From an uncultured Sphingorhabdus sp. (GTDB taxonomy: Bacteria; Pseudomonadota; Alphaproteobacteria; Sphingomonadales; Sphingomonadaceae): a stretch of 64,000 nt of DNA. Positions 1-64,000 of the stretch are shown one piece after another (positions within the stretch are counted from its first letter, which is position 1; each line of letters opens with the position of its first letter). The translations under genes and the position numbers were made by a program. The DNA lies in the NCBI GenBank assembly GCA_947492905.1, contig CANLOL010000001.1, forward strand, positions 1,404,578-1,468,577, given 5' to 3'. The notes under the pieces were generated by a model that was not told the origin of the DNA, ran no database searches, and was given only the letters and a program-made list of their open reading frames with translations.

Positions 1-60
1 TATCGCCAATGTTTTGCGCGATGTTCCGCATTTTGGATTATGCCAGATGGTAGCTTTCAT
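1..60 (-). CDS. arsC: Arsenate reductase (ArsC/Spx family), 5' end only
   Basis: The first 20 codons of a minus-strand gene that runs off the window edge. They read MKATIWHNPKCGTSRKTL..., the N-terminal strand of thioredoxin-fold ArsC-family proteins, with the catalytic cysteine in the NPKCGTSR motif. Family members reduce arsenate with glutaredoxin, or act as Spx-like or YfgD-like proteins, and 20 residues cannot separate these. A GGACGAGAT stretch just before the ATG can serve as ribosome binding site. It lies 29 bases after the carbonic anhydrase gene on the same strand, so the two are probably co-transcribed. Confidence 0.7.
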   Translation of the reverse strand, partial: MKATIWHNPKCGTSRKTLAI

Positions 61-89
61 GATCTCGTCCTTATTCTTCTATAAATTGC

Positions 90-650
90 TCATTCGCCGC
101 TTAATGCTTTTTTGTGCATGCGTCCATTTTCAACATAATGGGCCACACCCATGCGCATGCCAGCGATAGCAGACTCTGTTAAATCGCGCACATAACGCGC
201 TGGAGATCCTGCGAATAATTGCTGCGTTTCAACGCGCTTGCCTTGGGTTAATAATGCACCTGCGGCTAGCATAGAATCGCTCTCCATCACCGCACCATTC
301 ATCAATGTCGCGGATAGGCCAACAAAGGCACGGTCATGCAATATACAACCATGCGCCATTACCATATGACCCACCAAGACATCTTCACCGATGATGGTTG
401 GAAAGCCATCGGGATTCATAGGGTCTGGCCCATCGCAATGGATGATGCTGCCATCTTGGATATTGCTGCGCGCGCCAATTTCAACGCGGTTGACCTCTGC
501 GCGGATAACGCAATTGTACCAAATGCTGACATCCTCGCCGATCGTGACATCACCAATGATGCGGCACCCAGGGGCGATAAAGGCACTGTCATGGATTTTC
601 GGAGTCATCCCATTGACGGATAAAATAGTAACGTCTGGTCTTTCGATCAT
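90..650 (-). CDS. Gamma-carbonic anhydrase family protein
   Basis: A 186-residue left-handed beta-helix protein built from hexapeptide repeats (for example IGDVTIGEDVSIWYNCVI and VGHMVMAHGCILHD). The histidines in SIIHCDG and GHMVMAHGC match the trimer-interface metal ligands of the gamma-carbonic anhydrase/YrdA/PaaY group. Such proteins are cytoplasmic trimers; some hydrate CO2 and others have no proven activity. I start it at the ATG at 650, which has GAGAG five bases upstream, rather than at the in-frame TTG at 662. The family call is firm; the activity is not. Confidence 0.85.
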   Translation of the reverse strand: MIERPDVTILSVNGMTPKIHDSAFIAPGCRIIGDVTIGEDVSIWYNCVIRAEVNRVEIGARSNIQDGSIIHCDGPDPMNPDGFPTIIGEDVLVGHMVMAHGCILHDRAFVGLSATLMNGAVMESDSMLAAGALLTQGKRVETQQLFAGSPARYVRDLTESAIAGMRMGVAHYVENGRMHKKALSGE

Positions 651-721
651 ATTAACTCTCAAATAATGTAGTTTGGCCGCTTTTAATCACCCATTTAAAA
701 GAAAGCAAAGCGAAATGACAT

Positions 722-1735
722 TCAACCTTTTAATAGCGTCGCAACATAATGCGCATGATAGGTTAATATGCCGCTGGCACCGGCACGTTTGAAACCCATT
801 AAACTCTCTAACACCATAGCTTCGCGCTCCGCTGATCCTGCTGCAACAGCAGCTTCAATCATCGCATATTCGCCCGATACTTGATAGGCATAGACAGGGA
901 TGCAAAATTCATCATGAACGCGGCGCACTATATCAAGATAGGGCATGCCGGGCTTGACCATCACGCTATCTGCGCCCTCATCAATATCCATAGCAACTTC
1001 GCGCAATGCTTCATCGCTATTGGCATAATCCATTTGATAAGTTTTCTTATCGCCCTTTAAAATTCCCGAAGAACCAACTGCATCGCGAAATGGGCCGTAA
1101 AAGGCGCTAGCATATTTTGCGGCATAGGCCATGATTTGCACATTGGGAAAGCCATTCATTTCTAATGCTTTGCGGATCGTGCCAATGCGCCCATCCATCA
1201 TATCGCTAGGGGCTATAATATCCGCACCTGCTTGCGCTTGATTAAGTGCCTGATCGACCAAAGCAGCAACGGTTTCATCATTCATGACATAGCCATCGCC
1301 ATCAACCAAGCCATCCTGACCATGGCTGGTGTAGGGATCAAGTGCGACATCGGTTAAGATACCAATATCATCGCCGCATTCAGATTTAATGGCGCTTATG
1401 GCTTGGCACATTAGATTGTAGGGATTAGCCGATTCTGCTCCATCTTCACTGCGCTTATCGGCTTGGGTGTTTGGAAATAAGGCGATGCAGGGGATACCCA
1501 GAGCAATGGCTTCTTTCGCGCGTAAAATTATATTATCCACGGACCAACGTGAAACGCCGGGCAAGCTGTCTATGGGTTCTTCGACCCCGCTACCCGCAGT
1601 GATGAACAATGGCCAAATTAAATCAGCAGAGCTTAGGTGATTTTCGCGCACCATCGCGCGGCTCCACGAAGTGCTGCGTGTGCGGCGTAAACGGCTATTC
1701 GGAAAAGAAGGGCTTTGATTAAATTTTGATGTCAT
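722..1735 (-). CDS. hemB: Delta-aminolevulinic acid dehydratase (porphobilinogen synthase)
   Basis: A 337-residue cytoplasmic enzyme that condenses two 5-aminolevulinate molecules into porphobilinogen, the second common step of tetrapyrrole (haem, B12) synthesis. The two active-site lysines are visible in MAYAAKYASAFYGPF (about residue 207) and DSVMVKPGMPYLD (about residue 261). The region around residue 120 (LTDVALDPYTSHGQDG) lacks the cysteine triad of zinc-dependent forms, so this looks like the magnesium-dependent type usual in alphaproteobacteria. Full length. It stands alone between the carbonic anhydrase and the M23 peptidase, all on the minus strand. Confidence 0.95.
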   Translation of the reverse strand: MTSKFNQSPSFPNSRLRRTRSTSWSRAMVRENHLSSADLIWPLFITAGSGVEEPIDSLPGVSRWSVDNIILRAKEAIALGIPCIALFPNTQADKRSEDGAESANPYNLMCQAISAIKSECGDDIGILTDVALDPYTSHGQDGLVDGDGYVMNDETVAALVDQALNQAQAGADIIAPSDMMDGRIGTIRKALEMNGFPNVQIMAYAAKYASAFYGPFRDAVGSSGILKGDKKTYQMDYANSDEALREVAMDIDEGADSVMVKPGMPYLDIVRRVHDEFCIPVYAYQVSGEYAMIEAAVAAGSAEREAMVLESLMGFKRAGASGILTYHAHYVATLLKG

Positions 1736-1800
1736 GCATCCTCATAGCCGACACTATGATTTAGCTCAATATAGCAAATGCGCAGGTGAACTGCTCTACT

Positions 1801-3441
1801 TTAGAGCTTGAAATTTGTGTTTCTGCGCCTGTCTTTAATCGGTTTAATTGGAAACACAGCGCTCGTCTTTGCTTTGAAGGCGGCACTATTGCTCAATTTT
1901 TCAATCTCACGAACGGGCTCATCACTAATAGTTTCACTTTGCAATGGTGCTAAGGCCGCACCCGGCGCTACGGATTTGAGCTGCGCAAGTTTGGATTTGA
2001 AATTGGCCAATTCTTTACCTGATAGCTGCGCTGTTTGCGTAAATTTCACGCTATTAGGGTTTATCGGACGCCCATTGCGGTAAAGAATATAGTGCAAATG
2101 CGGACCAGTAGAGAGGCCCGTTGAACCAACATAGCCAATAATCTGACCACGGCGAACATATTTACCGCGGCTCACCGCGATGCGGCTCATATGCGCATAG
2201 CCAGTGGAGAGGCTTTTATTATGTTTGATTTTGACAAATTTACCGGCGCCGCCATTACGCCCTGAATAAGTAACGCGCCCATCGGTGGCTGCGCGAATGG
2301 GGGTACCATAGCTGGCTCTGAAATCTATGCCATTGTGCATACGGACATAGCCCAATACCGGATGGCGTCTGCGGCCAAAACCTGATGTCACTTTACCAGG
2401 AACAGGGCGCGATAATACGCCTTTAGATTCGCCAACACCAGAAGCTTCGAACCATTGGGTTGAATTTCCTTGTTGCCATTTCAGCATCTGAACACGCGGT
2501 TTGCCGCCGCTTTCAATACCAGCATAGAGCAAGTCGCCAACCTGTGTTTCCCCAGTTTCGGCGCGCTTATGTTCAATGATAATATCAAATTCATCGCTGC
2601 TTCTGACTTTGGATAATGCTAATTTTTGCGAAATGATTTTTAAGAATTGTTGCGCTTTATCGGCCTCTATTCCCGCCGCTCTTGCGCTGCGATATAGGCT
2701 TTTTCCGACTGTTCCTCTGATACGTAATGGCGTATCATCGACGTTGATCTCATTGCGTTTCAAAGCTAGCGTATCGCCATAACGCTCAATAGATAGGCCC
2801 AAATCAAAGCGCGCCCGAAAAGATAGATTTTCAATAGGGCGGGTAGAGTTACGCTCGCTACGGCGGCCTAATCTTATATCGATTGGCGTGCCAGAAGGTA
2901 TCGCATTAACGGGGGTAGCTTCCGATATTAATGTGTTAATCGTTCTTGCTTCCCGCTGCCCAATGCCGGCGCGGCGTAATACGCGCAGAAAGCTGTCGCC
3001 TTGACCCATAGTTGCGGTTATCTCAATGTTGGGGCGTTCAGGATTATCGCGTAATCGCAACACGCTGCTGGTGGCGGCCATGCGCGATCCGCTATCTGCG
3101 CCATATGCGAGCGGCATAACCATTTGCGCTCTGGCTTGTTCAAATTCCGATTTTTCAACGGCAGGTTGTTGCGCCCCATATAATGGCCCGAAATTGGGCA
3201 AGAAAATGACGCTAAACACTATCAATATGAGCAATGTGAATAATGATATAAACCATTGGGAAGAGCCAATGTTTTTGCTCAGATCAGAAACAAAATTATA
3301 GTGCGATATTGTATCGGTGATTTTTGCTGAAAATGATTTTGCTTTATGATTGCGCATAGAAGTGCTCACGGCAGAAATCATCTGTTGATTGCCATCGTCC
3401 CAGTCATTTTTTTGGGATGGATTTTCGAGCATAAAACGCAA
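1801..3441 (-). CDS. Membrane-anchored M23 (LytM) metallopeptidase
   Basis: A 546-residue protein with one N-terminal membrane segment (about residues 62-80, WFISLFTLLILIVFSVIF) and a periplasmic part. The C-terminal M23 domain (about 350-450) keeps its zinc and catalytic residues: HNGIDFRASYG (HxxxD) and GPHLHYILYRNGRPINP (HxH). It therefore should be an active peptidoglycan endopeptidase, or an activator of amidases. The middle region resembles the LysM/OapA-like part of YebA/MepM-type proteins. The start is probably TTG at 3441, because AAGG sits five bases before it; the ATG at 3432 is the alternative and lies 14 bases from that signal. Its position beside the mre/mrd operon fits a role in lateral wall growth (inference). 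Confidence 0.85.
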   Translation of the reverse strand: MRFMLENPSQKNDWDDGNQQMISAVSTSMRNHKAKSFSAKITDTISHYNFVSDLSKNIGSSQWFISLFTLLILIVFSVIFLPNFGPLYGAQQPAVEKSEFEQARAQMVMPLAYGADSGSRMAATSSVLRLRDNPERPNIEITATMGQGDSFLRVLRRAGIGQREARTINTLISEATPVNAIPSGTPIDIRLGRRSERNSTRPIENLSFRARFDLGLSIERYGDTLALKRNEINVDDTPLRIRGTVGKSLYRSARAAGIEADKAQQFLKIISQKLALSKVRSSDEFDIIIEHKRAETGETQVGDLLYAGIESGGKPRVQMLKWQQGNSTQWFEASGVGESKGVLSRPVPGKVTSGFGRRRHPVLGYVRMHNGIDFRASYGTPIRAATDGRVTYSGRNGGAGKFVKIKHNKSLSTGYAHMSRIAVSRGKYVRRGQIIGYVGSTGLSTGPHLHYILYRNGRPINPNSVKFTQTAQLSGKELANFKSKLAQLKSVAPGAALAPLQSETISDEPVREIEKLSNSAAFKAKTSAVFPIKPIKDRRRNTNFKL

Positions 3442-3584
3442 ACTGACCTTTTTATTATAAAATAAAATATTGAGCTCTTATGGTTAACGATAAATTAATA
3501 TTTTACATTATTTTAGATACTATAGATGGGGCGTGTATATTCATCGACCAACAGATGCTGTTTTCTATGCTGAGAGAGGTTTGT

Positions 3585-4706
3585 TCAGGCGAATTTTCCG
3601 CGCGATGATTTGGGTTGTCTCTCAATCGCCATGATGATTCCGATACAAATCATAATCGTCATCATCGATGAACCGCCATGGCTTAAAAAGGGCAGGGGTA
3701 TGCCAACCACAGGCGCTAATCCCATGACCATCATTAAATTAATCGCTATATAGAAAAATATGGTGCAGCATAATCCAGCAGCGACCAATTTCCCATAACG
3801 TGAAGCGCTGTTCATCGATACGCGCATGCCCCAGCGCAGCAAGAGATAAAATCCAAATATTGTGGCCAGCCCGCCGATTAATCCCCATTCTTCGGCCATA
3901 GTCGCAAAAACGAAATCGGTATGACCCTCTGGCAGATAGTCCAAATGGCTTTGCGTTCCGTTCAAAAACCCTTTGCCGCTAAACCCGCCTGAACCAATAG
4001 CAATGGCCGATTGATTAACATGATATCCTGCACCCAGCGGATCATCTTCGGGGGATAAAAATGTTGTTACGCGTCTTTGCTGATAGGGCTCTAAGGCAAA
4101 GAAATAAGCAACCGGTATAAGCGCCGCCACAGCAGCGCCAGAGAGGGTGAACCATTTAAGCGGTAATCCCGCAAGGAACATCACCACTACACCGCCAAAA
4201 ATAATCGCCAATGTTGTGCCCAAATCGGGTTGTAATAATACTAATGCTGCGGGCATGGCCAATAATAATGCTGGTGGAAGCAATGATATTAAATCGCCAG
4301 AACGAGAAGGCGGTAAACGATCATAAAACCATGCAATAGCTAGCACAGCAGCAGGCTTCATAAGCTCTGATGGTTGTATGCGCATAAAACCAAGATCGAG
4401 CCAACGTTGACTACCGCCGCCCAAACTGCCGACAATTTCAACACCTATCAGCATTAATAATACGCCGCCATATATCGGGAATGTCATGGCTTTCCAAAAA
4501 TCTAATGGAAAACGCGACATGACGATGGCCGCTGCAAGCATGATTAAAAACCGCACAAGATGCGGCGCGGCCCATGGCATCATATTGCCATCCGCTGCTG
4601 AATAGAGGATTGTCGCGCCAAAGCTAGCAAGGGCGATTAGCAAAAATATAATGCGCCAAGGCAGGCTTGAGATTTGCGATGGTACTATGCCATTGTAACT
4701 GCTCAT
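3585..4706 (-). CDS. rodA: Rod shape-determining protein RodA (SEDS glycosyltransferase)
   Basis: A 373-residue polytopic membrane protein of the SEDS family, which polymerises lipid II into glycan strands for elongation together with PBP2. The family features are present: about ten hydrophobic segments, FAVE-like FVFATMAEEWGLIGG near residue 265, and the C-terminal VGIPLPFLSHGGSSM signature near 340. Its ATG overlaps the stop of mrdA (ATGA), so the two subunits are translationally coupled. It is the last gene of the mreBCD-mrdA-rodA operon and has normal length. Confidence 0.96.
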   Translation of the reverse strand: MSSYNGIVPSQISSLPWRIIFLLIALASFGATILYSAADGNMMPWAAPHLVRFLIMLAAAIVMSRFPLDFWKAMTFPIYGGVLLMLIGVEIVGSLGGGSQRWLDLGFMRIQPSELMKPAAVLAIAWFYDRLPPSRSGDLISLLPPALLLAMPAALVLLQPDLGTTLAIIFGGVVVMFLAGLPLKWFTLSGAAVAALIPVAYFFALEPYQQRRVTTFLSPEDDPLGAGYHVNQSAIAIGSGGFSGKGFLNGTQSHLDYLPEGHTDFVFATMAEEWGLIGGLATIFGFYLLLRWGMRVSMNSASRYGKLVAAGLCCTIFFYIAINLMMVMGLAPVVGIPLPFLSHGGSSMMTIMICIGIIMAIERQPKSSRGKFA

Positions 4707-6706
4707 GTTTCATTCTCAGCTTCATTAGAGCCAGTTTCACCATTAGAGCCAGCTTCATCTGAATCCGATGCAGCGCCATTTGCTGCATTTTCTTCGGCTG
4801 CTTTATTTGCCCTATATCGGGCTAAATCGCGCGCCATGCGCTGTTCAATCGTACCGCCCCATGAACTCTCCAGAGCATTGAGCGTTTCCATAGCTTTTTC
4901 TTTATCGTAAATAAATGTAAGCACATCGCGCGCTATCGGATAAGCTGCGCCTGATCCGCCGCCATGCTGTATAACCACAGCAGCAGCATAACGCGGGTTG
5001 TCATGCGGCGCATAACATACGAATAATCCATGATCGCGATATTTCCATTCGCTTGAGCGTCTGCCATCACGGCGAATGGCGGTAACTTGCGATGTTCCCG
5101 TTTTGCCGGCCATTTTCACATCATCAAGCGGCAATTGCCCTCTGGTGGCTGTTCCGCCACCAACATTAACGACCCTAAACATGCCTTCACGCGCGACATC
5201 CAGAAATTCTTTTGGATAGGGAAGATCGGGCGTCTTTTTTGATTTGCCGGCGACAATATTGGGCAATAATTGGCGACCAGATGCTAATCGCGCTGCCATA
5301 ACCGCTAGCTGAAAGGGGCTTGCAAGAACATAGCCTTGGCCGATAACAGCATTTAATGAATCTGCCGAGGACCATTCACGATTATGTTTCCTTTTCAACC
5401 ATTCACTATCGGGAACCGTGCCATAATATTGCGATGTAAAGGGCAGATCAAATTCTTGACCAAGACCCAATGTCCGCGCAACGGGCGCTATTTTATCATA
5501 ACCAATGCGGCGGCCCATAGTATAAAAATAGGTGTTACAGCTTCGTTTAATTGCATCGGCCAAATTAATATTGCCATGACGGCCCAAGCAATTAAAGCGC
5601 CTATTGCCCAGCGTATAGCCGCCATTACAAAATACTGTTTCTTCGGCTGGGATACCTTGTTCCATAATGGCAAGTCCCGCCAATGGCTTTAATGTTGAGC
5701 CGGGCGGATATAATCCTTGCAGAGATTTGTTGAGCAACGGGACAGTTCTATCCTCGCGCAGCCAAGCATATTCTGAGACGCCAATGCCTTGGGAAAAGCT
5801 GTTAGGATCGAACGATGGCATAGAGGCCATTGTCAAAATATCGCCCGTTAAGCAATCCATCACGACCACCGAACCCGATTGTAGCCCTAATCTACGCGCT
5901 GCATAATTATGCAGATCAATATCAATCGTTAATTTGACCGGCTTGCCTGGTGTGTCTTCGCGCGATTCTAATTCTCTAACGATTTTACCGCGTGCCGTTA
6001 CCTCAACGCGTTTCGCACCAGGTTTGCCCTGTAAGACATTTTCAAATTTACGTTCCAAATTATCTTTGCCGATTTTGAAGCCTGGCGTTATGAGCAGAGG
6101 GTCTCTATTTTTTTGATATTCCTCGGCAGATACAGGGCCGACATAACCCACAAGATGCCCAACGGCAGCACCGCTTGGATAGAAACGTGAAAAGCCTTGG
6201 CGCGGGGAAACGCCGGGTAAATCAGGCAGGCGAACGCTGATAAGGGCAAAGTCTTCATAGTCCAAACCCGATGCAATTTGCACAGGTTGAAATCCAGAAG
6301 ATTGCTCTAATTCTTTATTAATGCGCGTGACTTCATCATCATCTAGGGATAATAATTGCGTCAAAGTCGCAACGGTTTTTTCCTTATCCACCAAACGATC
6401 GGGGATAATATCAACGCGAAAATCGGTTCTATTGGTGGCGATCGGTTTGCCATTGCGATCAATAAACCAGCCGCGTCTAGGCGGTATAAGTGTCAGATTG
6501 ACCCGATTACTCTCTGATAATAATGTGTATTTTTCTTTCTCGGCAATGGCGATATAGGTCATGCGCGCGCCAATGCCCAATCCAAATACTGCCTGCACAC
6601 CGCCCACAAACATGGCCCGCCGTGTAAAAGAAAATTCTTGTTTGGCGGCCGACATTGGGATGCTGGCTTTTTTCTTTTTGCGTCCTATCATCGGCTCAAT
6701 CGCCAT
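4703..6706 (-). CDS. mrdA: Penicillin-binding protein 2 (peptidoglycan transpeptidase)
   Basis: A 667-residue class B PBP of the elongasome. There is one N-terminal membrane anchor (about residues 30-52), a PBP dimerisation domain (60-240) and a transpeptidase domain. Active-site motifs are all visible: the SxxK serine in YPPGSTLKPLAGL (about 337), SxN in RSCNTY (about 391) and KTG in MAGKTGTSQV (about 540). The last 50 residues are acidic and rich in Glu, Asn and Ser (EAGSNGETGSNEAENET), a low-complexity tail not needed for catalysis. The start overlaps mreD by 19 bases and has GGTGG four bases upstream. Confidence 0.96.
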   Translation of the reverse strand: MAIEPMIGRKKKKASIPMSAAKQEFSFTRRAMFVGGVQAVFGLGIGARMTYIAIAEKEKYTLLSESNRVNLTLIPPRRGWFIDRNGKPIATNRTDFRVDIIPDRLVDKEKTVATLTQLLSLDDDEVTRINKELEQSSGFQPVQIASGLDYEDFALISVRLPDLPGVSPRQGFSRFYPSGAAVGHLVGYVGPVSAEEYQKNRDPLLITPGFKIGKDNLERKFENVLQGKPGAKRVEVTARGKIVRELESREDTPGKPVKLTIDIDLHNYAARRLGLQSGSVVVMDCLTGDILTMASMPSFDPNSFSQGIGVSEYAWLREDRTVPLLNKSLQGLYPPGSTLKPLAGLAIMEQGIPAEETVFCNGGYTLGNRRFNCLGRHGNINLADAIKRSCNTYFYTMGRRIGYDKIAPVARTLGLGQEFDLPFTSQYYGTVPDSEWLKRKHNREWSSADSLNAVIGQGYVLASPFQLAVMAARLASGRQLLPNIVAGKSKKTPDLPYPKEFLDVAREGMFRVVNVGGGTATRGQLPLDDVKMAGKTGTSQVTAIRRDGRRSSEWKYRDHGLFVCYAPHDNPRYAAAVVIQHGGGSGAAYPIARDVLTFIYDKEKAMETLNALESSWGGTIEQRMARDLARYRANKAAEENAANGAASDSDEAGSNGETGSNEAENET

Positions 6707-7260
6707 TTATCCACCGCCGCACAAAATCTCACCACGAGCGGGTATAATGCTATGGAAAATATTATTTGCGGTATTATTATCAAGATACTGGGCTGTGGTT
6801 GCACCATTGAAATTATCAATAATGAAATAATTAGATATGTTGTGATAAATAATGAAGCTATCAGCCAGTCAAACATATGATCGCGCCAAATTATGCGGCT
6901 GTCGATAAATTCAGCGATTAACATTGCAATGGACCATGTAAGAGCCGCGCTGCCCAATAATGCACCGCTAAAAATATCGTCAAACAGACCAAAGGGCAGA
7001 CCAGCCCACATTGGCCACATGCCCGGACGCAGCAAGCGCCAAGCAATGAAAATCATGAAGCCAAAGGGCGGTAATATGGGTAAATCGCTAAAAAATGGCA
7101 GGGTCGTGATTAATGATCCCAATAATACCGATAATATAGGCCCCGCTAATATGCGCCATTGGGAATGCTGCCGATTGAGGCGCGTTTCATAGGATCGCCC
7201 GCCAAATAAAGAAAAACTCTTTCTTCTTTTGCGTCTTATGAAACGTTCCGTATCGCTCAT
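6688..7260 (-). CDS. mreD: Rod shape-determining protein MreD
   Basis: A 190-residue integral membrane protein with about five hydrophobic segments after a basic N-terminus (RRKRRKSF). MreD sequences diverge widely, so the call rests on length, topology, the PFGLFDDIFSGALLGSAALTW segment typical of MreD, and position between mreC and mrdA. The protein joins MreC to the membrane part of the elongasome. Its ATG overlaps the mreC stop (ATGA) and its end overlaps mrdA. Confidence 0.9.
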   Translation of the reverse strand: MSDTERFIRRKRRKSFSLFGGRSYETRLNRQHSQWRILAGPILSVLLGSLITTLPFFSDLPILPPFGFMIFIAWRLLRPGMWPMWAGLPFGLFDDIFSGALLGSAALTWSIAMLIAEFIDSRIIWRDHMFDWLIASLFITTYLIISLLIISMVQPQPSILIIIPQIIFSIALYPLVVRFCAAVDKWRLSR

Positions 7261-8171
7261 GGGATGACTGCATCGCTATCTTGGAGATCAGCTTCTTCTC
7301 TGATGGTTTCAATTTCTTGATTAGCGATAGGATCATATATTTCTAATATAGAGGAATAATCGGTCGTGGCTGGATCCGCCAATGGTTTGGCAACGCCGCT
7401 ATCATCAGATTTGGCAATGATGGTCGCAACGGGAATATTGGGAGGATAAAGCCCGCCATTACCAGAAGTGACCAATATATCGCCTTTTTCAAAAGGGTTT
7501 TCGCCCAAATTCAATGGTTTTATCAACAGGCTGCCATCTGCTCTGCCTGTTGCAAAAGCGGCCAATCCATCGGATAATCGAATGACCGGCACAACATTAT
7601 CCGTATCGGTAACCAATAATATTCTGGCTGTGGATAGGCCTTTTTCGGTAATGCGCCCGATTAAGCCATCAGGCGATACAACAGGCTGTCCAGCGGTCAT
7701 GTCACGCGTGCTCTCAACGGATATGACGGCAAGCCTTCGTCCGCTGCTCGCGCTGGTGCTGATAAGGCGACCTGTGGTGATAATCTCTAATTGATCATTT
7801 TCAATACTATTGATGAGCGGTCTTAATTTCTCATTCTCAAGCTTGATCAATTTTAGAGCTAGATTTTCTTTTTCAAGCTCCTCAATCCTTTTATCCATCG
7901 CCTTATTTTTAGCGGCAGCATCCCAGTAAAAGGACATATTCTCGCTGCCATCGCTGATGGTTCTTCTGACGCTGTTAAAAAATCTACCGACTGGTGCCGT
8001 CGCCTCTGCACCAACTATGCGCAGCGCGGAAAAACCCTTAGGATCTAAAATAGAGATAAGAAGCAATAGCCCACCCACTATTGCGCCCGAAATAGCGAGC
8101 ACATAGGTTGCAAAAATACTAAATTGCGCCTTACGGGAAAACCCAGGGCGCCGATTTTTAGGCGCCGCCAT
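7257..8171 (-). CDS. mreC: Rod shape-determining protein MreC
   Basis: A 304-residue inner-membrane-anchored periplasmic protein. It has a basic N-terminus (RRPGFSRKAQ), one membrane segment (about 18-42), a coiled coil (about 85-120, KNKAMDKRIEELEKENLALKL in part) and the two beta-barrel MreC domain with VVSPDGLIGRITEKG and LVTSGNGGLYPPNIPVATI. MreC dimerises and activates PBP2-RodA. It lies 15 bases after mreB and overlaps mreD, so expression should follow mreB. Confidence 0.95.
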   Translation of the reverse strand: MAAPKNRRPGFSRKAQFSIFATYVLAISGAIVGGLLLLISILDPKGFSALRIVGAEATAPVGRFFNSVRRTISDGSENMSFYWDAAAKNKAMDKRIEELEKENLALKLIKLENEKLRPLINSIENDQLEIITTGRLISTSASSGRRLAVISVESTRDMTAGQPVVSPDGLIGRITEKGLSTARILLVTDTDNVVPVIRLSDGLAAFATGRADGSLLIKPLNLGENPFEKGDILVTSGNGGLYPPNIPVATIIAKSDDSGVAKPLADPATTDYSSILEIYDPIANQEIETIREEADLQDSDAVIP

Positions 8172-8186
8172 GCCCTCACTCCTCTC

Positions 8187-9302
<1,116 letters not shown>

Positions 9303-9395
9303 CAGATGATGCTAAAACTAGCATTACTGAAAAAAATCGTGAGAATTTACTATTAAGAGTCGCCTATTTTTATCGCTTGGTCTAATGTTAGTAGC

Positions 9396-11300
9396 ATGTC
9401 AATACGAAGACTGCCAGATGAACTTATCAACAGGATAGCTGCCGGCGAGGTTGTGGAAAAACCTGCTAGCGCGCTCAAAGAGCTTGTGGAAAATGCCATT
9501 GATGCGGGTTCGACTCAGATTGATATTACATTATCAAATGGCGGTCTGGATCTTATCATGGTTGCCGATAATGGATGCGGTATGAGCGCGGATGAAATGC
9601 CCATTGCACTGGAACGGCATGCAACGTCTAAGCTCTCTGATGATGCGATTGAGATGGTGGCTACTTTGGGGTTTCGCGGCGAGGCATTGCCATCGATTGC
9701 TAGCGTTTCGAAATTCACCATAGAGAGCCGCGTCAATAATCCTGATACGGATATGGATGGGCATAAAATAACGGTCGATCATGGTGTAAAGATTTTTGAT
9801 GGCCCAGCCGCTGTGCCCTATGGGACGCGGGTCAGTGTTGAAAATCTATTTGCAAAAGTACCTGCGCGGCGTAAATTTTTGCGCACCAAAAGAAGCGAAT
9901 ATGCAGCTTCTTTGGATATAATCCGCCGCCTTGCTATGGCGCGCCCTGACATAGGTTTTTCCTTGGAACATGATGGCAGACGCACATTGTCTGTGCAAGC
10001 TGGCATGAACCCGCCAGAGCGTGTGGCGGCTCTGACCAGCGATGCATTGGCGCAAAATAGCGTCGCGGTTGATTTGGAACGCGGCAATATAAAGCTTGGC
10101 GGTATCGCAAGTCTGCCCACATTTAATCGCGGCGTTGCCGATCATCAATTTTTATTCGTGAACGGCAGGCCCGTTAAAGATAGATTGCTCATTGGCGCTA
10201 TTCGCGGTGCTTATGCTGAAATGCTGGCGCGTGATCGCCATGCTGTCGTGGCTTTATTTATCGAAATGCCAGCCGACGAAGTAGACGTAAATGTCCATCC
10301 AGCAAAAACCGAAGTGCGCTTTCGTGAGCCTGCTATGGTGCGTGGTTTGATTGTATCGGGTCTGCGCCATGCGCTTGATAAAGGCGGGTTTCGCGCTGTG
10401 CAGCGTCCAGCTGAAAATGCTAATAATGCGTGGCAAGTCGAACCTATTGCACCCAATCCGCAGCATAATATCTTTGATCGTCCATTACAAAGACAGCCCT
10501 TACCAGCGGATCAGCGCCAATATGGCAGCGAGGGCGGCTTGCGCAGCGATTATGCGCCGTCCTCTTTTGCAGAAAGAGCAGCCGATTATCAGCCGCACTA
10601 TGATCCGCTCACCGGTGAAATTACCCAGAGAGATGTCATAGCGCATAGCGATGACATAGCGCCGCTCATGGGCCGTGCCGAAGAAGCGCATGCACCTGTG
10701 CCCGAAGGCCGCAAACATCCCCTTGGAATTGCGCGCGGGCAAGTCGCCAAAACCTATATTGTAGCAGAGGCAGAGGATGGTCTTGTCATTGTCGATCAAC
10801 ATGCAGCGCATGAGCGTCTAGTGTTAGAGCGTATGCGCGCAGCGATAGAGGGGGCGAATAATAAAGTCGCATCGCAAGCCTTGCTCTTGCCCGAAGTGGT
10901 GGAGATGGATGAGGTTGCCTGCGATAGATTAGAGAGCCGTTTTGAAGAATTGGCGCAATTTGGCATGGAATTAGAGCGATTTGGCAATGCCGCCATATTG
11001 GTGCGCAGCGTTCCCGCTGTATTGGGCGGCGGCGCGGTGCAAGAGCTTATCACCGATTTGGCCGACGAAATTGGCGCCTATGACGAGGCATTATCGCTGA
11101 AAGAACGGATAGATTTGGTGGCATCGACAATGGCTTGCCATGGCAGCGTTCGGGCTGGGCGTGTGCTAAATGTTACCGAAATGAACGCATTGCTGCGAGA
11201 GATGGAAGTAACGCCGCATAGTGGTCAATGCAATCATGGCCGCCCGACATGGGTGAAGCTGGCGCTTGATGATGTTGAAAAGCTGTTTGGGCGGAAATAA
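9396..11300 (+). CDS. mutL: DNA mismatch repair protein MutL
   Basis: A 634-residue GHKL ATPase that couples MutS recognition to strand incision. The N-terminal ATPase motifs are clear: LINRIAAGEVVEKPASALKEL (residue 9 on), DNGCGMSADE (about 58) and GFRGEALPSIASV (about 92), followed by the RRKFLR transducer motif (about 158). The C-terminal dimerisation domain contains QHAAHERLVLERM and the endonuclease motif region (ACHGSVRAG and CNHGRPT), as expected for an alphaproteobacterial MutL with nicking activity. The linker (residues 340-440) is poorly conserved. The gene is divergent from mreB. Confidence 0.96.
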   Translation: MSIRRLPDELINRIAAGEVVEKPASALKELVENAIDAGSTQIDITLSNGGLDLIMVADNGCGMSADEMPIALERHATSKLSDDAIEMVATLGFRGEALPSIASVSKFTIESRVNNPDTDMDGHKITVDHGVKIFDGPAAVPYGTRVSVENLFAKVPARRKFLRTKRSEYAASLDIIRRLAMARPDIGFSLEHDGRRTLSVQAGMNPPERVAALTSDALAQNSVAVDLERGNIKLGGIASLPTFNRGVADHQFLFVNGRPVKDRLLIGAIRGAYAEMLARDRHAVVALFIEMPADEVDVNVHPAKTEVRFREPAMVRGLIVSGLRHALDKGGFRAVQRPAENANNAWQVEPIAPNPQHNIFDRPLQRQPLPADQRQYGSEGGLRSDYAPSSFAERAADYQPHYDPLTGEITQRDVIAHSDDIAPLMGRAEEAHAPVPEGRKHPLGIARGQVAKTYIVAEAEDGLVIVDQHAAHERLVLERMRAAIEGANNKVASQALLLPEVVEMDEVACDRLESRFEELAQFGMELERFGNAAILVRSVPAVLGGGAVQELITDLADEIGAYDEALSLKERIDLVASTMACHGSVRAGRVLNVTEMNALLREMEVTPHSGQCNHGRPTWVKLALDDVEKLFGRK

Positions 11301-11335
11301 TCATTTTATAATATAATAAAATTCCATAAATACTC

Positions 11336-11374
11336 TTGCATACTACTATATCTTGCACTACATAGTAACTATGT
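11336..11374 (+). promoter_or_regulatory. Promoter with PadR-type operator
   Basis: A TTGCAT (-35, 11336-11341) and TACATA (-10, 11359-11364), 17 bases apart, precede the PadR gene. A perfect 15-base palindrome, ACATAGTAACTATGT (11360-11374), covers the -10 box. PadR proteins bind ATGT/ACAT-type palindromes, so this is the likely autoregulatory operator. The palindrome is seen directly; its use is inference. Confidence 0.6.
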
Positions 11375-11389
11375 TAAACAGAATCAATC

Positions 11390-11767
11390 ATGGCGGATAA
11401 TATTAAAGACCCATCAAAATGGGATGTCCAATTGCGCAAAGGAACGTTGGAACTTGTTATCCTATCGCTACTTAAAGGGCGCAATCTTTATGGGTTAGAA
11501 CTACTTGGGCAGCTTCAAGAGCTAGAAACAACTGCCATTTCAGAGGGGACATTATATCCGCTGCTGGATCGGTTGAAACGCGATGGCAGCATTGATGCAA
11601 AATGGCATCAGGAAGGCGATACCCGCCCTAGAAAATATTATAACCTCACCAAAAATGGCCAAGAGAAGTTAACCGACTTAACCGATAGATGGAGAAAATC
11701 TGTCGAGGATATCGAATTTCTATTGGAAAATCCTGGCCCCCAAAAACTACCCAAGAAAGGAAAATAA
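11390..11767 (+). CDS. PadR family transcriptional regulator
   Basis: A 125-residue winged-helix protein. The sequence LELVILSLLKGRNLYGLELL... followed by TISEGTLYPLLDRLKRDG (residues 25-70) is the PadR DNA-binding domain; the wing is RPRKYYNLTKNGQEKL. The short C-terminus makes it a PadR subfamily 2 protein. It sits two bases before a HAAS-type membrane protein gene. That pairing is common in bacteria, with PadR repressing its own operon under envelope or drug stress. A perfect palindrome in its promoter supports autoregulation. Confidence 0.9.
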   Translation: MADNIKDPSKWDVQLRKGTLELVILSLLKGRNLYGLELLGQLQELETTAISEGTLYPLLDRLKRDGSIDAKWHQEGDTRPRKYYNLTKNGQEKLTDLTDRWRKSVEDIEFLLENPGPQKLPKKGK

Positions 11768-11768
11768 T

Positions 11769-12326
11769 ATGTCAGATCGTGAAATGGTCCGCGATTATCT
11801 AAATTCTCTCATGAAATTTTTATCGCGTTTGGACAAAGAAGATGCCGATGATGTATTGCGCGAAATTGAATGTCATATTTATGATGTGATGGAAATCCGT
11901 CAGGAAAATGGACAGATAATCGATGCGGGAGAAATTTTGAGAGGTTTTGGCCAACCGCGCGAACTCGCTAGCCAATATGTCGATCATATATTAGAGGGCG
12001 CGCCGCCGCCAATGGGGTTTCGGGCAATCCAAAAAATCAAATCTGGCACGACAAAGGGGCTATATTGGACAACTGCTATTTTCGGATATTTATTTTCAGC
12101 TGTATTAGTGGCTATTGGCCTATTAAAAACAATTAATCCTGATGCTGTTGGCGTATGGCCAAGCGGTAATGGTGAATCAGTCGTCATCGGTGCAATGTCA
12201 CGAATACCCACAGATACACAGGAGATTTTGGGATGGTGGATTATACCAATTGCTCTTGGATTGGGATTAGGCGGCGCCTATTTAACCAAACGTATTTTGA
12301 ATGTGCTAAAACCCAAAGCGCGATAG
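11769..12326 (+). CDS. HAAS/DUF1700-like membrane protein paired with PadR
   Basis: A 185-residue protein. The N-terminal half (residues 1-75) is an acidic helical domain, DYLNSLMKFLSRLDKEDADDVLREIECHI, which matches the HAAS signalling domain found in DUF1700 proteins next to PadR regulators. Two membrane segments follow, at about 97-118 and 155-175, with a basic tail (TKRILNVLKPKAR). The gene starts immediately after PadR and is certainly in the same operon. Its role is unknown; in known cases such proteins modulate the partner regulator or membrane stress responses. Confidence 0.75.
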   Translation: MSDREMVRDYLNSLMKFLSRLDKEDADDVLREIECHIYDVMEIRQENGQIIDAGEILRGFGQPRELASQYVDHILEGAPPPMGFRAIQKIKSGTTKGLYWTTAIFGYLFSAVLVAIGLLKTINPDAVGVWPSGNGESVVIGAMSRIPTDTQEILGWWIIPIALGLGLGGAYLTKRILNVLKPKAR

Positions 12327-12468
12327 GCAGAGCTAGAGACAAGCTCTATTATGACTGTAGATTATACATCTCTATTTATATTCTTAATGTTAGAGACATA
12401 AATTTGCTGCTAATGGTAAAGTTAGCTACATTATATTATCATGGGGCGTATAATCATGGGGCGAAAAT

Positions 12469-13926
12469 ATGAAACAAGGTGATAGCGATAATCAAGGCGA
12501 TGAAAATGAAATCTCCACGCGAGATTTTATCAAGCTATTGGGCGCTACAACCGCTTTGGTTGGGTTTAATGGATTGGCCGTTGCGGGTGATTTTTTAAGA
12601 AAAAACACGCGCACCTATTTATCATTACGTCCCGAAGAAGTTCTTATGGCGGGCAAAAAGCCTTGGGATAAGTGGAAATATCCTGGTGTGGCCACAAAAA
12701 GTTTCAAGGGCCGAGAAGGACTTGCTAATCTATTAGGGGAAAGCCGCTGGTCACGTGGCAGCAATCGCGGAGCCTATGGCGTTGATTTTGGACACAGAAC
12801 CAACATCGATGATATGCAGGACCTTAAGCAATCACCCTATTGGATAGACAGAACAAAAAGATTATTCTTATTTGATGGTGCAAAACCGAATTCATCCAAT
12901 GGTTTTCTATTGGAAAAAGGTAAATTATTGGGCGGATTTATCAATCATGCGCGCAATGATGGTGTGCCGTTGACAATTGATGATTGCTATATCGATGCCG
13001 ATGGCGATGAGAATATAATATATGGAGTTAGCCAGCCTGCTACATTAAGAAAACCCGGTTATATGGCGATAAAAAATTCAACCATCAGAAGTTATAAATT
13101 AGCGCAAGTGAATATCACCAATGGAGAGATTGTTGATAGCTATTTAGAATTTTCGGCAGCCGATATTATTGTTGGTGGTTGGGGGAATAATCAAATTCCA
13201 GACGATAGCCGCAGCCTTTATTTTCAGGGTAATTTAATGCGTTTGCCCGCCAATAAAGCGCATGTCGGATTTAATCAAAAAGCGCATGCGGATATTTATC
13301 AGGTTAATAATCAGCATTATACTTCGCTGGTAGGTAATATATTATATATGCCATCAACAGGCAGCGGTTATGACGAAGGATCAATAGGCACAACATCAGC
13401 TTTGGCCAATGGGTCGATAATAGGCAGCAATGAAGTGTTTAATATTGGTAATATTTTGGTGGGCGGTGCCTATGCAATTTATCTGGGAATGGCCCGCAAA
13501 AAGGGAGCTTTCATAAAAAATCATTTCTTTGTCAATAATATCATTGGTGCGGGCGGTAAGCTTGGAAACCCAAGAGGGCAATATGAGAATTATGATAGTT
13601 TCGGCAGCTTTAACATTGCCAATAATGGAACAATAGATGGCAGAAAGTGGGCCAATATAGGTTTTTTTGGCAACAAAGGAAGCGATGGATACCCTGTGAT
13701 AATCGGCGGGAAATCTATGCCCGATAAACGGCCCAAACATGTTGCGGTAGATAGCAGCGGCAGATGGGCGGATCCTCAGGGCATTTTCAACTATGACAAA
13801 AAAGAGCTAACGCCGCGCTCAATAGAGCTATTATTGGCCATTGGTGATGGAATGGGTGTGCAAATCATTGATGAAAATACGCTGGAATTAAATCCCTATT
13901 ACGATCTAGGGAATTTAAAAGCATAA
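12469..13926 (+). CDS. Exported beta-helix-like protein of unknown function
   Basis: A 485-residue protein I do not recognise by name. The N-terminus (residues 15-40, STRDFIKLLGATTALVGF) looks like a Tat signal of the S-R-R-x-F-L-K kind, but the twin arginine is Thr-Arg, so export by Tat would be atypical. The body has many short Asn/Gly-rich turns (IKNSTIRSYKLAQVNITNGEIVDSY in part, IGSNEVFNIGNILVGG), which suggest a right-handed parallel beta-helix, a fold common in polysaccharide lyases and hydrolases. An alginate lyase gene lies 700 bases away on the other strand, which fits a polysaccharide role but does not prove it. GGGGCG precedes the ATG. Confidence 0.6.
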   Translation: MKQGDSDNQGDENEISTRDFIKLLGATTALVGFNGLAVAGDFLRKNTRTYLSLRPEEVLMAGKKPWDKWKYPGVATKSFKGREGLANLLGESRWSRGSNRGAYGVDFGHRTNIDDMQDLKQSPYWIDRTKRLFLFDGAKPNSSNGFLLEKGKLLGGFINHARNDGVPLTIDDCYIDADGDENIIYGVSQPATLRKPGYMAIKNSTIRSYKLAQVNITNGEIVDSYLEFSAADIIVGGWGNNQIPDDSRSLYFQGNLMRLPANKAHVGFNQKAHADIYQVNNQHYTSLVGNILYMPSTGSGYDEGSIGTTSALANGSIIGSNEVFNIGNILVGGAYAIYLGMARKKGAFIKNHFFVNNIIGAGGKLGNPRGQYENYDSFGSFNIANNGTIDGRKWANIGFFGNKGSDGYPVIIGGKSMPDKRPKHVAVDSSGRWADPQGIFNYDKKELTPRSIELLLAIGDGMGVQIIDENTLELNPYYDLGNLKA

Positions 13927-14088
13927 TCATTTCGGCTTTGGCATCCATTTGCCCTTGGTGCGGCTGGTCAGATGAAATTGATGGCAGCGATCACATTTAT
14001 AGGGACGCACTATGATGCTGGCATTCAGCACAGCTGCAATAGCATCTGCGCGGTTTTTATAACGCGTCTTTTTTTGGCATATGCTCAA
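13927..14088 (-). CDS. Small conserved cysteine protein (TTG start)
   Basis: A 53-codon frame beginning at TTG, 26 bases after the MaoC gene on the same strand. The product is basic and contains RPYKCDRCHQFHLTSRTKGK, a CxxC followed by HxxH-like spacing that looks like a small zinc ribbon. Small proteins ending in a similar HLTSRTKGK-type motif are, to my memory, frequent hypothetical proteins in sphingomonads. No ATG is available before the conserved part and the ribosome binding site is weak, so the exact start is uncertain. Confidence 0.5.
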   Translation of the reverse strand: MSICQKKTRYKNRADAIAAVLNASIIVRPYKCDRCHQFHLTSRTKGKWMPKPK

Positions 14089-14114
14089 TCTAGTGCGGAT
14101 ATTCTATCTCTTAA

Positions 14115-14561
14115 TTATTGATCGCGCACGGCTATGAGGCCCGTGGTCTCCATGCTCATCACCATCACATCATCTTGATTATAGGTGCGCACATTAGCGG
14201 TCATAATGCCCATTTCGGGCCGTTTCTCGCTGCGTCTTTTGGTCAGCGTCTCGCTCTCACAACGCAATATATCGCCCGGATAAACAGGGGTTTTCCATTG
14301 CAGATTTTGCAGACCCGGCGAACCAAGACTAGCTTGTTTATGCGCTTTAAGATTATCGACCATCATGCGCATTGTCATCGACGCAGTATGCCATCCGCTT
14401 GCTGAGAGTCGACCAAAATGCGTGGCGGCCGCGGCATCATCATCCAAATGAAAGGGCTGCGGGTCATATTTGCTGGCATATTCAATCACCTCTTCGCGCG
14501 TGACTTGATAATTGCCAAATTTTTGCGTGACACCAATCTCTATATCTTCATAATATTTCAT
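14115..14561 (-). CDS. MaoC family dehydratase
   Basis: A 148-residue hot-dog-fold protein. The hydratase-2 motif is present: DPQPFHLDDDAAAATHFG (about residues 33-50) carries the catalytic Asp/His pair, followed by ASGWHTASMTMRMM. MaoC proteins hydrate (R)-specific enoyl-CoA thioesters in fatty acid or polyester metabolism; the exact substrate cannot be told. I start at the ATG giving MKYYEDIEIG, the typical family N-terminus; in-frame ATGs at 14579 and 14597 would add only 6-12 residues with no better ribosome binding site. Confidence 0.88.
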   Translation of the reverse strand: MKYYEDIEIGVTQKFGNYQVTREEVIEYASKYDPQPFHLDDDAAAATHFGRLSASGWHTASMTMRMMVDNLKAHKQASLGSPGLQNLQWKTPVYPGDILRCESETLTKRRSEKRPEMGIMTANVRTYNQDDVMVMSMETTGLIAVRDQ

Positions 14562-14623
14562 AAGCTTAGCTTGCCCCATAGAATGACAATGAAGCAAGCA
14601 TAAAGTTTTAATATAATATCATA

Positions 14624-15715
14624 TTATTTGCTGGCGATGTTCGGAGGTGTGGAATCGCCTACTATTAATTTGGTGAATGTGGACTGGCTATAATCGCCAT
14701 TGGCTTTGTCCGTTGCCCAATCGCCCGTGCCAGCACAGCCTGCACTCCATAGGCCGCCTGTGCCTTTTTTAACGCTGCACTGGTTATAGTTTCCGGCTTT
14801 GAAATAGAGCGTGTCACCGCCATAGCTATAGCGATTGTCGAATTTATCGACTTTGCCATTTGCATCTACATTGCTCACCAAGCTTTTCTTGAATGTCACA
14901 GTACCATGGCGTTCATTGGTAAATGTCAGATACATAGTGTTGCGATGCACATTGATTGTGTAGCTAAATTCTTCATTCAGCGCGATACCCTTTTCGCCGG
15001 GGTCTTTATCGCTTTTCCAACTGTTGCCAAACACAGGATAATCAATGTCGGTTCTATTGGGATCATCCTTAGCTAGGTTGCGTTCATAGGTCCAAAATAC
15101 AGAGCCCATTTCATGGCCGGGCCATTTTTTATAGAATATTTTAATGGGTTCATTGCCCCATCCGAAACCGCCTTTATTATTGCTATATTTGGTGGCGTGA
15201 ATTTGACCAACCACGGTTGAATAAGCGGCTTTTGCTTTTGGGTTAGCTGAATTTTTGGCGACATGGTTGACGGCAACTGTGGCCTCCATTTTTCCGCCAA
15301 CTGAACCAAATTTATCCGAATCCTTGCGGGCTTCGACTGCAAAATTATTTTCTGGCCCATGGGTTTTTAGACGCGTATTTTTTCCGCGCAACATATAGCG
15401 CAATTCGCTGCGCGTGTTGGATGAATTTTTGGTGGAAGGGGCTTTATTGGGTGATGCAAACACCATTGCGCCTTGATCGTTCAAATAGAAAAAATCAGGA
15501 TGCGAAAATTTTTTCATTTTCGCCACCATTATTTCATCGGGCTTGCCATCGCCATTATCGTCCGTAGGCAGCGTGATTTTCCAGTGGCTCATATCAAATT
15601 TACTAGCAGGAGGAGGCGCTTTATCATCGCTCTTTGCAGAATGAGCAACATTGGAACTCAAAAGAGCAATCGAAGCTAAGGTGCTTATCGATGCTATCAT
15701 CACTTTATTACGCAT
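14624..15715 (-). CDS. Alginate lyase, polysaccharide lyase family 7
   Basis: A 363-residue exported enzyme with a Sec signal peptide (residues 1-26, cut after AHS). All three PL7 active-site motifs are intact: RSELR (102-106), QIHA (171-174) and YFKAGNYNQ (304-312). The jelly-roll beta-sandwich cleaves glycosidic bonds of alginate by beta-elimination; QIH is usually linked with polyguluronate or mixed preference. A Cys pair (313 and about 326) may form a disulfide. The gene stands alone, with no other alginate lyase, KdgF or transporter nearby, so it is not part of a full utilisation locus in this window. GGAG lies eight bases before the ATG. Confidence 0.93.
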   Translation of the reverse strand: MRNKVMIASISTLASIALLSSNVAHSAKSDDKAPPPASKFDMSHWKITLPTDDNGDGKPDEIMVAKMKKFSHPDFFYLNDQGAMVFASPNKAPSTKNSSNTRSELRYMLRGKNTRLKTHGPENNFAVEARKDSDKFGSVGGKMEATVAVNHVAKNSANPKAKAAYSTVVGQIHATKYSNNKGGFGWGNEPIKIFYKKWPGHEMGSVFWTYERNLAKDDPNRTDIDYPVFGNSWKSDKDPGEKGIALNEEFSYTINVHRNTMYLTFTNERHGTVTFKKSLVSNVDANGKVDKFDNRYSYGGDTLYFKAGNYNQCSVKKGTGGLWSAGCAGTGDWATDKANGDYSQSTFTKLIVGDSTPPNIASK

Positions 15716-15909
15716 TTAATTCTCTCCACTGACCAATATTTTTTTATTACGATTATAGGCATGAATAGAAGCTGTCCATGTTTTCGTAATTTTTCTACAA
15801 ATTTAATCGGCTTTATATATTAAAATTACACGCCGCTAAATTGAGGTAAATTAGAGGTTGTAACGCGGCGTTTGTCATGATGATTTGCGGATAATTAATG
15901 GAGATAAAT

Positions 15910-17595
15910 ATGATTCGCGTACTTAATCAGACAAAATTTAACCTAGCTTCCCTGACAAAAAAATCATTATTATTGGCAACTATACCGGCTGTAATGATAA
16001 CAGCATCGCCGCTGTCCGCTCAAAAATCAAAATCAGATGATAAAGATGACAGCCAAGTTATTTCAAAAATATTTGATGAAGGTTTGAACCGTTCCGAAGT
16101 GATGGTGAGCGCCCATGAATTGCTGGATGGCATTGGTGCGCGTCTTTCAAATTCCCCGCAGATGAGGCAAGCTGAAACTTGGGCCGTTAATAAATTTACC
16201 GGTTGGGGATTAAAAAATGTCCGCAAAGAGGGTTTTGAATTTGGCCGAGGTTGGTCGATTAATTCATCTTCGGTAACAATGGTTGCTCCCCGTGCTTTGC
16301 CGTTGACCGCTATTCCGATTGCGTGGACACCGCCAACCAATGGAACGTTGCAATCACAGGTCATTGTGGCCCCTATTTCAAAGAAAGCCCATTTTGAAAA
16401 ATGGCGCGGTAAATTAGCGGGTAAGATTGTCATGATTAGCTTGCCCGGCACAGTGGATGACATAACCCGTCCTCCATTTCGCAGATTAGACGGCGAAGAT
16501 TTCAGTCGTCTTGATGAATTTCGTCAACCAAACCACGATCCAAAGGCCAATGATCGCCGATTAAAACGGGCCGAATTTGCCGAAGCATTGGATGCATTTT
16601 TGAGCAGTGAAGGTGCGCTTGCATGGGTCAGCCGAGCAAGACGCGATGGCAAATTATTGCATGGTGAAGGCTATACGCACCGCGCTGGCCGTACACCAAA
16701 ATTACCGGGTGTTGAAATCGCCGCCGAAGATTATCGCCGATTGGCGCGTCTCGCCAAAACAGGGGAAGCGCCTACGCTAGCCATTAATAGCAATGTGCAA
16801 TTTCATGATGATGATCTGAATGCTTATAATATCATCGCGGAAATCCCCGGAACCGACCCTAAAGCTGGTTATGTTATGGCTGGTGCGCATTTCGATAGCT
16901 GGGCAGGGGGCGATGGCGCCGTTGATAATGCATCGGGCAGCGTTGCCGTAATGGAAGCTGCGCGGATACTTTCTAAACTAAAAGTGCGTCCAAAGCGCTC
17001 TATTCGTTTTGTTCTATGGGCCGCTGAAGAACAGGGCTTGCTCGGTTCATTGGCCTATACAGAGCGGCATCTTGCTAGCCGCCCGCCTGCTCCGGAAAGT
17101 GCCAATGGTTTGGCACGCTTTTTTGGATGGGGAAACCGTTTCCCCGTCACCACAAAGCCTGGATATAATGACATGAAGGCTTATTTTAATATGGACAATG
17201 GTTCGGGCAAATTGCGCGGTATATATGCCGAAGGTAATATTGCCGCTACGCCCATATTATCCAATTGGCTGTCACCGTTCAAATCTATGGGTGCAAGCCG
17301 CGTAGTCGCCGGACCAACGGGCAGCACCGACCATGTATTCATGCAACAAATCGGTCTGCCAGCCTATCAATTTGTGCAAGATCCGCTCGATTACTTTGCT
17401 CGACTGCACCATACGAATGTTGATACTTTGGATCATCTAAGGCCTGCTGATTTGCGCCAAGCATCTGTTGTGCTGGCGGGTGTATTATTGCAAGCGGCTA
17501 ATGATAGTAAAACTATTCCGTTGAAACCGCTGCCCACGGAACCAAAGCCAACCGATCCATTCAAATATGACGATCCAGACGATGAAGTAGAATGA
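15910..17595 (+). CDS. Secreted M28 family zinc aminopeptidase
   Basis: A 561-residue protein with a signal peptide (to about residue 38, ITASPLSAQ). A protease-associated-like insert (about 120-270) precedes the M28 catalytic domain. Metal ligands are visible in GAHFDSWAGGDGAVDNASG (His and Asp), WAAEEQGLLGS (catalytic Glu-Glu) and DHVFMQQIGLPAY (Asp-His). Family members remove N-terminal residues from peptides or act as carboxypeptidases. I use the ATG at 15910, with GGAG six bases upstream, not the one at 15898 that forms part of that signal. Role: periplasmic or extracellular peptide use. Confidence 0.92.
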   Translation: MIRVLNQTKFNLASLTKKSLLLATIPAVMITASPLSAQKSKSDDKDDSQVISKIFDEGLNRSEVMVSAHELLDGIGARLSNSPQMRQAETWAVNKFTGWGLKNVRKEGFEFGRGWSINSSSVTMVAPRALPLTAIPIAWTPPTNGTLQSQVIVAPISKKAHFEKWRGKLAGKIVMISLPGTVDDITRPPFRRLDGEDFSRLDEFRQPNHDPKANDRRLKRAEFAEALDAFLSSEGALAWVSRARRDGKLLHGEGYTHRAGRTPKLPGVEIAAEDYRRLARLAKTGEAPTLAINSNVQFHDDDLNAYNIIAEIPGTDPKAGYVMAGAHFDSWAGGDGAVDNASGSVAVMEAARILSKLKVRPKRSIRFVLWAAEEQGLLGSLAYTERHLASRPPAPESANGLARFFGWGNRFPVTTKPGYNDMKAYFNMDNGSGKLRGIYAEGNIAATPILSNWLSPFKSMGASRVVAGPTGSTDHVFMQQIGLPAYQFVQDPLDYFARLHHTNVDTLDHLRPADLRQASVVLAGVLLQAANDSKTIPLKPLPTEPKPTDPFKYDDPDDEVE

Positions 17596-17635
17596 TATAA
17601 GGAATTGGGATTTTTTATATTTTAGAGGAAAAACG

Positions 17636-18067
17636 ATGCACAAAATAAGGCAAATAGCAGGTCTGTTGGCGTGTATTATGCTAGTGAGCAGTTGTTCGGA
17701 TGAAAAAACTTCGGACTTTGATGAGCCTCTGGTTGAACCAATTACTTATCCTATACCTAAAACATTAGATGAAGTTAGGAATAAAGTTAGCGCTTCCGCT
17801 TGGAAGTTTGAAATGACTATTGAACAATACCCTTCAACTTTTGAAATGCTTGGTAGTCAACGTTTTGACGAAGCAAATGAGTTGCTAAAATGGGCCGCCG
17901 CCGTTGGAGCTGAATCTTCGAAATGCAACAAAGTTGGTACTAGCGACGTATCTGACAAGTCAAATCGCCAGAACTTACTTTTCTTTGTTGATTGCGAAAA
18001 TTGGGAGCGCATATGGGTCAGTGAAGAAATGGCTCTAGAAGCAAAACTGAAGTGGGAAAATAAGTAA
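17636..18067 (+). CDS. Small lipoprotein of unknown function
   Basis: A 143-residue protein with a lipoprotein signal (residues 1-20, ending in LVSSC). The rest is hydrophilic with predicted helices and no motif that I recognise. Two cysteines (in SSKCNKVG and FFVDCENW) could form a periplasmic disulfide. AGAGGAAAA precedes the ATG. The gene follows the M28 peptidase by 40 bases and is followed by a clear terminator, so it may be the end of that transcript. Confidence 0.7.
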   Translation: MHKIRQIAGLLACIMLVSSCSDEKTSDFDEPLVEPITYPIPKTLDEVRNKVSASAWKFEMTIEQYPSTFEMLGSQRFDEANELLKWAAAVGAESSKCNKVGTSDVSDKSNRQNLLFFVDCENWERIWVSEEMALEAKLKWENK

Positions 18068-18084
18068 AACTGAATGAATGATAC

Positions 18085-18120
18085 AAAGGCGCGCTAAGAT
18101 TTTAGCGTGCCTTTTCTTTT
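18085..18120 (+). terminator. Rho-independent terminator
   Basis: A 13-base stem, AAAGGCGCGCTAA paired with TTAGCGTGCCTTT (one G-T pair), a four-base loop and a T-rich tail (TTTTCTTTT). It lies 18 bases after the lipoprotein stop and closes the M28-lipoprotein transcript. Confidence 0.9.
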
Positions 18121-18181
18121 GGGGGTAAAATGATGATGCTATTTGCTTGCTAGATAGTATCAATTGGGCCAGATCATAATC

Positions 18182-19243
18182 ATGCACATTGAAAATGTTA
18201 AACAGGCGCTAAAACGACAATTTATATTGGCCAAACCCGGGACGCATTATGACCCGCGCATGGATACGCATATTGAAAAACATGGTGCAACGGCCAGCGC
18301 CTTTATGACGTCCAATGATTATGATCCGAAAAAGGCAGAAGCGCAGCACGCCCATTATTGTGCGCTGCTGGCTCAGCATAATATCGGCACAACCATTATT
18401 GATACTGATTGCATCGATATGCCCGATGGGAAGATGCATGATTTGGTCTATATGGCCGATCAACATTGCAGCATCTATACAATAGAGCAAAAGGATAAAG
18501 ATGAAATAACAATCACTTATTATTTGATGCTGAGCAATTTTGCGAATCTATCACGCCAAGCCGAAGTGGATATTCAAGCCCATTATCTACAGCAAAATTT
18601 TGCGCAAACCAAAGCGCAATATCCAGACCTTAATTTCCAAATGGTCGAGCAAGCTTTTAATTATAAATCAGAGGGCGGTGATTATCGTTATTCGGCGTTT
18701 CATGGGGTGATGATGATAGGCAATCGTGCCGATGGGGCCGTTGATCCAAAGGGCGGGCGCACCGATATACGGGCGCACAAAGAATTTCATGAATTGACCA
18801 ACATCCCTATATTGAGCCTAGAGGTGTGCGAACCATATTTTCATCTTGATACTGTTTTAGCCCCCTTATGGAAAGGGCATATGATTGTCTATCCCGATGG
18901 TATGAGCATAGAAAGCTATGGCCGTTTGCGCTATGAAGCCTTTGAAAAATATGGTCTGAATGCGGATGAATATTGCATTGAGGTTTCGCGAGACGATGCA
19001 GAAAATTTTGCATGTAATGCTGTGGTAACGGGTGTGGATACTATATTAATACCAAAGATTAGCGATGATTTGGCGCGGCGTATCTCTGCGAAAGGCTATG
19101 AAGTTGAAATGGTCGATGTGAGCGAATTTATCAAAGGAGCTGGGGCGCTGAATTGCATGAAATGCGATAGCAATATTGTTCATATCCCTGGTGGATTAAT
19201 GCGCCAACCCAATTTTTTCGATCATTTTGGGTTGAAAATATAA
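18182..19243 (+). CDS. Guanidino-group-modifying enzyme family (DDAH/amidinotransferase-like)
   Basis: A 353-residue protein with the pentein-fold pattern of arginine deiminases, DDAH and amidinotransferases. The likely nucleophile is Cys325 in GALNCMKCDSN, close to the C-terminus as in the family; the catalytic His lies in EVCEPYFHLDTVLAP. The sequence is far from classical ADI or DDAH, so the substrate (arginine, methylarginine, agmatine or another guanidine) cannot be named. A second cysteine (328) beside the nucleophile is unusual. I start at the ATG at 18182; a TTG at 18164 would add six residues. Confidence 0.75.
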   Translation: MHIENVKQALKRQFILAKPGTHYDPRMDTHIEKHGATASAFMTSNDYDPKKAEAQHAHYCALLAQHNIGTTIIDTDCIDMPDGKMHDLVYMADQHCSIYTIEQKDKDEITITYYLMLSNFANLSRQAEVDIQAHYLQQNFAQTKAQYPDLNFQMVEQAFNYKSEGGDYRYSAFHGVMMIGNRADGAVDPKGGRTDIRAHKEFHELTNIPILSLEVCEPYFHLDTVLAPLWKGHMIVYPDGMSIESYGRLRYEAFEKYGLNADEYCIEVSRDDAENFACNAVVTGVDTILIPKISDDLARRISAKGYEVEMVDVSEFIKGAGALNCMKCDSNIVHIPGGLMRQPNFFDHFGLKI

Positions 19244-19278
19244 CTTTACATAGGGTTGATTAATGACATGTTGTAAGA

Positions 19279-20022
19279 ATGAAGTATTTCATTCTCGGGC
19301 TATTATTTCTATTTCTGGGCGCTTGTTCAAATGCGCCTGAGACCATTGATTATGGATCATTAGAAATTAATTTAACACGTACTGGTTGTTATGGATCATG
19401 CTCTGCCTATTCAGTAACAGTCGATGGTCAAGGCAGTGTTGAATTTTATGGGTTTGGCGATGTTGCGGCTCTTGGATATTATAAATATAAAGTTCCCCAT
19501 AAAAATGTGGAACGGATAATAGAAAAAGCCCATGAAATTGGCTATTGGAATTTAGTCGATGAATATAAGTTAGACGCAACAGATGCTCAGACAAAAATCA
19601 TCAACATTGGTGACAAAAATAGTAATAAACAAGTAGTAGATTATCTTGGAGAAAGAGCTGGGATGCCTGCTTCTGTCTCTGAATTTCAAAATTTTATTGA
19701 TGAGCAGCTGGAAGTTAACAAATTTATCGATGCTAACCAATTTATGGCATTTGCGGATAGTAATGTTAATAAAGAAACGCAAAAACAGCTAAAACTCACC
19801 TATTTCTATTATTTAAGAGATGATCATATTAGCAAAGCTGATGATGAAAAAATTCTAATTTCTTTACTATCCAGTATAGAGTCTATTGATGGGATAATCG
19901 ATATTTCTCTGAGCAATACTATCGAAGTTAAAGTGGTTGATGGGTGTGATTTTTCTCTCAAAAGAGCCAGAGAATTAAAATTTAAGAAGCTTGAAGATAG
20001 CGTTATAAAAATGTGTAAATGA
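19279..20022 (+). CDS. DUF6438-type lipoprotein
   Basis: A 247-residue lipoprotein (signal MKYFILGLLFLFLGAC). The first domain, with TRTGCYGSCSAYSVTVDGQGSVEFYG (two cysteines in GCYGSC) and later KIINIGD, matches the DUF6438 pattern of TGCYGxCPxY proteins as I recall it. The C-terminal half is acidic and helical with no recognised domain. Function is unknown. Codon use is more AT-rich than in ychF. It ends two bases before the convergent ychF stop. Confidence 0.65.
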   Translation: MKYFILGLLFLFLGACSNAPETIDYGSLEINLTRTGCYGSCSAYSVTVDGQGSVEFYGFGDVAALGYYKYKVPHKNVERIIEKAHEIGYWNLVDEYKLDATDAQTKIINIGDKNSNKQVVDYLGERAGMPASVSEFQNFIDEQLEVNKFIDANQFMAFADSNVNKETQKQLKLTYFYYLRDDHISKADDEKILISLLSSIESIDGIIDISLSNTIEVKVVDGCDFSLKRARELKFKKLEDSVIKMCK

Positions 20023-20024
20023 AT

Positions 20025-21140
20025 TTAAACATTGAATTTGAAATGCATGACATCGCCGTCTTGGACGATATATTCTTTGCCCTCTTGGCGTAATTTACCA
20101 GCATCGCGTGCTGCGCTCTCGCCGCCCAATGACACATAATCATCATAAGCAATGGTCTCTGCACGGATGAAGCCTCGTTCAAAATCGGTGTGAATTTCAC
20201 CAGCTGCTTGCGGGGCTTTTAATCCTTTGCCCAATGTCCATGCGCGCGATTCTTTTGGACCAACGGTGAAAAATGTAATCAAATCAAGCAGGTCATAGCC
20301 AGAACGTATGATACGCGATAGGCCGGTTTCTTCGAGGCCTAGCTCGGTCAAAAACTCCATCCGTTCGTCCATATCCATACCGACCAATTCGCTCTCAATA
20401 CGGGCCGAAACGACCACAGCATTGGCGCCTTGCTCTTTGGCCATTTCAAATACTTTTGCGCTATGGGCATTGCCGCTCGCGGCGCTTTGTTCCTCTACAT
20501 TGCAAACATAGAGGATCGGTTTTGATGTAAGCAGCTGCGCTTGGCGGAATATTTTCTCTTCTTCCGCATCATTACGCTCTGTCATGCGCGCAGGCTTGCC
20601 ATCGCGCAATAATTCTAACGCTTGTTCCAATATCGGCAGCATGGCTTTGGCTTCTTTATCGCCGCCAACGGCCCGCTTTGATAGAGCAGGCACGCGCTTT
20701 TCGAGAGATTCCAAATCCGATAACATCAATTCGGTTTCCACCGTTTGTGCATCGGATACAGGGTCTATGCGATCATCAACATGCTGAATCTCTTCGCCAA
20801 CATCGGCATTCTCAAAACAGCGCAGCACATGCACAACGGCATCCACTTCGCGAATATTGGCCAAAAATTGATTGCCCAATCCTTCGCCTTTTGATGCACC
20901 GCGCACCAGCCCCGCAATATCAACAAAGGCAAGCTGCGTTGGAATGATTTTTGCGCTGCTGGCTATATTGGCAAGCTTATCAATGCGCGGATCAGGAACC
21001 GATACATTGCCGACATTGGGCTCAATGGTGCAAAATGGATAATTGGCGGCTTGCGCGCTCTGCGTATCCGTCAGCGCATTAAAAAGCGTTGATTTCCCAA
21101 CATTGGGAAGACCCACTATTCCGCATTTAAAACCCATCAT
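20025..21140 (-). CDS. ychF: Ribosome-associated ATPase/GTPase YchF (OLA1 family)
   Basis: A 371-residue Obg-related P-loop NTPase. Walker A GLPNVGKST (residue 10 on), switch region DIAGLV and the C-terminal TGS domain (about 280-365, ending VQDGDVMHFKFNV) are all present. YchF prefers ATP, binds ribosomes and acts in translation-linked stress responses. GGAG lies four bases before the first of two adjacent ATGs (21140 and 21137). Single gene convergent with the DUF6438 lipoprotein. Confidence 0.96.
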   Translation of the reverse strand: MMGFKCGIVGLPNVGKSTLFNALTDTQSAQAANYPFCTIEPNVGNVSVPDPRIDKLANIASSAKIIPTQLAFVDIAGLVRGASKGEGLGNQFLANIREVDAVVHVLRCFENADVGEEIQHVDDRIDPVSDAQTVETELMLSDLESLEKRVPALSKRAVGGDKEAKAMLPILEQALELLRDGKPARMTERNDAEEEKIFRQAQLLTSKPILYVCNVEEQSAASGNAHSAKVFEMAKEQGANAVVVSARIESELVGMDMDERMEFLTELGLEETGLSRIIRSGYDLLDLITFFTVGPKESRAWTLGKGLKAPQAAGEIHTDFERGFIRAETIAYDDYVSLGGESAARDAGKLRQEGKEYIVQDGDVMHFKFNV

Positions 21141-21226
21141 CTTGCTCCATTTTTAAGTGCTTATAATTGCCCTATGCACCTTGAACATGGCGCATAGCGA
21201 TATATGGATTAAGATGCTAGCGAAAC

Positions 21227-22213
21227 TTAGCTATGCACCGCTTTCACCCATGGGCCGAGCGGGGAATTGCCAAGAAAGCCAACTTGTACTTCGGCGGATA
21301 CTTTATTGATCGCCAATTGCGGTTTTGCCCCCGGATGAACGGCGCGTCTTAATGGGCGCTTACCAGCGGGCATGCCAATGATTTCTGTAATCGCATGGGG
21401 AATATCCATCGGGTCTGCGCTGCGGCCTCCGCCTTGCGCTGCGCCCATACGCGCCGACAGAGCAGGATAAGCATCTAAGCGGGATTTATCAGCCCGCTTT
21501 AGCAGCGCATTGTCATAAGCATTGCGTTTCTTCCATATGTCGGTGGGATAGCCGCCGGGCTGAATGATGGTCACATCAATGCCATGTTGGACAAGCTCAT
21601 AGGCCATTTGCTCGGACATAGCTTCTAGGGCAAATTTGCTGGGCGAATATTGACCAAATCCGGGGACCATGACGCGGCCAAGCTGCGAAGAGACATTGAA
21701 GATTTGACCCGATTTTTTCGCACGCATAGCGGGCAGGGCAGCACGCGTCACGCGCTGTACGCCAAATACATTGGTGTTAAACATCAATTGCGTGGCTTCT
21801 AAATCTTGGACTTCGATAGGGCCAGACATGCCAATGCCAGCATTGTTAATCACCACATCCAATGCACCGCCAGCGATTTTCTCTGCCTGCGCAACGGCTT
21901 TGGTGACGCTCTCATCGGATAATACGTCCAATTCAACAATATGCAGATCAAGCTTTTCGGCCTTGGCAATTTTGGCCAGTTCAGCCGCTTCGGGACGGGG
22001 TAGGTTGCGCATTGTAGCAATAACCTTTGCGCCGCCGCGCGCATAATGTAGCGCGCCCAAATATCCAAAACCAGAGGAAGTCCCCGTGATAAGAATAGAT
22101 TTTCCGTTGGTCGGAGGCACAATGACCGATTCTGCGCTAGCCGATACAGCGGCCATTGCTCCTATTGTGCTCGCTCCTGCTAAGAGTTGGCGGCGGTTCA
22201 TTTTCTTATCCAT
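21227..22213 (-). CDS. SDR family oxidoreductase with Tat-like signal
   Basis: A 328-residue classical short-chain dehydrogenase preceded by a signal that looks like Tat (MNRRQLLAGASTIGAM, residues 5-20). The Rossmann motif is TGTSSGFGYLGA (about 42) and the catalytic Ser/Tyr/Lys are in NVSSQLG and YSPSKFALEAMS. Periplasmic SDRs exist in sphingomonads but are a minority, because NAD(P) must be bound before Tat export. The substrate is unknown. Starts with GGAG eight bases upstream; precedes pth by a short gap on the same strand but in the downstream position. Confidence 0.88.
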   Translation of the reverse strand: MDKKMNRRQLLAGASTIGAMAAVSASAESVIVPPTNGKSILITGTSSGFGYLGALHYARGGAKVIATMRNLPRPEAAELAKIAKAEKLDLHIVELDVLSDESVTKAVAQAEKIAGGALDVVINNAGIGMSGPIEVQDLEATQLMFNTNVFGVQRVTRAALPAMRAKKSGQIFNVSSQLGRVMVPGFGQYSPSKFALEAMSEQMAYELVQHGIDVTIIQPGGYPTDIWKKRNAYDNALLKRADKSRLDAYPALSARMGAAQGGGRSADPMDIPHAITEIIGMPAGKRPLRRAVHPGAKPQLAINKVSAEVQVGFLGNSPLGPWVKAVHS

Positions 22214-22237
22214 GATATTCTCTCCTCAAACTTATAC

Positions 22238-22807
22238 TTAACCTTGCATCCTTAATGCAAATTCTGTCAAGAAGCGCGGGGCATTATTTTGCGCGAGCCA
22301 ATGCGCTTCTGCACCAATTGCGCCTAACATATCGGCCAAATCATCAATTTCATCTTTGGCATAATTGCCCAGCACATATCCGCTGACCCGATCTTTATGT
22401 CCCGGATGACCAATGCCAATGCGGATACGGCGAAAATCTTCACCGATATGTTTGATAGTGCTTCTTATGCCATTATGGCCCGCCGCCCCGCCGCCTATTT
22501 TGATTTTAACCTTAAAGGGCGCGATGTCCAATTCGTCATAAAAAACGGTAACATCTTCGGGGGATAATTTATAAAAATCCATTGCGGATCTAATGCTGCG
22601 GCCGCTCTCATTCATAAATGTAGCGGGTTTCAAGAATAGGATTTTTTCATTGCCGATGCGACCTTCCTGCACCCATCCTTGGAATTTTTTGATGGGCTTA
22701 GAAAGATTATGCATTTCGCTAAGCGCATCAATAGTCATGAAACCGACATTGTGGCGGTTCATACTATATTGTGTACCCGGATTTCCAAGGCCGACCCAGA
22801 GCTGCAC
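22238..22807 (-). CDS. pth: Peptidyl-tRNA hydrolase
   Basis: A 189-residue enzyme that releases peptides from stalled peptidyl-tRNA. Motifs GLGNPGTQYSMNRHNVGF (with the catalytic His), FMNESGRSI, FYDELDIAPFKVKIK and GGGAAGHNGIRS are intact. The start is GTG at 22807, with GGAG six bases upstream; no in-frame ATG lies nearby. It follows rplY on the same strand, a gene order common in proteobacteria, with a terminator-like hairpin between them that would lower its expression relative to rplY. Confidence 0.96.
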   Translation of the reverse strand: MQLWVGLGNPGTQYSMNRHNVGFMTIDALSEMHNLSKPIKKFQGWVQEGRIGNEKILFLKPATFMNESGRSIRSAMDFYKLSPEDVTVFYDELDIAPFKVKIKIGGGAAGHNGIRSTIKHIGEDFRRIRIGIGHPGHKDRVSGYVLGNYAKDEIDDLADMLGAIGAEAHWLAQNNAPRFLTEFALRMQG

Positions 22808-22865
22808 GTCATTCTCCTATTTAGGTTGATATTGCGAATACCATAGCATCTTTTCATACTCCAAA

Positions 22866-22896
22866 GAAAAAGGGGAATAGAAATTCTATCCCCCCA
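22866..22896 (-). terminator. Terminator or attenuator between rplY and pth
   Basis: Read on the minus strand, GGGGATAGAA pairs with TTCTATTCCCC (one bulged base) and is followed by TTTTTCTTT. It lies 25 bases after the rplY stop and about 60 bases before pth, so it either ends the rplY transcript or reduces read-through into pth. Confidence 0.75.
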
Positions 22897-22921
22897 ATTC
22901 GATAATCAATAGATATGAAAA

Positions 22922-23581
22922 TTAGCTATCAGCGCTATCGCCTTCAGATTTCTCTTCTGCGCCTTCAGCACCTTCTTCACCTTCGGCTGCTTCTGCATCG
23001 TCTGTTTGTTTCAGAGCAGATGGAGCAACAACCGTTGCGATGGTAAAGTCACGGTCTGTAATCGCGCTCTCGCTACCTTCGGGAAGTTTGATGCTGCTAA
23101 TGTGGATTGAATCTCCAATTTCATAACCCGTAACATCAATCTCAATTGTGTCTGGAATACGCGCTGCATCACATATCAATTCAAGTTCGTGACGTACAAC
23201 GTTGAGAACACCACCGCGTTTCAGGCCAGGTGAATCTTCTTCGTTTATAAAGTGTACAGGAACAGAAACATCGACGGTAGCGTCTTTTGATAAGCGCAAA
23301 AAGTCAACATGCAATGGGCGATCTGTTACCGGATGAAAAGCCACATCTTTTGGTAATGTGCGGAATGATTCTTTGCCAACGCTCACTTCTACGAGGCTGT
23401 TGGTAAAGCTTCCGGTCATTAGCAATTTGATTAGTGCTTTTTCTTCTACGTGAATGGCTTCGGCTTCTTGCTTATTACCATAAATAACGGCTGGTACTCT
23501 GCCTTCTCTGCGCAATGCACGGGAGGCTCCCTTGCCAACCCCATCGCGTTTTTCGGCTGAAATTGTCAGCTGATCGCTCAT
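22922..23581 (-). CDS. rplY: 50S ribosomal protein L25/general stress protein Ctc
   Basis: A 219-residue long-form L25 (TL5/Ctc type) that binds 5S rRNA. Residues 1-95 form the L25 domain ([26 protein letters not shown]); residues 100-190 form the C-terminal beta domain ([21 protein letters not shown]). The last 30 residues are a Glu/Ala/Gly-rich acidic tail, common in alphaproteobacterial L25. I start at the ATG at 23581 (GGAG seven bases upstream); an upstream frame to 23617 lacks support. Confidence 0.95.
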
Positions 23582-23748
23582 AATGTTTCTCCAATAAAAT
23601 AATGTGTATCGCCTCACTCCTCCAGGGATGAATGTGACAGCGAAGAGACGCCTTTAGTGATGCTTGTGCCAAAATGCAAGCTTTGCTTTTGGCCTAAAAG
23701 ATGATGATGAGAGAGAATATTTCATCATAATGATTATTGCTGCAAATT

Positions 23749-24648
23749 CTATTGTATGCGCTCAACTTTATAGCCTTGCCCCTTTAATAGATTTGGCACG
23801 CCTTTTTCACCAACCAAATGCGCCGCGCCAACAGCGATAAAATATTGCTTGGCATCAGCTTGCTGCATTTTTTTATTCAGCTCTATCGCCCATTTTTCAT
23901 TGCGATCATCCAACAGGCCTTTGCGCACTTGGGGCAATGCCATCATGCCGCTATCGCTGAGCAGATTTTCAATATCGCCATCGAGCCACGCATTTAACAA
24001 ACGCAGAAATGCTTCTTCGCTATTGCCTGCGTCATTAACGACGGATTTTAGCATATTGCGCTGCTGCGCTTCGGGCAGATTATCAAACACTGCAAATTGC
24101 GATGCAATCGTCTCTAGGCCCTGAATATCCTTATCCTTGAAACGTTTCGATACTATGGTTTCTACGCCCAAAGACCGCTCTAATCCCATTTCATCGGTTA
24201 AGCTGTTGGCAATTGCCAAAGTCGCTGCCCATGTTTCCATAGAGCTTAATATTTTTTTCGATAGATTTTGCTGATCTATCAGCTGCTCTAATGCGATTTT
24301 ATCATCGCCTGATAAGCGCGATACTATAGCGGGACTTGGTTCATCCTGCGCCATTTCTAGAAATATTTTGCTGATATTGGCTGTATCCTCTAGCCCCAAT
24401 GTTTCGACAACCAATATATCCGATGAATCAATGGCTTTTTCAAGTGCAGGGGTGGACCATTTCGCACCCTTGGGCAGGACATGGACTGTCCCAAAAAGAT
24501 AGAGGCTATTTTGCGCTTCGCTATCTTCACTCTGTTCATCAAGGCTCACTTTCCACAGCGCGGGCGCGCCCGCTTTATCCACTGTGATAGATTGGCTACC
24601 GCAGGCGGATAAAATGGATAGGAAAAAGAATAGGAAAATATAACGCAT
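23749..24648 (-). CDS. TraB/GumN family lipoprotein (first paralogue)
   Basis: A 299-residue lipoprotein (signal MRYIFLFFFLSILSAC). The TraB/GumN (TIKI-like) fold is marked by LYLFGTVHVLPKGAKW near the start and FIAVGAAHLVGEKGV near the end, which supply the two conserved histidines of the putative metal site. Related TIKI proteins are metalloproteases; bacterial GumN proteins have no settled activity. The neighbour upstream is a paralogue with the same two motifs. I start at 24648 since the lipobox then falls at residue 17. Confidence 0.85.
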   Translation of the reverse strand: MRYIFLFFFLSILSACGSQSITVDKAGAPALWKVSLDEQSEDSEAQNSLYLFGTVHVLPKGAKWSTPALEKAIDSSDILVVETLGLEDTANISKIFLEMAQDEPSPAIVSRLSGDDKIALEQLIDQQNLSKKILSSMETWAATLAIANSLTDEMGLERSLGVETIVSKRFKDKDIQGLETIASQFAVFDNLPEAQQRNMLKSVVNDAGNSEEAFLRLLNAWLDGDIENLLSDSGMMALPQVRKGLLDDRNEKWAIELNKKMQQADAKQYFIAVGAAHLVGEKGVPNLLKGQGYKVERIQ

Positions 24649-24672
24649 GAGCCTGTTATAATCATGAAATGA

Positions 24673-24711
24673 CAAAAAAAAAGGCCAGAGCATGCGCAAT
24701 GGCCTTTCTTT
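24673..24711 (-). terminator. Terminator after the second TraB/GumN gene
   Basis: On the minus strand AAAGGCCA pairs with TGGCCTTT around a 12-base loop and is followed by a run of nine T. It lies between the two TraB/GumN genes, so they are probably separate transcripts despite being tandem. Confidence 0.8.
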
Positions 24712-24767
24712 TATATGTTTCAGCTCTTTCTTATGTTTTAGGCTGGCTTACGTTTTAGTTCGGCTGA

Positions 24768-25736
24768 TTAATAATTAATCCTCTGCGCTTTCAGGCCATA
24801 AGCGCCCATTAATGACTGAACATCGCTAGGGCCTGCCAAATGACCTGCGCCAACGGCCATGAAAACAGTGCCGGGTTTATCCATGCGTTCATTAATCCAT
24901 TTGGCCCAATTGGCATTTCGAGTGGTCAGCAATTTTTGCTTTATCTCTGGCAAGCTTAGATCTTGATGAAGCAATTGACCCAATTTTTCGGGATCACCCT
25001 TGGCCCAGCTATCGACTAATAAATCTAATCCTTTTTCGACTTCATCAATGGATTCGATGGTTTGGAGCAAAAATGTTTTTTGCGTTTCCGGTGTAAAACT
25101 ATCGAATAATCCCAATTGATAATCTGTAGTTTCAAGGCCGATGATTTCTTTGCCAGCAGCATTAGCGGCATTTTCCAATATTTTTTCTACACCTTGGTTA
25201 GGGTCAAAACCTACTTTTTGTAATGAGGTAATTTGCATTACGAGGCCAACCGCCCAAGGTCTAAACGGATCGAGTCCATTCAGCGGCATACCAAGCGATG
25301 TGATAGCTTTCTCATATGTTTTTTGCTGTTCCTCGGTTAAGGTCGTGCGCGCCGCAACACCCGTTTTATCTATCGCATATTTTGCAAATGTCTGCTGATC
25401 TTCGACGGGGTTGCCGGGTTTAATTTCCAAAACAACGCTGTCGGATTCATCAAAAGCCTCTTTTACCGCTTCGTCAAACCAAGTCATGCCTGGCTTCAAA
25501 AAATGCACCGTGCCCAACATATAAATGGTGGTGTCTTCATCTTTTACCACCCAAAGCGCAGGGTCTGCATCAACAGTTTGGAAAGACGCCGCAGCCTCTT
25601 CAGCCGATTTTAATGCTTCTTCTAATGCCGCTTCAGGTGTAGTTTGCGTTGCGGTATCATTGTCTTGGGCCTGCGCTATGGGCGTGATGGCCAATGCGAT
25701 GGCTGCTGTGGTTATTTTTAATACTGTCTTTTTCAT
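24768..25736 (-). CDS. TraB/GumN family exported protein (second paralogue)
   Basis: A 322-residue protein with a Sec signal peptide (residues 1-23, ITPIAQAQ) and no lipobox, unlike its neighbour. Then comes an Ala/Glu-rich helix (30-55) and the TraB/GumN domain with YMLGTVHFLKPGMTW and VFMAVGAGHLAGPSDV. It shares both His motifs and overall order with the gene at 23749-24648, so the pair arose by tandem duplication or was kept as a pair; one is lipid-anchored and one soluble. Confidence 0.87.
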   Translation of the reverse strand: MKKTVLKITTAAIALAITPIAQAQDNDTATQTTPEAALEEALKSAEEAAASFQTVDADPALWVVKDEDTTIYMLGTVHFLKPGMTWFDEAVKEAFDESDSVVLEIKPGNPVEDQQTFAKYAIDKTGVAARTTLTEEQQKTYEKAITSLGMPLNGLDPFRPWAVGLVMQITSLQKVGFDPNQGVEKILENAANAAGKEIIGLETTDYQLGLFDSFTPETQKTFLLQTIESIDEVEKGLDLLVDSWAKGDPEKLGQLLHQDLSLPEIKQKLLTTRNANWAKWINERMDKPGTVFMAVGAGHLAGPSDVQSLMGAYGLKAQRINY

Positions 25737-25841
25737 AAATGTCCTCTAGCCCATATCTATATTTTGTATAATTTATAGTATATTCTGAAATTAAACTTGT
25801 AAATTTAATTATAGCGCCATTAAAATATTTGGGCTCTGGCC

Positions 25842-26270
25842 CTAACCACTATATTTTTTCCATAACCATATTATCAACCAAATGGAGTTGAATATTATAA
25901 ATATTATAATGCCATTGGGTTCTGGTAATAACCCTCCACGCCACAATATCCACCATAATGGTACGACACCAATATAGGCGTTTGCCGCAAAAAATGCTCC
26001 AGTGCGATAGGCGGCTGCTTCTTGTTCATCGATGCTTTTTTGATACCAAATATAAGCTCCTATGGGTAAAAATACGCCCCAACCAATCGCCAATACAATG
26101 GCGGTTAACGGCGAAATAGCTTGATTGGATAACCCCCTAAATGATATATCGGTTTCTTGCGGTCCAAGCATATTCAGAGCAATTCCGAATGCTACGCTTA
26201 TCACTATCATGGCTATCATAAGGTTTCGGTTGAACCGTTGGCGTTTACTAAGTGTCTTATTTTTGTTCAT
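25842..26270 (-). CDS. Four-helix membrane protein, last gene of XRE/membrane operon
   Basis: A 142-residue protein with about four hydrophobic segments (residues 15-35, 52-75, 92-112 and 118-138) after a basic N-terminus (MNKNKTLSKRQRFNRN). I do not recognise the family. It starts inside the end of the regulator gene (14-base overlap), so it should be translationally coupled. It may be a membrane target or sensor linked to that regulator (inference). Confidence 0.65.
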   Translation of the reverse strand: MNKNKTLSKRQRFNRNLMIAMIVISVAFGIALNMLGPQETDISFRGLSNQAISPLTAIVLAIGWGVFLPIGAYIWYQKSIDEQEAAAYRTGAFFAANAYIGVVPLWWILWRGGLLPEPNGIIIFIIFNSIWLIIWLWKKYSG

Positions 26271-26475
26271 TAGTGGCTCCTGCAAATTCGTCATCGAATA
26301 TGTCTTCGATATTTTGTTCAAACAAACGCGCTATTTTAAACGCGAGCGGCAATGATGGGTCATATTTGCCTGTTTCAATCGCGTTGATGGCTTGGCGAGA
26401 TACATCCAAATGGCCGGCCAGTTCCGCCTGTGACCAATCGCGCATCGCCCTTAATACTTTGAGATTATTTTTCAT
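26257..26475 (-). CDS. XRE family transcriptional regulator, YozG-like
   Basis: A 72-residue stand-alone Cro/CI helix-turn-helix protein (MKNNLKVLRAMRDWSQAELA, then HLDVSRQAINAIETGKYDPS). The RxxxxWSQxELAxxLxVSRQAINAIE pattern is that of short regulators which are encoded beside DUF2975/DUF2178-type membrane proteins. Its ATG overlaps the stop of the preceding membrane protein (ATGA). TGTCA half-site palindromes over the operon promoter are its likely operators. Confidence 0.88.
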   Translation of the reverse strand: MKNNLKVLRAMRDWSQAELAGHLDVSRQAINAIETGKYDPSLPLAFKIARLFEQNIEDIFDDEFAGATNEQK

Positions 26476-26912
26476 GCGCGGAGACTTTTAATTTGAATGG
26501 TTGCAAAGAATATGATGCAAGCCAATATCATCATCAACTGGGGTGGTAATATGAATAGAAAACTATCCTTATCAGAGAGGTTAAGTTCTCCTGTTACGGA
26601 CCAGAACCCAAGGTGTTCAGAGAGATCAGCAATTTTAAAAATGCTTGCTACTATCATACATAAAGCTATGAAACCTGTAGCCCAACGACAAGCCTCATCA
26701 CGCAAAGTGTAAAAATGTTCATCAAAGCGTTTTGAAAATAATGTAACAAGTAAAATAGCGGATGTCATTGTGTACAGTATTTGATTAAATCCTGTTGGTA
26801 ATATAGCAAAATAGTCAATTAACATTCCAATGCTAGCAGCTAGACCAAACCATTGGATGAAATATATATTGCTGCGCTCATCTTGCGAGGGTGCGATTGG
26901 ATTATAGGGCAT
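26472..26912 (-). CDS. Small membrane protein, four helices
   Basis: A 146-residue protein with about four hydrophobic segments (22-42, 48-66, 78-98 and 118-140). No recognised domain. It ends in an ATGA overlap with the XRE regulator, so the two are co-translated. The gap to the preceding gene of the cluster is 54 bases and shows no terminator. Confidence 0.7.
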   Translation of the reverse strand: MPYNPIAPSQDERSNIYFIQWFGLAASIGMLIDYFAILPTGFNQILYTMTSAILLVTLFSKRFDEHFYTLRDEACRWATGFIALCMIVASIFKIADLSEHLGFWSVTGELNLSDKDSFLFILPPQLMMILACIIFFATIQIKSLRA

Positions 26913-26966
26913 AATCTGTCCTTAAATTTATTGAATATTGTGAGTGTTTAGAAGCGGTGGTTGATT

Positions 26967-27416
26967 TCATGATGCGATCCCTTTGAAACGGAACCAATTA
27001 AATGATGCCAAATAAGCGCCCATTGCGATCAACCACAAGATAACCAATATATTTTCAGTGGTTAAATTTGAAATTATTTCATAATCTGGACTTCTTTGAT
27101 CATTAATACCATCCCATACACCGTGAAAAAATGCTGCCACTACATAAAGGAAGGGAGTCCATAAGAGCAGGAACTTACCCGAAAATTGATAGGCTTTTTG
27201 CGAACATAAGGTAGCAAAATCATCCTTTTTTGATTTCCTAAATATTAGGCCTGAAATTATAAGAAGACCGAACATAGCAAAAGCTACAAATGTGATGAGT
27301 TGCGAGGGCTTTGTTGCTCCCTCCAACAAAGGTTCTAAGATGGCAAATATCATTAAGATTAAGAAGCTAATGGATAATATATCCATTGCGCGAAAATATA
27401 ATGTGCTCTTGTTCAT
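26967..27416 (-). CDS. Small membrane protein, four helices
   Basis: A 149-residue protein with hydrophobic segments at about 12-30, 38-58, 78-100 and 122-142. The general plan (four segments, hydrophilic loop after the second, with basic RKSKKDDF) recalls that of the 146-residue neighbour, but identity is too low to claim homology by eye. Overlaps the upstream gene by ATGA. Confidence 0.68.
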   Translation of the reverse strand: MNKSTLYFRAMDILSISFLILMIFAILEPLLEGATKPSQLITFVAFAMFGLLIISGLIFRKSKKDDFATLCSQKAYQFSGKFLLLWTPFLYVVAAFFHGVWDGINDQRSPDYEIISNLTTENILVILWLIAMGAYLASFNWFRFKGIAS

Positions 27417-27625
27417 GATAAGATCCTTTTGAACCGATACCCTTTGCTGGCGATGGCAAAAACAATGAAGGATGCAATTAATGATCCAGCAAATGCTATT
27501 ACAAGGGCCTGTAAATCAGGAGATAGTGCAATGTATGGGTCGCTGTTAATGGCCTTATCAGCCATCATCGGCACAGAGGCTATTTCCGGGAAAGTAGTGA
27601 ATATATTTAATTTTCCGATATTCAT
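27413..27625 (-). CDS. Small single-pass or two-pass membrane protein
   Basis: A 70-residue protein with one strong hydrophobic segment (LVIAFAGSLIASFIVFAIAS, about residues 42-61) and a basic end (KGYRFKRILS). Reality is supported by ATGA overlaps with genes on both sides, rather than by any known family. Confidence 0.62.
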   Translation of the reverse strand: MNIGKLNIFTTFPEIASVPMMADKAINSDPYIALSPDLQALVIAFAGSLIASFIVFAIASKGYRFKRILS

Positions 27626-28026
27626 CCGTTTAATCCTCTCATGCGATAAAAAGCATAACCCATAGCCCAGCTCAACAGCATGACACCGATCATATCGCCA
27701 GATGTGGGTTTGGGCAGGCCGCGTTCATTCAGGAAGCTCATATCCCAAATGGCATGTGACATGAGGGATGTTATCACGGCAATTAGAGCGGCGTTGGTAA
27801 TCAATTGAAAAACATAATCTTCGGCGCAACGGCGATCTAATCTCGCGCCCCATACGGCATAGCTCGCCATGATGATGGTGAGTATGAAGGCGCAGCCGAG
27901 TTCCAACCAAGGATTCCAGCTATCAATTGCTAAGGCAGCAGATTGCGGTTCTTTGAATATTAAATATGAACCAGCCAGCGCCAATACTGCAAAGCTGGTA
28001 TCGGCAAATCGCGTTGATATTCTCAT
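27622..28026 (-). CDS. Membrane protein, first gene of the XRE operon
   Basis: A 134-residue protein with about four hydrophobic segments. I start at the ATG at 28026, since GGAG lies six bases before it; the longer frame to 28056 would start inside an operator-like palindrome. It heads a run of six genes with three ATGA overlaps. Family unknown; the arrangement (membrane proteins plus a short XRE regulator) recalls DUF2975-type modules. Confidence 0.68.
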   Translation of the reverse strand: MRISTRFADTSFAVLALAGSYLIFKEPQSAALAIDSWNPWLELGCAFILTIIMASYAVWGARLDRRCAEDYVFQLITNAALIAVITSLMSHAIWDMSFLNERGLPKPTSGDMIGVMLLSWAMGYAFYRMRGLNG

Positions 28027-28050
28027 TACATACTCCAAGTTAGGTTTTGA

Positions 28051-28063
28051 TGACACAATGTCA
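28051..28063. promoter_or_regulatory. Operator-like palindrome O1
   Basis: TGACA-CAA-TGTCA, a perfect inverted repeat just downstream of the expected transcription start of the XRE/membrane operon. It shares the TGTCA half-site with the larger palindrome 34 bases further upstream. Confidence 0.55.
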
Positions 28064-28075
28064 TGCTTCCCTTAC

Positions 28076-28126
28076 TTTATGTACTGATTCGCTGACCATG
28101 TCAAGTATACATTACATAATGACATG
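28076..28126 (-). promoter_or_regulatory. Promoter with operator-like palindrome O2
   Basis: On the minus strand a perfect -35, TTGACA (28099-28104), is spaced 17 bases from CATAAA (28076-28081). A 7-base inverted repeat, CATGTCA (28097-28103) and TGACATG (28120-28126), overlaps the -35. Binding of the operon's own XRE regulator here would block RNA polymerase. The promoter and palindrome are visible; the link to the regulator is inference. Confidence 0.6.
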
Positions 28127-28272
28127 TTTTATGGTCATAATGCTATCTACGCATGTCTAAAATCCCAGTATTTCCCTATGTTTCGATTTATTTTCCTGAC
28201 GCATTATATTTTGATAAATCTTTAATCGATTAGTGAAATTTGATGCTATAGAAAGCATTAGAGGAGAGAATC

Positions 28273-30387
28273 ATGCCAACCCTGCACAAACGCACTTGCC
28301 ATATCTGCGAAGCCAATTGCGGCGTCATTGTCGAGATGGAGGGGCGCAAAACTTTGTCCATTCGCGGCAATCCCGATCATGTTTTGAGCCGTGGACATAT
28401 TTGCCCAAAGGCAACGGCAATAGCTGATTTACAGGATGACCCAGATCGTTTGCGCAAGCCGCTCAAAAAAGTGGATGGCGCATGGCAAGAGATTGAATGG
28501 GACACAGCCTTTGATGAAATAGCGGATAAATTGGCCAAGCTGAAATCAGAGGGTAAGCGCAATGCGCTTTATATGGGCAACCCCAATGCGCATGATTATT
28601 CGGTCACATTAACGGTCGGTATGTTCCGCAGGATATTGGGCCTGCGTGAAATTTATTCGGCATCTACGCTCGACCAAATCCCCCATCATTTATCGCAACT
28701 GCTGATGTATGGGCATGTATCCTTAGCCGCTGTTCCCGATATTGACCGCTGTATGAATTTGGTGATTTTGGGCGGTAATCCAGCCGCATCCAATGGCAGC
28801 CTGTGGACTGTGCCCGATTTCAAAAAACGCGCCAAAGAAATGCAAGCGCGCGGCGGCACTATGACGGTGGTAGATCCGCGCCGCAGCGAAACGGCAAAGC
28901 TTGCCGATTATCATCATTTTATCAAACCCGGCACAGATACAGCGCTGTTAATTGCCATATTCAAAGCCCTAGAAGCTGGGGATATGATTAACCCTGATGC
29001 GCATCAAAACCTAAGCGCTCATCTGGATGATGGTCTGCCAAAAGCTATAAAAGCATTGGCCGATTTTAACATAAAGCAGCTATCGGAATTTTGCGGCATT
29101 AGCGAGGATGACATATTTAGCATTGCTGCGCGATTGGGCGGCGATACGCCATCGGCGCTTTATGGCCGCATGGGGGTTTCGGTTTGTGCTTTTGGCAGTT
29201 TGAACCATTGGCTCATTCAGCTGATTAATATTGCAACGGGCAATTTGAATCGGATCGGCGGCACTATGTTTGCGCAGCCCGGTTTGGATGCCGTTTCCAT
29301 TATTGGCGGCGGATCATTTCGCATGAAAGAAACGCGCAGTGGCCCGATGGGTATTGTGATGAATGAAATGTCCACAGCGGGCTTGGCCGATGACATATTG
29401 GAACCTGCTGAGGATCAAATCCGTTCTATGTTTATATTGAGCGGCAATCCCATTTTATCATCCCCGCATGGTCGGCGCTTGGATGAGGCGCTGGAATCGC
29501 TAGAACTGCTGGTATCGGTTGATATGTATATTACCGAAACTTCGCGCCATGCCGATTATATATTGCCGCCGTGCGGGCCGCTCGAAAAAGATCATTACCC
29601 CATATTTTTTGGTCCATTATCGGTGCGCAATGTCGCTAGCTATTCACCCGCAACGCTGCCGATGGAGGGGGATACAAAGGCCGATTGGCAAATTGTTGCA
29701 GGCCTAACCACCGCCATTGCAAAGGCGTTTGATGTAGATATTCCAAATATCAGAGAGCCGCGCGATTCATTGGATGCTATGCTGCAAAAATCACCCGCGG
29801 GCCTTAGTCTAGCTGATGTGGAAGCTGCGCCCGATGGTATTGATTTGGGTGCGCTGAAACCTTGTTTGCCCGATAGATTATGCACCGATGATAAGAAAAT
29901 TCGCGTTGCACCTGATATTTTGATGGGCGATTTAGAACGTTTCAAAATTGCTCTATCGGCGCAATCGGATATGAAAGACAGCCTAAGCCTTATCGGTCGC
30001 CGTCATGTGCGTAATAATAATAGCTGGCTGCACAATTCAAAACGCCTGCTGAAAGGGCCTGATCGCTGTACATTGATGATCCACCCCGATGATGCGGCCA
30101 CGCGCGCTATTCATGATGGCGATATTGTATCTGTCAAAAGCCGCGTTGGTATGGTGTCATTGGCCGCTGAGATTAGCGATGATGTGATGCAGGGTATCGT
30201 ATCTATTCCGCATGGTTTTGGCCATGATCGCGATGGTGTGAACCTCTCTGTCGCAAGTGCAAAACCGGGCGTATCGATCAATGATTTAACCGACCCTGCC
30301 TTGGTTGATCCGCTAACGGGCAATGCGGTGCTCAATGGCGTTCCAGTCATTGTCGAGAAATGCGAGAATTTGGAAGCCGCTGAATAA
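28273..30387 (+). CDS. Molybdopterin-dependent oxidoreductase
   Basis: A 704-residue protein of the DMSO reductase superfamily. The N-terminal 4Fe-4S site is CHICEANCGVIVEMEG...GHICPKA (four Cys, residues 9-48); molybdopterin guanine dinucleotide binding regions include VILGGNPAASNGS and FILSGNPILSSP, and the C-terminal dinucleotide-binding domain starts with RRHVRNNNSWLHNS. No Tat signal is present, so the enzyme is cytoplasmic. Substrate is unknown; it resembles the broad BisC/formate dehydrogenase-like group without its own electron-transfer subunit nearby. GAGGAGAGA precedes the ATG. Confidence 0.92.
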   Translation: MPTLHKRTCHICEANCGVIVEMEGRKTLSIRGNPDHVLSRGHICPKATAIADLQDDPDRLRKPLKKVDGAWQEIEWDTAFDEIADKLAKLKSEGKRNALYMGNPNAHDYSVTLTVGMFRRILGLREIYSASTLDQIPHHLSQLLMYGHVSLAAVPDIDRCMNLVILGGNPAASNGSLWTVPDFKKRAKEMQARGGTMTVVDPRRSETAKLADYHHFIKPGTDTALLIAIFKALEAGDMINPDAHQNLSAHLDDGLPKAIKALADFNIKQLSEFCGISEDDIFSIAARLGGDTPSALYGRMGVSVCAFGSLNHWLIQLINIATGNLNRIGGTMFAQPGLDAVSIIGGGSFRMKETRSGPMGIVMNEMSTAGLADDILEPAEDQIRSMFILSGNPILSSPHGRRLDEALESLELLVSVDMYITETSRHADYILPPCGPLEKDHYPIFFGPLSVRNVASYSPATLPMEGDTKADWQIVAGLTTAIAKAFDVDIPNIREPRDSLDAMLQKSPAGLSLADVEAAPDGIDLGALKPCLPDRLCTDDKKIRVAPDILMGDLERFKIALSAQSDMKDSLSLIGRRHVRNNNSWLHNSKRLLKGPDRCTLMIHPDDAATRAIHDGDIVSVKSRVGMVSLAAEISDDVMQGIVSIPHGFGHDRDGVNLSVASAKPGVSINDLTDPALVDPLTGNAVLNGVPVIVEKCENLEAAE

Positions 30388-30545
30388 GAATATCCATGAT
30401 GGGCAATATGATAACATTGTCATGCTCTAATTCACACCAATTTGCATCAATCGGCTTGACGATTTGACTCTATTTCGCCAAAGCCTTCGGTAAATGATGA
30501 GTAGAGTTTAACATGCTGTGCAGGCGGCTTTGAAGGGATATAAAA

Positions 30546-31445
30546 GTGACGGATAGTAAGCCGTTGAGTTTCCAAGATATGATTTTGCGATTGCACGCTT
30601 TTTGGGCAACGCATGGATGCGCGATATTACAACCTTATGATATGGAAATGGGTGCAGGAACATTCCACACCGCGACGACGTTGCGCGCCCTTGGCCCTGT
30701 TCCTTGGAATGCAGCCTTTGTGCAGCCGTGCCGCCGTCCTACCGATGGCCGCTATGGTGAAAATCCAAACCGATTGCAGCATTATTATCAATATCAAGTC
30801 ATCTTAAAACCATCGCCAGCCGAAATTCAGCAGCTCTATCTGGATAGCCTAAAAGAAATTGGTATTGATCCGATGCTGCACGATATAAGATTTGTTGAAG
30901 ATGATTGGGAAAGCCCAACGCTTGGCGCATGGGGTCTGGGTTGGGAAGTGTGGTGCGATGGCATGGAAGTCACGCAATTCACTTATTTTCAGCAAATGGG
31001 CGGTTTTGATTGTAAGCCTGTTGCGGGCGAGCTGACCTATGGTTTGGAACGGCTGGCCATGTATATCCAAGGCAAAGATAGTGTTTTTGATCTGGATTAT
31101 AATGGAAGCGGCGTGACCTACGGTGAAATTTTCCATGAAAATGAAGTGCAAATGAGCACATGGAATTTCGAAGTGGCGGATACTCAAACATTGTTCAAAC
31201 AATTTGAGATGGCGACAGCGGAATGCGAAAATTGCTTGGATAAAGCGCTGCCTATTCCCGCTTATGAGCAAGCGATTAAGGCCAGCCATACATTTAATCT
31301 GTTGCAAGCGCGCGGCGTTATCAGCGTCCAAGAACGGGCATCCTATATGGGCAAGGTGCGCGATTTGGCAAAAGGCGCATGCGAAAAATGGATAGAGATT
31401 AATAAAGAAGGCTGGGCGCAAAAATTCCCTGAGTGGAGTTTGTGA
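30546..31445 (+). CDS. glyQ: Glycyl-tRNA synthetase alpha subunit
   Basis: A 299-residue catalytic subunit of the heterotetrameric bacterial glycyl-tRNA synthetase. Class II motifs are visible ([36 protein letters not shown], and [15 protein letters not shown]). The start is GTG at 30546 with AAGGGA upstream. Length is normal. It is normally followed closely by glyS; here 417 bases of repeat-rich spacer intervene. Confidence 0.97.
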
Positions 31446-31474
31446 TGATGGAGATTGTAAACGATTATATTGAC

Positions 31475-31605
31475 GCCGTTCGTCTTGAGCCTGTCGCCAG
31501 AAACGCCGTTCGTCTTGAGCCTGTCGCCAGAAACACCGTTCGTCCTGAGCCTGTCGAAGGACAAGATGGCGTCGTTCATGCTTCGACAAGCTTAGCACGA
31601 ACGGC
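31475..31605. repeat. Palindromic repeat array, family A
   Basis: Two identical 30-base units (31475-31504 and 31505-31534) and a third related unit (31535-31560) are followed by an inverted half copy (about 31580-31605, CTTCGACAAGCTTAGCACGA). The outer parts form a long imperfect hairpin. The same family lies twice inside glyS. I know such CTTCGACAAGCTCAG repeats as abundant elements of sphingomonad and some other alphaproteobacterial genomes. Confidence 0.85.
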
Positions 31606-31698
31606 AAAGATATTGGATCAAAAGAAGCTTACCGATTTTGTCGAAGGACAGGTGATGCGCTCATACTTCGATAAATTCAGCACGAGCGGAGCAATGGC

Positions 31699-31866
31699 AT
31701 GAGCGATTTTCTATCCACTTTCTGTTATTGCGCCACCAGTTGCTATCCCACCACCACTCGTCACCCTGAATTTATTTCAGGGTCTAACGATATACTGAAC
31801 CAAGTTCAGCATGAGGTTTTCGGGTTTCTGAACCAAGTTCAGCATGACGGGGGTGGCAGGTCATGA
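31699..31866 (+). other. Leader mini-ORF made by duplicated glyS start
   Basis: A 55-codon frame starts with the same ATGAGCGATTTTCTA as glyS, has GGAG seven bases upstream, then reads through repeat family B and stops at a TGA that overlaps the glyS ATG (ATGA). The peptide (HPEFISGSNDILNQVQHE in part) is repeat-derived. It is probably translated, since it owns what looks like the original glyS ribosome binding site, and it could couple translation into glyS. Function of the peptide itself is doubtful. Confidence 0.55.
31763..31858. repeat. Palindromic repeat, family B
   Basis: CACCCTGAATTTATTTCAGGGTC forms a short hairpin at the left; two identical 20-base units, CTGAACCAAGTTCAGCATGA (31795-31814 and 31828-31847), follow, each itself nearly palindromic (CTGAAC/GTTCAG). 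The unit resembles another common sphingomonad repeat (TGAACTTGTTTCAG type). Confidence 0.8.
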
Positions 31867-34241
31867 GCGATTTTCTACTTGAATTACGATGCGAAGAAAT
31901 CCCCGCCAGAATGCAGGCCAAGGCCCGCGCTGATTTGGAGAAATTATTCACAGCCCAGCTTAAAGATGCAGGGTTAGAAGCATCAAGCATTACCACTTAT
32001 AGCACGCCGCGGCGTTTAGCATTGATAGCGCGCGGATTGCCCATGCAAACCGAAGCGGTGAGCGAAGAGCGCAAAGGGCCAGCGGCAAATGCGCCCGAAC
32101 AAGCGCTAGCAGGTTTCTTGCGCAGCACAGGGTTAAATCGCGAAGATTTGGTCGAGCGCGAGGTCAAAGGCAAAGCGGTGCTTTTTGCTATTATCGAAAA
32201 ACCGGGCCAGCCCACGACGGATATATTGGCGGCTGCTATCCCCGCGATTATAGCGGCATTTCCATGGCCCAAGTCACAGCGCTGGGGCGAAGAAAGCATC
32301 AGTAGCGAGAGTTTACGCTGGGTGCGGCCATTATCGAGTATCATCGCATTATTTGATGGTGATGTGGTTGATTGCGAAGTGCATGGTATACAATCGGGCC
32401 GCGAAACTATGGGCCATCGTTTTATGGCGAACAATGCCGTTTGTGCTGAGCCTGTCGAAGCGCGAGAAACCAATTCTAACACCCTTCGACAAGCTCAGGG
32501 CGAACGGGATTCTAATAGCGCTATCACAATTGAAACGGCCAATGATTATGCCGATACATTGCGCGTTGCTCATGTGATAGTCGATCATGAAGAACGGCAA
32601 AATATTGTGCGCGATGGTGCAGCAAAAGCGGCTAGCGATGTAGGGTTATCTCTTGTCGAAGACGAAGGCCTTGTGATTGAAAATGCAGGTTTGACCGAAT
32701 GGCCAGTGCCGCTCTTGGGCCGTTTTGATGAAGCTTTTTTGGATGTCCCCGAAGAGGTTATTCAGCTTACCACGCGCATTAATCAGAAATATTTTGTTGC
32801 CAGAGAGAAACAGCGCGATAGTGGCGGTAAATTGACCAACGCCTTTGTATGTACCGCGAACATACACGCGATTGACGGCGGCGCTGCGATTGTGGCGGGC
32901 AATGAAAAAGTCTTGGCGGCGCGACTGGGCGATGCGAAATTCTTTTGGGAATTGGATCAGAAAACGCCATTGGCAGTTCATGCCGAAAAATTATCGAATA
33001 TCGTGTTTCATGAAAAGCTTGGAACAGTGGCCGATAAGGTAGAGCGGATTGCGAAATTGGCGCGCTGGCTATGCGAAGAAGGTATTGTTAAACCGCTCGC
33101 CAATAACACCGTTCGTCCTGAGCTTGTCGAAGGACAGGATCATACCGTTCATACTTCGACAAGCTCAGCACGAACGGCTGTAGAGCTTGCTGATTTGGCC
33201 GAGCAAGCGGCGAAACTATGTAAGGCCGATTTGGTCACCGAAATGGTGGGTGAGTTTCCTGAATTGCAAGGGCTAATGGGCGGATATTATGCCGCGAAAG
33301 AAGGATTGCCAATCGAAGTATCCGATGCGATCCGCGATCATTATAAACCCGTGGGCCAAAGCGATGATGTGCCGAGCGCACCTGTTACAGTTGCAGTGTC
33401 TCTGGCCGATAAGTTGGATACTTTGTCTGGTTTCTTCGCAGAAGATATGATCCCAACTGGGTCAAAAGATCCATTTGCGCTTCGACGGGCGGCGCTGGCT
33501 GTCATAAGATTGCTATCAAAAAACAATATAAGGCTAAACCTTCTTGATCCGATGTTTCTTGTAGAGAACATGCGTAATTCCAATGTCCCAGAAGATTTTC
33601 GGTTAGAAATAGAGAAGACGATACGCGGCGCTTTTACTGGAAGTTTCGTAACAAATTTAGATGGGTTTCCTGCAGCGTTGCTGGCTATCAGAGTTTTCCA
33701 GTATGTAGACTTCTTCGCTGACCGTCTAAAGGTTCAGCAAAAAGAGGCGGGTGTGCGTCATGATTTGATTGACGCTGTGTTTGCGCTTGGCGGCGAGGAT
33801 GATTTGGTGCGTCTGCTGGCCCGTGTTCATGCTTTGCAGGATTTTGTTACCACCGATGATGGTGTGAATTTATTGGCGGGTTATAAACGCGCATCCAATA
33901 TCCTCAAAAAAGAAGCACCAGATACTCTTGATAAGAGTGGCGATACGAACAATAGTGAAATTGTTATTTTTGAAGCACCATCGGATGAACCAGCGCAATC
34001 TACGGCCTTGCAAAATGCCTTGAATGCAGCGGAACCAAAGGCCGTCGCCGCCATTGAAAGCGAAGATTTCGAAGGCGCGATGAGCGCGCTAGCATCATTG
34101 CGCACGCCCATTGATGCATTTTTCGATAATGTCATGGTCAATGACGAAGATGAATCAAAGAAAAAATATAGATTAGGTTTATTATCGCGTTTCCGTGATG
34201 CAGTGCACCGCGTAGCCGATTTTTCCAAGATAGAAGGTTGA
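31863..34241 (+). CDS. glyS: Glycyl-tRNA synthetase beta subunit, with in-frame repeat insertions
   Basis: A 792-residue beta subunit, which binds tRNA-Gly and supports the alpha subunit; E. coli GlyS has about 690 residues. The family start FLLELRCEEIPARMQ and central DKLDTLSGFFAEDMIPTGSKDPFALRRAALAVIRLL are intact, and the C-terminal anticodon-binding domain ends with RYRLGLLSRFRDAVHRVADFSKIEG-like residues. Two segments are repeat-derived: residues about 192-216 (CAEPVEARE...LRQAQGER) and 416-438 (TVRPELVEGQ...TSTSSARTA). Both keep the frame, so the protein is probably functional with surface loops. The ribosome binding site before this ATG is weak; see the leader ORF. Confidence 0.93.
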   Translation: MSDFLLELRCEEIPARMQAKARADLEKLFTAQLKDAGLEASSITTYSTPRRLALIARGLPMQTEAVSEERKGPAANAPEQALAGFLRSTGLNREDLVEREVKGKAVLFAIIEKPGQPTTDILAAAIPAIIAAFPWPKSQRWGEESISSESLRWVRPLSSIIALFDGDVVDCEVHGIQSGRETMGHRFMANNAVCAEPVEARETNSNTLRQAQGERDSNSAITIETANDYADTLRVAHVIVDHEERQNIVRDGAAKAASDVGLSLVEDEGLVIENAGLTEWPVPLLGRFDEAFLDVPEEVIQLTTRINQKYFVAREKQRDSGGKLTNAFVCTANIHAIDGGAAIVAGNEKVLAARLGDAKFFWELDQKTPLAVHAEKLSNIVFHEKLGTVADKVERIAKLARWLCEEGIVKPLANNTVRPELVEGQDHTVHTSTSSARTAVELADLAEQAAKLCKADLVTEMVGEFPELQGLMGGYYAAKEGLPIEVSDAIRDHYKPVGQSDDVPSAPVTVAVSLADKLDTLSGFFAEDMIPTGSKDPFALRRAALAVIRLLSKNNIRLNLLDPMFLVENMRNSNVPEDFRLEIEKTIRGAFTGSFVTNLDGFPAALLAIRVFQYVDFFADRLKVQQKEAGVRHDLIDAVFALGGEDDLVRLLARVHALQDFVTTDDGVNLLAGYKRASNILKKEAPDTLDKSGDTNNSEIVIFEAPSDEPAQSTALQNALNAAEPKAVAAIESEDFEGAMSALASLRTPIDAFFDNVMVNDEDESKKKYRLGLLSRFRDAVHRVADFSKIEG
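32437..32508. repeat. Family A repeat inserted in glyS (copy 1)
   Basis: GCTGAGCCTGTCGAAGCGC is followed after about 17 bases by the inverted copy CCTTCGACAAGCTCAGGGCG, forming a hairpin. The 72-base length is a multiple of three, so the reading frame is kept. Confidence 0.85.
33108..33177. repeat. Family A repeat inserted in glyS (copy 2)
   Basis: ACCGTTCGTCCTGAGCTTGT... and the inverted ACTTCGACAAGCTCAGCACG flank a short centre. The two arms can form a stem of about 25 bases. It encodes TVRPELVEG and TSTSSARTA in the glyS frame. Confidence 0.87.
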
Positions 34242-34342
34242 TAAGTTTCTCACACAATAAGACGTATTACTATAATCAAACGAAGTTTATAATGATGTTT
34301 CTCCCCAAGAAATACCATCATCAATATGAGGGCTAAGAAAAG

Positions 34343-37012
34343 ATGACCCAGAATAAACAATATGTATTTCGATTTGGCGGCGGTATTGCCGAGGGCAATG
34401 CGGGTGATAAAAACCTGCTTGGTGGCAAAGGTGCGAACCTAGCCGAAATGGCGAGCATTGGGCTGCCAGTGCCTCCGGGATTTACGGTTAGCACTGAAAT
34501 GTGCACACGCTATTATGATGATGGCGAGGTTTATCCCGATAGCCTGCGCGAAGAAATTGCCAATGGCATTGCGCATATTGAGGAAATAACGGGCAAAAGC
34601 TTTGGCGATACTTCTGACCCGCTGCTGGTTTCTGTGCGCTCTGGTGCGCGTGTCTCTATGCCCGGTATGATGGACACTGTGCTCAACCTTGGGCTTAATG
34701 ATGAAACCGTCGTGGGCCTTGCCCAGACATCGGGCGATGATCGCTTCGCATGGGATAGCTATCGCCGTTTTGTGCAAATGTATGCTGATGTGGTGCTGGG
34801 GGTTGACCATGGATTGTTCGAAGAAGCATTAGAAATCACCAAAGAAGATAATGGTTTTTTCACCGATACTGAATTGGAAGCTGGACATTGGGAATCTCTT
34901 GTTGGCGAATATAAAAAGATTGTCGAAAATGAATATGGCAAGCCTTTCCCCCAAGATGTGCATGAGCAATTATGGGGTGCGATGACCGCAGTGTTTGGTA
35001 GCTGGGAATCAGACCGTGCTAAGGTCTACCGCCGCTTGAATGATATTTCGAGCGCATGGGGCACAGCGGTGAATATCCAAGCGATGGTATTTGGTAATAT
35101 GGGCGAGACTTCGGCAACGGGTGTTGCCTTTACTAGAAATCCATCGGATGGTGATGCGCGCTATTATGGTGAGTTCCTAATCAATGCACAGGGCGAAGAT
35201 GTGGTCGCCGGTATCCGCACGCCGCAATATTTAACGCTGGCTGCGCGCGAAGAAGCGGGTGCGAAACCATTGTCGATGGAAGAAGCTATGCCAGAGACAT
35301 TTACCGAGCTTGCCGGTGTTTTCGATATGTTAGAGAAACATTATCGCGATATGCAGGATATTGAATTTACGGTGGAGCGCGGCAAATTATGGATGCTGCA
35401 AACGCGTAGCGGTAAGCGCACGGCCAAAGCGGCGCTGAAAATTGCCGTTGATATGGTTGCGGAAAAGCTGATTAGCGAAGATGAAGCGGTGCTGCGCGTT
35501 GACCCTATGGCGCTTGATCAATTATTGCATCCTACATTGGACCCTGATGCGCACCGTGATGTGGTGACCAAAGGCTTGCCGGCATCGCCGGGCGCCGCAT
35601 CGGGCATTATCACATTTGATGCTGATACGGCTGAGAAACGCAATGAAATGGGCGATAGCGTGATTTTGGTGCGTATTGAAACATCTCCCGAAGATATTCA
35701 CGGCATGCACGCCGCTAGAGGCATATTAACAGCGCGCGGCGGTATGACGAGCCATGCTGCGGTTGTAGCGCGCGGCATGGGGCGTCCATGCGTATCGGGT
35801 GCTGGTTCGCTGATTATCGATGCAAAGGCCAAGACTTTGCGCGTGGGCGATCGTAGTTTTGGCGAAGGTGATTTGCTGACCATTGATGGATCGAACGGCG
35901 AAGTGATGGCAGGCGAAGTGGCTACTTTGCAACCCGAATTGGTCGGTGATTTTGGTACGCTGATGGTTTGGGCGGATAAAGGACGCAGGCTGAATGTGCG
36001 CGCCAATGCAGAGACGCCTTTGGATGCACAAGTTGCGCGTGATTTTGGCGCAGAGGGTATTGGGCTGTGCCGCACCGAGCATATGTTCTTTGATGCAGCC
36101 CGTATCGCCGCCGTGCGCGAGATGATTTTGGCCGACAAAGAAAAAGGCCGCCGCGTAGCTCTGGAAAAATTATTACCCGAACAACGCAGCGATTTTGCGG
36201 CTTTGTTTGAAGTGATGGCAGGATTGCCGGTTACAATACGTTTGCTCGATCCACCTTTGCACGAATTTTTGCCGCACCATGAGAGCGAATTTGCTGTTGT
36301 GGCCGAAGCGGCTGGCGTAAGCGTCGATGTGCTCAAACAGCGCGCTGCTGAATTGCATGAATTTAACCCAATGCTGGGCCATAGAGGGTGCCGACTTGGC
36401 GTTACCTATCCAGAGATTTATGAGATGCAAGCGCGGGCGATATTTGAGGCCGCATTGGACGTAGCAGCCAAAAGCGGTGCTGCGCCAATCCCAGAGATTA
36501 TGGTGCCATTGGTCGGCACGAAACGCGAGCTTGAATTGATGAAAGATGTCATCGATCAAACAGCTAAAGCGGTGTTTGCCGAGCGCGATAGCAAAGTTGA
36601 ATATTTGGTTGGCACAATGATCGAATTACCGCGCGCGGCATTGATGGCGGATAAAATTGCCGAAACGGGCGAGTTTTTCTCTTTTGGTACGAATGATTTA
36701 ACGCAAACCACATTGGGCGTATCGCGCGATGATGCGGCGCGTTTCCTAACCCAATATGTCGATAAAGGCATATATGCGCGTGATCCATTTGTCAGCCTCG
36801 ACATTGAAGGCGTTGGCCAATTAATCGAATTAGCAGCGCAGCGCGGACGCGCGACAAAGCCCGATATTAAGCTTGGGATTTGCGGCGAACATGGCGGCGA
36901 TCCCGAATCAATTGCATTTTGTGAGAAAATCGGCCTCGATTATGTCAGCGCATCGCCATATCGTGTTCCCATTGCCCGATTAGCAGCAGCACAAGCAGCG
37001 CTGCGGAAATAG
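34343..37012 (+). CDS. ppdK: Pyruvate, phosphate dikinase
   Basis: An 889-residue enzyme that converts pyruvate, ATP and phosphate reversibly to phosphoenolpyruvate, AMP and pyrophosphate. Domains in order: ATP-grasp nucleotide-binding (residues 1-340, GGKGANLAEMASIGLPVPPGFT), phosphohistidine domain with GGMTSHAAVVARGMGRPCVSG (catalytic His at about 457), and PEP/pyruvate barrel with GLCRTEHMFF and the active-site GICGEHGGDP cysteine. Full length. Single gene; with aceA it would allow gluconeogenesis from acetate. GGGCTAAGAAAAG precedes the ATG. Confidence 0.97.
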   Translation: MTQNKQYVFRFGGGIAEGNAGDKNLLGGKGANLAEMASIGLPVPPGFTVSTEMCTRYYDDGEVYPDSLREEIANGIAHIEEITGKSFGDTSDPLLVSVRSGARVSMPGMMDTVLNLGLNDETVVGLAQTSGDDRFAWDSYRRFVQMYADVVLGVDHGLFEEALEITKEDNGFFTDTELEAGHWESLVGEYKKIVENEYGKPFPQDVHEQLWGAMTAVFGSWESDRAKVYRRLNDISSAWGTAVNIQAMVFGNMGETSATGVAFTRNPSDGDARYYGEFLINAQGEDVVAGIRTPQYLTLAAREEAGAKPLSMEEAMPETFTELAGVFDMLEKHYRDMQDIEFTVERGKLWMLQTRSGKRTAKAALKIAVDMVAEKLISEDEAVLRVDPMALDQLLHPTLDPDAHRDVVTKGLPASPGAASGIITFDADTAEKRNEMGDSVILVRIETSPEDIHGMHAARGILTARGGMTSHAAVVARGMGRPCVSGAGSLIIDAKAKTLRVGDRSFGEGDLLTIDGSNGEVMAGEVATLQPELVGDFGTLMVWADKGRRLNVRANAETPLDAQVARDFGAEGIGLCRTEHMFFDAARIAAVREMILADKEKGRRVALEKLLPEQRSDFAALFEVMAGLPVTIRLLDPPLHEFLPHHESEFAVVAEAAGVSVDVLKQRAAELHEFNPMLGHRGCRLGVTYPEIYEMQARAIFEAALDVAAKSGAAPIPEIMVPLVGTKRELELMKDVIDQTAKAVFAERDSKVEYLVGTMIELPRAALMADKIAETGEFFSFGTNDLTQTTLGVSRDDAARFLTQYVDKGIYARDPFVSLDIEGVGQLIELAAQRGRATKPDIKLGICGEHGGDPESIAFCEKIGLDYVSASPYRVPIARLAAAQAALRK

Positions 37013-37115
37013 GGTTGTTTGGACTGAAAAATAGACTTTCGTTCGAATAATTTGTGATGAATTAAGAAAAGGGCTTGCCTAGAGCGTAAACGCCGCTTAT
37101 GTGCAGCCCTTCGAT

Positions 37116-37192
37116 GCGCCCGTAGCTCAGCTGGATAGAGTACCTGACTACGAATCAGGGGGCCGGGAGTTCGAATCTCTCCGGGCGCACCA
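37116..37192 (+). tRNA. tRNA-Arg (ACG)
   Basis: A 77-base cloverleaf including an encoded CCA end. Acceptor arms are GCGCCCG and CGGGCGC, the anticodon stem is CCTGA/TCAGG with loop CTACGAA (anticodon ACG at 37150-37152) and the T-loop is GTTCGAATC. A34 would be edited to inosine by TadA. It lies only 25 bases before the queC ATG. Confidence 0.97.
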
Positions 37193-37217
37193 TTTTCCTC
37201 TCAAACTGAGAGCAGAT

Positions 37218-37928
37218 ATGACGAATAATCACAATAATCAAAAACCCTCTGCGATCATCCTCCTCTCTGGTGGATTGGATTCAATGGTTGTTGCTGGCTT
37301 AGCCAAGGCACAGGGCTATAATCTTATCGCGCTGACGATTGATTATAACCAACGCCATAGGGTTGAGCTGGAAGCTGCTGCGACTATTGCCAATCATTTA
37401 GGCGCGGCTGAGCATATCATATTACCATTAGATTTAACGCGCTTTGGCGGCAGCGCCTTAACCGCCGATATTGATGTCCCCAAAGATGGGGTGGATGAAA
37501 CCTCTATTCCCATCACTTATGTGCCGGCGCGCAATACGATATTCCTATCGCTCTGTCTGGGACTGGCCGAGGCACGCGGTGCGCGTGATTTGTTCATAGG
37601 CGTTAATGCGCTGGATTATTCGGGCTATCCCGATTGCCGCCCTGAATTTATCAAATCTTTCGAAGCTATGGCGAACCTAGCGACTAAGGCTGGCGTTGAG
37701 AGCGCAGAAAAAGAAGGGCAGGGTTTTACCGTCCACACCCCGCTACTGCATATGAGCAAAGCGCAAATAGCCAGCGAAGCCGCGAAATTAGGGCTTGATA
37801 GCGCGATGAGCTGGTCATGCTATGATCCCACCGATGAGGGGCTAGCCTGCGGGCAATGTGATAGCTGTCGTTTGCGCCAGAAAGGTTTTGCCGATGCAGG
37901 GCTTGCCGATGGCACGCAATACGCATGA
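37218..37928 (+). CDS. queC: 7-cyano-7-deazaguanine synthase
   Basis: A 236-residue enzyme that turns 7-carboxy-7-deazaguanine into preQ0 with ATP and ammonia, for queuosine in tRNA. The N-terminal PP-loop is [16 protein letters not shown]; the C-terminal zinc site is [20 protein letters not shown] (four Cys). I start at the ATG at 37218; the longer frame begins inside the tRNA and cannot be right. Its stop overlaps the queE ATG (ATGA). Confidence 0.97.
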
Positions 37929-38554
37929 GCTATGCGGTTAAAGAGGCTTTCTTAACGCTGCAAGGTGAAGGCGTGCATGCTGGACGGCGCGCTGTATTTT
38001 TGCGCTTTACTGGATGTAATTTATGGAGCGGTCTAGAAAAAGATCGCAGCCAAGCCATCTGCCAATTTTGCGATACTGATTTTGTCGGCATGGATGGGGC
38101 AAATGGTGGCCGCTATGATGTAACTTCTCTGGCCGATATGGTGGCTGCATTATGGGGCGCAGGGCGCGAAGAGCGCTTTATCGTTCTAACGGGGGGTGAA
38201 CCTATGCTACAGGTTGATAAGCCCTTGTTGGATGCTTTGCATGAAAAGGGCTTTTTCATCGCCATGGAGAGCAATGGCACAATAGCGGCTCTGCCCGATA
38301 TTGATTGGCTGTGTATCAGCCCAAAAGCAGGCAGCGAATTGGTGCAAAAATCGGGCGATGAGCTGAAATTAGTCTGGCCGCAAGCCGGCAGCGATTGGCA
38401 AATGATGGAGAGCCTTGATTTCGATCATTTCCTCATCCAACCGATGGATAGTGAAGCGCATCAAGCCAATATTGAGGCGAGCATAGAATTTGTGCAAGCG
38501 AACCCTAAATGGCGATTATCGCTGCAAAATCACAAAATATTGGGTTTGGCTTAA
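37925..38554 (+). CDS. queE: 7-carboxy-7-deazaguanine synthase (radical SAM)
   Basis: A 209-residue radical SAM enzyme that makes 7-carboxy-7-deazaguanine from 6-carboxytetrahydropterin. The cluster motif is the expanded form, with the first Cys in FTGCNLWSG and the CxxC in [10 protein letters not shown], as in proteobacterial Que[12 protein letters not shown]-like [14 protein letters not shown] is the SAM-binding strand. Overlaps queC. queD and queF are not in this window. Confidence 0.96.
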
Positions 38555-38712
38555 TATTTAGCTTAATATTGGGCCTGATATTGAGATTAAATATTCTAAA
38601 GACATATTATAAAGAATTTGAAAATTCCCATAAATTATAAAATATGCTTAAAATTTGACTCTTTTGAATTTCTTTGACAGTCTCTTGATTGAGAGAGTCA
38701 GAGGAGAGAGAT

Positions 38713-39093
38713 ATGGCAGCCAGCAGCGCAGCAAGAGCAGGTGCATCCCAAAAGCGTGCATCATCAAAAACCAAAAAAAGCTATACTAAGCGCATTAGCG
38801 ATAATATCGCTTATGCTTTGATCGTCTATACAATGATGCTGATATTCTTGGTCGCGGGTGCTATAAAAACCAGCGGCACTTCGGTCATGCCCTATATTAT
38901 GCTGATGTTATTTGTGGCTGTGGTCATCCCATTGGCGCGTAAATTAGAGAAAAAATGGGAAATGCTTGATCAGAGCGAATTAAGCGATAGCAGCTTAAAC
39001 CGCCGTTATAATATTGATCGTGTTAAATTATGGATAGGGACATTGGTGTTCCCCTTATTCTTAATGGGTGTTTGCACTGTTATATCCGGATAA
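38713..39093 (+). CDS. Small membrane protein of unknown function
   Basis: A 126-residue protein with a basic Ser/Lys-rich N-terminus (residues 1-28) and three hydrophobic segments (about 35-55, 63-80 and 102-124). No recognised family. The ATG at 38713 follows GAGGAGAGA by a few bases, a strong ribosome binding site. It lies alone between queE and pmbA. Confidence 0.65.
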   Translation: MAASSAARAGASQKRASSKTKKSYTKRISDNIAYALIVYTMMLIFLVAGAIKTSGTSVMPYIMLMLFVAVVIPLARKLEKKWEMLDQSELSDSSLNRRYNIDRVKLWIGTLVFPLFLMGVCTVISG

Positions 39094-39178
39094 TTGAGCC
39101 CGAAAAAAATAAATAGCTTGGTCTGAAAATCAGCGAACAGCGATTGACGCGCGCTGCTTGCCAGCCTAAGCCATTGCA

Positions 39179-40513
39179 ATGTTAACGACAAAAGAAGCAC
39201 AAGAACGTGCGCAAAATTTAGTAGAAATGGCAATGAAGAGCGGCGCTGATGCTGCGGATGCTTTTTACTCTTGCGATGCATCATTGGACGTAGAAGTAAG
39301 GCTAGGCGCATTAGAAGGCGTGGGCCGATCAGAGGGCGAAGATATTAGCTTGCGGGTTTTTATCGGGCAACAATCTTCGACCATTTCATCCTCTAATATG
39401 AATATGCAAATCCTCACTGATTTGGTGGATCGTGCCTTGGATATGGCCAAAGAAACGCCCGCCGATGAATTTGCAGGGCTTGCCCCCGAAGATATGATAA
39501 TGCGCAGCGATATTCCAGATTTGGATTGCGATGATGGTGGGGACCCATCGCCAGAGGCTTTGCGCGAAATAGCTATGGAATGCGAAGATGCAGCGCGCGC
39601 CGTGTCTGGCGTTACCAATAGCGCAGGTGCAGGGATGAGCGCAGGGCGCAGCATTTATGCGCTCGCCACCAGCCACGGATTTACGGGCGGACGCACAACA
39701 TCATCTTATAATAGCAGCGTCAGCGTTATTGCCGGTGAAGGCGATAATATGGAGCGCGATTATGCGTGGCGCAGTGCGCGCCATTTGAGCGATTTGGAAC
39801 AGGCCAGCTCAATCGGAAAACGCGCTGGCGAGCGCACCGTTAAACGGCTTAACCCTGTCGAAGTGAAAAGTGGCAATATGCCTATCCTATTTGATCCGCG
39901 CGTTGGGGCGTCTTTGGTGGGGCATTTTGTGGGTGCGATTAGCGGCCCTGCTATTGCCAGAAAAACTAGCTTTCTATTGGAAAAATTGGGACAGCAAATA
40001 TTTGATAGCAGCGTAAATATAATTGATGATCCGCTGCGGTTGCGCGGATTAGCATCGCGTGCATTTGACGGTGAAGGATTGCCAAGAGCGCGCTCATCCT
40101 TGATTGAAAATGGTGTGCTTAATGGATGGTTGCTGGACAGCGCATCAGCACGGCAATTGGGGTTAAAACCAACGGGTCATGCGTCTTTAGGCGGCGGGAT
40201 TAGCACAACTAATGTCTATATTGAAGCGGGTGCGTTGAGCGTTGATGATATGATGGCCGATATAGCTGAGGGTATTTATATCACCGAATTAGCAGGGCAG
40301 GGCGTTAATCCTGTGACGGGCGATTATAGCCGCGGTGCAAGCGGGCATATTATCCGAAATGGCGTGATTGGCGAAGCGGTCAGCGAGATTACTATCGCGG
40401 GTAATTTAATCGATATGTTTGCGGCTATGCGCGCTGCCAATGATTTGGAATTTATTCGCGGTACGAATGTCCCAACGCTGCGGATTGATGGCATGATGGT
40501 GGCGAGTGGATAG
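39179..40513 (+). CDS. pmbA: TldE/PmbA family peptidase subunit
   Basis: A 444-residue TldE (PmbA) protein, the partner of metalloprotease TldD in processing microcin precursors and degrading unfolded peptides. The typical regions are seen: AMKSGADAADAFYS near the start, GHFVGAISGPAIARKTSFL in the middle and GINPVTGDYSRGASG-like GVNPVTGDYSRGASG near the end. As in other TldE proteins there is no HExxxH. tldD itself is not in the window. The stop overlaps cysQ. Confidence 0.94.
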   Translation: MLTTKEAQERAQNLVEMAMKSGADAADAFYSCDASLDVEVRLGALEGVGRSEGEDISLRVFIGQQSSTISSSNMNMQILTDLVDRALDMAKETPADEFAGLAPEDMIMRSDIPDLDCDDGGDPSPEALREIAMECEDAARAVSGVTNSAGAGMSAGRSIYALATSHGFTGGRTTSSYNSSVSVIAGEGDNMERDYAWRSARHLSDLEQASSIGKRAGERTVKRLNPVEVKSGNMPILFDPRVGASLVGHFVGAISGPAIARKTSFLLEKLGQQIFDSSVNIIDDPLRLRGLASRAFDGEGLPRARSSLIENGVLNGWLLDSASARQLGLKPTGHASLGGGISTTNVYIEAGALSVDDMMADIAEGIYITELAGQGVNPVTGDYSRGASGHIIRNGVIGEAVSEITIAGNLIDMFAAMRAANDLEFIRGTNVPTLRIDGMMVASG

Positions 40514-41300
40514 AAGCTTACCACAGCTTGAAGATATTATTGATGTAGCGCATCAAGCAGGGCAATTTGCACTTAGTAAATGGCGAGAGGGTGATATGCC
40601 CGATGCTAAGATTTGGGATAAGAGCGCCGATCATCCTGTGTGCGATATTGATATTGCTGTTGATCGTTTTCTGAAAATAAAATTGCAGCAATTATATCCT
40701 ATGGCGGGGTGGCTGTCAGAGGAAACGGCGGACGATGCAGAAAGATTAGGGCATCGTTATAATTGGTCCGTAGATCCCATAGATGGCACGCGCGATTATA
40801 TCGCGGGCAAGACGGGTTGGTGCGTCTCCATTGCCTTTTTGGATGGGGATAAACCCATTTTGGCAGTCTTAGCTGCACCTGCTGAAGATGCATTATTTTC
40901 GGCATCAATGGGCGGCGGGGCATTTCGCAATGGCCGCAAATTATGGGCAAGCAAACGCCAGATAATGAAGGGTTCGCGTATTCCTGCGGATAAATTATTC
41001 AAAGATGATAATTTATTAACATTGGTTCCCAAACCCAATAGCATAGCATTGCGCATGGCCATGGTTGCTTGTGATGCAGCCGATGTATTGGCATCGGTGC
41101 GCATGGGTAATGAATGGGATATAGTGGCGGCGCATTTAATCGCGAGCGAGGCTGGCGCATTTGTCAGCGATGCTTATGGAAAAGCCATAAAATATAATAA
41201 ATTCAAGCCAATAGATTTTGGCATGATATGCTGTGCGCCCGCTTTGAAAGATGATGTGATGGAGCGTATCAAACCTGTGGCGGATAGATTATTCGCTTAA
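40506..41300 (+). CDS. cysQ: 3'(2'),5'-bisphosphate nucleotidase / inositol monophosphatase family
   Basis: A 264-residue lithium-sensitive phosphatase. Metal-binding motifs are GWLSEETAD (Glu), WSVDPIDGTRDYIAG (DPxDGT) and the C-terminal GNEWDIVAAHLIASEAGA (WD). CysQ removes the 3' phosphate from PAP; general inositol phosphatase activity is the alternative. The start is GTG at 40506, 8 bases inside pmbA, an order common in alphaproteobacteria. The 3' end overlaps convergent crtB by 12 bases. Confidence 0.9.
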   Translation: MDRSLPQLEDIIDVAHQAGQFALSKWREGDMPDAKIWDKSADHPVCDIDIAVDRFLKIKLQQLYPMAGWLSEETADDAERLGHRYNWSVDPIDGTRDYIAGKTGWCVSIAFLDGDKPILAVLAAPAEDALFSASMGGGAFRNGRKLWASKRQIMKGSRIPADKLFKDDNLLTLVPKPNSIALRMAMVACDAADVLASVRMGNEWDIVAAHLIASEAGAFVSDAYGKAIKYNKFKPIDFGMICCAPALKDDVMERIKPVADRLFA

Positions 41301-42239
41301 GGCCCGCGTCCATAATCCTTCTCTGGAAACAGGGGCAGGGTCTTTCATACTATCGGCAGATGCGGCGATAAAATGGGTGAATTTTTCTAATTTGCTTACA
41401 TATTGGCGATGGTCCCATGCTTTATCTTGGGCGGCTAACACTTTTACAGCAATGTCGCCATATATATTGGCCGCTGCATGGATTGCGATGCGCGATCTAA
41501 AGGGAAGTTTTGCAGCGCCAACGCGCGCAGATGCATTATAAAGTGCAGAGGCTTTGCAAAGGCGGGCCGATAATTTGGCCAGCGCAGACCGGTAATGCGG
41601 GCGCATAATCTCGCCCGGTTCAATATCCATTTCCACCAACCATATAATGGGCAGATAACATCTATCATTGGCAGCATCATCGCCAATATCGCGCGCTATA
41701 TTCGCCAATTGAAATGCTATGCCCAAATCACAAGCGCGGTCTAATGTTGCTTTGTCATGATGTGATATGCCCATGATTTGTGCCATGATAATGCCAACGG
41801 CGCCCGCGACATGATAACAATATTGATAGAGATCATCCTCACTGCGGGGGCGCCATTGTTCAGCATCCAGAGCAAAGCCCTCGATAATGTCATTGATGAG
41901 TTTTTTCTCAATAGGATGGTCTTGTAATAATAGCCCTAGTGCATCAAAAGCTTCATCGCCGCTATTTTTCCCTTGATATGCGAGGGTCGTCATTTCGCGA
42001 ATGGATGCTATGCGTTTGCGGGCTTCTTGGCGGGTGTTGAATAAAGCGGTATCTTGCCGCGCATGGCCATGATCTTGACCATCGGTAATATCATCGCAGC
42101 GCCTGCACCATGCATAAAATAGCATGACTTTATCGCGCGTTTCTGCATCAAATAATTTGGATGCAAAGGCAAAGCTTTTTGACCCTTTTTCTATGCTTGA
42201 TAGAGCATAAGCGTTAAGGGCATCGCGATCATAGGGCAT
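41289..42239 (-). CDS. crtB: Phytoene synthase
   Basis: A 316-residue prenyltransferase that joins two geranylgeranyl diphosphates into phytoene. Aspartate motifs are FYAWCRRCDDITDG (about residues 44-57) and QLANIARDIGDDAANDRCYLP (about 180-200), and YCYHVAGAVG is typical of the family. It begins two bases after crtI, so the two are surely co-transcribed. Squalene synthase-like enzymes are related, but the crt context decides. Confidence 0.94.
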   Translation of the reverse strand: MPYDRDALNAYALSSIEKGSKSFAFASKLFDAETRDKVMLFYAWCRRCDDITDGQDHGHARQDTALFNTRQEARKRIASIREMTTLAYQGKNSGDEAFDALGLLLQDHPIEKKLINDIIEGFALDAEQWRPRSEDDLYQYCYHVAGAVGIIMAQIMGISHHDKATLDRACDLGIAFQLANIARDIGDDAANDRCYLPIIWLVEMDIEPGEIMRPHYRSALAKLSARLCKASALYNASARVGAAKLPFRSRIAIHAAANIYGDIAVKVLAAQDKAWDHRQYVSKLEKFTHFIAASADSMKDPAPVSREGLWTRALSE

Positions 42240-42241
42240 AT

Positions 42242-43723
42242 TTATAACATATCTTCTATCATCAATTCAGCGGTAGCTTTTGCACTGCCAACCACGCCGG
42301 GTATGCCCGCCCCTGGGTGCGTGCCTGCGCCAATGAAATAAAGGTTATCAATCACATCATCACGATTATGAACACGAAACCAAGCGCTTTGGGTTAGGGT
42401 CGGCTCTAGGCTAAAGGCGCTGCCCAAATGGGCGTTAAGATCGGTGCTGAAATCTTGCGGTGTGTAATGGAATTTGGTGATGATACGATCATGAATATCG
42501 GGGATAAGGCGTTGGCCAATTTCATCCAAAATCCGCTTTTCATATATCGGCCCCATTTCATCCCAATCAATCGGTAATTTCCCCTGATGCGGAACGGGCG
42601 CAAGAACATAAAATGTGCTATGGCCTTCGGGTGCCATTTGAGGGTCTGTTACCGTTGGATGGTGCAGATAGAGCGAGAAATCTTCGGGCAATACGCCATT
42701 GCCATAAATATCGTCGAGCAAGCCTTTATAACGTGGGCCAAATAAAATCATATGATGCGGTATGCCGGGCCATGTCCCTTTTAGGCCGAAATGCACTACG
42801 AATAGCGACGGCGAATATGTTTTCTTCATCAAGCTATTGGTGACTTTTGCACTGCGGCTCTCATGTTCCAATAGATCGCGGTAGCTGTGCATGACATCGG
42901 CATTGGATGCTGCGGCATCGAATGTATCTTTATAGCCAGATGCGGTTTCAATACCGGTCACGCTATCGCCAGAGGTCGTGATTTTGGTGACAGGATCATC
43001 AAGGCGTATTTGCCCGCCGATACGTTCAAAATGGCGCACCATAGCGGCGATAAGCTGGCTCGTACCGCCCTTTGCAAACCATACACCGCCAAGGCGCTCT
43101 AATTTGTGGATTAGCGCATATATTGCGCTGGTCGCCATTGGGTTGCCGCCTACTAACAGCGATTGAAAGGAGAGGAATTCGCGGATTTTCTCATTCTTCA
43201 CATATTTGGAAACCATCGAATAGACGCTGCGCCATGCTTGGTGTTTGGCCAACTCTGGGGCGGCCACTATCATAGATTTGAAATCCAAAAATGCTTTTGT
43301 GCCGAGTTTGACATAGCCTTGTTCAAATAATGAACCGCTATATTCCAAAAATTGCTCATATCCTGCAACATCATCGGGGGCTATTTTGGCAATTTCAGCA
43401 TGCAATTGCTCTGTATCATTCACATAATCAAAATTGGTGCCATCGGGCCAATTGAGGCGATAAAAAGGGGATACGGGCATGAGCTCAATATCATCGGCCA
43501 TCTTGTGATCGCTGAGCGCCCATAATTGCTCTAAGCAATCCGGATCGGTAATGACGGTCGGGCCAGCATCAAAAAAGAAGCCTTCTTTCTCCCAATAATA
43601 AGCACGGCCACCGGCTTTATCGCGCCCTTCAAAAATCACCGTTTCAATGCCAGCTGATTGCAACCTTATCGCCAAAGCAAGTCCGCCAAAACCTGAACCA
43701 ATAACCGCTGCTTTCTTTGTCAT
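42242..43723 (-). CDS. crtI: Phytoene desaturase
   Basis: A 493-residue FAD enzyme converting phytoene to lycopene in four steps. The FAD motif GSGFGGLALAIRLQSAG (residue 8 on) is followed by GRDKAGGRAYYWEKEGFFFDAGPTVI; the C-terminal signature GAGTHPGAGIPGVVGSAKATAEL is intact. Length is normal. It lies 21 bases after crtY and 2 before crtB. Confidence 0.96.
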   Translation of the reverse strand: MTKKAAVIGSGFGGLALAIRLQSAGIETVIFEGRDKAGGRAYYWEKEGFFFDAGPTVITDPDCLEQLWALSDHKMADDIELMPVSPFYRLNWPDGTNFDYVNDTEQLHAEIAKIAPDDVAGYEQFLEYSGSLFEQGYVKLGTKAFLDFKSMIVAAPELAKHQAWRSVYSMVSKYVKNEKIREFLSFQSLLVGGNPMATSAIYALIHKLERLGGVWFAKGGTSQLIAAMVRHFERIGGQIRLDDPVTKITTSGDSVTGIETASGYKDTFDAAASNADVMHSYRDLLEHESRSAKVTNSLMKKTYSPSLFVVHFGLKGTWPGIPHHMILFGPRYKGLLDDIYGNGVLPEDFSLYLHHPTVTDPQMAPEGHSTFYVLAPVPHQGKLPIDWDEMGPIYEKRILDEIGQRLIPDIHDRIITKFHYTPQDFSTDLNAHLGSAFSLEPTLTQSAWFRVHNRDDVIDNLYFIGAGTHPGAGIPGVVGSAKATAELMIEDML

Positions 43724-43744
43724 TATAGGGTCTATACTTTCATT

Positions 43745-44920
43745 TTATTTTTTCGATGAACGCAGCAATGCCATAATCGCTTTGCCAATGGGGACGGGTG
43801 GTTTGCCCGATAAGATTCTTGTTTTATCCATAGCAGTGCTTTCCCCCGCATAAAAGCGTGAAATAAGGTCGGGGCTAAGTTTATAAAATCTTTCCAACAC
43901 TTTATAACGCTCATTTGGAACAGAAGCATGAAACAACATTTTGTTGAGCTTGCGATAAAAGCTGGTTTCATTCCAATGTGTATTGGCTCTTTTGCGCAAT
44001 ATGAAATTTAATCGATCACCGTCAAAATCATTTTGCTCTGTCAAAAATATTGCGGTGCGTACTGCATCGGGCAGAGTATAGCTGGTGACGCTATGGAAAA
44101 AACCGCCGCGCGCGCCAATCTTTGCAACGCGGCTGCTGCCTGATGCCCAATATTTGTCTAAATTACCATCCATTACCACCGGTAAAACGCCGCTTTCCTT
44201 GCGGATTACCTCTCTAACGTTCCAGCCATTAGCGCGGATATAATCTTCTATCCTCTGATCCATAGCATCGCTGTCGAGCGCGGGATCATCGCTATAATAT
44301 GTGTCCTCAACAAATAATTTATCCATCGAAAATGGCAATGTATAGACAAATCTATAGCCATCATATTGCGTTACTGTTGCATCCTTAATGATGGGGCGGC
44401 GTACCTCATGCGGGTCTTCCAATTGCAGCATATGGCCCGTAAATTTTTGCCATCCGCAATCAAGGTGATGCATATCGCCGCCGCCGCGCGCATCAATAAC
44501 GCCTTTGGCGTTAATCCTCTTGCCGCCTCTCATCACCACCAATCTTGGTGAGAGTGACTTTACCTCTTGCCCTAGCATGATGGATTCAGCCGATAATGTT
44601 TCCATTAAGACTTCATGCAATCTCTCTGACTCGATCGAATAATAAATGGAATCTAATGTGCGGCTATGCTCTGGGAAATGAACATCATATCCCGACCAGC
44701 CACAGGTCACGAGCGGTGCGGTTAGCCATCTATTTTCAGCATCAATATCCGATGCAAAAAAGCTCCATATATGATTACCGCCAAATGTATCGGCGCAATC
44801 AATCAAGACGATAGATAATTCGGGGCGCGATTTTGCCAGAGCCAAAGCCGCTAAGCCGCCGGATAATCCGCCGCCCACAATAGCAATATCGCATTTTATA
44901 TTATCTTGGTTCGCATCCAT
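43745..44920 (-). CDS. crtY: Lycopene beta-cyclase
   Basis: A 391-residue flavoprotein of the CrtY type that closes beta-ionone rings on lycopene to give beta-carotene. The dinucleotide-binding motif IAIVGGGLSGGLAALALAKS starts at residue 13; DARGGGDMHHLDCGWQKFTG and SRVAKIGARGGFFHSVTSYTLPDAV are conserved CrtY segments. It heads the crtY-crtI-crtB operon and is divergent from the hydroxylase-family gene at 45011; the 90-base gap should contain both promoters. Confidence 0.94.
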   Translation of the reverse strand: MDANQDNIKCDIAIVGGGLSGGLAALALAKSRPELSIVLIDCADTFGGNHIWSFFASDIDAENRWLTAPLVTCGWSGYDVHFPEHSRTLDSIYYSIESERLHEVLMETLSAESIMLGQEVKSLSPRLVVMRGGKRINAKGVIDARGGGDMHHLDCGWQKFTGHMLQLEDPHEVRRPIIKDATVTQYDGYRFVYTLPFSMDKLFVEDTYYSDDPALDSDAMDQRIEDYIRANGWNVREVIRKESGVLPVVMDGNLDKYWASGSSRVAKIGARGGFFHSVTSYTLPDAVRTAIFLTEQNDFDGDRLNFILRKRANTHWNETSFYRKLNKMLFHASVPNERYKVLERFYKLSPDLISRFYAGESTAMDKTRILSGKPPVPIGKAIMALLRSSKK

Positions 44921-45010
44921 GCGCAGCCTTTAGCCTAGCCTTTTATGCCAAGCAATATTTATATCAAAAGGGGCTATCGCTCTTTCATAATCATATTATA
45001 GGAAGATGGT

Positions 45011-45739
45011 ATGAATATTATCGCGGCTATTGCTATCTCTATCATTGCGATGAGCGCCATCATTGCTGTGCGCTATTATATTAGCAGCGGTTTTTTTGCA
45101 TGGCTGACATCGCGTAAATATGTCAATTATCATACAAAATTAACGCAGCAAATGAGCCGAGAGAAATATTATTCGCTATTATCAGCATTCATATATGGCG
45201 CGCCCGCTGGCATCGTTGCTTGGGGTTGGGATAATTTGGGATGGACATTGATTTACACCAATATGTCCGATTATCCGCTCTATTATATTCCCATCTCAAT
45301 TTTTCTAATCTTATTCGCCCATGATAGTTGGTTTTATTGGACGCATAGATGGATGCATATCCCCAAATGGTTCAAAATTGCCCATAGCACACATCATGAA
45401 AGCCGCCCTCCCACTGCATGGGCCGCCATGAGCTTTCACCCTATAGAGGCTATTACGGGCGCTATTTTCATTCCCATCATCGTATTTATCATACCCATTC
45501 ACTATTATGCATTGGGTTTGATATTATTCATCATGACATTCATGGGGGTCACCAACCATATGGGGTGGGATTTATTTCCAAAATCCATTGTTCATGGTAG
45601 GTTAGGACAATATTTGATAACAGCGACGCACCATCAAAAACATCATGATGATTATAAGGGCAATTATGGTTTATATTTTAGGTTCTGGGATAAAGTTTGC
45701 GGCACTGATATCGGGCTTGGCCATTTCAAGCATCGCTAG
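45011..45739 (+). CDS. Fatty acid hydroxylase/sterol desaturase family protein
   Basis: A 242-residue membrane di-iron enzyme. The eight-histidine pattern is complete: HDSWFYWTHRWMH (about 103-115), HSTHHES (about 122-128) and TATHHQKHHDDYKGNYG (about 208-224). Four to five hydrophobic segments surround these. It is longer than a typical CrtZ (about 160-175 residues). Its place beside crtY suggests action on carotenoids (ring hydroxylation) or membrane lipids, but the sequence does not decide. The DUF2141 gene starts inside its 3' end. Confidence 0.88.
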   Translation: MNIIAAIAISIIAMSAIIAVRYYISSGFFAWLTSRKYVNYHTKLTQQMSREKYYSLLSAFIYGAPAGIVAWGWDNLGWTLIYTNMSDYPLYYIPISIFLILFAHDSWFYWTHRWMHIPKWFKIAHSTHHESRPPTAWAAMSFHPIEAITGAIFIPIIVFIIPIHYYALGLILFIMTFMGVTNHMGWDLFPKSIVHGRLGQYLITATHHQKHHDDYKGNYGLYFRFWDKVCGTDIGLGHFKHR

Positions 45740-46181
45740 TTCCTCAATGGCGATGGTACCAATGGCGATGGTACCAATGGCGATGGCACAAAGCGCCCCT
45801 GCGGCACAAAAAGCATCGGTAACCGTCAACATATCTGGACTACGCAGCACAAAGGGGCATATTTTAGTGTGCCTGAGCAGCAATAAAAAAGAATTTCCCG
45901 ATTGCCGCAAAGATGCAAATGCCCGTAAGAAAAAAATCCTTGCGAAAAATAATAGCAAAGTGGTCTTTAATAATGTGAACCCCGGCGTTTATGCGCTTGC
46001 GCTGGTGCATGATAAAAATAGCAATGACAAAATGGATATTGCCCTGTTCCTTCCCAAAGAAGGCTTTGGCATGTCCAATAATCCCAAAGTGCGCGCGGGC
46101 AAACCCAAGTTTAAAAATTCTCAATTTACCGTTGGCACTGCTAATGTCGTGAAAAACATCACGATGAAATATATTCTGTAA
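45666..46181 (+). CDS. DUF2141 exported protein
   Basis: A 171-residue protein with a long signal peptide (residues 1-42) followed by a DUF2141 beta-sandwich domain (VTVNISGLRSTKGHILVCL, then VFNNVNPGVYALALVHDKNSNDKMD). I place the start at the ATG at 45666, since AAGGG lies five bases upstream; this overlaps the hydroxylase gene by 74 bases in another frame. Residues 29-41 contain the tandem MAMVP-MAMVP-MAMA repeat. DUF2141 genes often sit beside carotenoid genes in sphingomonads; function is unknown. Confidence 0.8.
   Translation: MVYILGSGIKFAALISGLAISSIASSSMAMVPMAMVPMAMAQSAPAAQKASVTVNISGLRSTKGHILVCLSSNKKEFPDCRKDANARKKKILAKNNSKVVFNNVNPGVYALALVHDKNSNDKMDIALFLPKEGFGMSNNPKVRAGKPKFKNSQFTVGTANVVKNITMKYIL
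45745..45786 (+). repeat. 15-base tandem repeat in a signal peptide
   Basis: CAATGGCGATGGTAC occurs twice in full and a third time over 12 bases, encoding MAMVP repeats within the DUF2141 signal peptide. It begins right after the hydroxylase stop. Confidence 0.9.
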
Positions 46182-46318
46182 TCTACAGCGAAACATATTT
46201 CATAATAGGCATGGGAATTTAGCTGTAATCGGCAGAAAGAGTAGCATATTTATATTGGATATTCCGCCAGACGCCGTTAAGGTCTGATAATATTAGTAAC
46301 TAGCCCCTAAGAGAGATT

Positions 46319-47329
46319 ATGCGCCCCCACATATATTCAATCACCCTATTATCATCAATTTTGGTTGCCAGTAGCCTGTTTGCCAGCCCTGCATTAGCCA
46401 ATGAAATTGAGCGCGCCGATACGCCGCTGCCAAACCATCAAAGCGATGCGGTTACGCCCGATATAAATATAGACACTCTATCGCAAGCATTGGCCAATCA
46501 GCAGCAATCAGATAATGCGGCTGGTGCGCCATCTAATAGCGCTGCTGGCCCACCCGATAATATCCCAGATCCCAATGGTGATTTTCTCCTTATCGGTATT
46601 GGTGTTGGTATAACCACCGATTATGCAGGCGCTGATAATTATGATTTCCTGCCCGTGCCCCAAGCCCTTGGCAGCTATAAAGGCATAGGCTTTATCAGCC
46701 GCGGCCCTGGCCTAGCATTTGATGTTGTACCCGATAAAAAAGACGCAAAGGTCGATTTAATATTCGGACCGCAATTTCGTTTTCGTGCTGATCGCAACAA
46801 TAGCGATAATATCGAAGATGCGCAGGTCGCTGCCTTAGAAGAGCTTGATACTGCCGTTGAATTGGGCGTGTCGGCTGGTTTTCAGGTGAATAAATTATTG
46901 TCAGATTTTGATAATGTGACGGTTTGGGTCGATGCATTATGGGATGTTGCGGGCGCTCATGGCGGCGCGATTATCTCTCCCGCTGTGACCTATTCCACCC
47001 CCTTAAGCACGGGCATTGTCGCGCGATTAACAACGGGCATTACCTATGCCAGCGATGATTTTGTCGATACATATTCATCGATTAACGCCGCGAATAGCTT
47101 GGCCAGTGGATTGCCGACATTCCAAGGCGAGGGCGGTATAAGGGATGTGAACGGCAGCCTCTTAATGGCCTTTGATTTGGATGGCGATGTGCGCAATGGC
47201 GGCTGGAGTATCTTCGCCCTTGGCAATTATTCGCGCTTGCTGGGTGATACAGCCGACAGCCCGATTGTGACCGAAACGGGCAGCCCCAACCAATTCTTTG
47301 GCGCGTTTGGTATTGGCTATAGTTTTTAG
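46319..47329 (+). CDS. MipA/OmpV family outer membrane protein
   Basis: A 336-residue protein with a signal peptide (residues 1-27, FASPALA) and a Gln/Asn/Pro-rich linker to about residue 85. From LIGIGVGITTDYAGADNYDFLPVP on it matches MipA/OmpV, a 12-strand outer-membrane barrel; the final aromatic GAFGIGYSF is a barrel-insertion signature. MipA binds lytic transglycosylase and PBP in E. coli; OmpV-like porins have other roles. Function here is not known. Confidence 0.88.
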   Translation: MRPHIYSITLLSSILVASSLFASPALANEIERADTPLPNHQSDAVTPDINIDTLSQALANQQQSDNAAGAPSNSAAGPPDNIPDPNGDFLLIGIGVGITTDYAGADNYDFLPVPQALGSYKGIGFISRGPGLAFDVVPDKKDAKVDLIFGPQFRFRADRNNSDNIEDAQVAALEELDTAVELGVSAGFQVNKLLSDFDNVTVWVDALWDVAGAHGGAIISPAVTYSTPLSTGIVARLTTGITYASDDFVDTYSSINAANSLASGLPTFQGEGGIRDVNGSLLMAFDLDGDVRNGGWSIFALGNYSRLLGDTADSPIVTETGSPNQFFGAFGIGYSF

Positions 47330-47333
47330 GGGA

Positions 47334-49037
47334 TTAAAGTGATTTGCTAACTAACTGAACAACATCATCTATCAATTTGACAAGAGTTGGATTAGTGTAG
47401 GCTGTTATAACAAATTGTTTCAGTTCTGGCGCATTATGTTTAATATATTCTAGGATAACCAAGTATTTTGAAGTTTTAACCAGAGTTTTTCCTAATTCTT
47501 TTTCAGCTCCATCTCTTATGTTAGAAGCTGATTTTTTAACTTCTTTCAATACGCCCCGTGCCACCGTCATCAAAGCCGCTACAAAGTTACGTATTATTTT
47601 ATTTATTTCGATCAGTTTCTGTTGAGCATATGTAGTGTTTGCGTCAATTTGATAAGTTTCCACTATTTGATTTAAATCTGTTCTAACGATCTCGGTGGAT
47701 ATATCTTTATCATCAGCGGCTGCCTCTGTTATCGATTTAGATAATTGGGCTTCTTGAGCAGCATTTTGCACTTCTTTTTGAGGCGGTATTCTCTCATCAC
47801 GCTGGCGAAGACCATCATCATCAAAAGCAAAATTATTGAAAAGGCTAAGCACGCCTTTCAATCTTAGGGCTATGGCATTCTCTAATTTATCGGGGTCATA
47901 GTCTGGCGATTGAATGGCTATCTCATGCAATTCAAAAATCTCTCTAAGATTTGTTCCATCACGCCATATATTATAGGCTAATGCTTGTTCAAAATCTTCA
48001 GGTAATGAACTTAAAAAATCATCTAATGCTTCTTTTAAGTTGCCTCCAAGACGTTGTCCTTCTTGGCGTAATTTTTCAACTTTCTTGCGCAAATCAGCAT
48101 AGCTTTGCCGTGCATCAGGAACATCACGTAATCTATTATCTGGCGTAGCTGGAGCACGATCAATTTTACCATCATCTCTGGGTGCGAATGACGTAACACT
48201 TGTTTCTTGTGGAGGTATATTCTCTTCATCGAGAACATCTTCACCAATTCCATCATTTTCTTGCTCATACCGTTCTTGGGCGCGCTGTCTTGCTTCACGG
48301 AGCCATTCACCAAGCTGAGCATTGACATATTCAGGGCCTTTATCCCAAAATTCTTCATCTGTTGCATCGGCAAGTTTAATGAGGATGGCTTTATCTTCTG
48401 TGCGGTCAATATCATGCGGGATATCAAAACCCGAATCTTTACCAAGCAATCTCCGCTCATACCAATCAATCCAATGAATGAAATTGTTGTTGATTTCTAG
48501 CAGGTTAGATCTGGTTTTTTGCCATTGATGTAAAATTTCCGATGCAACGTTTTGTGAAGACCATAAAGGTGCAGATGTTAAATTCATAGCTGGATATTTG
48601 GCACTGCTTCTTTCTAAGAATTTGATATCATCTTCAATGCTGAGCCAGATAAATTCAACTTCAGGGGTAACTGCCCTAGCAGCAAAAAAAGTAGTAGAGG
48701 TAGCAGCGGCGCGATTATTGCGATAAGCAGTTTCATTGGCACAGTAAATAGCAAAAATGGCATCATGGGCGCTAGAATTTCCTGTTGTTGCTGCAGAGTC
48801 AATTATGCTAGCATTACGAAAATGAATACGATAAGATGTTATATTACCTGCGGCCCATGAGATCAATGTGCTACTTAAAAGTGCAAGAGTAAAATCATCA
48901 TATTCAATAACAAACTCATCGGTCAGTGCAATCGGTAAAACCCTTAAAGCTGCGCGCGCTGCAATCACTAGCGCCCAATCTTTGGGCTTATCATCTAGCC
49001 AATCTTCTAATTCTGCGCGTGATGTTATCTTTACCAT
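47334..49037 (-). CDS. Large protein of unknown function
   Basis: A 567-residue soluble protein with no domain I can name. The N-terminal third (MVKITSRAELEDWLDDKPKDW, then VIAARAALRVLPIAL) recalls conserved hypothetical proteins of alphaproteobacteria. Residues about 240-320 are charged and disordered (QERYEQENDGIGEDVLDEEN). The C-terminal 250 residues are strongly helical with heptad-like stretches (YADLRKKVEKLRQEGQRLG) and a hydrophobic final helix pair. I start at the ATG at 49037, preceded by GGTGAG, instead of 49076. It stands alone between mipA and thiC and has AT-richer codons than both. Confidence 0.7.
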   Translation of the reverse strand: MVKITSRAELEDWLDDKPKDWALVIAARAALRVLPIALTDEFVIEYDDFTLALLSSTLISWAAGNITSYRIHFRNASIIDSAATTGNSSAHDAIFAIYCANETAYRNNRAAATSTTFFAARAVTPEVEFIWLSIEDDIKFLERSSAKYPAMNLTSAPLWSSQNVASEILHQWQKTRSNLLEINNNFIHWIDWYERRLLGKDSGFDIPHDIDRTEDKAILIKLADATDEEFWDKGPEYVNAQLGEWLREARQRAQERYEQENDGIGEDVLDEENIPPQETSVTSFAPRDDGKIDRAPATPDNRLRDVPDARQSYADLRKKVEKLRQEGQRLGGNLKEALDDFLSSLPEDFEQALAYNIWRDGTNLREIFELHEIAIQSPDYDPDKLENAIALRLKGVLSLFNNFAFDDDGLRQRDERIPPQKEVQNAAQEAQLSKSITEAAADDKDISTEIVRTDLNQIVETYQIDANTTYAQQKLIEINKIIRNFVAALMTVARGVLKEVKKSASNIRDGAEKELGKTLVKTSKYLVILEYIKHNAPELKQFVITAYTNPTLVKLIDDVVQLVSKSL

Positions 49038-49140
49038 AAACTCACCATCACCAAACATTCCCTCTAACGCAAGCAAAACATAATGCTCTATGTTTTGGGC
49101 TGGACCTTAGGGCGGCAAAGGCCTATCAAACATTATCCCC

Positions 49141-51246
<2,106 letters not shown>

Positions 51247-51247
<1 letters not shown>

Positions 51248-52296
51248 TGATTATTCGATCATTAGTCGCGCAAGGAGTTGAAGGGCAACCAAGTTTATTG
51301 GACGAACTTACAGATGTGATTGAGGAATATGAATTTGATCGATTAGATGTCGCTGTAGCTTACGCTACTGATTCCGGCTTAACAGCATTGAAATCGATAA
51401 CTGGTGAGTGGCCAGAATTGACCCGCTGGGTGGTAGGGTTGGATGATGCAATTACTCAACCAACTGCTATTGAAAAACTTACTCTGTTGGAAGATGTGGA
51501 AATACGCTTAGCACGACTTCTTCCTCAAAGAAGATTCCACCCGAAGTTGTATTGCTACTGGTCGTCGAAGAACCCTGCTGCTTGCATAGCTGCAATTGGC
51601 TCGGCCAATATGACTGAATATGGATTGAAGCGGAACGGCGAAATTGCGGTTTTGCTTGAGGCCGAGTCCGAGGAAGACACTGATCAATTGAAGCAGGCTT
51701 GGGAAAGTTTGAATTCACTTGGTACAGATATTGATGATGTTGACTTAGTTGAATATCGCGAAGCATATGACCGAGTTCGAAAAGCACGGCGACGCATCAA
51801 GTTTAAGGACGATTTGCCCGAAACCCCCGAAGCAGAAGAAGGCAATTCATTTCAGTCTCAAATTGTTGAAGGTGCGCCCAATTTTTGGCTGGAAATTGGA
51901 TCGGCCGTTGGAGGGCGTGAATTAGAGCTTCCAAAAGCCGTTCTTCCATTTTTCGATGTACCGTCCTACGCGCATGAGTCCTTACGAAGTTTTATCCTCC
52001 CCAATGGGATTGAAGTTACGCTTCGATTAATTGATAGAGCCCAAAATGGTATGTGGCGACTTGAATTTTCCGCAGATTCAATCGAAGCAATTTGCAATAG
52101 GCGCTCTTTTCGCCAATTAGATGGTACTGCGCGGTCGGATTTGATCTTGCATCTCCAGCGAGAAGGTGATGCTCTTCGCGCGCAAACGGTGCTGGTTGAC
52201 AGCGATCAAGCTGTGTTGCTTGTTCAACGTTCTGCTGACGACGGATTTCAAGATTCAACAGTTGGTGCTGGCAGCCGAAACTACGGCTTTTTTTAA
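51247..52296 (+). CDS. Probable PLD-family restriction endonuclease
   Basis: A 349-residue protein with a phospholipase D-like nuclease domain: RRFHPKLYCYW (HxK, His98 and Lys100), GSANMTEYG (118-126) and NGEIAVLL (Glu132). That is the HxK-GSxN-E pattern of metal-independent PLD nucleases such as BfiI and NgoFVII. One half-site per chain implies a dimer. The C-terminal 150 residues, ending SRNYGFF, are likely a DNA-recognition domain. The neighbouring convergent DNA methyltransferase makes a restriction role likely. The ATG overlaps the thiC TGA by one base, so it may also be exposed to thiC transcription. Confidence 0.78.
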
Positions 52297-53153
52297 CGAA
52301 CTACTTTAGTTTTGATGCCTACTCGCTGTAACCGTTCACTTGCTAATTTAACATAATCTATCATATCGTCCTTGAACAAGTGGACTTCTTGATTTTTTTC
52401 AATCCCGATGAATTTTCTGTTTTCCATAGCAGCCGCCACTAAAAAACTACCGCTACCAAATGCATTATCAAGAACAGTATCGCCCTCATTTGAATATGTT
52501 TTGACCAAGTAGCGCCCTAGTCCAACGGGTTTTTGGGTAGGATGCCATACACTTCGCTCTGGTTCACTCTCTGCTGTCTTGAAATAGATGATATCTGACG
52601 GGTATCGCTTACCAGAACTTTTTACATGGACAGGAGAAAAGTCACCATAACTACCTGATAACTGATTCTTTCGTGTCCCTTTATCGTATGGAAGCCCATC
52701 TGACATTTGCGGATTGTATGTTGGCGGCTTGTTGTAGAAAACGCATATATCCTCATGCTTGCGTAGCGGTTGTTTTTTTGCATTCAGAAAATTTGTAGAT
52801 TTGGATTTTTCCCAAACAATTTTATACTTAAACCACTCTTCATTTGAAAGGATCAGTTTAGCTGTAAATACACCTTGGGCAGTAAGAACAATCGCACCTT
52901 TTGGTTTGATTATACGTTTATAATGATCCCAAAGTTGTTCTAAATCGATTACAGAGTCCCAGCGGTTTTGTGTTGTTCCATAAGGGAGGTCGCAAAGTAT
53001 TAAATTTACAGATTGATCAGGAATTTTTTTAAGAACTTCTATACAATCGCCTTCGAAAATTGTGTTAATGAACTGTGATTGCTCATCAGATGTCGATGCA
53101 AGCTCTTGCTCTTGTATGTCAAAGTTATCTCGAAGTACGGCAAGATTATCCAT
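52293..53153 (-). CDS. DNA methyltransferase, beta class (N6-adenine or N4-cytosine)
   Basis: A 286-residue modification enzyme. Motif IV is LCDLPYG (Asp55-Leu-Pro-Tyr58), a DLPY variant of DPPY; target recognition region about 110-200; motif X-like VWHPTQKPVGLG; motif I is NAFGSGSF (from 232) near the C-terminus. Motif IV before motif I puts it in the beta class. It converges with the PLD nuclease (4-base overlap) and should protect the same site. I start at the ATG at 53153, which has GGAG seven bases upstream. Codon use is markedly more AT-rich than that of thiC, which suggests transfer. Confidence 0.88.
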   Translation of the reverse strand: MDNLAVLRDNFDIQEQELASTSDEQSQFINTIFEGDCIEVLKKIPDQSVNLILCDLPYGTTQNRWDSVIDLEQLWDHYKRIIKPKGAIVLTAQGVFTAKLILSNEEWFKYKIVWEKSKSTNFLNAKKQPLRKHEDICVFYNKPPTYNPQMSDGLPYDKGTRKNQLSGSYGDFSPVHVKSSGKRYPSDIIYFKTAESEPERSVWHPTQKPVGLGRYLVKTYSNEGDTVLDNAFGSGSFLVAAAMENRKFIGIEKNQEVHLFKDDMIDYVKLASERLQRVGIKTKVVR

Positions 53154-53413
53154 TGGTTTTCTCCATTTTTTGAACATATACTGATCAAATTTTAATCGCA
53201 ACCTCTATTAGGGTTTTGATCAAAGTTGCGATCTAAACCTAATTCAACTCTTGTCAATAGAAGGCATCTGTGGGGTAATTTTCTCTACTTTCCAATTTCA
53301 GTGTTATGGATGTCTCTCGCCCTGTGAACTCTACACACCCCCAAAAAAAACCAAGAGAGTTTACAATCGCGCAATAGTCTCTACACTTCATCCCACAGAA
53401 ATAGGGGGATAAT

Positions 53414-54274
53414 ATGAAACATATTTTGCGCGCAATAGCGGCGGGCGCTTGCGTCATCGGCCTGAGCATGGCGGCGCCAGCGATGGCACTGACCAAGCAA
53501 AAAGTCACTGTTGTAGGTATCCCCGATGATGCAGAGCGTATTAATGGCACGCGCTGTGTCATGCCCAATGTCTGCGCGAATAAAGAGGGTATTTTCAAAT
53601 ATGACCCCGGTGTTTGGGGCGTGCCAAAGCTGCGCACCGGCGATGTGGTGCTGCGCGATGGAACAAAGATTGCGGGCCGCGTCGCGATGATAAATTATAC
53701 CTCTGATTGGGGGTTTGTGAAACGCGCTATTGTCATGGTGCCAGAGGGAGAGGCCGACGCGATATTCATCAATTCTGCTGATGCGTTGCTGATTACGCAG
53801 CAAAAGAAAGATGAGACATTGGTCTATGATGCTTATGATGGATATTATTTAGAGCGGCTGGTTTCTGGCCCTATGCGCCTGTCGTTTAATCCTGCGGCAG
53901 GGACCAATGGCAAAGTTTCAAAATTCATTCCGCCCGCTATCATTAACAATGCTTCGGGGGCTGTTGGACGAGAGGCCGTTATCGCGGCGCTGCGCGATGG
54001 CAAAACGGTTGATGAAAGCCTATCCGCTGGGGAATCGGTTGGCACGGTATTGGGACAAGCATTGTCATCGATAGAGATTACCGAGAAGGAATATTTGCTC
54101 TATGATGAAGCGAAAGATCAATTGAGCGCCATCACCAAGGCCAATTATCCAACGGTGATGCAATCTTTATTTAGCGGGTGCGCAACGGCCGATGCAAAAC
54201 AGGTGAAATCTTTCGCCAAAAAATATAAAAAAATCCAAGATGCGATTGTCTATTTTAACGCAAATTGCGCTTAA
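53414..54274 (+). CDS. Exported protein of unknown function
   Basis: A 286-residue protein with a Sec signal peptide (residues 1-25, MAAPAMA). The mature part carries four to five cysteines (RCVMPNVCANKEG; SGCATADA; NANCA at the end), which probably pair in the periplasm. No domain is recognised. A monocistronic unit with AGGGGGATAAT before the ATG. Confidence 0.65.
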   Translation: MKHILRAIAAGACVIGLSMAAPAMALTKQKVTVVGIPDDAERINGTRCVMPNVCANKEGIFKYDPGVWGVPKLRTGDVVLRDGTKIAGRVAMINYTSDWGFVKRAIVMVPEGEADAIFINSADALLITQQKKDETLVYDAYDGYYLERLVSGPMRLSFNPAAGTNGKVSKFIPPAIINNASGAVGREAVIAALRDGKTVDESLSAGESVGTVLGQALSSIEITEKEYLLYDEAKDQLSAITKANYPTVMQSLFSGCATADAKQVKSFAKKYKKIQDAIVYFNANCA

Positions 54275-54417
54275 ATTGCTGCTGAAAAATTTGTTTAGGC
54301 CGATTGTCACCGCATAACGACAATATGGCGACAAATTGTCACAAATGTACGATTTATGAGTGACATATTGGTACTTATTTGCGCGCGCAAAATTGGTTTT
54401 AAGACAGTTGATGGCGC

Positions 54418-54939
54418 TTAATATTTCCAGCGTTCGGTCAACATTTCGGCCTTGCCATCTTTATATGAAATCTCAGCAGAGGGTTCTTTCGGTTTGCCGT
54501 CTTCGAACAATTCATAGATGATTGTGCCGTCATTTTGTAGACTTTCGATAACGCGCACTGGTGTGAATAATGTGTCAGGAGCAGCCGATTTTGCATCGGC
54601 GGGAACTTCGGCCCAATCTATGTCGCGCTGCACCTCTACCACGGTATAGCTGCCATTTTCTTCGAGCATATCCAATTCAACTTCGCTGCCATCGGGGCGG
54701 GTGCCTTCGACATCAAAAAAGACCAATCCATCACGCTCTTTGCGCTCTACTTCGGCGATATTCATGCCGGGTATTTTGGCCTCTGCTGCGGTACGCACGC
54801 CTTCTGGGATATCGGTTTCATTAACATCATCAATTTGCGTCTCAGGGCCTTCTGCTAATGTTCCATCATCAGAGCAAGCCATCAAAGACAGGCTGAAAAT
54901 AGCTATAGGTAAGGCTTTTTGGGTAAAGATTTTCTTCAT
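54418..54939 (-). CDS. PepSY-like lipoprotein
   Basis: A 173-residue lipoprotein (lipobox LMAC, Cys22). The region PEGVRTAAEAKIPGMNIAEVERKERDGLVFFDVEGTRPDGSEVEL has the PepSY-like/DUF2874 pattern: a helix followed by a beta sheet, with a second partial unit after it. Such domains are thought to inhibit peptidases or sense envelope conditions. It lies 34 bases after the gene at 54974 on the same strand, so the two are probably one transcript. Confidence 0.7.
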   Translation of the reverse strand: MKKIFTQKALPIAIFSLSLMACSDDGTLAEGPETQIDDVNETDIPEGVRTAAEAKIPGMNIAEVERKERDGLVFFDVEGTRPDGSEVELDMLEENGSYTVVEVQRDIDWAEVPADAKSAAPDTLFTPVRVIESLQNDGTIIYELFEDGKPKEPSAEISYKDGKAEMLTERWKY

Positions 54940-54973
54940 GGCATAGTCCTAATATTGGTTATTCATCTCTATA

Positions 54974-55606
54974 TTATACGGCCTCATCACCCCAAGCGGG
55001 CGGCGGCGTATCAATAGTTTTTGATAGGTCAAATTCAACGCGGAATTTGCGGTTCACACGCTCCATTTGATAGCTATATATGGGTTGCTCACCATCGGTT
55101 ATACCCACGCTCCATATATTGGTAGATGATGTGGTGAGGCCATTTTGACCGAACATATCTATGCTCTCTTGATCGACGGGAAAGCTCTGTAGATCGGCAG
55201 TCCCTGCGTCAGCAGTATCACCGCCATATTGGGTGACTTTATCCTCGCTACCATCTTCATGACGATGATCATGTTTGAGCCGCAACCCGCCATTTGTGCG
55301 GGTAATGACCCATGTGCGCGATCTATCCCATTCATCTGGGTTGCGCTCAATATGGAAGGGAATGCGAATTTGGCTGTCGGTACATTGGGTGAAAAATATG
55401 ACCATGGCTTTGCCTTGCATCGCTTTATCAAGCCGATCATCGGATACCAATGACCCTGCATAAGCATTGCCGCAATGCGCACTTAAACGATCAAAAAATG
55501 CATCTTGCGGCGATTTTTGAGGGTCGGCATTGGCTTGTTTTTCTTGGGAACATGAAGTTGTTGAGAGAAGCGCAATAGTGGCTGCTATGGTAAAAAATCT
55601 AATCAT
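54974..55606 (-). CDS. Lipoprotein of unknown function
   Basis: A 210-residue lipoprotein (signal to about residue 18, LLSTTSC). The rest is beta-rich, with an HxHxD-like KHDHRHEDGSEDKVT loop and two Cys (HCGNAYAG, FTQCTDSQ) that could pair. I see no known domain. Upstream member of a probable pair with the PepSY-like lipoprotein. Confidence 0.68.
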   Translation of the reverse strand: MIRFFTIAATIALLSTTSCSQEKQANADPQKSPQDAFFDRLSAHCGNAYAGSLVSDDRLDKAMQGKAMVIFFTQCTDSQIRIPFHIERNPDEWDRSRTWVITRTNGGLRLKHDHRHEDGSEDKVTQYGGDTADAGTADLQSFPVDQESIDMFGQNGLTTSSTNIWSVGITDGEQPIYSYQMERVNRKFRVEFDLSKTIDTPPPAWGDEAV

Positions 55607-55686
55607 TGCTCATCGGTATCGTGTTTTTAGCAAGCTGACTAGTCCTTGCTATTATAATTCAGCATTTATTGTAAATATGAGCATTC

Positions 55687-55721
55687 ATAAAAAATCCGCC
55701 AGCATTGCTGCCGACGGATCA
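55687..55721 (-). terminator. Terminator after aceA
   Basis: On the minus strand ATCCGTCGGCAGC pairs with GCTGGCGGAT (with G-T pairs) around an AATG-like loop, followed by six T. It lies 31 bases after the aceA stop. Confidence 0.82.
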
Positions 55722-55751
55722 GTTTTTTCTCCCCAGAGAAACTTGAAAAAT

Positions 55752-57344
55752 TTAGCTGAATTGGTTCATTGTGTTGTGAACGCCGCCTGCTTTTAGGGCT
55801 GCATCACCAGCAAAATATTCTTTATGGTCATCGCCAATATCGCTGCCCGACATATTTTGATGCTTCACACATGCTATGCCTTGGCGAATTTCTTGGCGCT
55901 GTACACCCAATACATAACCGAGCATTCCTGCATCACCGAAATATTCTTTGGCAAGATTATCGGTGGATAGAGCCGCAGTATGATAGGTCGGCAGAGTGAT
56001 AAGGTGATGGAAGATACCAGCACGTTTTGCACCGTCGGCTTGGAATGTGCGGATGCGTTTGTCCGCCGCTATACCCAATTCCGTATCATCATATTCGGCG
56101 CTCATTAAATTGTCGCGATCATAGGCTGATGTATCCAAACCTTCGGCGGCCATAGCGTCAAATACTTGTTGGCGGAAATTGAGCGTCCAATTGAAAGATG
56201 GTGAATTATTATAAACAAGTTTCGCATTAGGAACCACTTCGCGAACACGATCCATCATGCCAGCAATTTGCTCAACATGTGGTTTCTCTGTTTCAATCCA
56301 CAATAAGTCTGCGCCATTTTGCAAGGATGTAATGCTGTCCAATACGCAGCGATCTTCCCCTGTTCCGGCTTTGAATTGGAACAAGTTTGACGGTAAACGT
56401 TTGGGACGCATCATTTTGCCATCGCGGTTCAGGATTACATCGCCATTTTGCGCCGTGGCTGGGTCAATCTCTTCGCAATCGAGGAAGCTATTATATTGAT
56501 CACCCAAATCTCCAGGCTCATTGCTCACTGCAATTTGCTTCGTAAGGCCAGCACCTAGCGAATCTGTGCGCGTAACGATGATACCATTTTCAACGCCCAG
56601 TTCCATAAAAGCATAGCGGCATGCGCGGATTTTGGCGATGAAATCTTCATGCGGAACAGTCACTTTGCCATCTTGGTGGCCACACTGTTTTTCATCAGAC
56701 ACTTGGTTTTCTATCTGCAGCGCACAGGCACCGGCTTCAATCATTTTCTTGGCCAGTAAATAAGTTGCCTCTGCATTGCCAAAGCCCGCATCTATGTCCG
56801 CAATGATGGGAACAACATGGGTTTGATAATTCTCTACACTTTCCAGCAATTGGGCTTCGGTTGTTGTGTCGCCAGCTTCACGCGCTGCATCAATCTCGCG
56901 GAACATGCCGCCCAATTCGCGAGCATCGGCCTGACGTAGGAAAGTGTATAATTCTTCTATTAGAGCCGGCACAGATGTTTTTTCATGCATAGATTGGTCG
57001 GGTAGGGGACCAAATTCGCTGCGTAATGCTGCTACCATCCAACCAGAAAGATACAGATAGCGGCGTTTGGTAGAACCAAAATGTTTCTTAATTGAGATCA
57101 TTTTTTGCTGTGCAATAAACCCATGCCAGCATCCTAAGCTTTGCGTATATTGTGAAGAGTCCGCATCATAAGCCGCCATATCAGCGCGCATGATATCAGC
57201 CGTATATTTGGCAATATCCAATCCAGTTTTGAAGCGATTTTGGAGACGCATACGGGCAACAGATTCTGCATCAATGCTGCTCCATGTACCTTCTTTGCTA
57301 TTGATAAGAGCATTTGTTGTTTCGATATGATGTTGATAAGACAT
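55752..57344 (-). CDS. aceA: Isocitrate lyase
   Basis: A 530-residue enzyme that splits isocitrate into glyoxylate and succinate, the first step of the glyoxylate shunt. The signature is SDEKQCGHQDGKVTV with the catalytic Cys in KQCGH, the variant of KKCGH found in the long (about 530-residue) subfamily; WIETEKPH and NNSPSFNW are also conserved. Malate synthase is not in the window. Single gene with its own terminator; together with ppdK it supports growth on acetate or fatty acids. Confidence 0.96.
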   Translation of the reverse strand: MSYQHHIETTNALINSKEGTWSSIDAESVARMRLQNRFKTGLDIAKYTADIMRADMAAYDADSSQYTQSLGCWHGFIAQQKMISIKKHFGSTKRRYLYLSGWMVAALRSEFGPLPDQSMHEKTSVPALIEELYTFLRQADARELGGMFREIDAAREAGDTTTEAQLLESVENYQTHVVPIIADIDAGFGNAEATYLLAKKMIEAGACALQIENQVSDEKQCGHQDGKVTVPHEDFIAKIRACRYAFMELGVENGIIVTRTDSLGAGLTKQIAVSNEPGDLGDQYNSFLDCEEIDPATAQNGDVILNRDGKMMRPKRLPSNLFQFKAGTGEDRCVLDSITSLQNGADLLWIETEKPHVEQIAGMMDRVREVVPNAKLVYNNSPSFNWTLNFRQQVFDAMAAEGLDTSAYDRDNLMSAEYDDTELGIAADKRIRTFQADGAKRAGIFHHLITLPTYHTAALSTDNLAKEYFGDAGMLGYVLGVQRQEIRQGIACVKHQNMSGSDIGDDHKEYFAGDAALKAGGVHNTMNQFS

Positions 57345-57542
57345 AGCATATTTCCTTATTGAGAGATTTTTTGTTAAGTATTTTCTTTTTCTGAAACCTT
57401 TATGACCAAGAAAATAAGGGAATTCGAGATTTTCTTTACAAAATTCTTGTTGTGGAGTGCGTTTCTATGGATTTAATATTGTAATATTGTAAATTATTAA
57501 CAAAATGAGATTGAACGAATATTTTTACATTTCCTCAATCAT

Positions 57543-58571
57543 ATGCGTAACATTCACAGATATTATGACGAACCAGAGATCGGAAAGTTAAATAGGGTTC
57601 CGAATATGGAAAAGAACATAGCAGGGATAGAAACGGGTTCGAAAATGGGGCCATCATCAAATAATTTGGTGACATGGCTGCGCTTCATTACCATATTTGC
57701 TGCTATTTTATTCGTTGTAGAATATGTATTGACGGCAAATTCAAATTTCCATCAATATTTAGAAACGCAATTGGTTAATAATGCCATTTCACCAGTAATT
57801 ACAGCGATTACAATCTCTCTCAGTACTGCTATTTTTACATTTCTGCTCATTATCATCATCTTCGCTTGCATTGAGTTTCGCAAGGGAGGGAATATTATTA
57901 CGCGGTATAAAAATGGTATAGTTTTTACCACCATAACCATAACATTTTCTATTTTTATACAAGCGATTAGCTATTATATATTTGAATATTTTGGAATTAC
58001 TCCATTGATTGCTGTCAATCAATTGGGGCCATATCAAATCATTATACCGTTGGTATATTTATTGATAATCGGTTTGATGGAATATTGGCTACATAGAGCA
58101 TTGCATGAAAATAAATTTTTATGGCGCTTTCATTCCATACATCATCAGATAGAGCATTTAAACGCAGCGAACAGCTATTCGCATTTTGGCGAAGTATTTC
58201 TGTATCTCATACTCATCACAACGCCGCTCATTCTATTGGTTGATCAACCGCAGAGCAATATTGCATTTGTGACAATATTCTATTTGATATCAAATTATTA
58301 TATGCATTCAGATTCTAAATTATTATCATTTCCAGCGCCCTTGCGTCATATATTTGCGGATAATATTTATCACCATTACCATCATTCTACCAATGTTCAG
58401 CATTGGGGTAAAAATTATGCATCCTTTTTGTCATTTTATGATCGTATATTTGGTACGCAATATATGCCTGACCAAGAAATATTTCCTGTAACGGGCGTTG
58501 AAGGTTATAGGCCGCTTAATTCAATCAAAGATTATGCGATACGCCCGTTCAAGAAAGACATTGAAAATTAA
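57543..58571 (+). CDS. Fatty acid hydroxylase/sterol desaturase family protein (second)
   Basis: A 342-residue membrane di-iron protein. Histidine boxes are HRALHENKFLWRFHSIHHQIEH (about 181-202), HSDSKLL and YHHYHHSTNVQHWGKNYAS (about 284). Four to five hydrophobic segments. It is not close to the shorter family member at 45011. The substrate is unknown. The start could be 57543, 57606 or 57645; no ATG has a strong ribosome binding site, so the first 35 residues are doubtful. AT-rich compared with aceA. Confidence 0.82.
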   Translation: MRNIHRYYDEPEIGKLNRVPNMEKNIAGIETGSKMGPSSNNLVTWLRFITIFAAILFVVEYVLTANSNFHQYLETQLVNNAISPVITAITISLSTAIFTFLLIIIIFACIEFRKGGNIITRYKNGIVFTTITITFSIFIQAISYYIFEYFGITPLIAVNQLGPYQIIIPLVYLLIIGLMEYWLHRALHENKFLWRFHSIHHQIEHLNAANSYSHFGEVFLYLILITTPLILLVDQPQSNIAFVTIFYLISNYYMHSDSKLLSFPAPLRHIFADNIYHHYHHSTNVQHWGKNYASFLSFYDRIFGTQYMPDQEIFPVTGVEGYRPLNSIKDYAIRPFKKDIEN

Positions 58572-58660
58572 AACGGCTAACAGTGTGTAAGCTGCAGAAA
58601 TTACCCGATTTTACATATGAATTAATATTGTCTTAAACTCAGTTAACTACTCTCACGATT

Positions 58661-60127
58661 ATGACTGAGAGTGTAATCTCATATTTGCGCATCGGCATGT
58701 GCATATTTTTGGCTTTTTTGGGCCAAATCCTCTGTGCCTATGATGCAAAGGCTGGCCGTATAGAGGCTGGTACTTTTACGGCGCATGATACTTTTCCTGC
58801 TGGTGCAAGAGACCCAGTGCGGGTGAATTTTCAACAGACATTTGACGTAGCGCCAATCGTTGTTGCTCTCAGCGATCAAAGAGGCGGGGATTCTGCATCC
58901 ATTCGGATTTCAAACGTCACCACTACCGGGTTTGATGAATTAATATTAGAAACGGATAATTTTGATGGCCGCCATGTATCACAACAGGTACAATATATCG
59001 CAGTTGAGCCTGGCCGACATGTTTTGCCCGATGGAACAGTGATAGAGGCTGGCTTTACGAATACATCAGCCACACAATTTGGCAGCGGTGTTGCAGGAAC
59101 GGCGAGTTTTACCAATGTGTCCTTTTCAAAACCACTTGCTTCAACGGCAAGCGTGATTAGCCAATTACAGACATTTAACAGCGAAACGCGCGATGTCGCC
59201 AATCAAGCTTCTAGGCCGCATATTACAGCATTAGCGGTCAACCCCTCTGCAACAGGGTTTCAGCTGGCGTTGGAGCGTAGCCAAGCGAATAGCGGACCGA
59301 TACCTTCTGTAGAAACAATAGGTTGGATTGCTTTCCCATCTGGCCAAAATGGCACTATCCCTGCGGTAGTAGGGGCGGATGTGATATGGAGCAGCGTAAA
59401 TACGAGTGCGAATATTAGAGGAACAACCAATGGATGTTTTGCGCAAAATTTTGGTCAAACAAGCGCAAGCCGTGTAGCAGTAGCCAAAAAGATTACGCGC
59501 AATAACCCAGATGGCGGTTGGTTGCGCTCTTGTAGCTTATCTTCAACAACAATTGGGGTGAGGGTAGAGGAAGACCGAGATCAGGATACGGAACGAAGCC
59601 TCTCTGCGGCTCAATCAGAAGCAGCATCAATCATAGCCTTTAACCGTCCTTTTCATAGCAATTTAGATGCCGATATTGATGTTACAAAGATTAGTGAGAA
59701 TTTCTCAAGTTTCGAAGGTGCTAATAATTTCGCTCTTCCCGATGGTACATTCGAATATGTGATAGAGATTAGCAATTCTGGAAATAGCAGACCTAATTTC
59801 GATTCCGTAGTGGCACTTGATAGCCTGCCTGCTGAGGTCAAGCTGGTCATTGATGATATTGGTGGAGCAGGAAGCGGTCCGATTGAATTTACCGATGGCA
59901 GTGTGGCTAGTGCCTTAAATTATGATTTTACGGCATTAGGTGATTTATCTGATTCCATAGAATTCTCTCAAGATGGTAGTGATTTTTCCTATATTCCTGT
60001 TGATAGCGGTGATGGTACGGATCCGACTATTACCCATGTTAGAGTAAGATTATTTGGGGCTATGGCGCCAGCAAATAGCGGAACTCCTAGCTCAGCTGCG
60101 CTAAGGTTCAAAACCAAAATTCGATAA
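58661..60127 (+). CDS. Secreted protein with H-type-lectin/MshQ-like repeats
   Basis: A 488-residue exported protein (signal to about residue 31, YDAKAG). Residues 32-160 contain GTFTAHDTFPAG...VNFQQTFDVAPIVVALS and SIRISNVTTTGFDELILE, then YIAVEPGRHVLPDGTVIEAG, a beta-sandwich pattern seen in MshQ-like and H-type-lectin-like surface proteins; a related second unit spans about 165-310. The C-terminus (330-488) resembles DUF11-like repeats (EYVIEISNSGNSRPNFDSVV). A role in adhesion or cell-surface binding is inference. Confidence 0.7.
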   Translation: MTESVISYLRIGMCIFLAFLGQILCAYDAKAGRIEAGTFTAHDTFPAGARDPVRVNFQQTFDVAPIVVALSDQRGGDSASIRISNVTTTGFDELILETDNFDGRHVSQQVQYIAVEPGRHVLPDGTVIEAGFTNTSATQFGSGVAGTASFTNVSFSKPLASTASVISQLQTFNSETRDVANQASRPHITALAVNPSATGFQLALERSQANSGPIPSVETIGWIAFPSGQNGTIPAVVGADVIWSSVNTSANIRGTTNGCFAQNFGQTSASRVAVAKKITRNNPDGGWLRSCSLSSTTIGVRVEEDRDQDTERSLSAAQSEAASIIAFNRPFHSNLDADIDVTKISENFSSFEGANNFALPDGTFEYVIEISNSGNSRPNFDSVVALDSLPAEVKLVIDDIGGAGSGPIEFTDGSVASALNYDFTALGDLSDSIEFSQDGSDFSYIPVDSGDGTDPTITHVRVRLFGAMAPANSGTPSSAALRFKTKIR

Positions 60128-60194
60128 GCTCAGTTCAGGGCCTAGCATAATGTACTATATTATGGTTTATGATTGCTCTTAGATTGGAGCAATT

Positions 60195-60869
60195 ATGGAT
60201 CGCAGAACCGTTGGCAAGAAAAGGCTAGATGCATTTGTCGATGGTGCTTTTGCATTTTCAGCAACTTTATTGGCGGTTGGCAATGCTCCAGCGATGCAGA
60301 GTTTCGATGATGTCATCATGCGCTTTGCTCACGTTCCTGCCTTTGGCCTAAGCTTGTTGGTGATTATGACCTTTTGGTGGGCGCACAGGCAATATGGCTA
60401 TTTGGTCGTTCATGATGACTCGATTAGCAATGCTGTGTCTATCTTTATCATGTTTGTGGTGATGGTCTTTGTTTTTCCTCTTGGTTTTTTGGCGGAAGCG
60501 TTTTTGCACTGGCTTTCAGATGGGATATTGCCCGGTGTCGGATTGAATGCTAGACAAATGGAGGATATTTATCTCTTATTTGGCGCAGGCTTCATATTGC
60601 TCAGTGCTGCTTATGCTTTTTTATATTGGCATGCCTTGCATGGGCGCATCAACAGGCGTGTGCCGGCGGTTTTATTACCAGCAACTCATAAACGATTTCG
60701 CAATTGGATTTTATGCATATTGACGGGATTTATTTCTATTACAGCTGCGCAATTGGCGCCTATTGAGAGCCTTATATGGCTGCCTATGGTGCCATATGGT
60801 ATATTGATAATTGGCCTAATCTTATTGGCTGTAATTCGTCTTTTCAAAACATATAGTATCAGAGGGTAA
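60195..60869 (+). CDS. TMEM175 family potassium channel-like protein (DUF1211)
   Basis: A 224-residue membrane protein with six hydrophobic segments. The first helix carries RLDAFVDGAFAFSATLLAVG, the signature (FSDGVFAIxxTLL type) whose residues line the pore in TMEM175 channels; here the usual Ser before Asp is Val. It is a single six-helix unit, so a tetramer is expected. It lies one base before the S1/P1 nuclease gene, perhaps co-transcribed. Confidence 0.83.
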   Translation: MDRRTVGKKRLDAFVDGAFAFSATLLAVGNAPAMQSFDDVIMRFAHVPAFGLSLLVIMTFWWAHRQYGYLVVHDDSISNAVSIFIMFVVMVFVFPLGFLAEAFLHWLSDGILPGVGLNARQMEDIYLLFGAGFILLSAAYAFLYWHALHGRINRRVPAVLLPATHKRFRNWILCILTGFISITAAQLAPIESLIWLPMVPYGILIIGLILLAVIRLFKTYSIRG

Positions 60870-60870
60870 T

Positions 60871-61824
60871 ATGGCTAAATTAGCTTTTAAACAAAAAATA
60901 ATGTCCGCCCTATTATTATACCCGCTTGTCAGCATTGCACCTGCGCACGCATGGTCAGAAGAAACGCACATGACCACAGGTGCAATTGCTTTTGATACAT
61001 TGGCAAGTATTGAACCAGCTTCATTAGATATAATTGCGGATATAATCACGGCGCACCCGCATTATGATAAATTACGCGCCAATACAGCAAGTTTAACTGG
61101 GAAAGCTAGGCTGCGCACGATGTTGCAATGGATGGCGCGCTGGCCCGATGACATAAGGGGGACGCAATATAGCAGACCCGAATGGCATACCGAATTGCGC
61201 GTGGTATATGGCCGCACATGGCTTTGGCCTTTTCGCAATCAATCTGCATTAGAGGGATTAGATATTAATTACCGTCTATTAGCTGATCCAAAATCTAGCA
61301 AAGAGCAAAAAGCCATCGCCCTATGTTGGTTGCTGCATGTGATTGGCGATATTCAGCAACCCTTACATGCTGGCCACCAGATGACAGCAGAATTTCCAGC
61401 GACTGATGAGGCGGGTTTGCTTGCCCATATTCGCAAGGCCAGCGATGGTAAGCGCCTTAATTTGCATCAATATTGGGATAAAATATTGGATGAGAGCGGC
61501 CCTGTTACTGCGACATCGGATAAATGGGCGCCTCTGCTTCAGAGGGAATGGGCTTATGGCCCAAAGACCATGACCAATTATCAAGGGAATATGCAGCAAC
61601 AATTTGGCTATTGGTTGGATGAGAGCGCGGCACTGGCCCGCAAAATAGCCTATAGTGGCAGCTATTTGAAAGCCACGCCCGATCCAAAAGATGCCCCTAA
61701 AATAACGTTGCGCGAACAAAAAATAGCTGTGGAATTATCCAAACGCCGTGTGGTGACAGGCGGGTACAGGATTGCCGATACTATTATTGCTACGATTGCG
61801 GAATATCAAAACGGACCTTATTAA
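60871..61824 (+). CDS. S1/P1-type nuclease
   Basis: A 317-residue secreted zinc nuclease. After the signal peptide (cut after AHA), mature Trp1 in WSEETHMTTGAIAFDTLAS is the N-terminal zinc ligand typical of S1/P1 and phospholipase C-like folds; further ligands lie in RWPDDIRG, HVIGDIQQPLHAG and LHQYWDKILDE. Such enzymes degrade single-stranded DNA and RNA and release nucleosides or phosphate. Its last 35 bases overlap the convergent TonB-domain gene. Confidence 0.92.
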   Translation: MAKLAFKQKIMSALLLYPLVSIAPAHAWSEETHMTTGAIAFDTLASIEPASLDIIADIITAHPHYDKLRANTASLTGKARLRTMLQWMARWPDDIRGTQYSRPEWHTELRVVYGRTWLWPFRNQSALEGLDINYRLLADPKSSKEQKAIALCWLLHVIGDIQQPLHAGHQMTAEFPATDEAGLLAHIRKASDGKRLNLHQYWDKILDESGPVTATSDKWAPLLQREWAYGPKTMTNYQGNMQQQFGYWLDESAALARKIAYSGSYLKATPDPKDAPKITLREQKIAVELSKRRVVTGGYRIADTIIATIAEYQNGPY

Positions 61825-62683
61825 TCCAATATGATTTTATTGGCTTATTATTTTTATCTAATGCTGGTTGAAATTTTGCGTATTTCATAATGCTTCGGCA
61901 TACGGCTTTTTTAAATGCATCATCGCCTATTGAGCGTTGAATGACACAATCAGTTGCTTCACCTGTTTCATCCACATTCAATCTAAATTGGATGATTGCG
62001 ATCTCTCCATTTCGTAGTTGCTGAAGTGGATAATCTCGTGGCTTTATCCATGTTCCATAATTTGTTACAGGTATAGCTCGACGGCTTCTGGTTTCCTGTT
62101 CCTCTGCATCAAACCCCCAACTTGAAACAAGAGAGTTAGTGCATTTTCTTAGTGCTGCAAAAGCGCCTTTCATAGTTTTTGTATTTAATACTATGTCAGC
62201 CGCTCTGCGTGTTTTGATACTAATGAAATCTATTGTGTCCTCGTCTTCTGGTGAGATCAAAAAATTAGAAATTTCTGATCCTTCTTCTGGAAAAGGTTTT
62301 ATAGTTACAGAATTACTTATGATAACTGTTGGTATCTTTTTTCTACTGTTAGCTAATATTGTAGTGCCATTTTTAAAATTATAACTTTGCTCATCAAGCT
62401 GAGAGCCAAATTTTATCGATGCTGGTCTTGTAGAGGAAGCTTTTTTCAAATGCTTACTGATAAATAATAACTCAAATCTATCACTTGGGCTAAACCTACT
62501 GATATTAATGATTAAATTTTTGTCATCCTCGCCAAATGAGCGCGATAATGTGCATTCTTCCAAGGCATAGTCCATTACCCATTTGCTGCTAGGTTCTAAT
62601 ATTATTGTATCTTTAGCAGCTAATATTGGATGTGATGAAATAGCTATAGCTGTAATTGAACATAGAGTAATATATTTAAACAT
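61790..62683 (-). CDS. TonB C-terminal domain protein
   Basis: A 297-residue exported protein (signal peptide to about residue 22). The last 80 residues (AIIQFRLNVDETGEATDCVIQRSIGDDAFKKAVCRSIMKYAKFQPALD) are a TonB C-terminal domain, but there is no N-terminal anchor plus Pro-rich span as in true TonB, so it is a soluble periplasmic member. The middle 200 residues have no known domain. AT-rich. Confidence 0.8.
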   Translation of the reverse strand: MFKYITLCSITAIAISSHPILAAKDTIILEPSSKWVMDYALEECTLSRSFGEDDKNLIINISRFSPSDRFELLFISKHLKKASSTRPASIKFGSQLDEQSYNFKNGTTILANSRKKIPTVIISNSVTIKPFPEEGSEISNFLISPEDEDTIDFISIKTRRAADIVLNTKTMKGAFAALRKCTNSLVSSWGFDAEEQETRSRRAIPVTNYGTWIKPRDYPLQQLRNGEIAIIQFRLNVDETGEATDCVIQRSIGDDAFKKAVCRSIMKYAKFQPALDKNNKPIKSYWINKVRFDIPQS

Positions 62684-62737
62684 AGTTTTACTTCCCCGTA
62701 TTACAGAGAAGCTTAATTAATTTTTCCTATATTTCAA

Positions 62738-63406
62738 TTATTTTTTCTTGCCCAATATTCCGCCCAAGGTTTTAAGTGGGTTTTTGCGGACTTTATTTTC
62801 TTCGGCAGCCATATATTTGAAAATCCCATCCATGGTTTTTTCTGTTACATGATCGGTAAGATTATCGTTGGAAATGCCCAATTTTGCGACAGGCCCAACG
62901 CTGCTTAATTTGCCCAATTGGTCAAATGCACCCACATCACCCATGGCCTTTACAACAAGAGGGCGAATTTTCTCACGAAGACTATCACCGCTGCTATCTC
63001 TTAGATAGTTGGTAGCCCCATTTTTCTTGCCCACAATGCCTACACCATCGCTAAGGCTTAGACCATTGATAGCCTCGCGGAATATAGGTTTGGCTTCTTT
63101 AGCGGCAAGGCTAGCCGCATCATTCATGCTTTTGGTAAGGTCTTTTGTAAGGCCAGACTTGCTAGTGAATTTCAGCAATCCGCTTGCTTTCTTCAAAGGC
63201 CCAGGCAGCAATATGCGTACAGCCTTATCAGCAAAGAAAGCGCCTGGCTGCGCTAATTTATCAAGCGCATTATCAGAGGCCCCAGCAAGTAGATTATTGA
63301 CACCGCTGGTTTGTGCTACTGCTGGCGTTATAACTGGAGGAGAGATAGAAAGCGAGGTCGCAAAAGCTAGGCCTAATGTAATGGCGAGGGTGACATTGTA
63401 ACGCAT
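62738..63406 (-). CDS. DUF4197 family exported protein
   Basis: A 222-residue protein with a signal peptide (to about residue 31, ITPAVAQ). The rest is the helical DUF4197 domain (DNALDKLAQPGAFFADKAVRILLP, then AGDRSGDSLREKIRPLV-like SSGDSLREKIRPLVVKA and VTEKTMDGIFKYMAAEE). The function of this widespread periplasmic family is unknown. It is on its own, downstream of nothing on the same strand within the window. Confidence 0.82.
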   Translation of the reverse strand: MRYNVTLAITLGLAFATSLSISPPVITPAVAQTSGVNNLLAGASDNALDKLAQPGAFFADKAVRILLPGPLKKASGLLKFTSKSGLTKDLTKSMNDAASLAAKEAKPIFREAINGLSLSDGVGIVGKKNGATNYLRDSSGDSLREKIRPLVVKAMGDVGAFDQLGKLSSVGPVAKLGISNDNLTDHVTEKTMDGIFKYMAAEENKVRKNPLKTLGGILGKKK

Positions 63407-63527
63407 AATAACTCCTATGTTTTTTACAGCATAGCACAGTATTTTCTATATGAATGTAAATTGATGTTAATTGCATGCAGATAATAGCCATATTTGACCG
63501 CATCATATGTTTCTGTGATAATGACAG

Positions 63528-64000
63528 ATGAAAAAAATTCTCAGCTATATAGCTCTCATTTTCCTGTTCATTTTAATCATCGCTGCATTTTTACTTTATG
63601 CTGGTGATACAGACCGTGATGAGATGATTGACAAATATAGCAATGCACAATCAAAATTTATAGATGATGGTCATGGCGGTCAAATCCATTACCGCGAAGA
63701 AGGAAATAGTGCAGGGCCTGCCATATTACTGGTCCATGGTGCAAACAGCCATTTGCAGACGTGGGAGAGTGTCGTTGACAATCTTAAAAGCAAATATCGT
63801 ATAATATCCTATGATCAACCGGGACATGGCCTAAGTGGGCGCGCAGGCAATGATGATTATAGCGGCGATGCTATGGCTGCGGCGGGCGTGAAAATATTAG
63901 ACACGCTTGGCGTCGAGAAAGCTGTGTGGGTTGGTAATAGCATGGGGGGATGGGTATCATGGCGCGCGGGGCTTAAATATCCTGATTATGTGTCATCATT
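63528..64000 (+). CDS. Alpha/beta hydrolase, 3' end missing
   Basis: The first 157 codons of a gene that leaves the window. An N-terminal membrane anchor or uncleaved signal (residues 4-24) is followed by an alpha/beta hydrolase domain: ILLVHGANSHLQTWESV (oxyanion strand), YDQPGHGLSG and the nucleophile elbow VGNSMGGWVSW with Ser about 142. The substrate is unknown. The ATG at 63528 is followed by Lys-Lys-Ile, typical of an exported protein; a weaker ATG lies at 63521 in another frame. Confidence 0.85.
   Translation, partial: MKKILSYIALIFLFILIIAAFLLYAGDTDRDEMIDKYSNAQSKFIDDGHGGQIHYREEGNSAGPAILLVHGANSHLQTWESVVDNLKSKYRIISYDQPGHGLSGRAGNDDYSGDAMAAAGVKILDTLGVEKAVWVGNSMGGWVSWRAGLKYPDYVSS

Follow-up and report, generated by a model that had tools for sequence, protein, structure and literature searches.

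Comparison of repeat insertions at operon junctions indicated that repeats entering a translationally coupled junction probably persist only as relay ORFs preserving termination-reinitiation. The analysis started from the glyQ-glyS junction of an uncultured Sphingorhabdus sp., contained in a stretch of 64,000 nt (the window). Inserts repeatedly separating glyQ and glyS provide natural gap experiments on whether gene coupling matters: nearly all of them kept a relay frame, whereas comparable repeats failed to do so where the two genes are spaced. Four observations underlie the conclusion, namely the relay anatomy in the window, the conservation of open frames across the order, the unbridged inserts of the spaced junction, and one insert-free nuoF site. 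The features of the window are as follows:

30546-31445, + strand: glyQ, glycyl-tRNA synthetase alpha subunit (PF02091, E 2.7e-145; NF006827 equivalog)
31435-31438, + strand: GGAG inside the glyQ tail, 6 nt 5' of the ATG at 31445 (read from the sequence)
31443-31445, + strand: glyQ stop codon, TGA
31445-31702, + strand: relay ORF1, 85 codons, largely repeat family A
31473-31562, + strand: repeat family A, three 30-nt copies head-to-tail
31581-31689, + strand: repeat family A, opposite arms (31581-31604 and 31666-31689)
31688-31691, + strand: GGAG 5' of ORF2, where repeat family A ends (read from the sequence)
31698-31713, + strand: first copy of the 16-base duplication of the glyS start, CATGAGCGATTTTCTA
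31699-31866, + strand: relay ORF2, 55 codons; its stop TGA (31864-31866) forms an ATGA overlap with the glyS ATG at 31863
31760-31849, + strand: repeat family B, GTCACCCTGAA..TTCAGGGTC and two CTGAACCAAGTTCAGCATGA units
31862-31877, + strand: second copy of the 16-base duplication, the glyS start
31863-34241, + strand: glyS, glycyl-tRNA synthetase beta subunit (PF02092, E 6.4e-177; TIGR00211)
32437-32507, + strand: repeat family A, in-frame insert within glyS (residues about 192-217)
33109-33177, + strand: repeat family A, second in-frame insert within glyS (residues about 411-442)

The sequence-only reading had described a leader frame running from 31699 through repeat family B to a TGA overlapping the glyS ATG, and ORF2 is exactly this frame. 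A second leader upstream of it, ORF1, was absent from that reading. ORF1 shares a TGATG overlap with the glyQ stop and an ATGA overlap with the ORF2 start; as the first ATG is overlapped by the ORF1 stop and ORF1 in turn overlaps the glyQ TGA, the four frames glyQ, ORF1, ORF2 and glyS form one overlap chain. The spacings are -1 (glyQ-ORF1), -4 (ORF1-ORF2) and -4 (ORF2-glyS); every stop thus lies only a few nucleotides from the next start, as in termination-reinitiation. An alternative GTG at 31442 as the ORF1 start would make the glyQ-ORF1 spacing -4.

The 16-base duplication is real, and a search of the window that allowed 3 mismatches found no further copy of CATGAGCGATTTTCTA; by an arithmetic estimate, about 0.003 exact 16-base repeats within 200 nt are expected in 64 kb, while two matches allowing 3 mismatches are unremarkable (29 of 100 shuffles). 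The signals reported before the two copies are also present, a GGAG seven bases 5' of the first ATG and a weak AGGT one base 5' of the glyS ATG. The GGAG had been taken for the old glyS ribosome binding site, an interpretation that we abandon: it sits at the end of repeat family A, and the glyQ-adjacent site at which insert-free relatives start glyS is here the start of ORF1.

We propose that the ancestral glyQ-glyS junction was a stop/start overlap, probably also in the lineage of the window, where ribosomes finishing glyQ would restart on glyS. Mobile palindromic repeats may then have entered either at the glyS start or immediately within it, duplicating it at least once, and would have left an intact glyS downstream and the old start position heading a short ORF. 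Because reinitiation reaches only a few nucleotides, inserts would be kept only with an open ORF whose stop meets the next start. In the window, a ribosome finishing glyQ would reach glyS by way of two relay ORFs and the three overlaps (-1, -4, -4). The same rule would hold for the diverse repeats found between glyQ and glyS elsewhere in the order, and for the nuo operon of the genome studied here. The model predicts translated relay ORFs, on which the translation of glyS would depend.

We surveyed 158 Sphingomonadales glyQ-glyS junctions with automatic start calling. The gap was shorter than 20 nt in 99 of them, 93 of these overlapping by 1-8 nt; the 99 insert-free junctions comprised 71 at -4, 18 at -1, 4 at -8 and 6 other, an overlap conserved among insert-free relatives as expected of a termination-reinitiation pair. 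Inserts of 37-805 nt were found in 59 of the 158 junctions, only 36 of the 59 containing inverted-repeat arms of at least 10 nt. Our strict bridging test considered inserts of at least 20 nt and required one ORF that overlaps the glyQ stop and ends -4, -1 or -8 on the glyS start. It was passed by 50 of the 59 inserts (52 with up to two ORFs), compared with 7.3 expected from dinucleotide shuffles in random register and 8.3 from reverse-complemented inserts. Ten inserts have open frames because, judged by eye, they look protein-coding; after their removal, 41 of 49 were bridged against 7.3 and 7.3 expected. A looser criterion accepting gaps of -8 to +8 and chains of up to 4 ORFs bridged 62 of 70 inserts versus 26.6 expected, and 35 of 70 were still bridged with one central base removed. 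The strict one-ORF test was adopted since the looser one separated real from shuffled inserts poorly.

Explaining the insert state on the tree of the 158 taxa needs at least 43 changes. Parsimony under one rooting split these into 26 gains and 17 losses, a solution that we rejected, giving only the minimum, as the gains were nested. Single-linkage clustering by similarity produced 18 clusters, 15 of which consisted of bridged inserts throughout if L123 is taken as bridged (P about 2e-11). The number of independent events is uncertain, as inserts that resemble each other in different species may be related by descent. Two inserts break the rule, one running in frame into glyS (L223) and the other overlapping glyS by 68 nt (L069), and five further inserts stop 1-8 nt short of the glyS start. 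Of 13 leaders that run into glyS in the third frame, 12 encounter a TGA at +8, which is made by codon 2 of glyS; among the 99 insert-free junctions, 15 have this TGA. The gap of junction L147 is 118.

A Shine-Dalgarno match of at least 4 bases precedes glyS in 44 of the 59 insert junctions and in 79 of the 99 insert-free ones, making independent initiation possible in many insert junctions. The leader ORF of the window could be a product of chance, with a chance or unrelated 16-base repeat and glyS initiating from its own signal; the AGGT before glyS and the glyS signals lying inside the insert in many other species would fit. We regard this as very unlikely given the pattern over 59 inserts, far above shuffles, and the closely related species G013, which retains the first copy and two chained ORFs. 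The relay peptides might instead be functional leader peptides or attenuator-like regulators of glycyl-tRNA synthetase, as their location immediately 5' of a gene for a tRNA synthetase could suggest. This is hardly credible: their sequence, length and repeat type vary between species, ORF1 and ORF2 gave no Pfam match up to E 0.1, and no Rfam match reached the gathering score within 30300-34500. Comparison across junctions strongly supports the predicted coupling from the leader to glyS.

As a control we used atpA-atpG, a spaced junction with similar repeats, covering the 59 best-scoring loci. Its gap was 12-32 nt in 25 of 58 junctions, with no overlaps, and only 2 of the 33 gaps of at least 42 nt were bridged. 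With the same bridging function, 55 of 58 glyQ-glyS gaps and 2 of 33 atpA-atpG gaps scored as bridged (Fisher 1.4e-18), a comparison in which atpA-atpG has a lower chance of scoring because it has no start codon overlapping the upstream stop, and in which the control represents few independent events (14 of the 33 gaps are 84 nt). A wholly open frame was found in 54 of 58 glyQ-glyS gaps versus 36.5 expected and in 11 of 33 atpA-atpG gaps versus 21.5 expected.

The control bears on two further explanations. The relay frame could be kept open for anti-polarity and not for reinitiation: ribosomes covering the repeat with its many hairpins would protect the transcript against cleavage or Rho-dependent termination. 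The RNA fold of the window insert is indeed strong (-146.5 kcal/mol for 417 nt, a raw energy without a shuffle baseline), and an open frame would serve this purpose too. We nevertheless consider the explanation unlikely, since atpA-atpG tolerates unbridged palindromic inserts of 84-140 nt, while at glyQ-glyS the relay ORFs end on or beside the glyS start, with 1 of 59 showing a long overlap and 1 of 59 a glyS fusion, and the TGA at +8 stops nearly all third-frame entries. Alternatively, bridging could be a property of the elements and not of selection on the host operon, each element bringing its own open frame and targeting ATGA sites exclusively, in the manner of mycobacterial interspersed repetitive units (MIRUs). 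ATGA or GTGA are the commonest ends of relay ORFs, DUF559-coding ORFs at other junctions both start and stop at -4 (L392, L393, L410), and MIRUs are said to insert at start codons (available part of PMC12548453). Such targeting is possible yet improbable, given that the similar atpA-atpG repeats are mostly unbridged, that reverse-complemented inserts would bridge in just 8.3 of 59 cases, and that varied inserts obey the rule.

Of the species whose glyQ-glyS junction could be read, the two closest ones, G011 and G013, each have an insert there; in the G023 assembly no glyS was found. The uninterrupted GGAG-ATGAGCGATTTTCTACTT junction anticipated in close relatives was therefore not found, and the 16-nt glyS repeat has no insert-free allele among the closest species. 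In G013 the first copy is present in diverged form at the corresponding position, and two ORFs are chained, the counterpart of ORF1 being 35 codons long. The duplication of the glyS start is common to G013 and thus not recent, contradicting the earlier idea of a fresh single insertion behind the 16-base copy. In G011 the first copy is absent, which looks like a deletion, and one bridging ORF is retained.

The claim that insertion duplicates the gene start held in part. For glyQ-glyS a general target duplication was not found, 4 of 59 inserts matching the glyS start at P<=0.01, and in two of these (L138, L273) the match lies mid-insert. Elsewhere in this genome, the nuo operon has bridged repeats at nuoD-E, nuoE-F and nuoF-G; the nuoF site is insert-free in G013 and an 11-nt identical prefix is found at nuoF in the window's own genome, supporting a probable gene-start duplication there. 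Across five own-genome cases, leader starts resembled downstream gene starts at P 0.04 only. Some own-genome repeats between codirectional genes are unbridged, under a rough gene calling that placed the glyS start wrongly and scored the glyS junction as unbridged; the counts were not used as a test. More tentatively, unrelated mobile palindromic repeats, some with a DUF559 nuclease-like ORF, may converge on a MIRU-like lifestyle, entering stop/start overlaps of obligate-complex operons, duplicating the downstream gene start and building relay ORFs that mark coupled pairs order-wide; stacked relays might also tune the subunit ratio.

MIRUs are one homogeneous repeat family of mycobacteria. Here the inserts fall into 18 similarity clusters in Sphingomonadales hosts, and the likeness to MIRUs is one of description. 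They are nevertheless the closest precedent: the available text of PMC12548453 describes mobile short repeats at start codons whose internal ORF is coupled at -4 nt to the invaded gene, with expression little disturbed, and at glyQ-glyS a repeat-borne ORF likewise ends at -4 on the invaded gene. The present inserts differ in being varied and mostly palindromic, in another phylum, with gene-start duplication in some cases and a two-ORF relay, and the glyQ-glyS case adds insert-free relatives and a spaced control junction. In our literature search we recognized no paper that treats relay ORFs built from repeats, whether at glyQ-glyS or in Sphingomonadales, and MIRUs were the one precedent encountered; the accessible portions of PMC2759123 and PMC5082802 contain nothing on relay ORFs.

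The -4, -1 and -8 spacings and the joining of subunits of one complex resemble known termination-reinitiation pairs (PMC6728339, PMC10666635, as far as their text was available). Those studies test native and mutated overlaps, unlike the repeat inserts here: the main text of PMC10666635 does not mention insertions or repeats by name, and the available text of PMC6728339 uses "insertion" once, for an added AUG codon. In E. coli and Haloferax reporters most or all coupling was lost at gaps of about 20-38 nt, and stop/start overlaps are described as common in bacteria, their retention for coupling versus drift being not settled (PMC10666635, text seen in part). If the relay model is true, repeat insertions would be a read-out of the operon junctions that need coupling, and the model would account for a group of short ORFs that arise from repeats and may be annotated by gene finders as hypothetical proteins.

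Other systems share single traits. In Pseudomonas putida, the short upstream ORF cbrX overlaps and is translationally coupled to the gene it serves, cbrA, as predicted for the relays, and it tolerates changes of its peptide sequence as long as its frame and end are preserved; unlike the relays, cbrX is described as highly conserved and overlaps by 17 nt, with no repeat origin mentioned in the available text (PMC6591292). REP, BIME and REPIN elements are, in the partial sources used, likewise short palindromic repeats with many copies per genome, whereas the repeats here are read as ORFs across coupled junctions. Rickettsia palindromic elements (RPE) lie in frame within proteins (PMC10969869, in part), like the two family A segments within glyS; the likeness is by description, and the glyQ-glyS inserts are, unlike RPE, mostly separate relay ORFs and not protein fusions. 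The occurrence of family A twice in frame inside glyS had been overlooked by the sequence-only reading. Residues about 192-217 fall in a gap between matched segments in many relatives, G011 being matched as one piece, and residues about 411-442 likewise lie between matched segments of relatives.

The genes encoding the alpha and beta subunits of glycyl-tRNA synthetase, glyQ and glyS, are linked in the window by two short frames. The sequence-only reading had described a 16-base repeat, a 55-codon frame (ORF2) and an ATGA overlap between that frame and the glyS start, all of which were borne out by the sequence. It had missed an additional ORF1 between glyQ and the first 16-base copy, which overlaps upstream with the glyQ stop (TGATG) and downstream, through its own stop, with the ORF2 start (ATGA). 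With overlaps at both ends of ORF1, glyQ, ORF1, ORF2 and glyS form a continuous chain. Also missed were two in-frame occurrences of repeat family A inside glyS; these stretches fall between matched segments in many relatives, and they resemble the Rickettsia palindromic elements that lie within protein genes.

Features of the glyQ-glyS region of the window
30546-31445, + strand, glyQ
31445-31702, + strand, ORF1, 85 codons (ATG at 31445, stop at 31700-31702)
31698-31713, + strand, first copy of the 16-base repeat
31699-31866, + strand, ORF2, 55 codons
31862-31877, + strand, second copy of the 16-base repeat
31863-34241, + strand, glyS
32437-32507, + strand, family A in-frame insert in GlyS, about residues 192-217
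33109-33177, + strand, family A in-frame insert in GlyS, about residues 411-442

Among 33 same-genus junctions including that of the window, 14 had a –4 overlap, 5 a –1 overlap, and the remaining 14 carried inserts between 43 and 595 nt long. G011 and G013, the two nearest species whose junction could be read, each carry an insert, and no insert-free glyS junction was found among the window's species and these two. The G013 chain is like that of the window: a 35-codon ORF1, beginning 1 nt past the glyQ stop with no overlap, is followed by a 66-codon ORF2 and then glyS, both steps being made by ATGA. The N terminus of its ORF2, MNDFLSTL, resembles that of glyS, MSDFLLEL; the duplication of the glyS start therefore predates the divergence of these species. 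In G011 the first copy is missing, an alignment gap spanning that place, and the junction has a single 595-nt insert with an open frame from the glyQ stop through to the glyS start. Degenerate CCACCACTCGTCAC-like units follow one another within the first half of this insert, in a run that seems to have expanded without disrupting the relay frame.

Across the order, 239 loci including duplicates gave 197 distinct glyQ-glyS junctions, with nine loci dropped where automatic calling failed. On kinship or on the title of the record, we assigned 158 of the 197 to Sphingomonadales; for a few, such as L056 and L069, the label was only broad. The gap was below 20 nt in 99 of the 158 (–4 in 71, –1 in 18, –8 in 4 and other values in 6), and the remaining 59 held inserts of 37 to 805 nt. 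Exact inverted-repeat arms of at least 10 nt were present in 36 inserts, compared with 3.3 expected from base shuffles. We scored an insert as bridged when one ORF overlapped the glyQ stop with its start and terminated at –4, –1 or –8 relative to the start of glyS; an earlier, looser criterion had given poor separation and was replaced. Bridging by one ORF was found in 50 of the 59 inserts, and in 52 with two ORFs permitted, against 7.3 expected for shuffled inserts in random register and 8.3 for reverse-complemented ones. Outside Sphingomonadales, 2 of 11 inserts were bridged. Ten inserts looked protein-coding by eye (eight DUF559-like, L046 and L058) and were expected to be open anyway, so we recounted without them: 41 of 49 were bridged versus 7.3 expected under either null. 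The nine inserts not bridged by one ORF comprise those of the window and G013, each with its chain of two ORFs, five with the leader stop 1 to 8 nt ahead of the glyS start, L223, where the leader continues in frame into glyS, and L069, where it overlaps glyS by 68 nt.

As a control, we used atpA-atpG and read 58 distinct junctions in the 59 top-scoring loci from a genus search and an order search. None of the 58 overlaps; gaps were 12 to 32 nt in 25 and at least 42 nt in 33, many of the latter holding palindromic repeats like those of glyQ-glyS. Only 2 of these 33 gaps were bridged (255 and 488 nt, both gene-like by eye), compared with 55 of 58 at glyQ-glyS scored with the same function (Fisher, 1.4e-18), although 14 of the 33 are 84 nt long and the independent events are thus fewer than 33. 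Because no start codon at atpA-atpG overlaps the stop of the gene before it, we also counted wholly open frames regardless of starts and found 11 of 33 versus 21.5 expected, and 54 of 58 versus 36.5 at glyQ-glyS. The repeats are thus not inherently open, and an operon can carry them unbridged where the gene that follows is not placed at a stop/start overlap.

Insert state changed at least 43 times on a FastTree tree of GlyQ and the GlyS N terminus (158 rows). Single-linkage clustering, in which copies of a repeat family fall together even when they are independent, gave 18 insert clusters, the largest holding 36 of the 59; all members were bridged in 15 (counting L123 as bridged and including the gene-like L046 and L058; P ~2e-11 from shuffle probabilities). 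Leader peptides with differing repeats include HPELVSGS..LKQVQHD, IPAQAGI..ACAGMT, ERSEAIQ..RNDW and SASPRE types, among others, and DUF559-like inserts (one scanned).

As described in two papers, the commonest spacings are –4, –1 and –8, short overlaps are enriched in complex subunits (PMC10666635, PMC6728339), and in native-pair reporters coupling is nearly gone at gaps of ~20 to 38 nt (PMC10666635). Coupling would not be expected to survive the insertion of 37 to 805 nt without a relay ORF to restore the spacing at both ends, and such restoration, as read from the sequences, is what the data show. We infer that the relay ORFs are translated and that glyS depends on them. It is possible that glyS initiates independently: at least four bases matching Shine-Dalgarno precede it at 44 of the 59 junctions with an insert and at 79 of the 99 lacking one. 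The closest precedent for a relay is the mycobacterial MIRUs, which, according to a 2025 review (PMC12548453), insert at start codons, the MIRU ORF being coupled at –4 to the gene. The glyQ-glyS inserts would work alike, but are varied, mostly palindromic and in another group of organisms; further features here are starts that are sometimes duplicated, relays that follow one another, a control junction of spaced genes and a relative free of the insert.

Leaders entering glyS in the third frame reach a TGA eight bases into the gene in 12 of 13 cases, the fair figure given that this TGA is itself part of what defines the –8 class; the thirteenth is L069. The TGA arises from an NCT-type codon 2 followed by GA and is present in 15 of the 99 junctions without insert. 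At –8 junctions L163, L207, L224, L226, L245, L255 and others, codon 2 is NCT, with the third-frame TGA exactly where the leader enters; NCT may possibly be a compensatory change in glyS.

In the nuo operon of the window's genome, repeats at nuoD-E, small gene-nuoF and nuoF-G are all bridged by overlapping ORFs, making three relay chains within one operon (NuoD, E and F named by NCBIfam, though for E and F with N-terminal pieces that stayed below its curated cut-off; NuoG identified by eye). G013 has no insert ahead of nuoF, and its small gene terminates with an ATGA overlap on ATGAGTTTTGATTTTC; in the window's genome, G011 and G023 (another close relative), a copy starting ATGAGTTTTGA remains with the small gene, repeat B and nuoF coming after it in that order. 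This is the clearest putative case of insertion with gene-start duplication. Initial bases common to leader and gene in the window's genome number 15 for glyS, 11 for nuoF, 8 for an lspA-like gene (named by eye), 3 for nuoG and none for nuoE, a weak signal in a permutation test of these five pairs (P 0.04), and at glyQ-glyS only 4 of the 59 inserts match the start of glyS significantly. At nuoD-E, the repeat in G023 differs from that of the window's genome at the same place. Among 30 same-genus nuo loci (L308 unreadable), the nuoE-F chain was broken in L295 (G013) and L313, and ten had repeat-signature peptides, by eye, in the nuoD-E or nuoE-F chains (L292, L293, L294, L297, L298, L302, L314, L317, L318 and L321).

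Eight glyQ-glyS inserts of 457-603 nt (L122, L140, L182, L200, L219, L227, L238 and L054) encode, by eye, a single family of DUF559 proteins flanked by palindromic arms; the L140 protein, the only one of the eight scanned, matched PF04480 (E 1.5e-31). Shorter inserts in L141, L057 and L071 seem to retain only the arms, which suggests that one element occurs in both an autonomous and a non-autonomous form. At other junctions, DUF559 ORFs end at –4 on a long downstream ORF in 7 of 20 loci read (L384, L385, L406, L408, L392, L393 and L410; of 26 loci tried, 6 did not yield the motif, and 4 further loci were left out), and in L392, L393 and L410 the DUF559 ORF also starts at –4.
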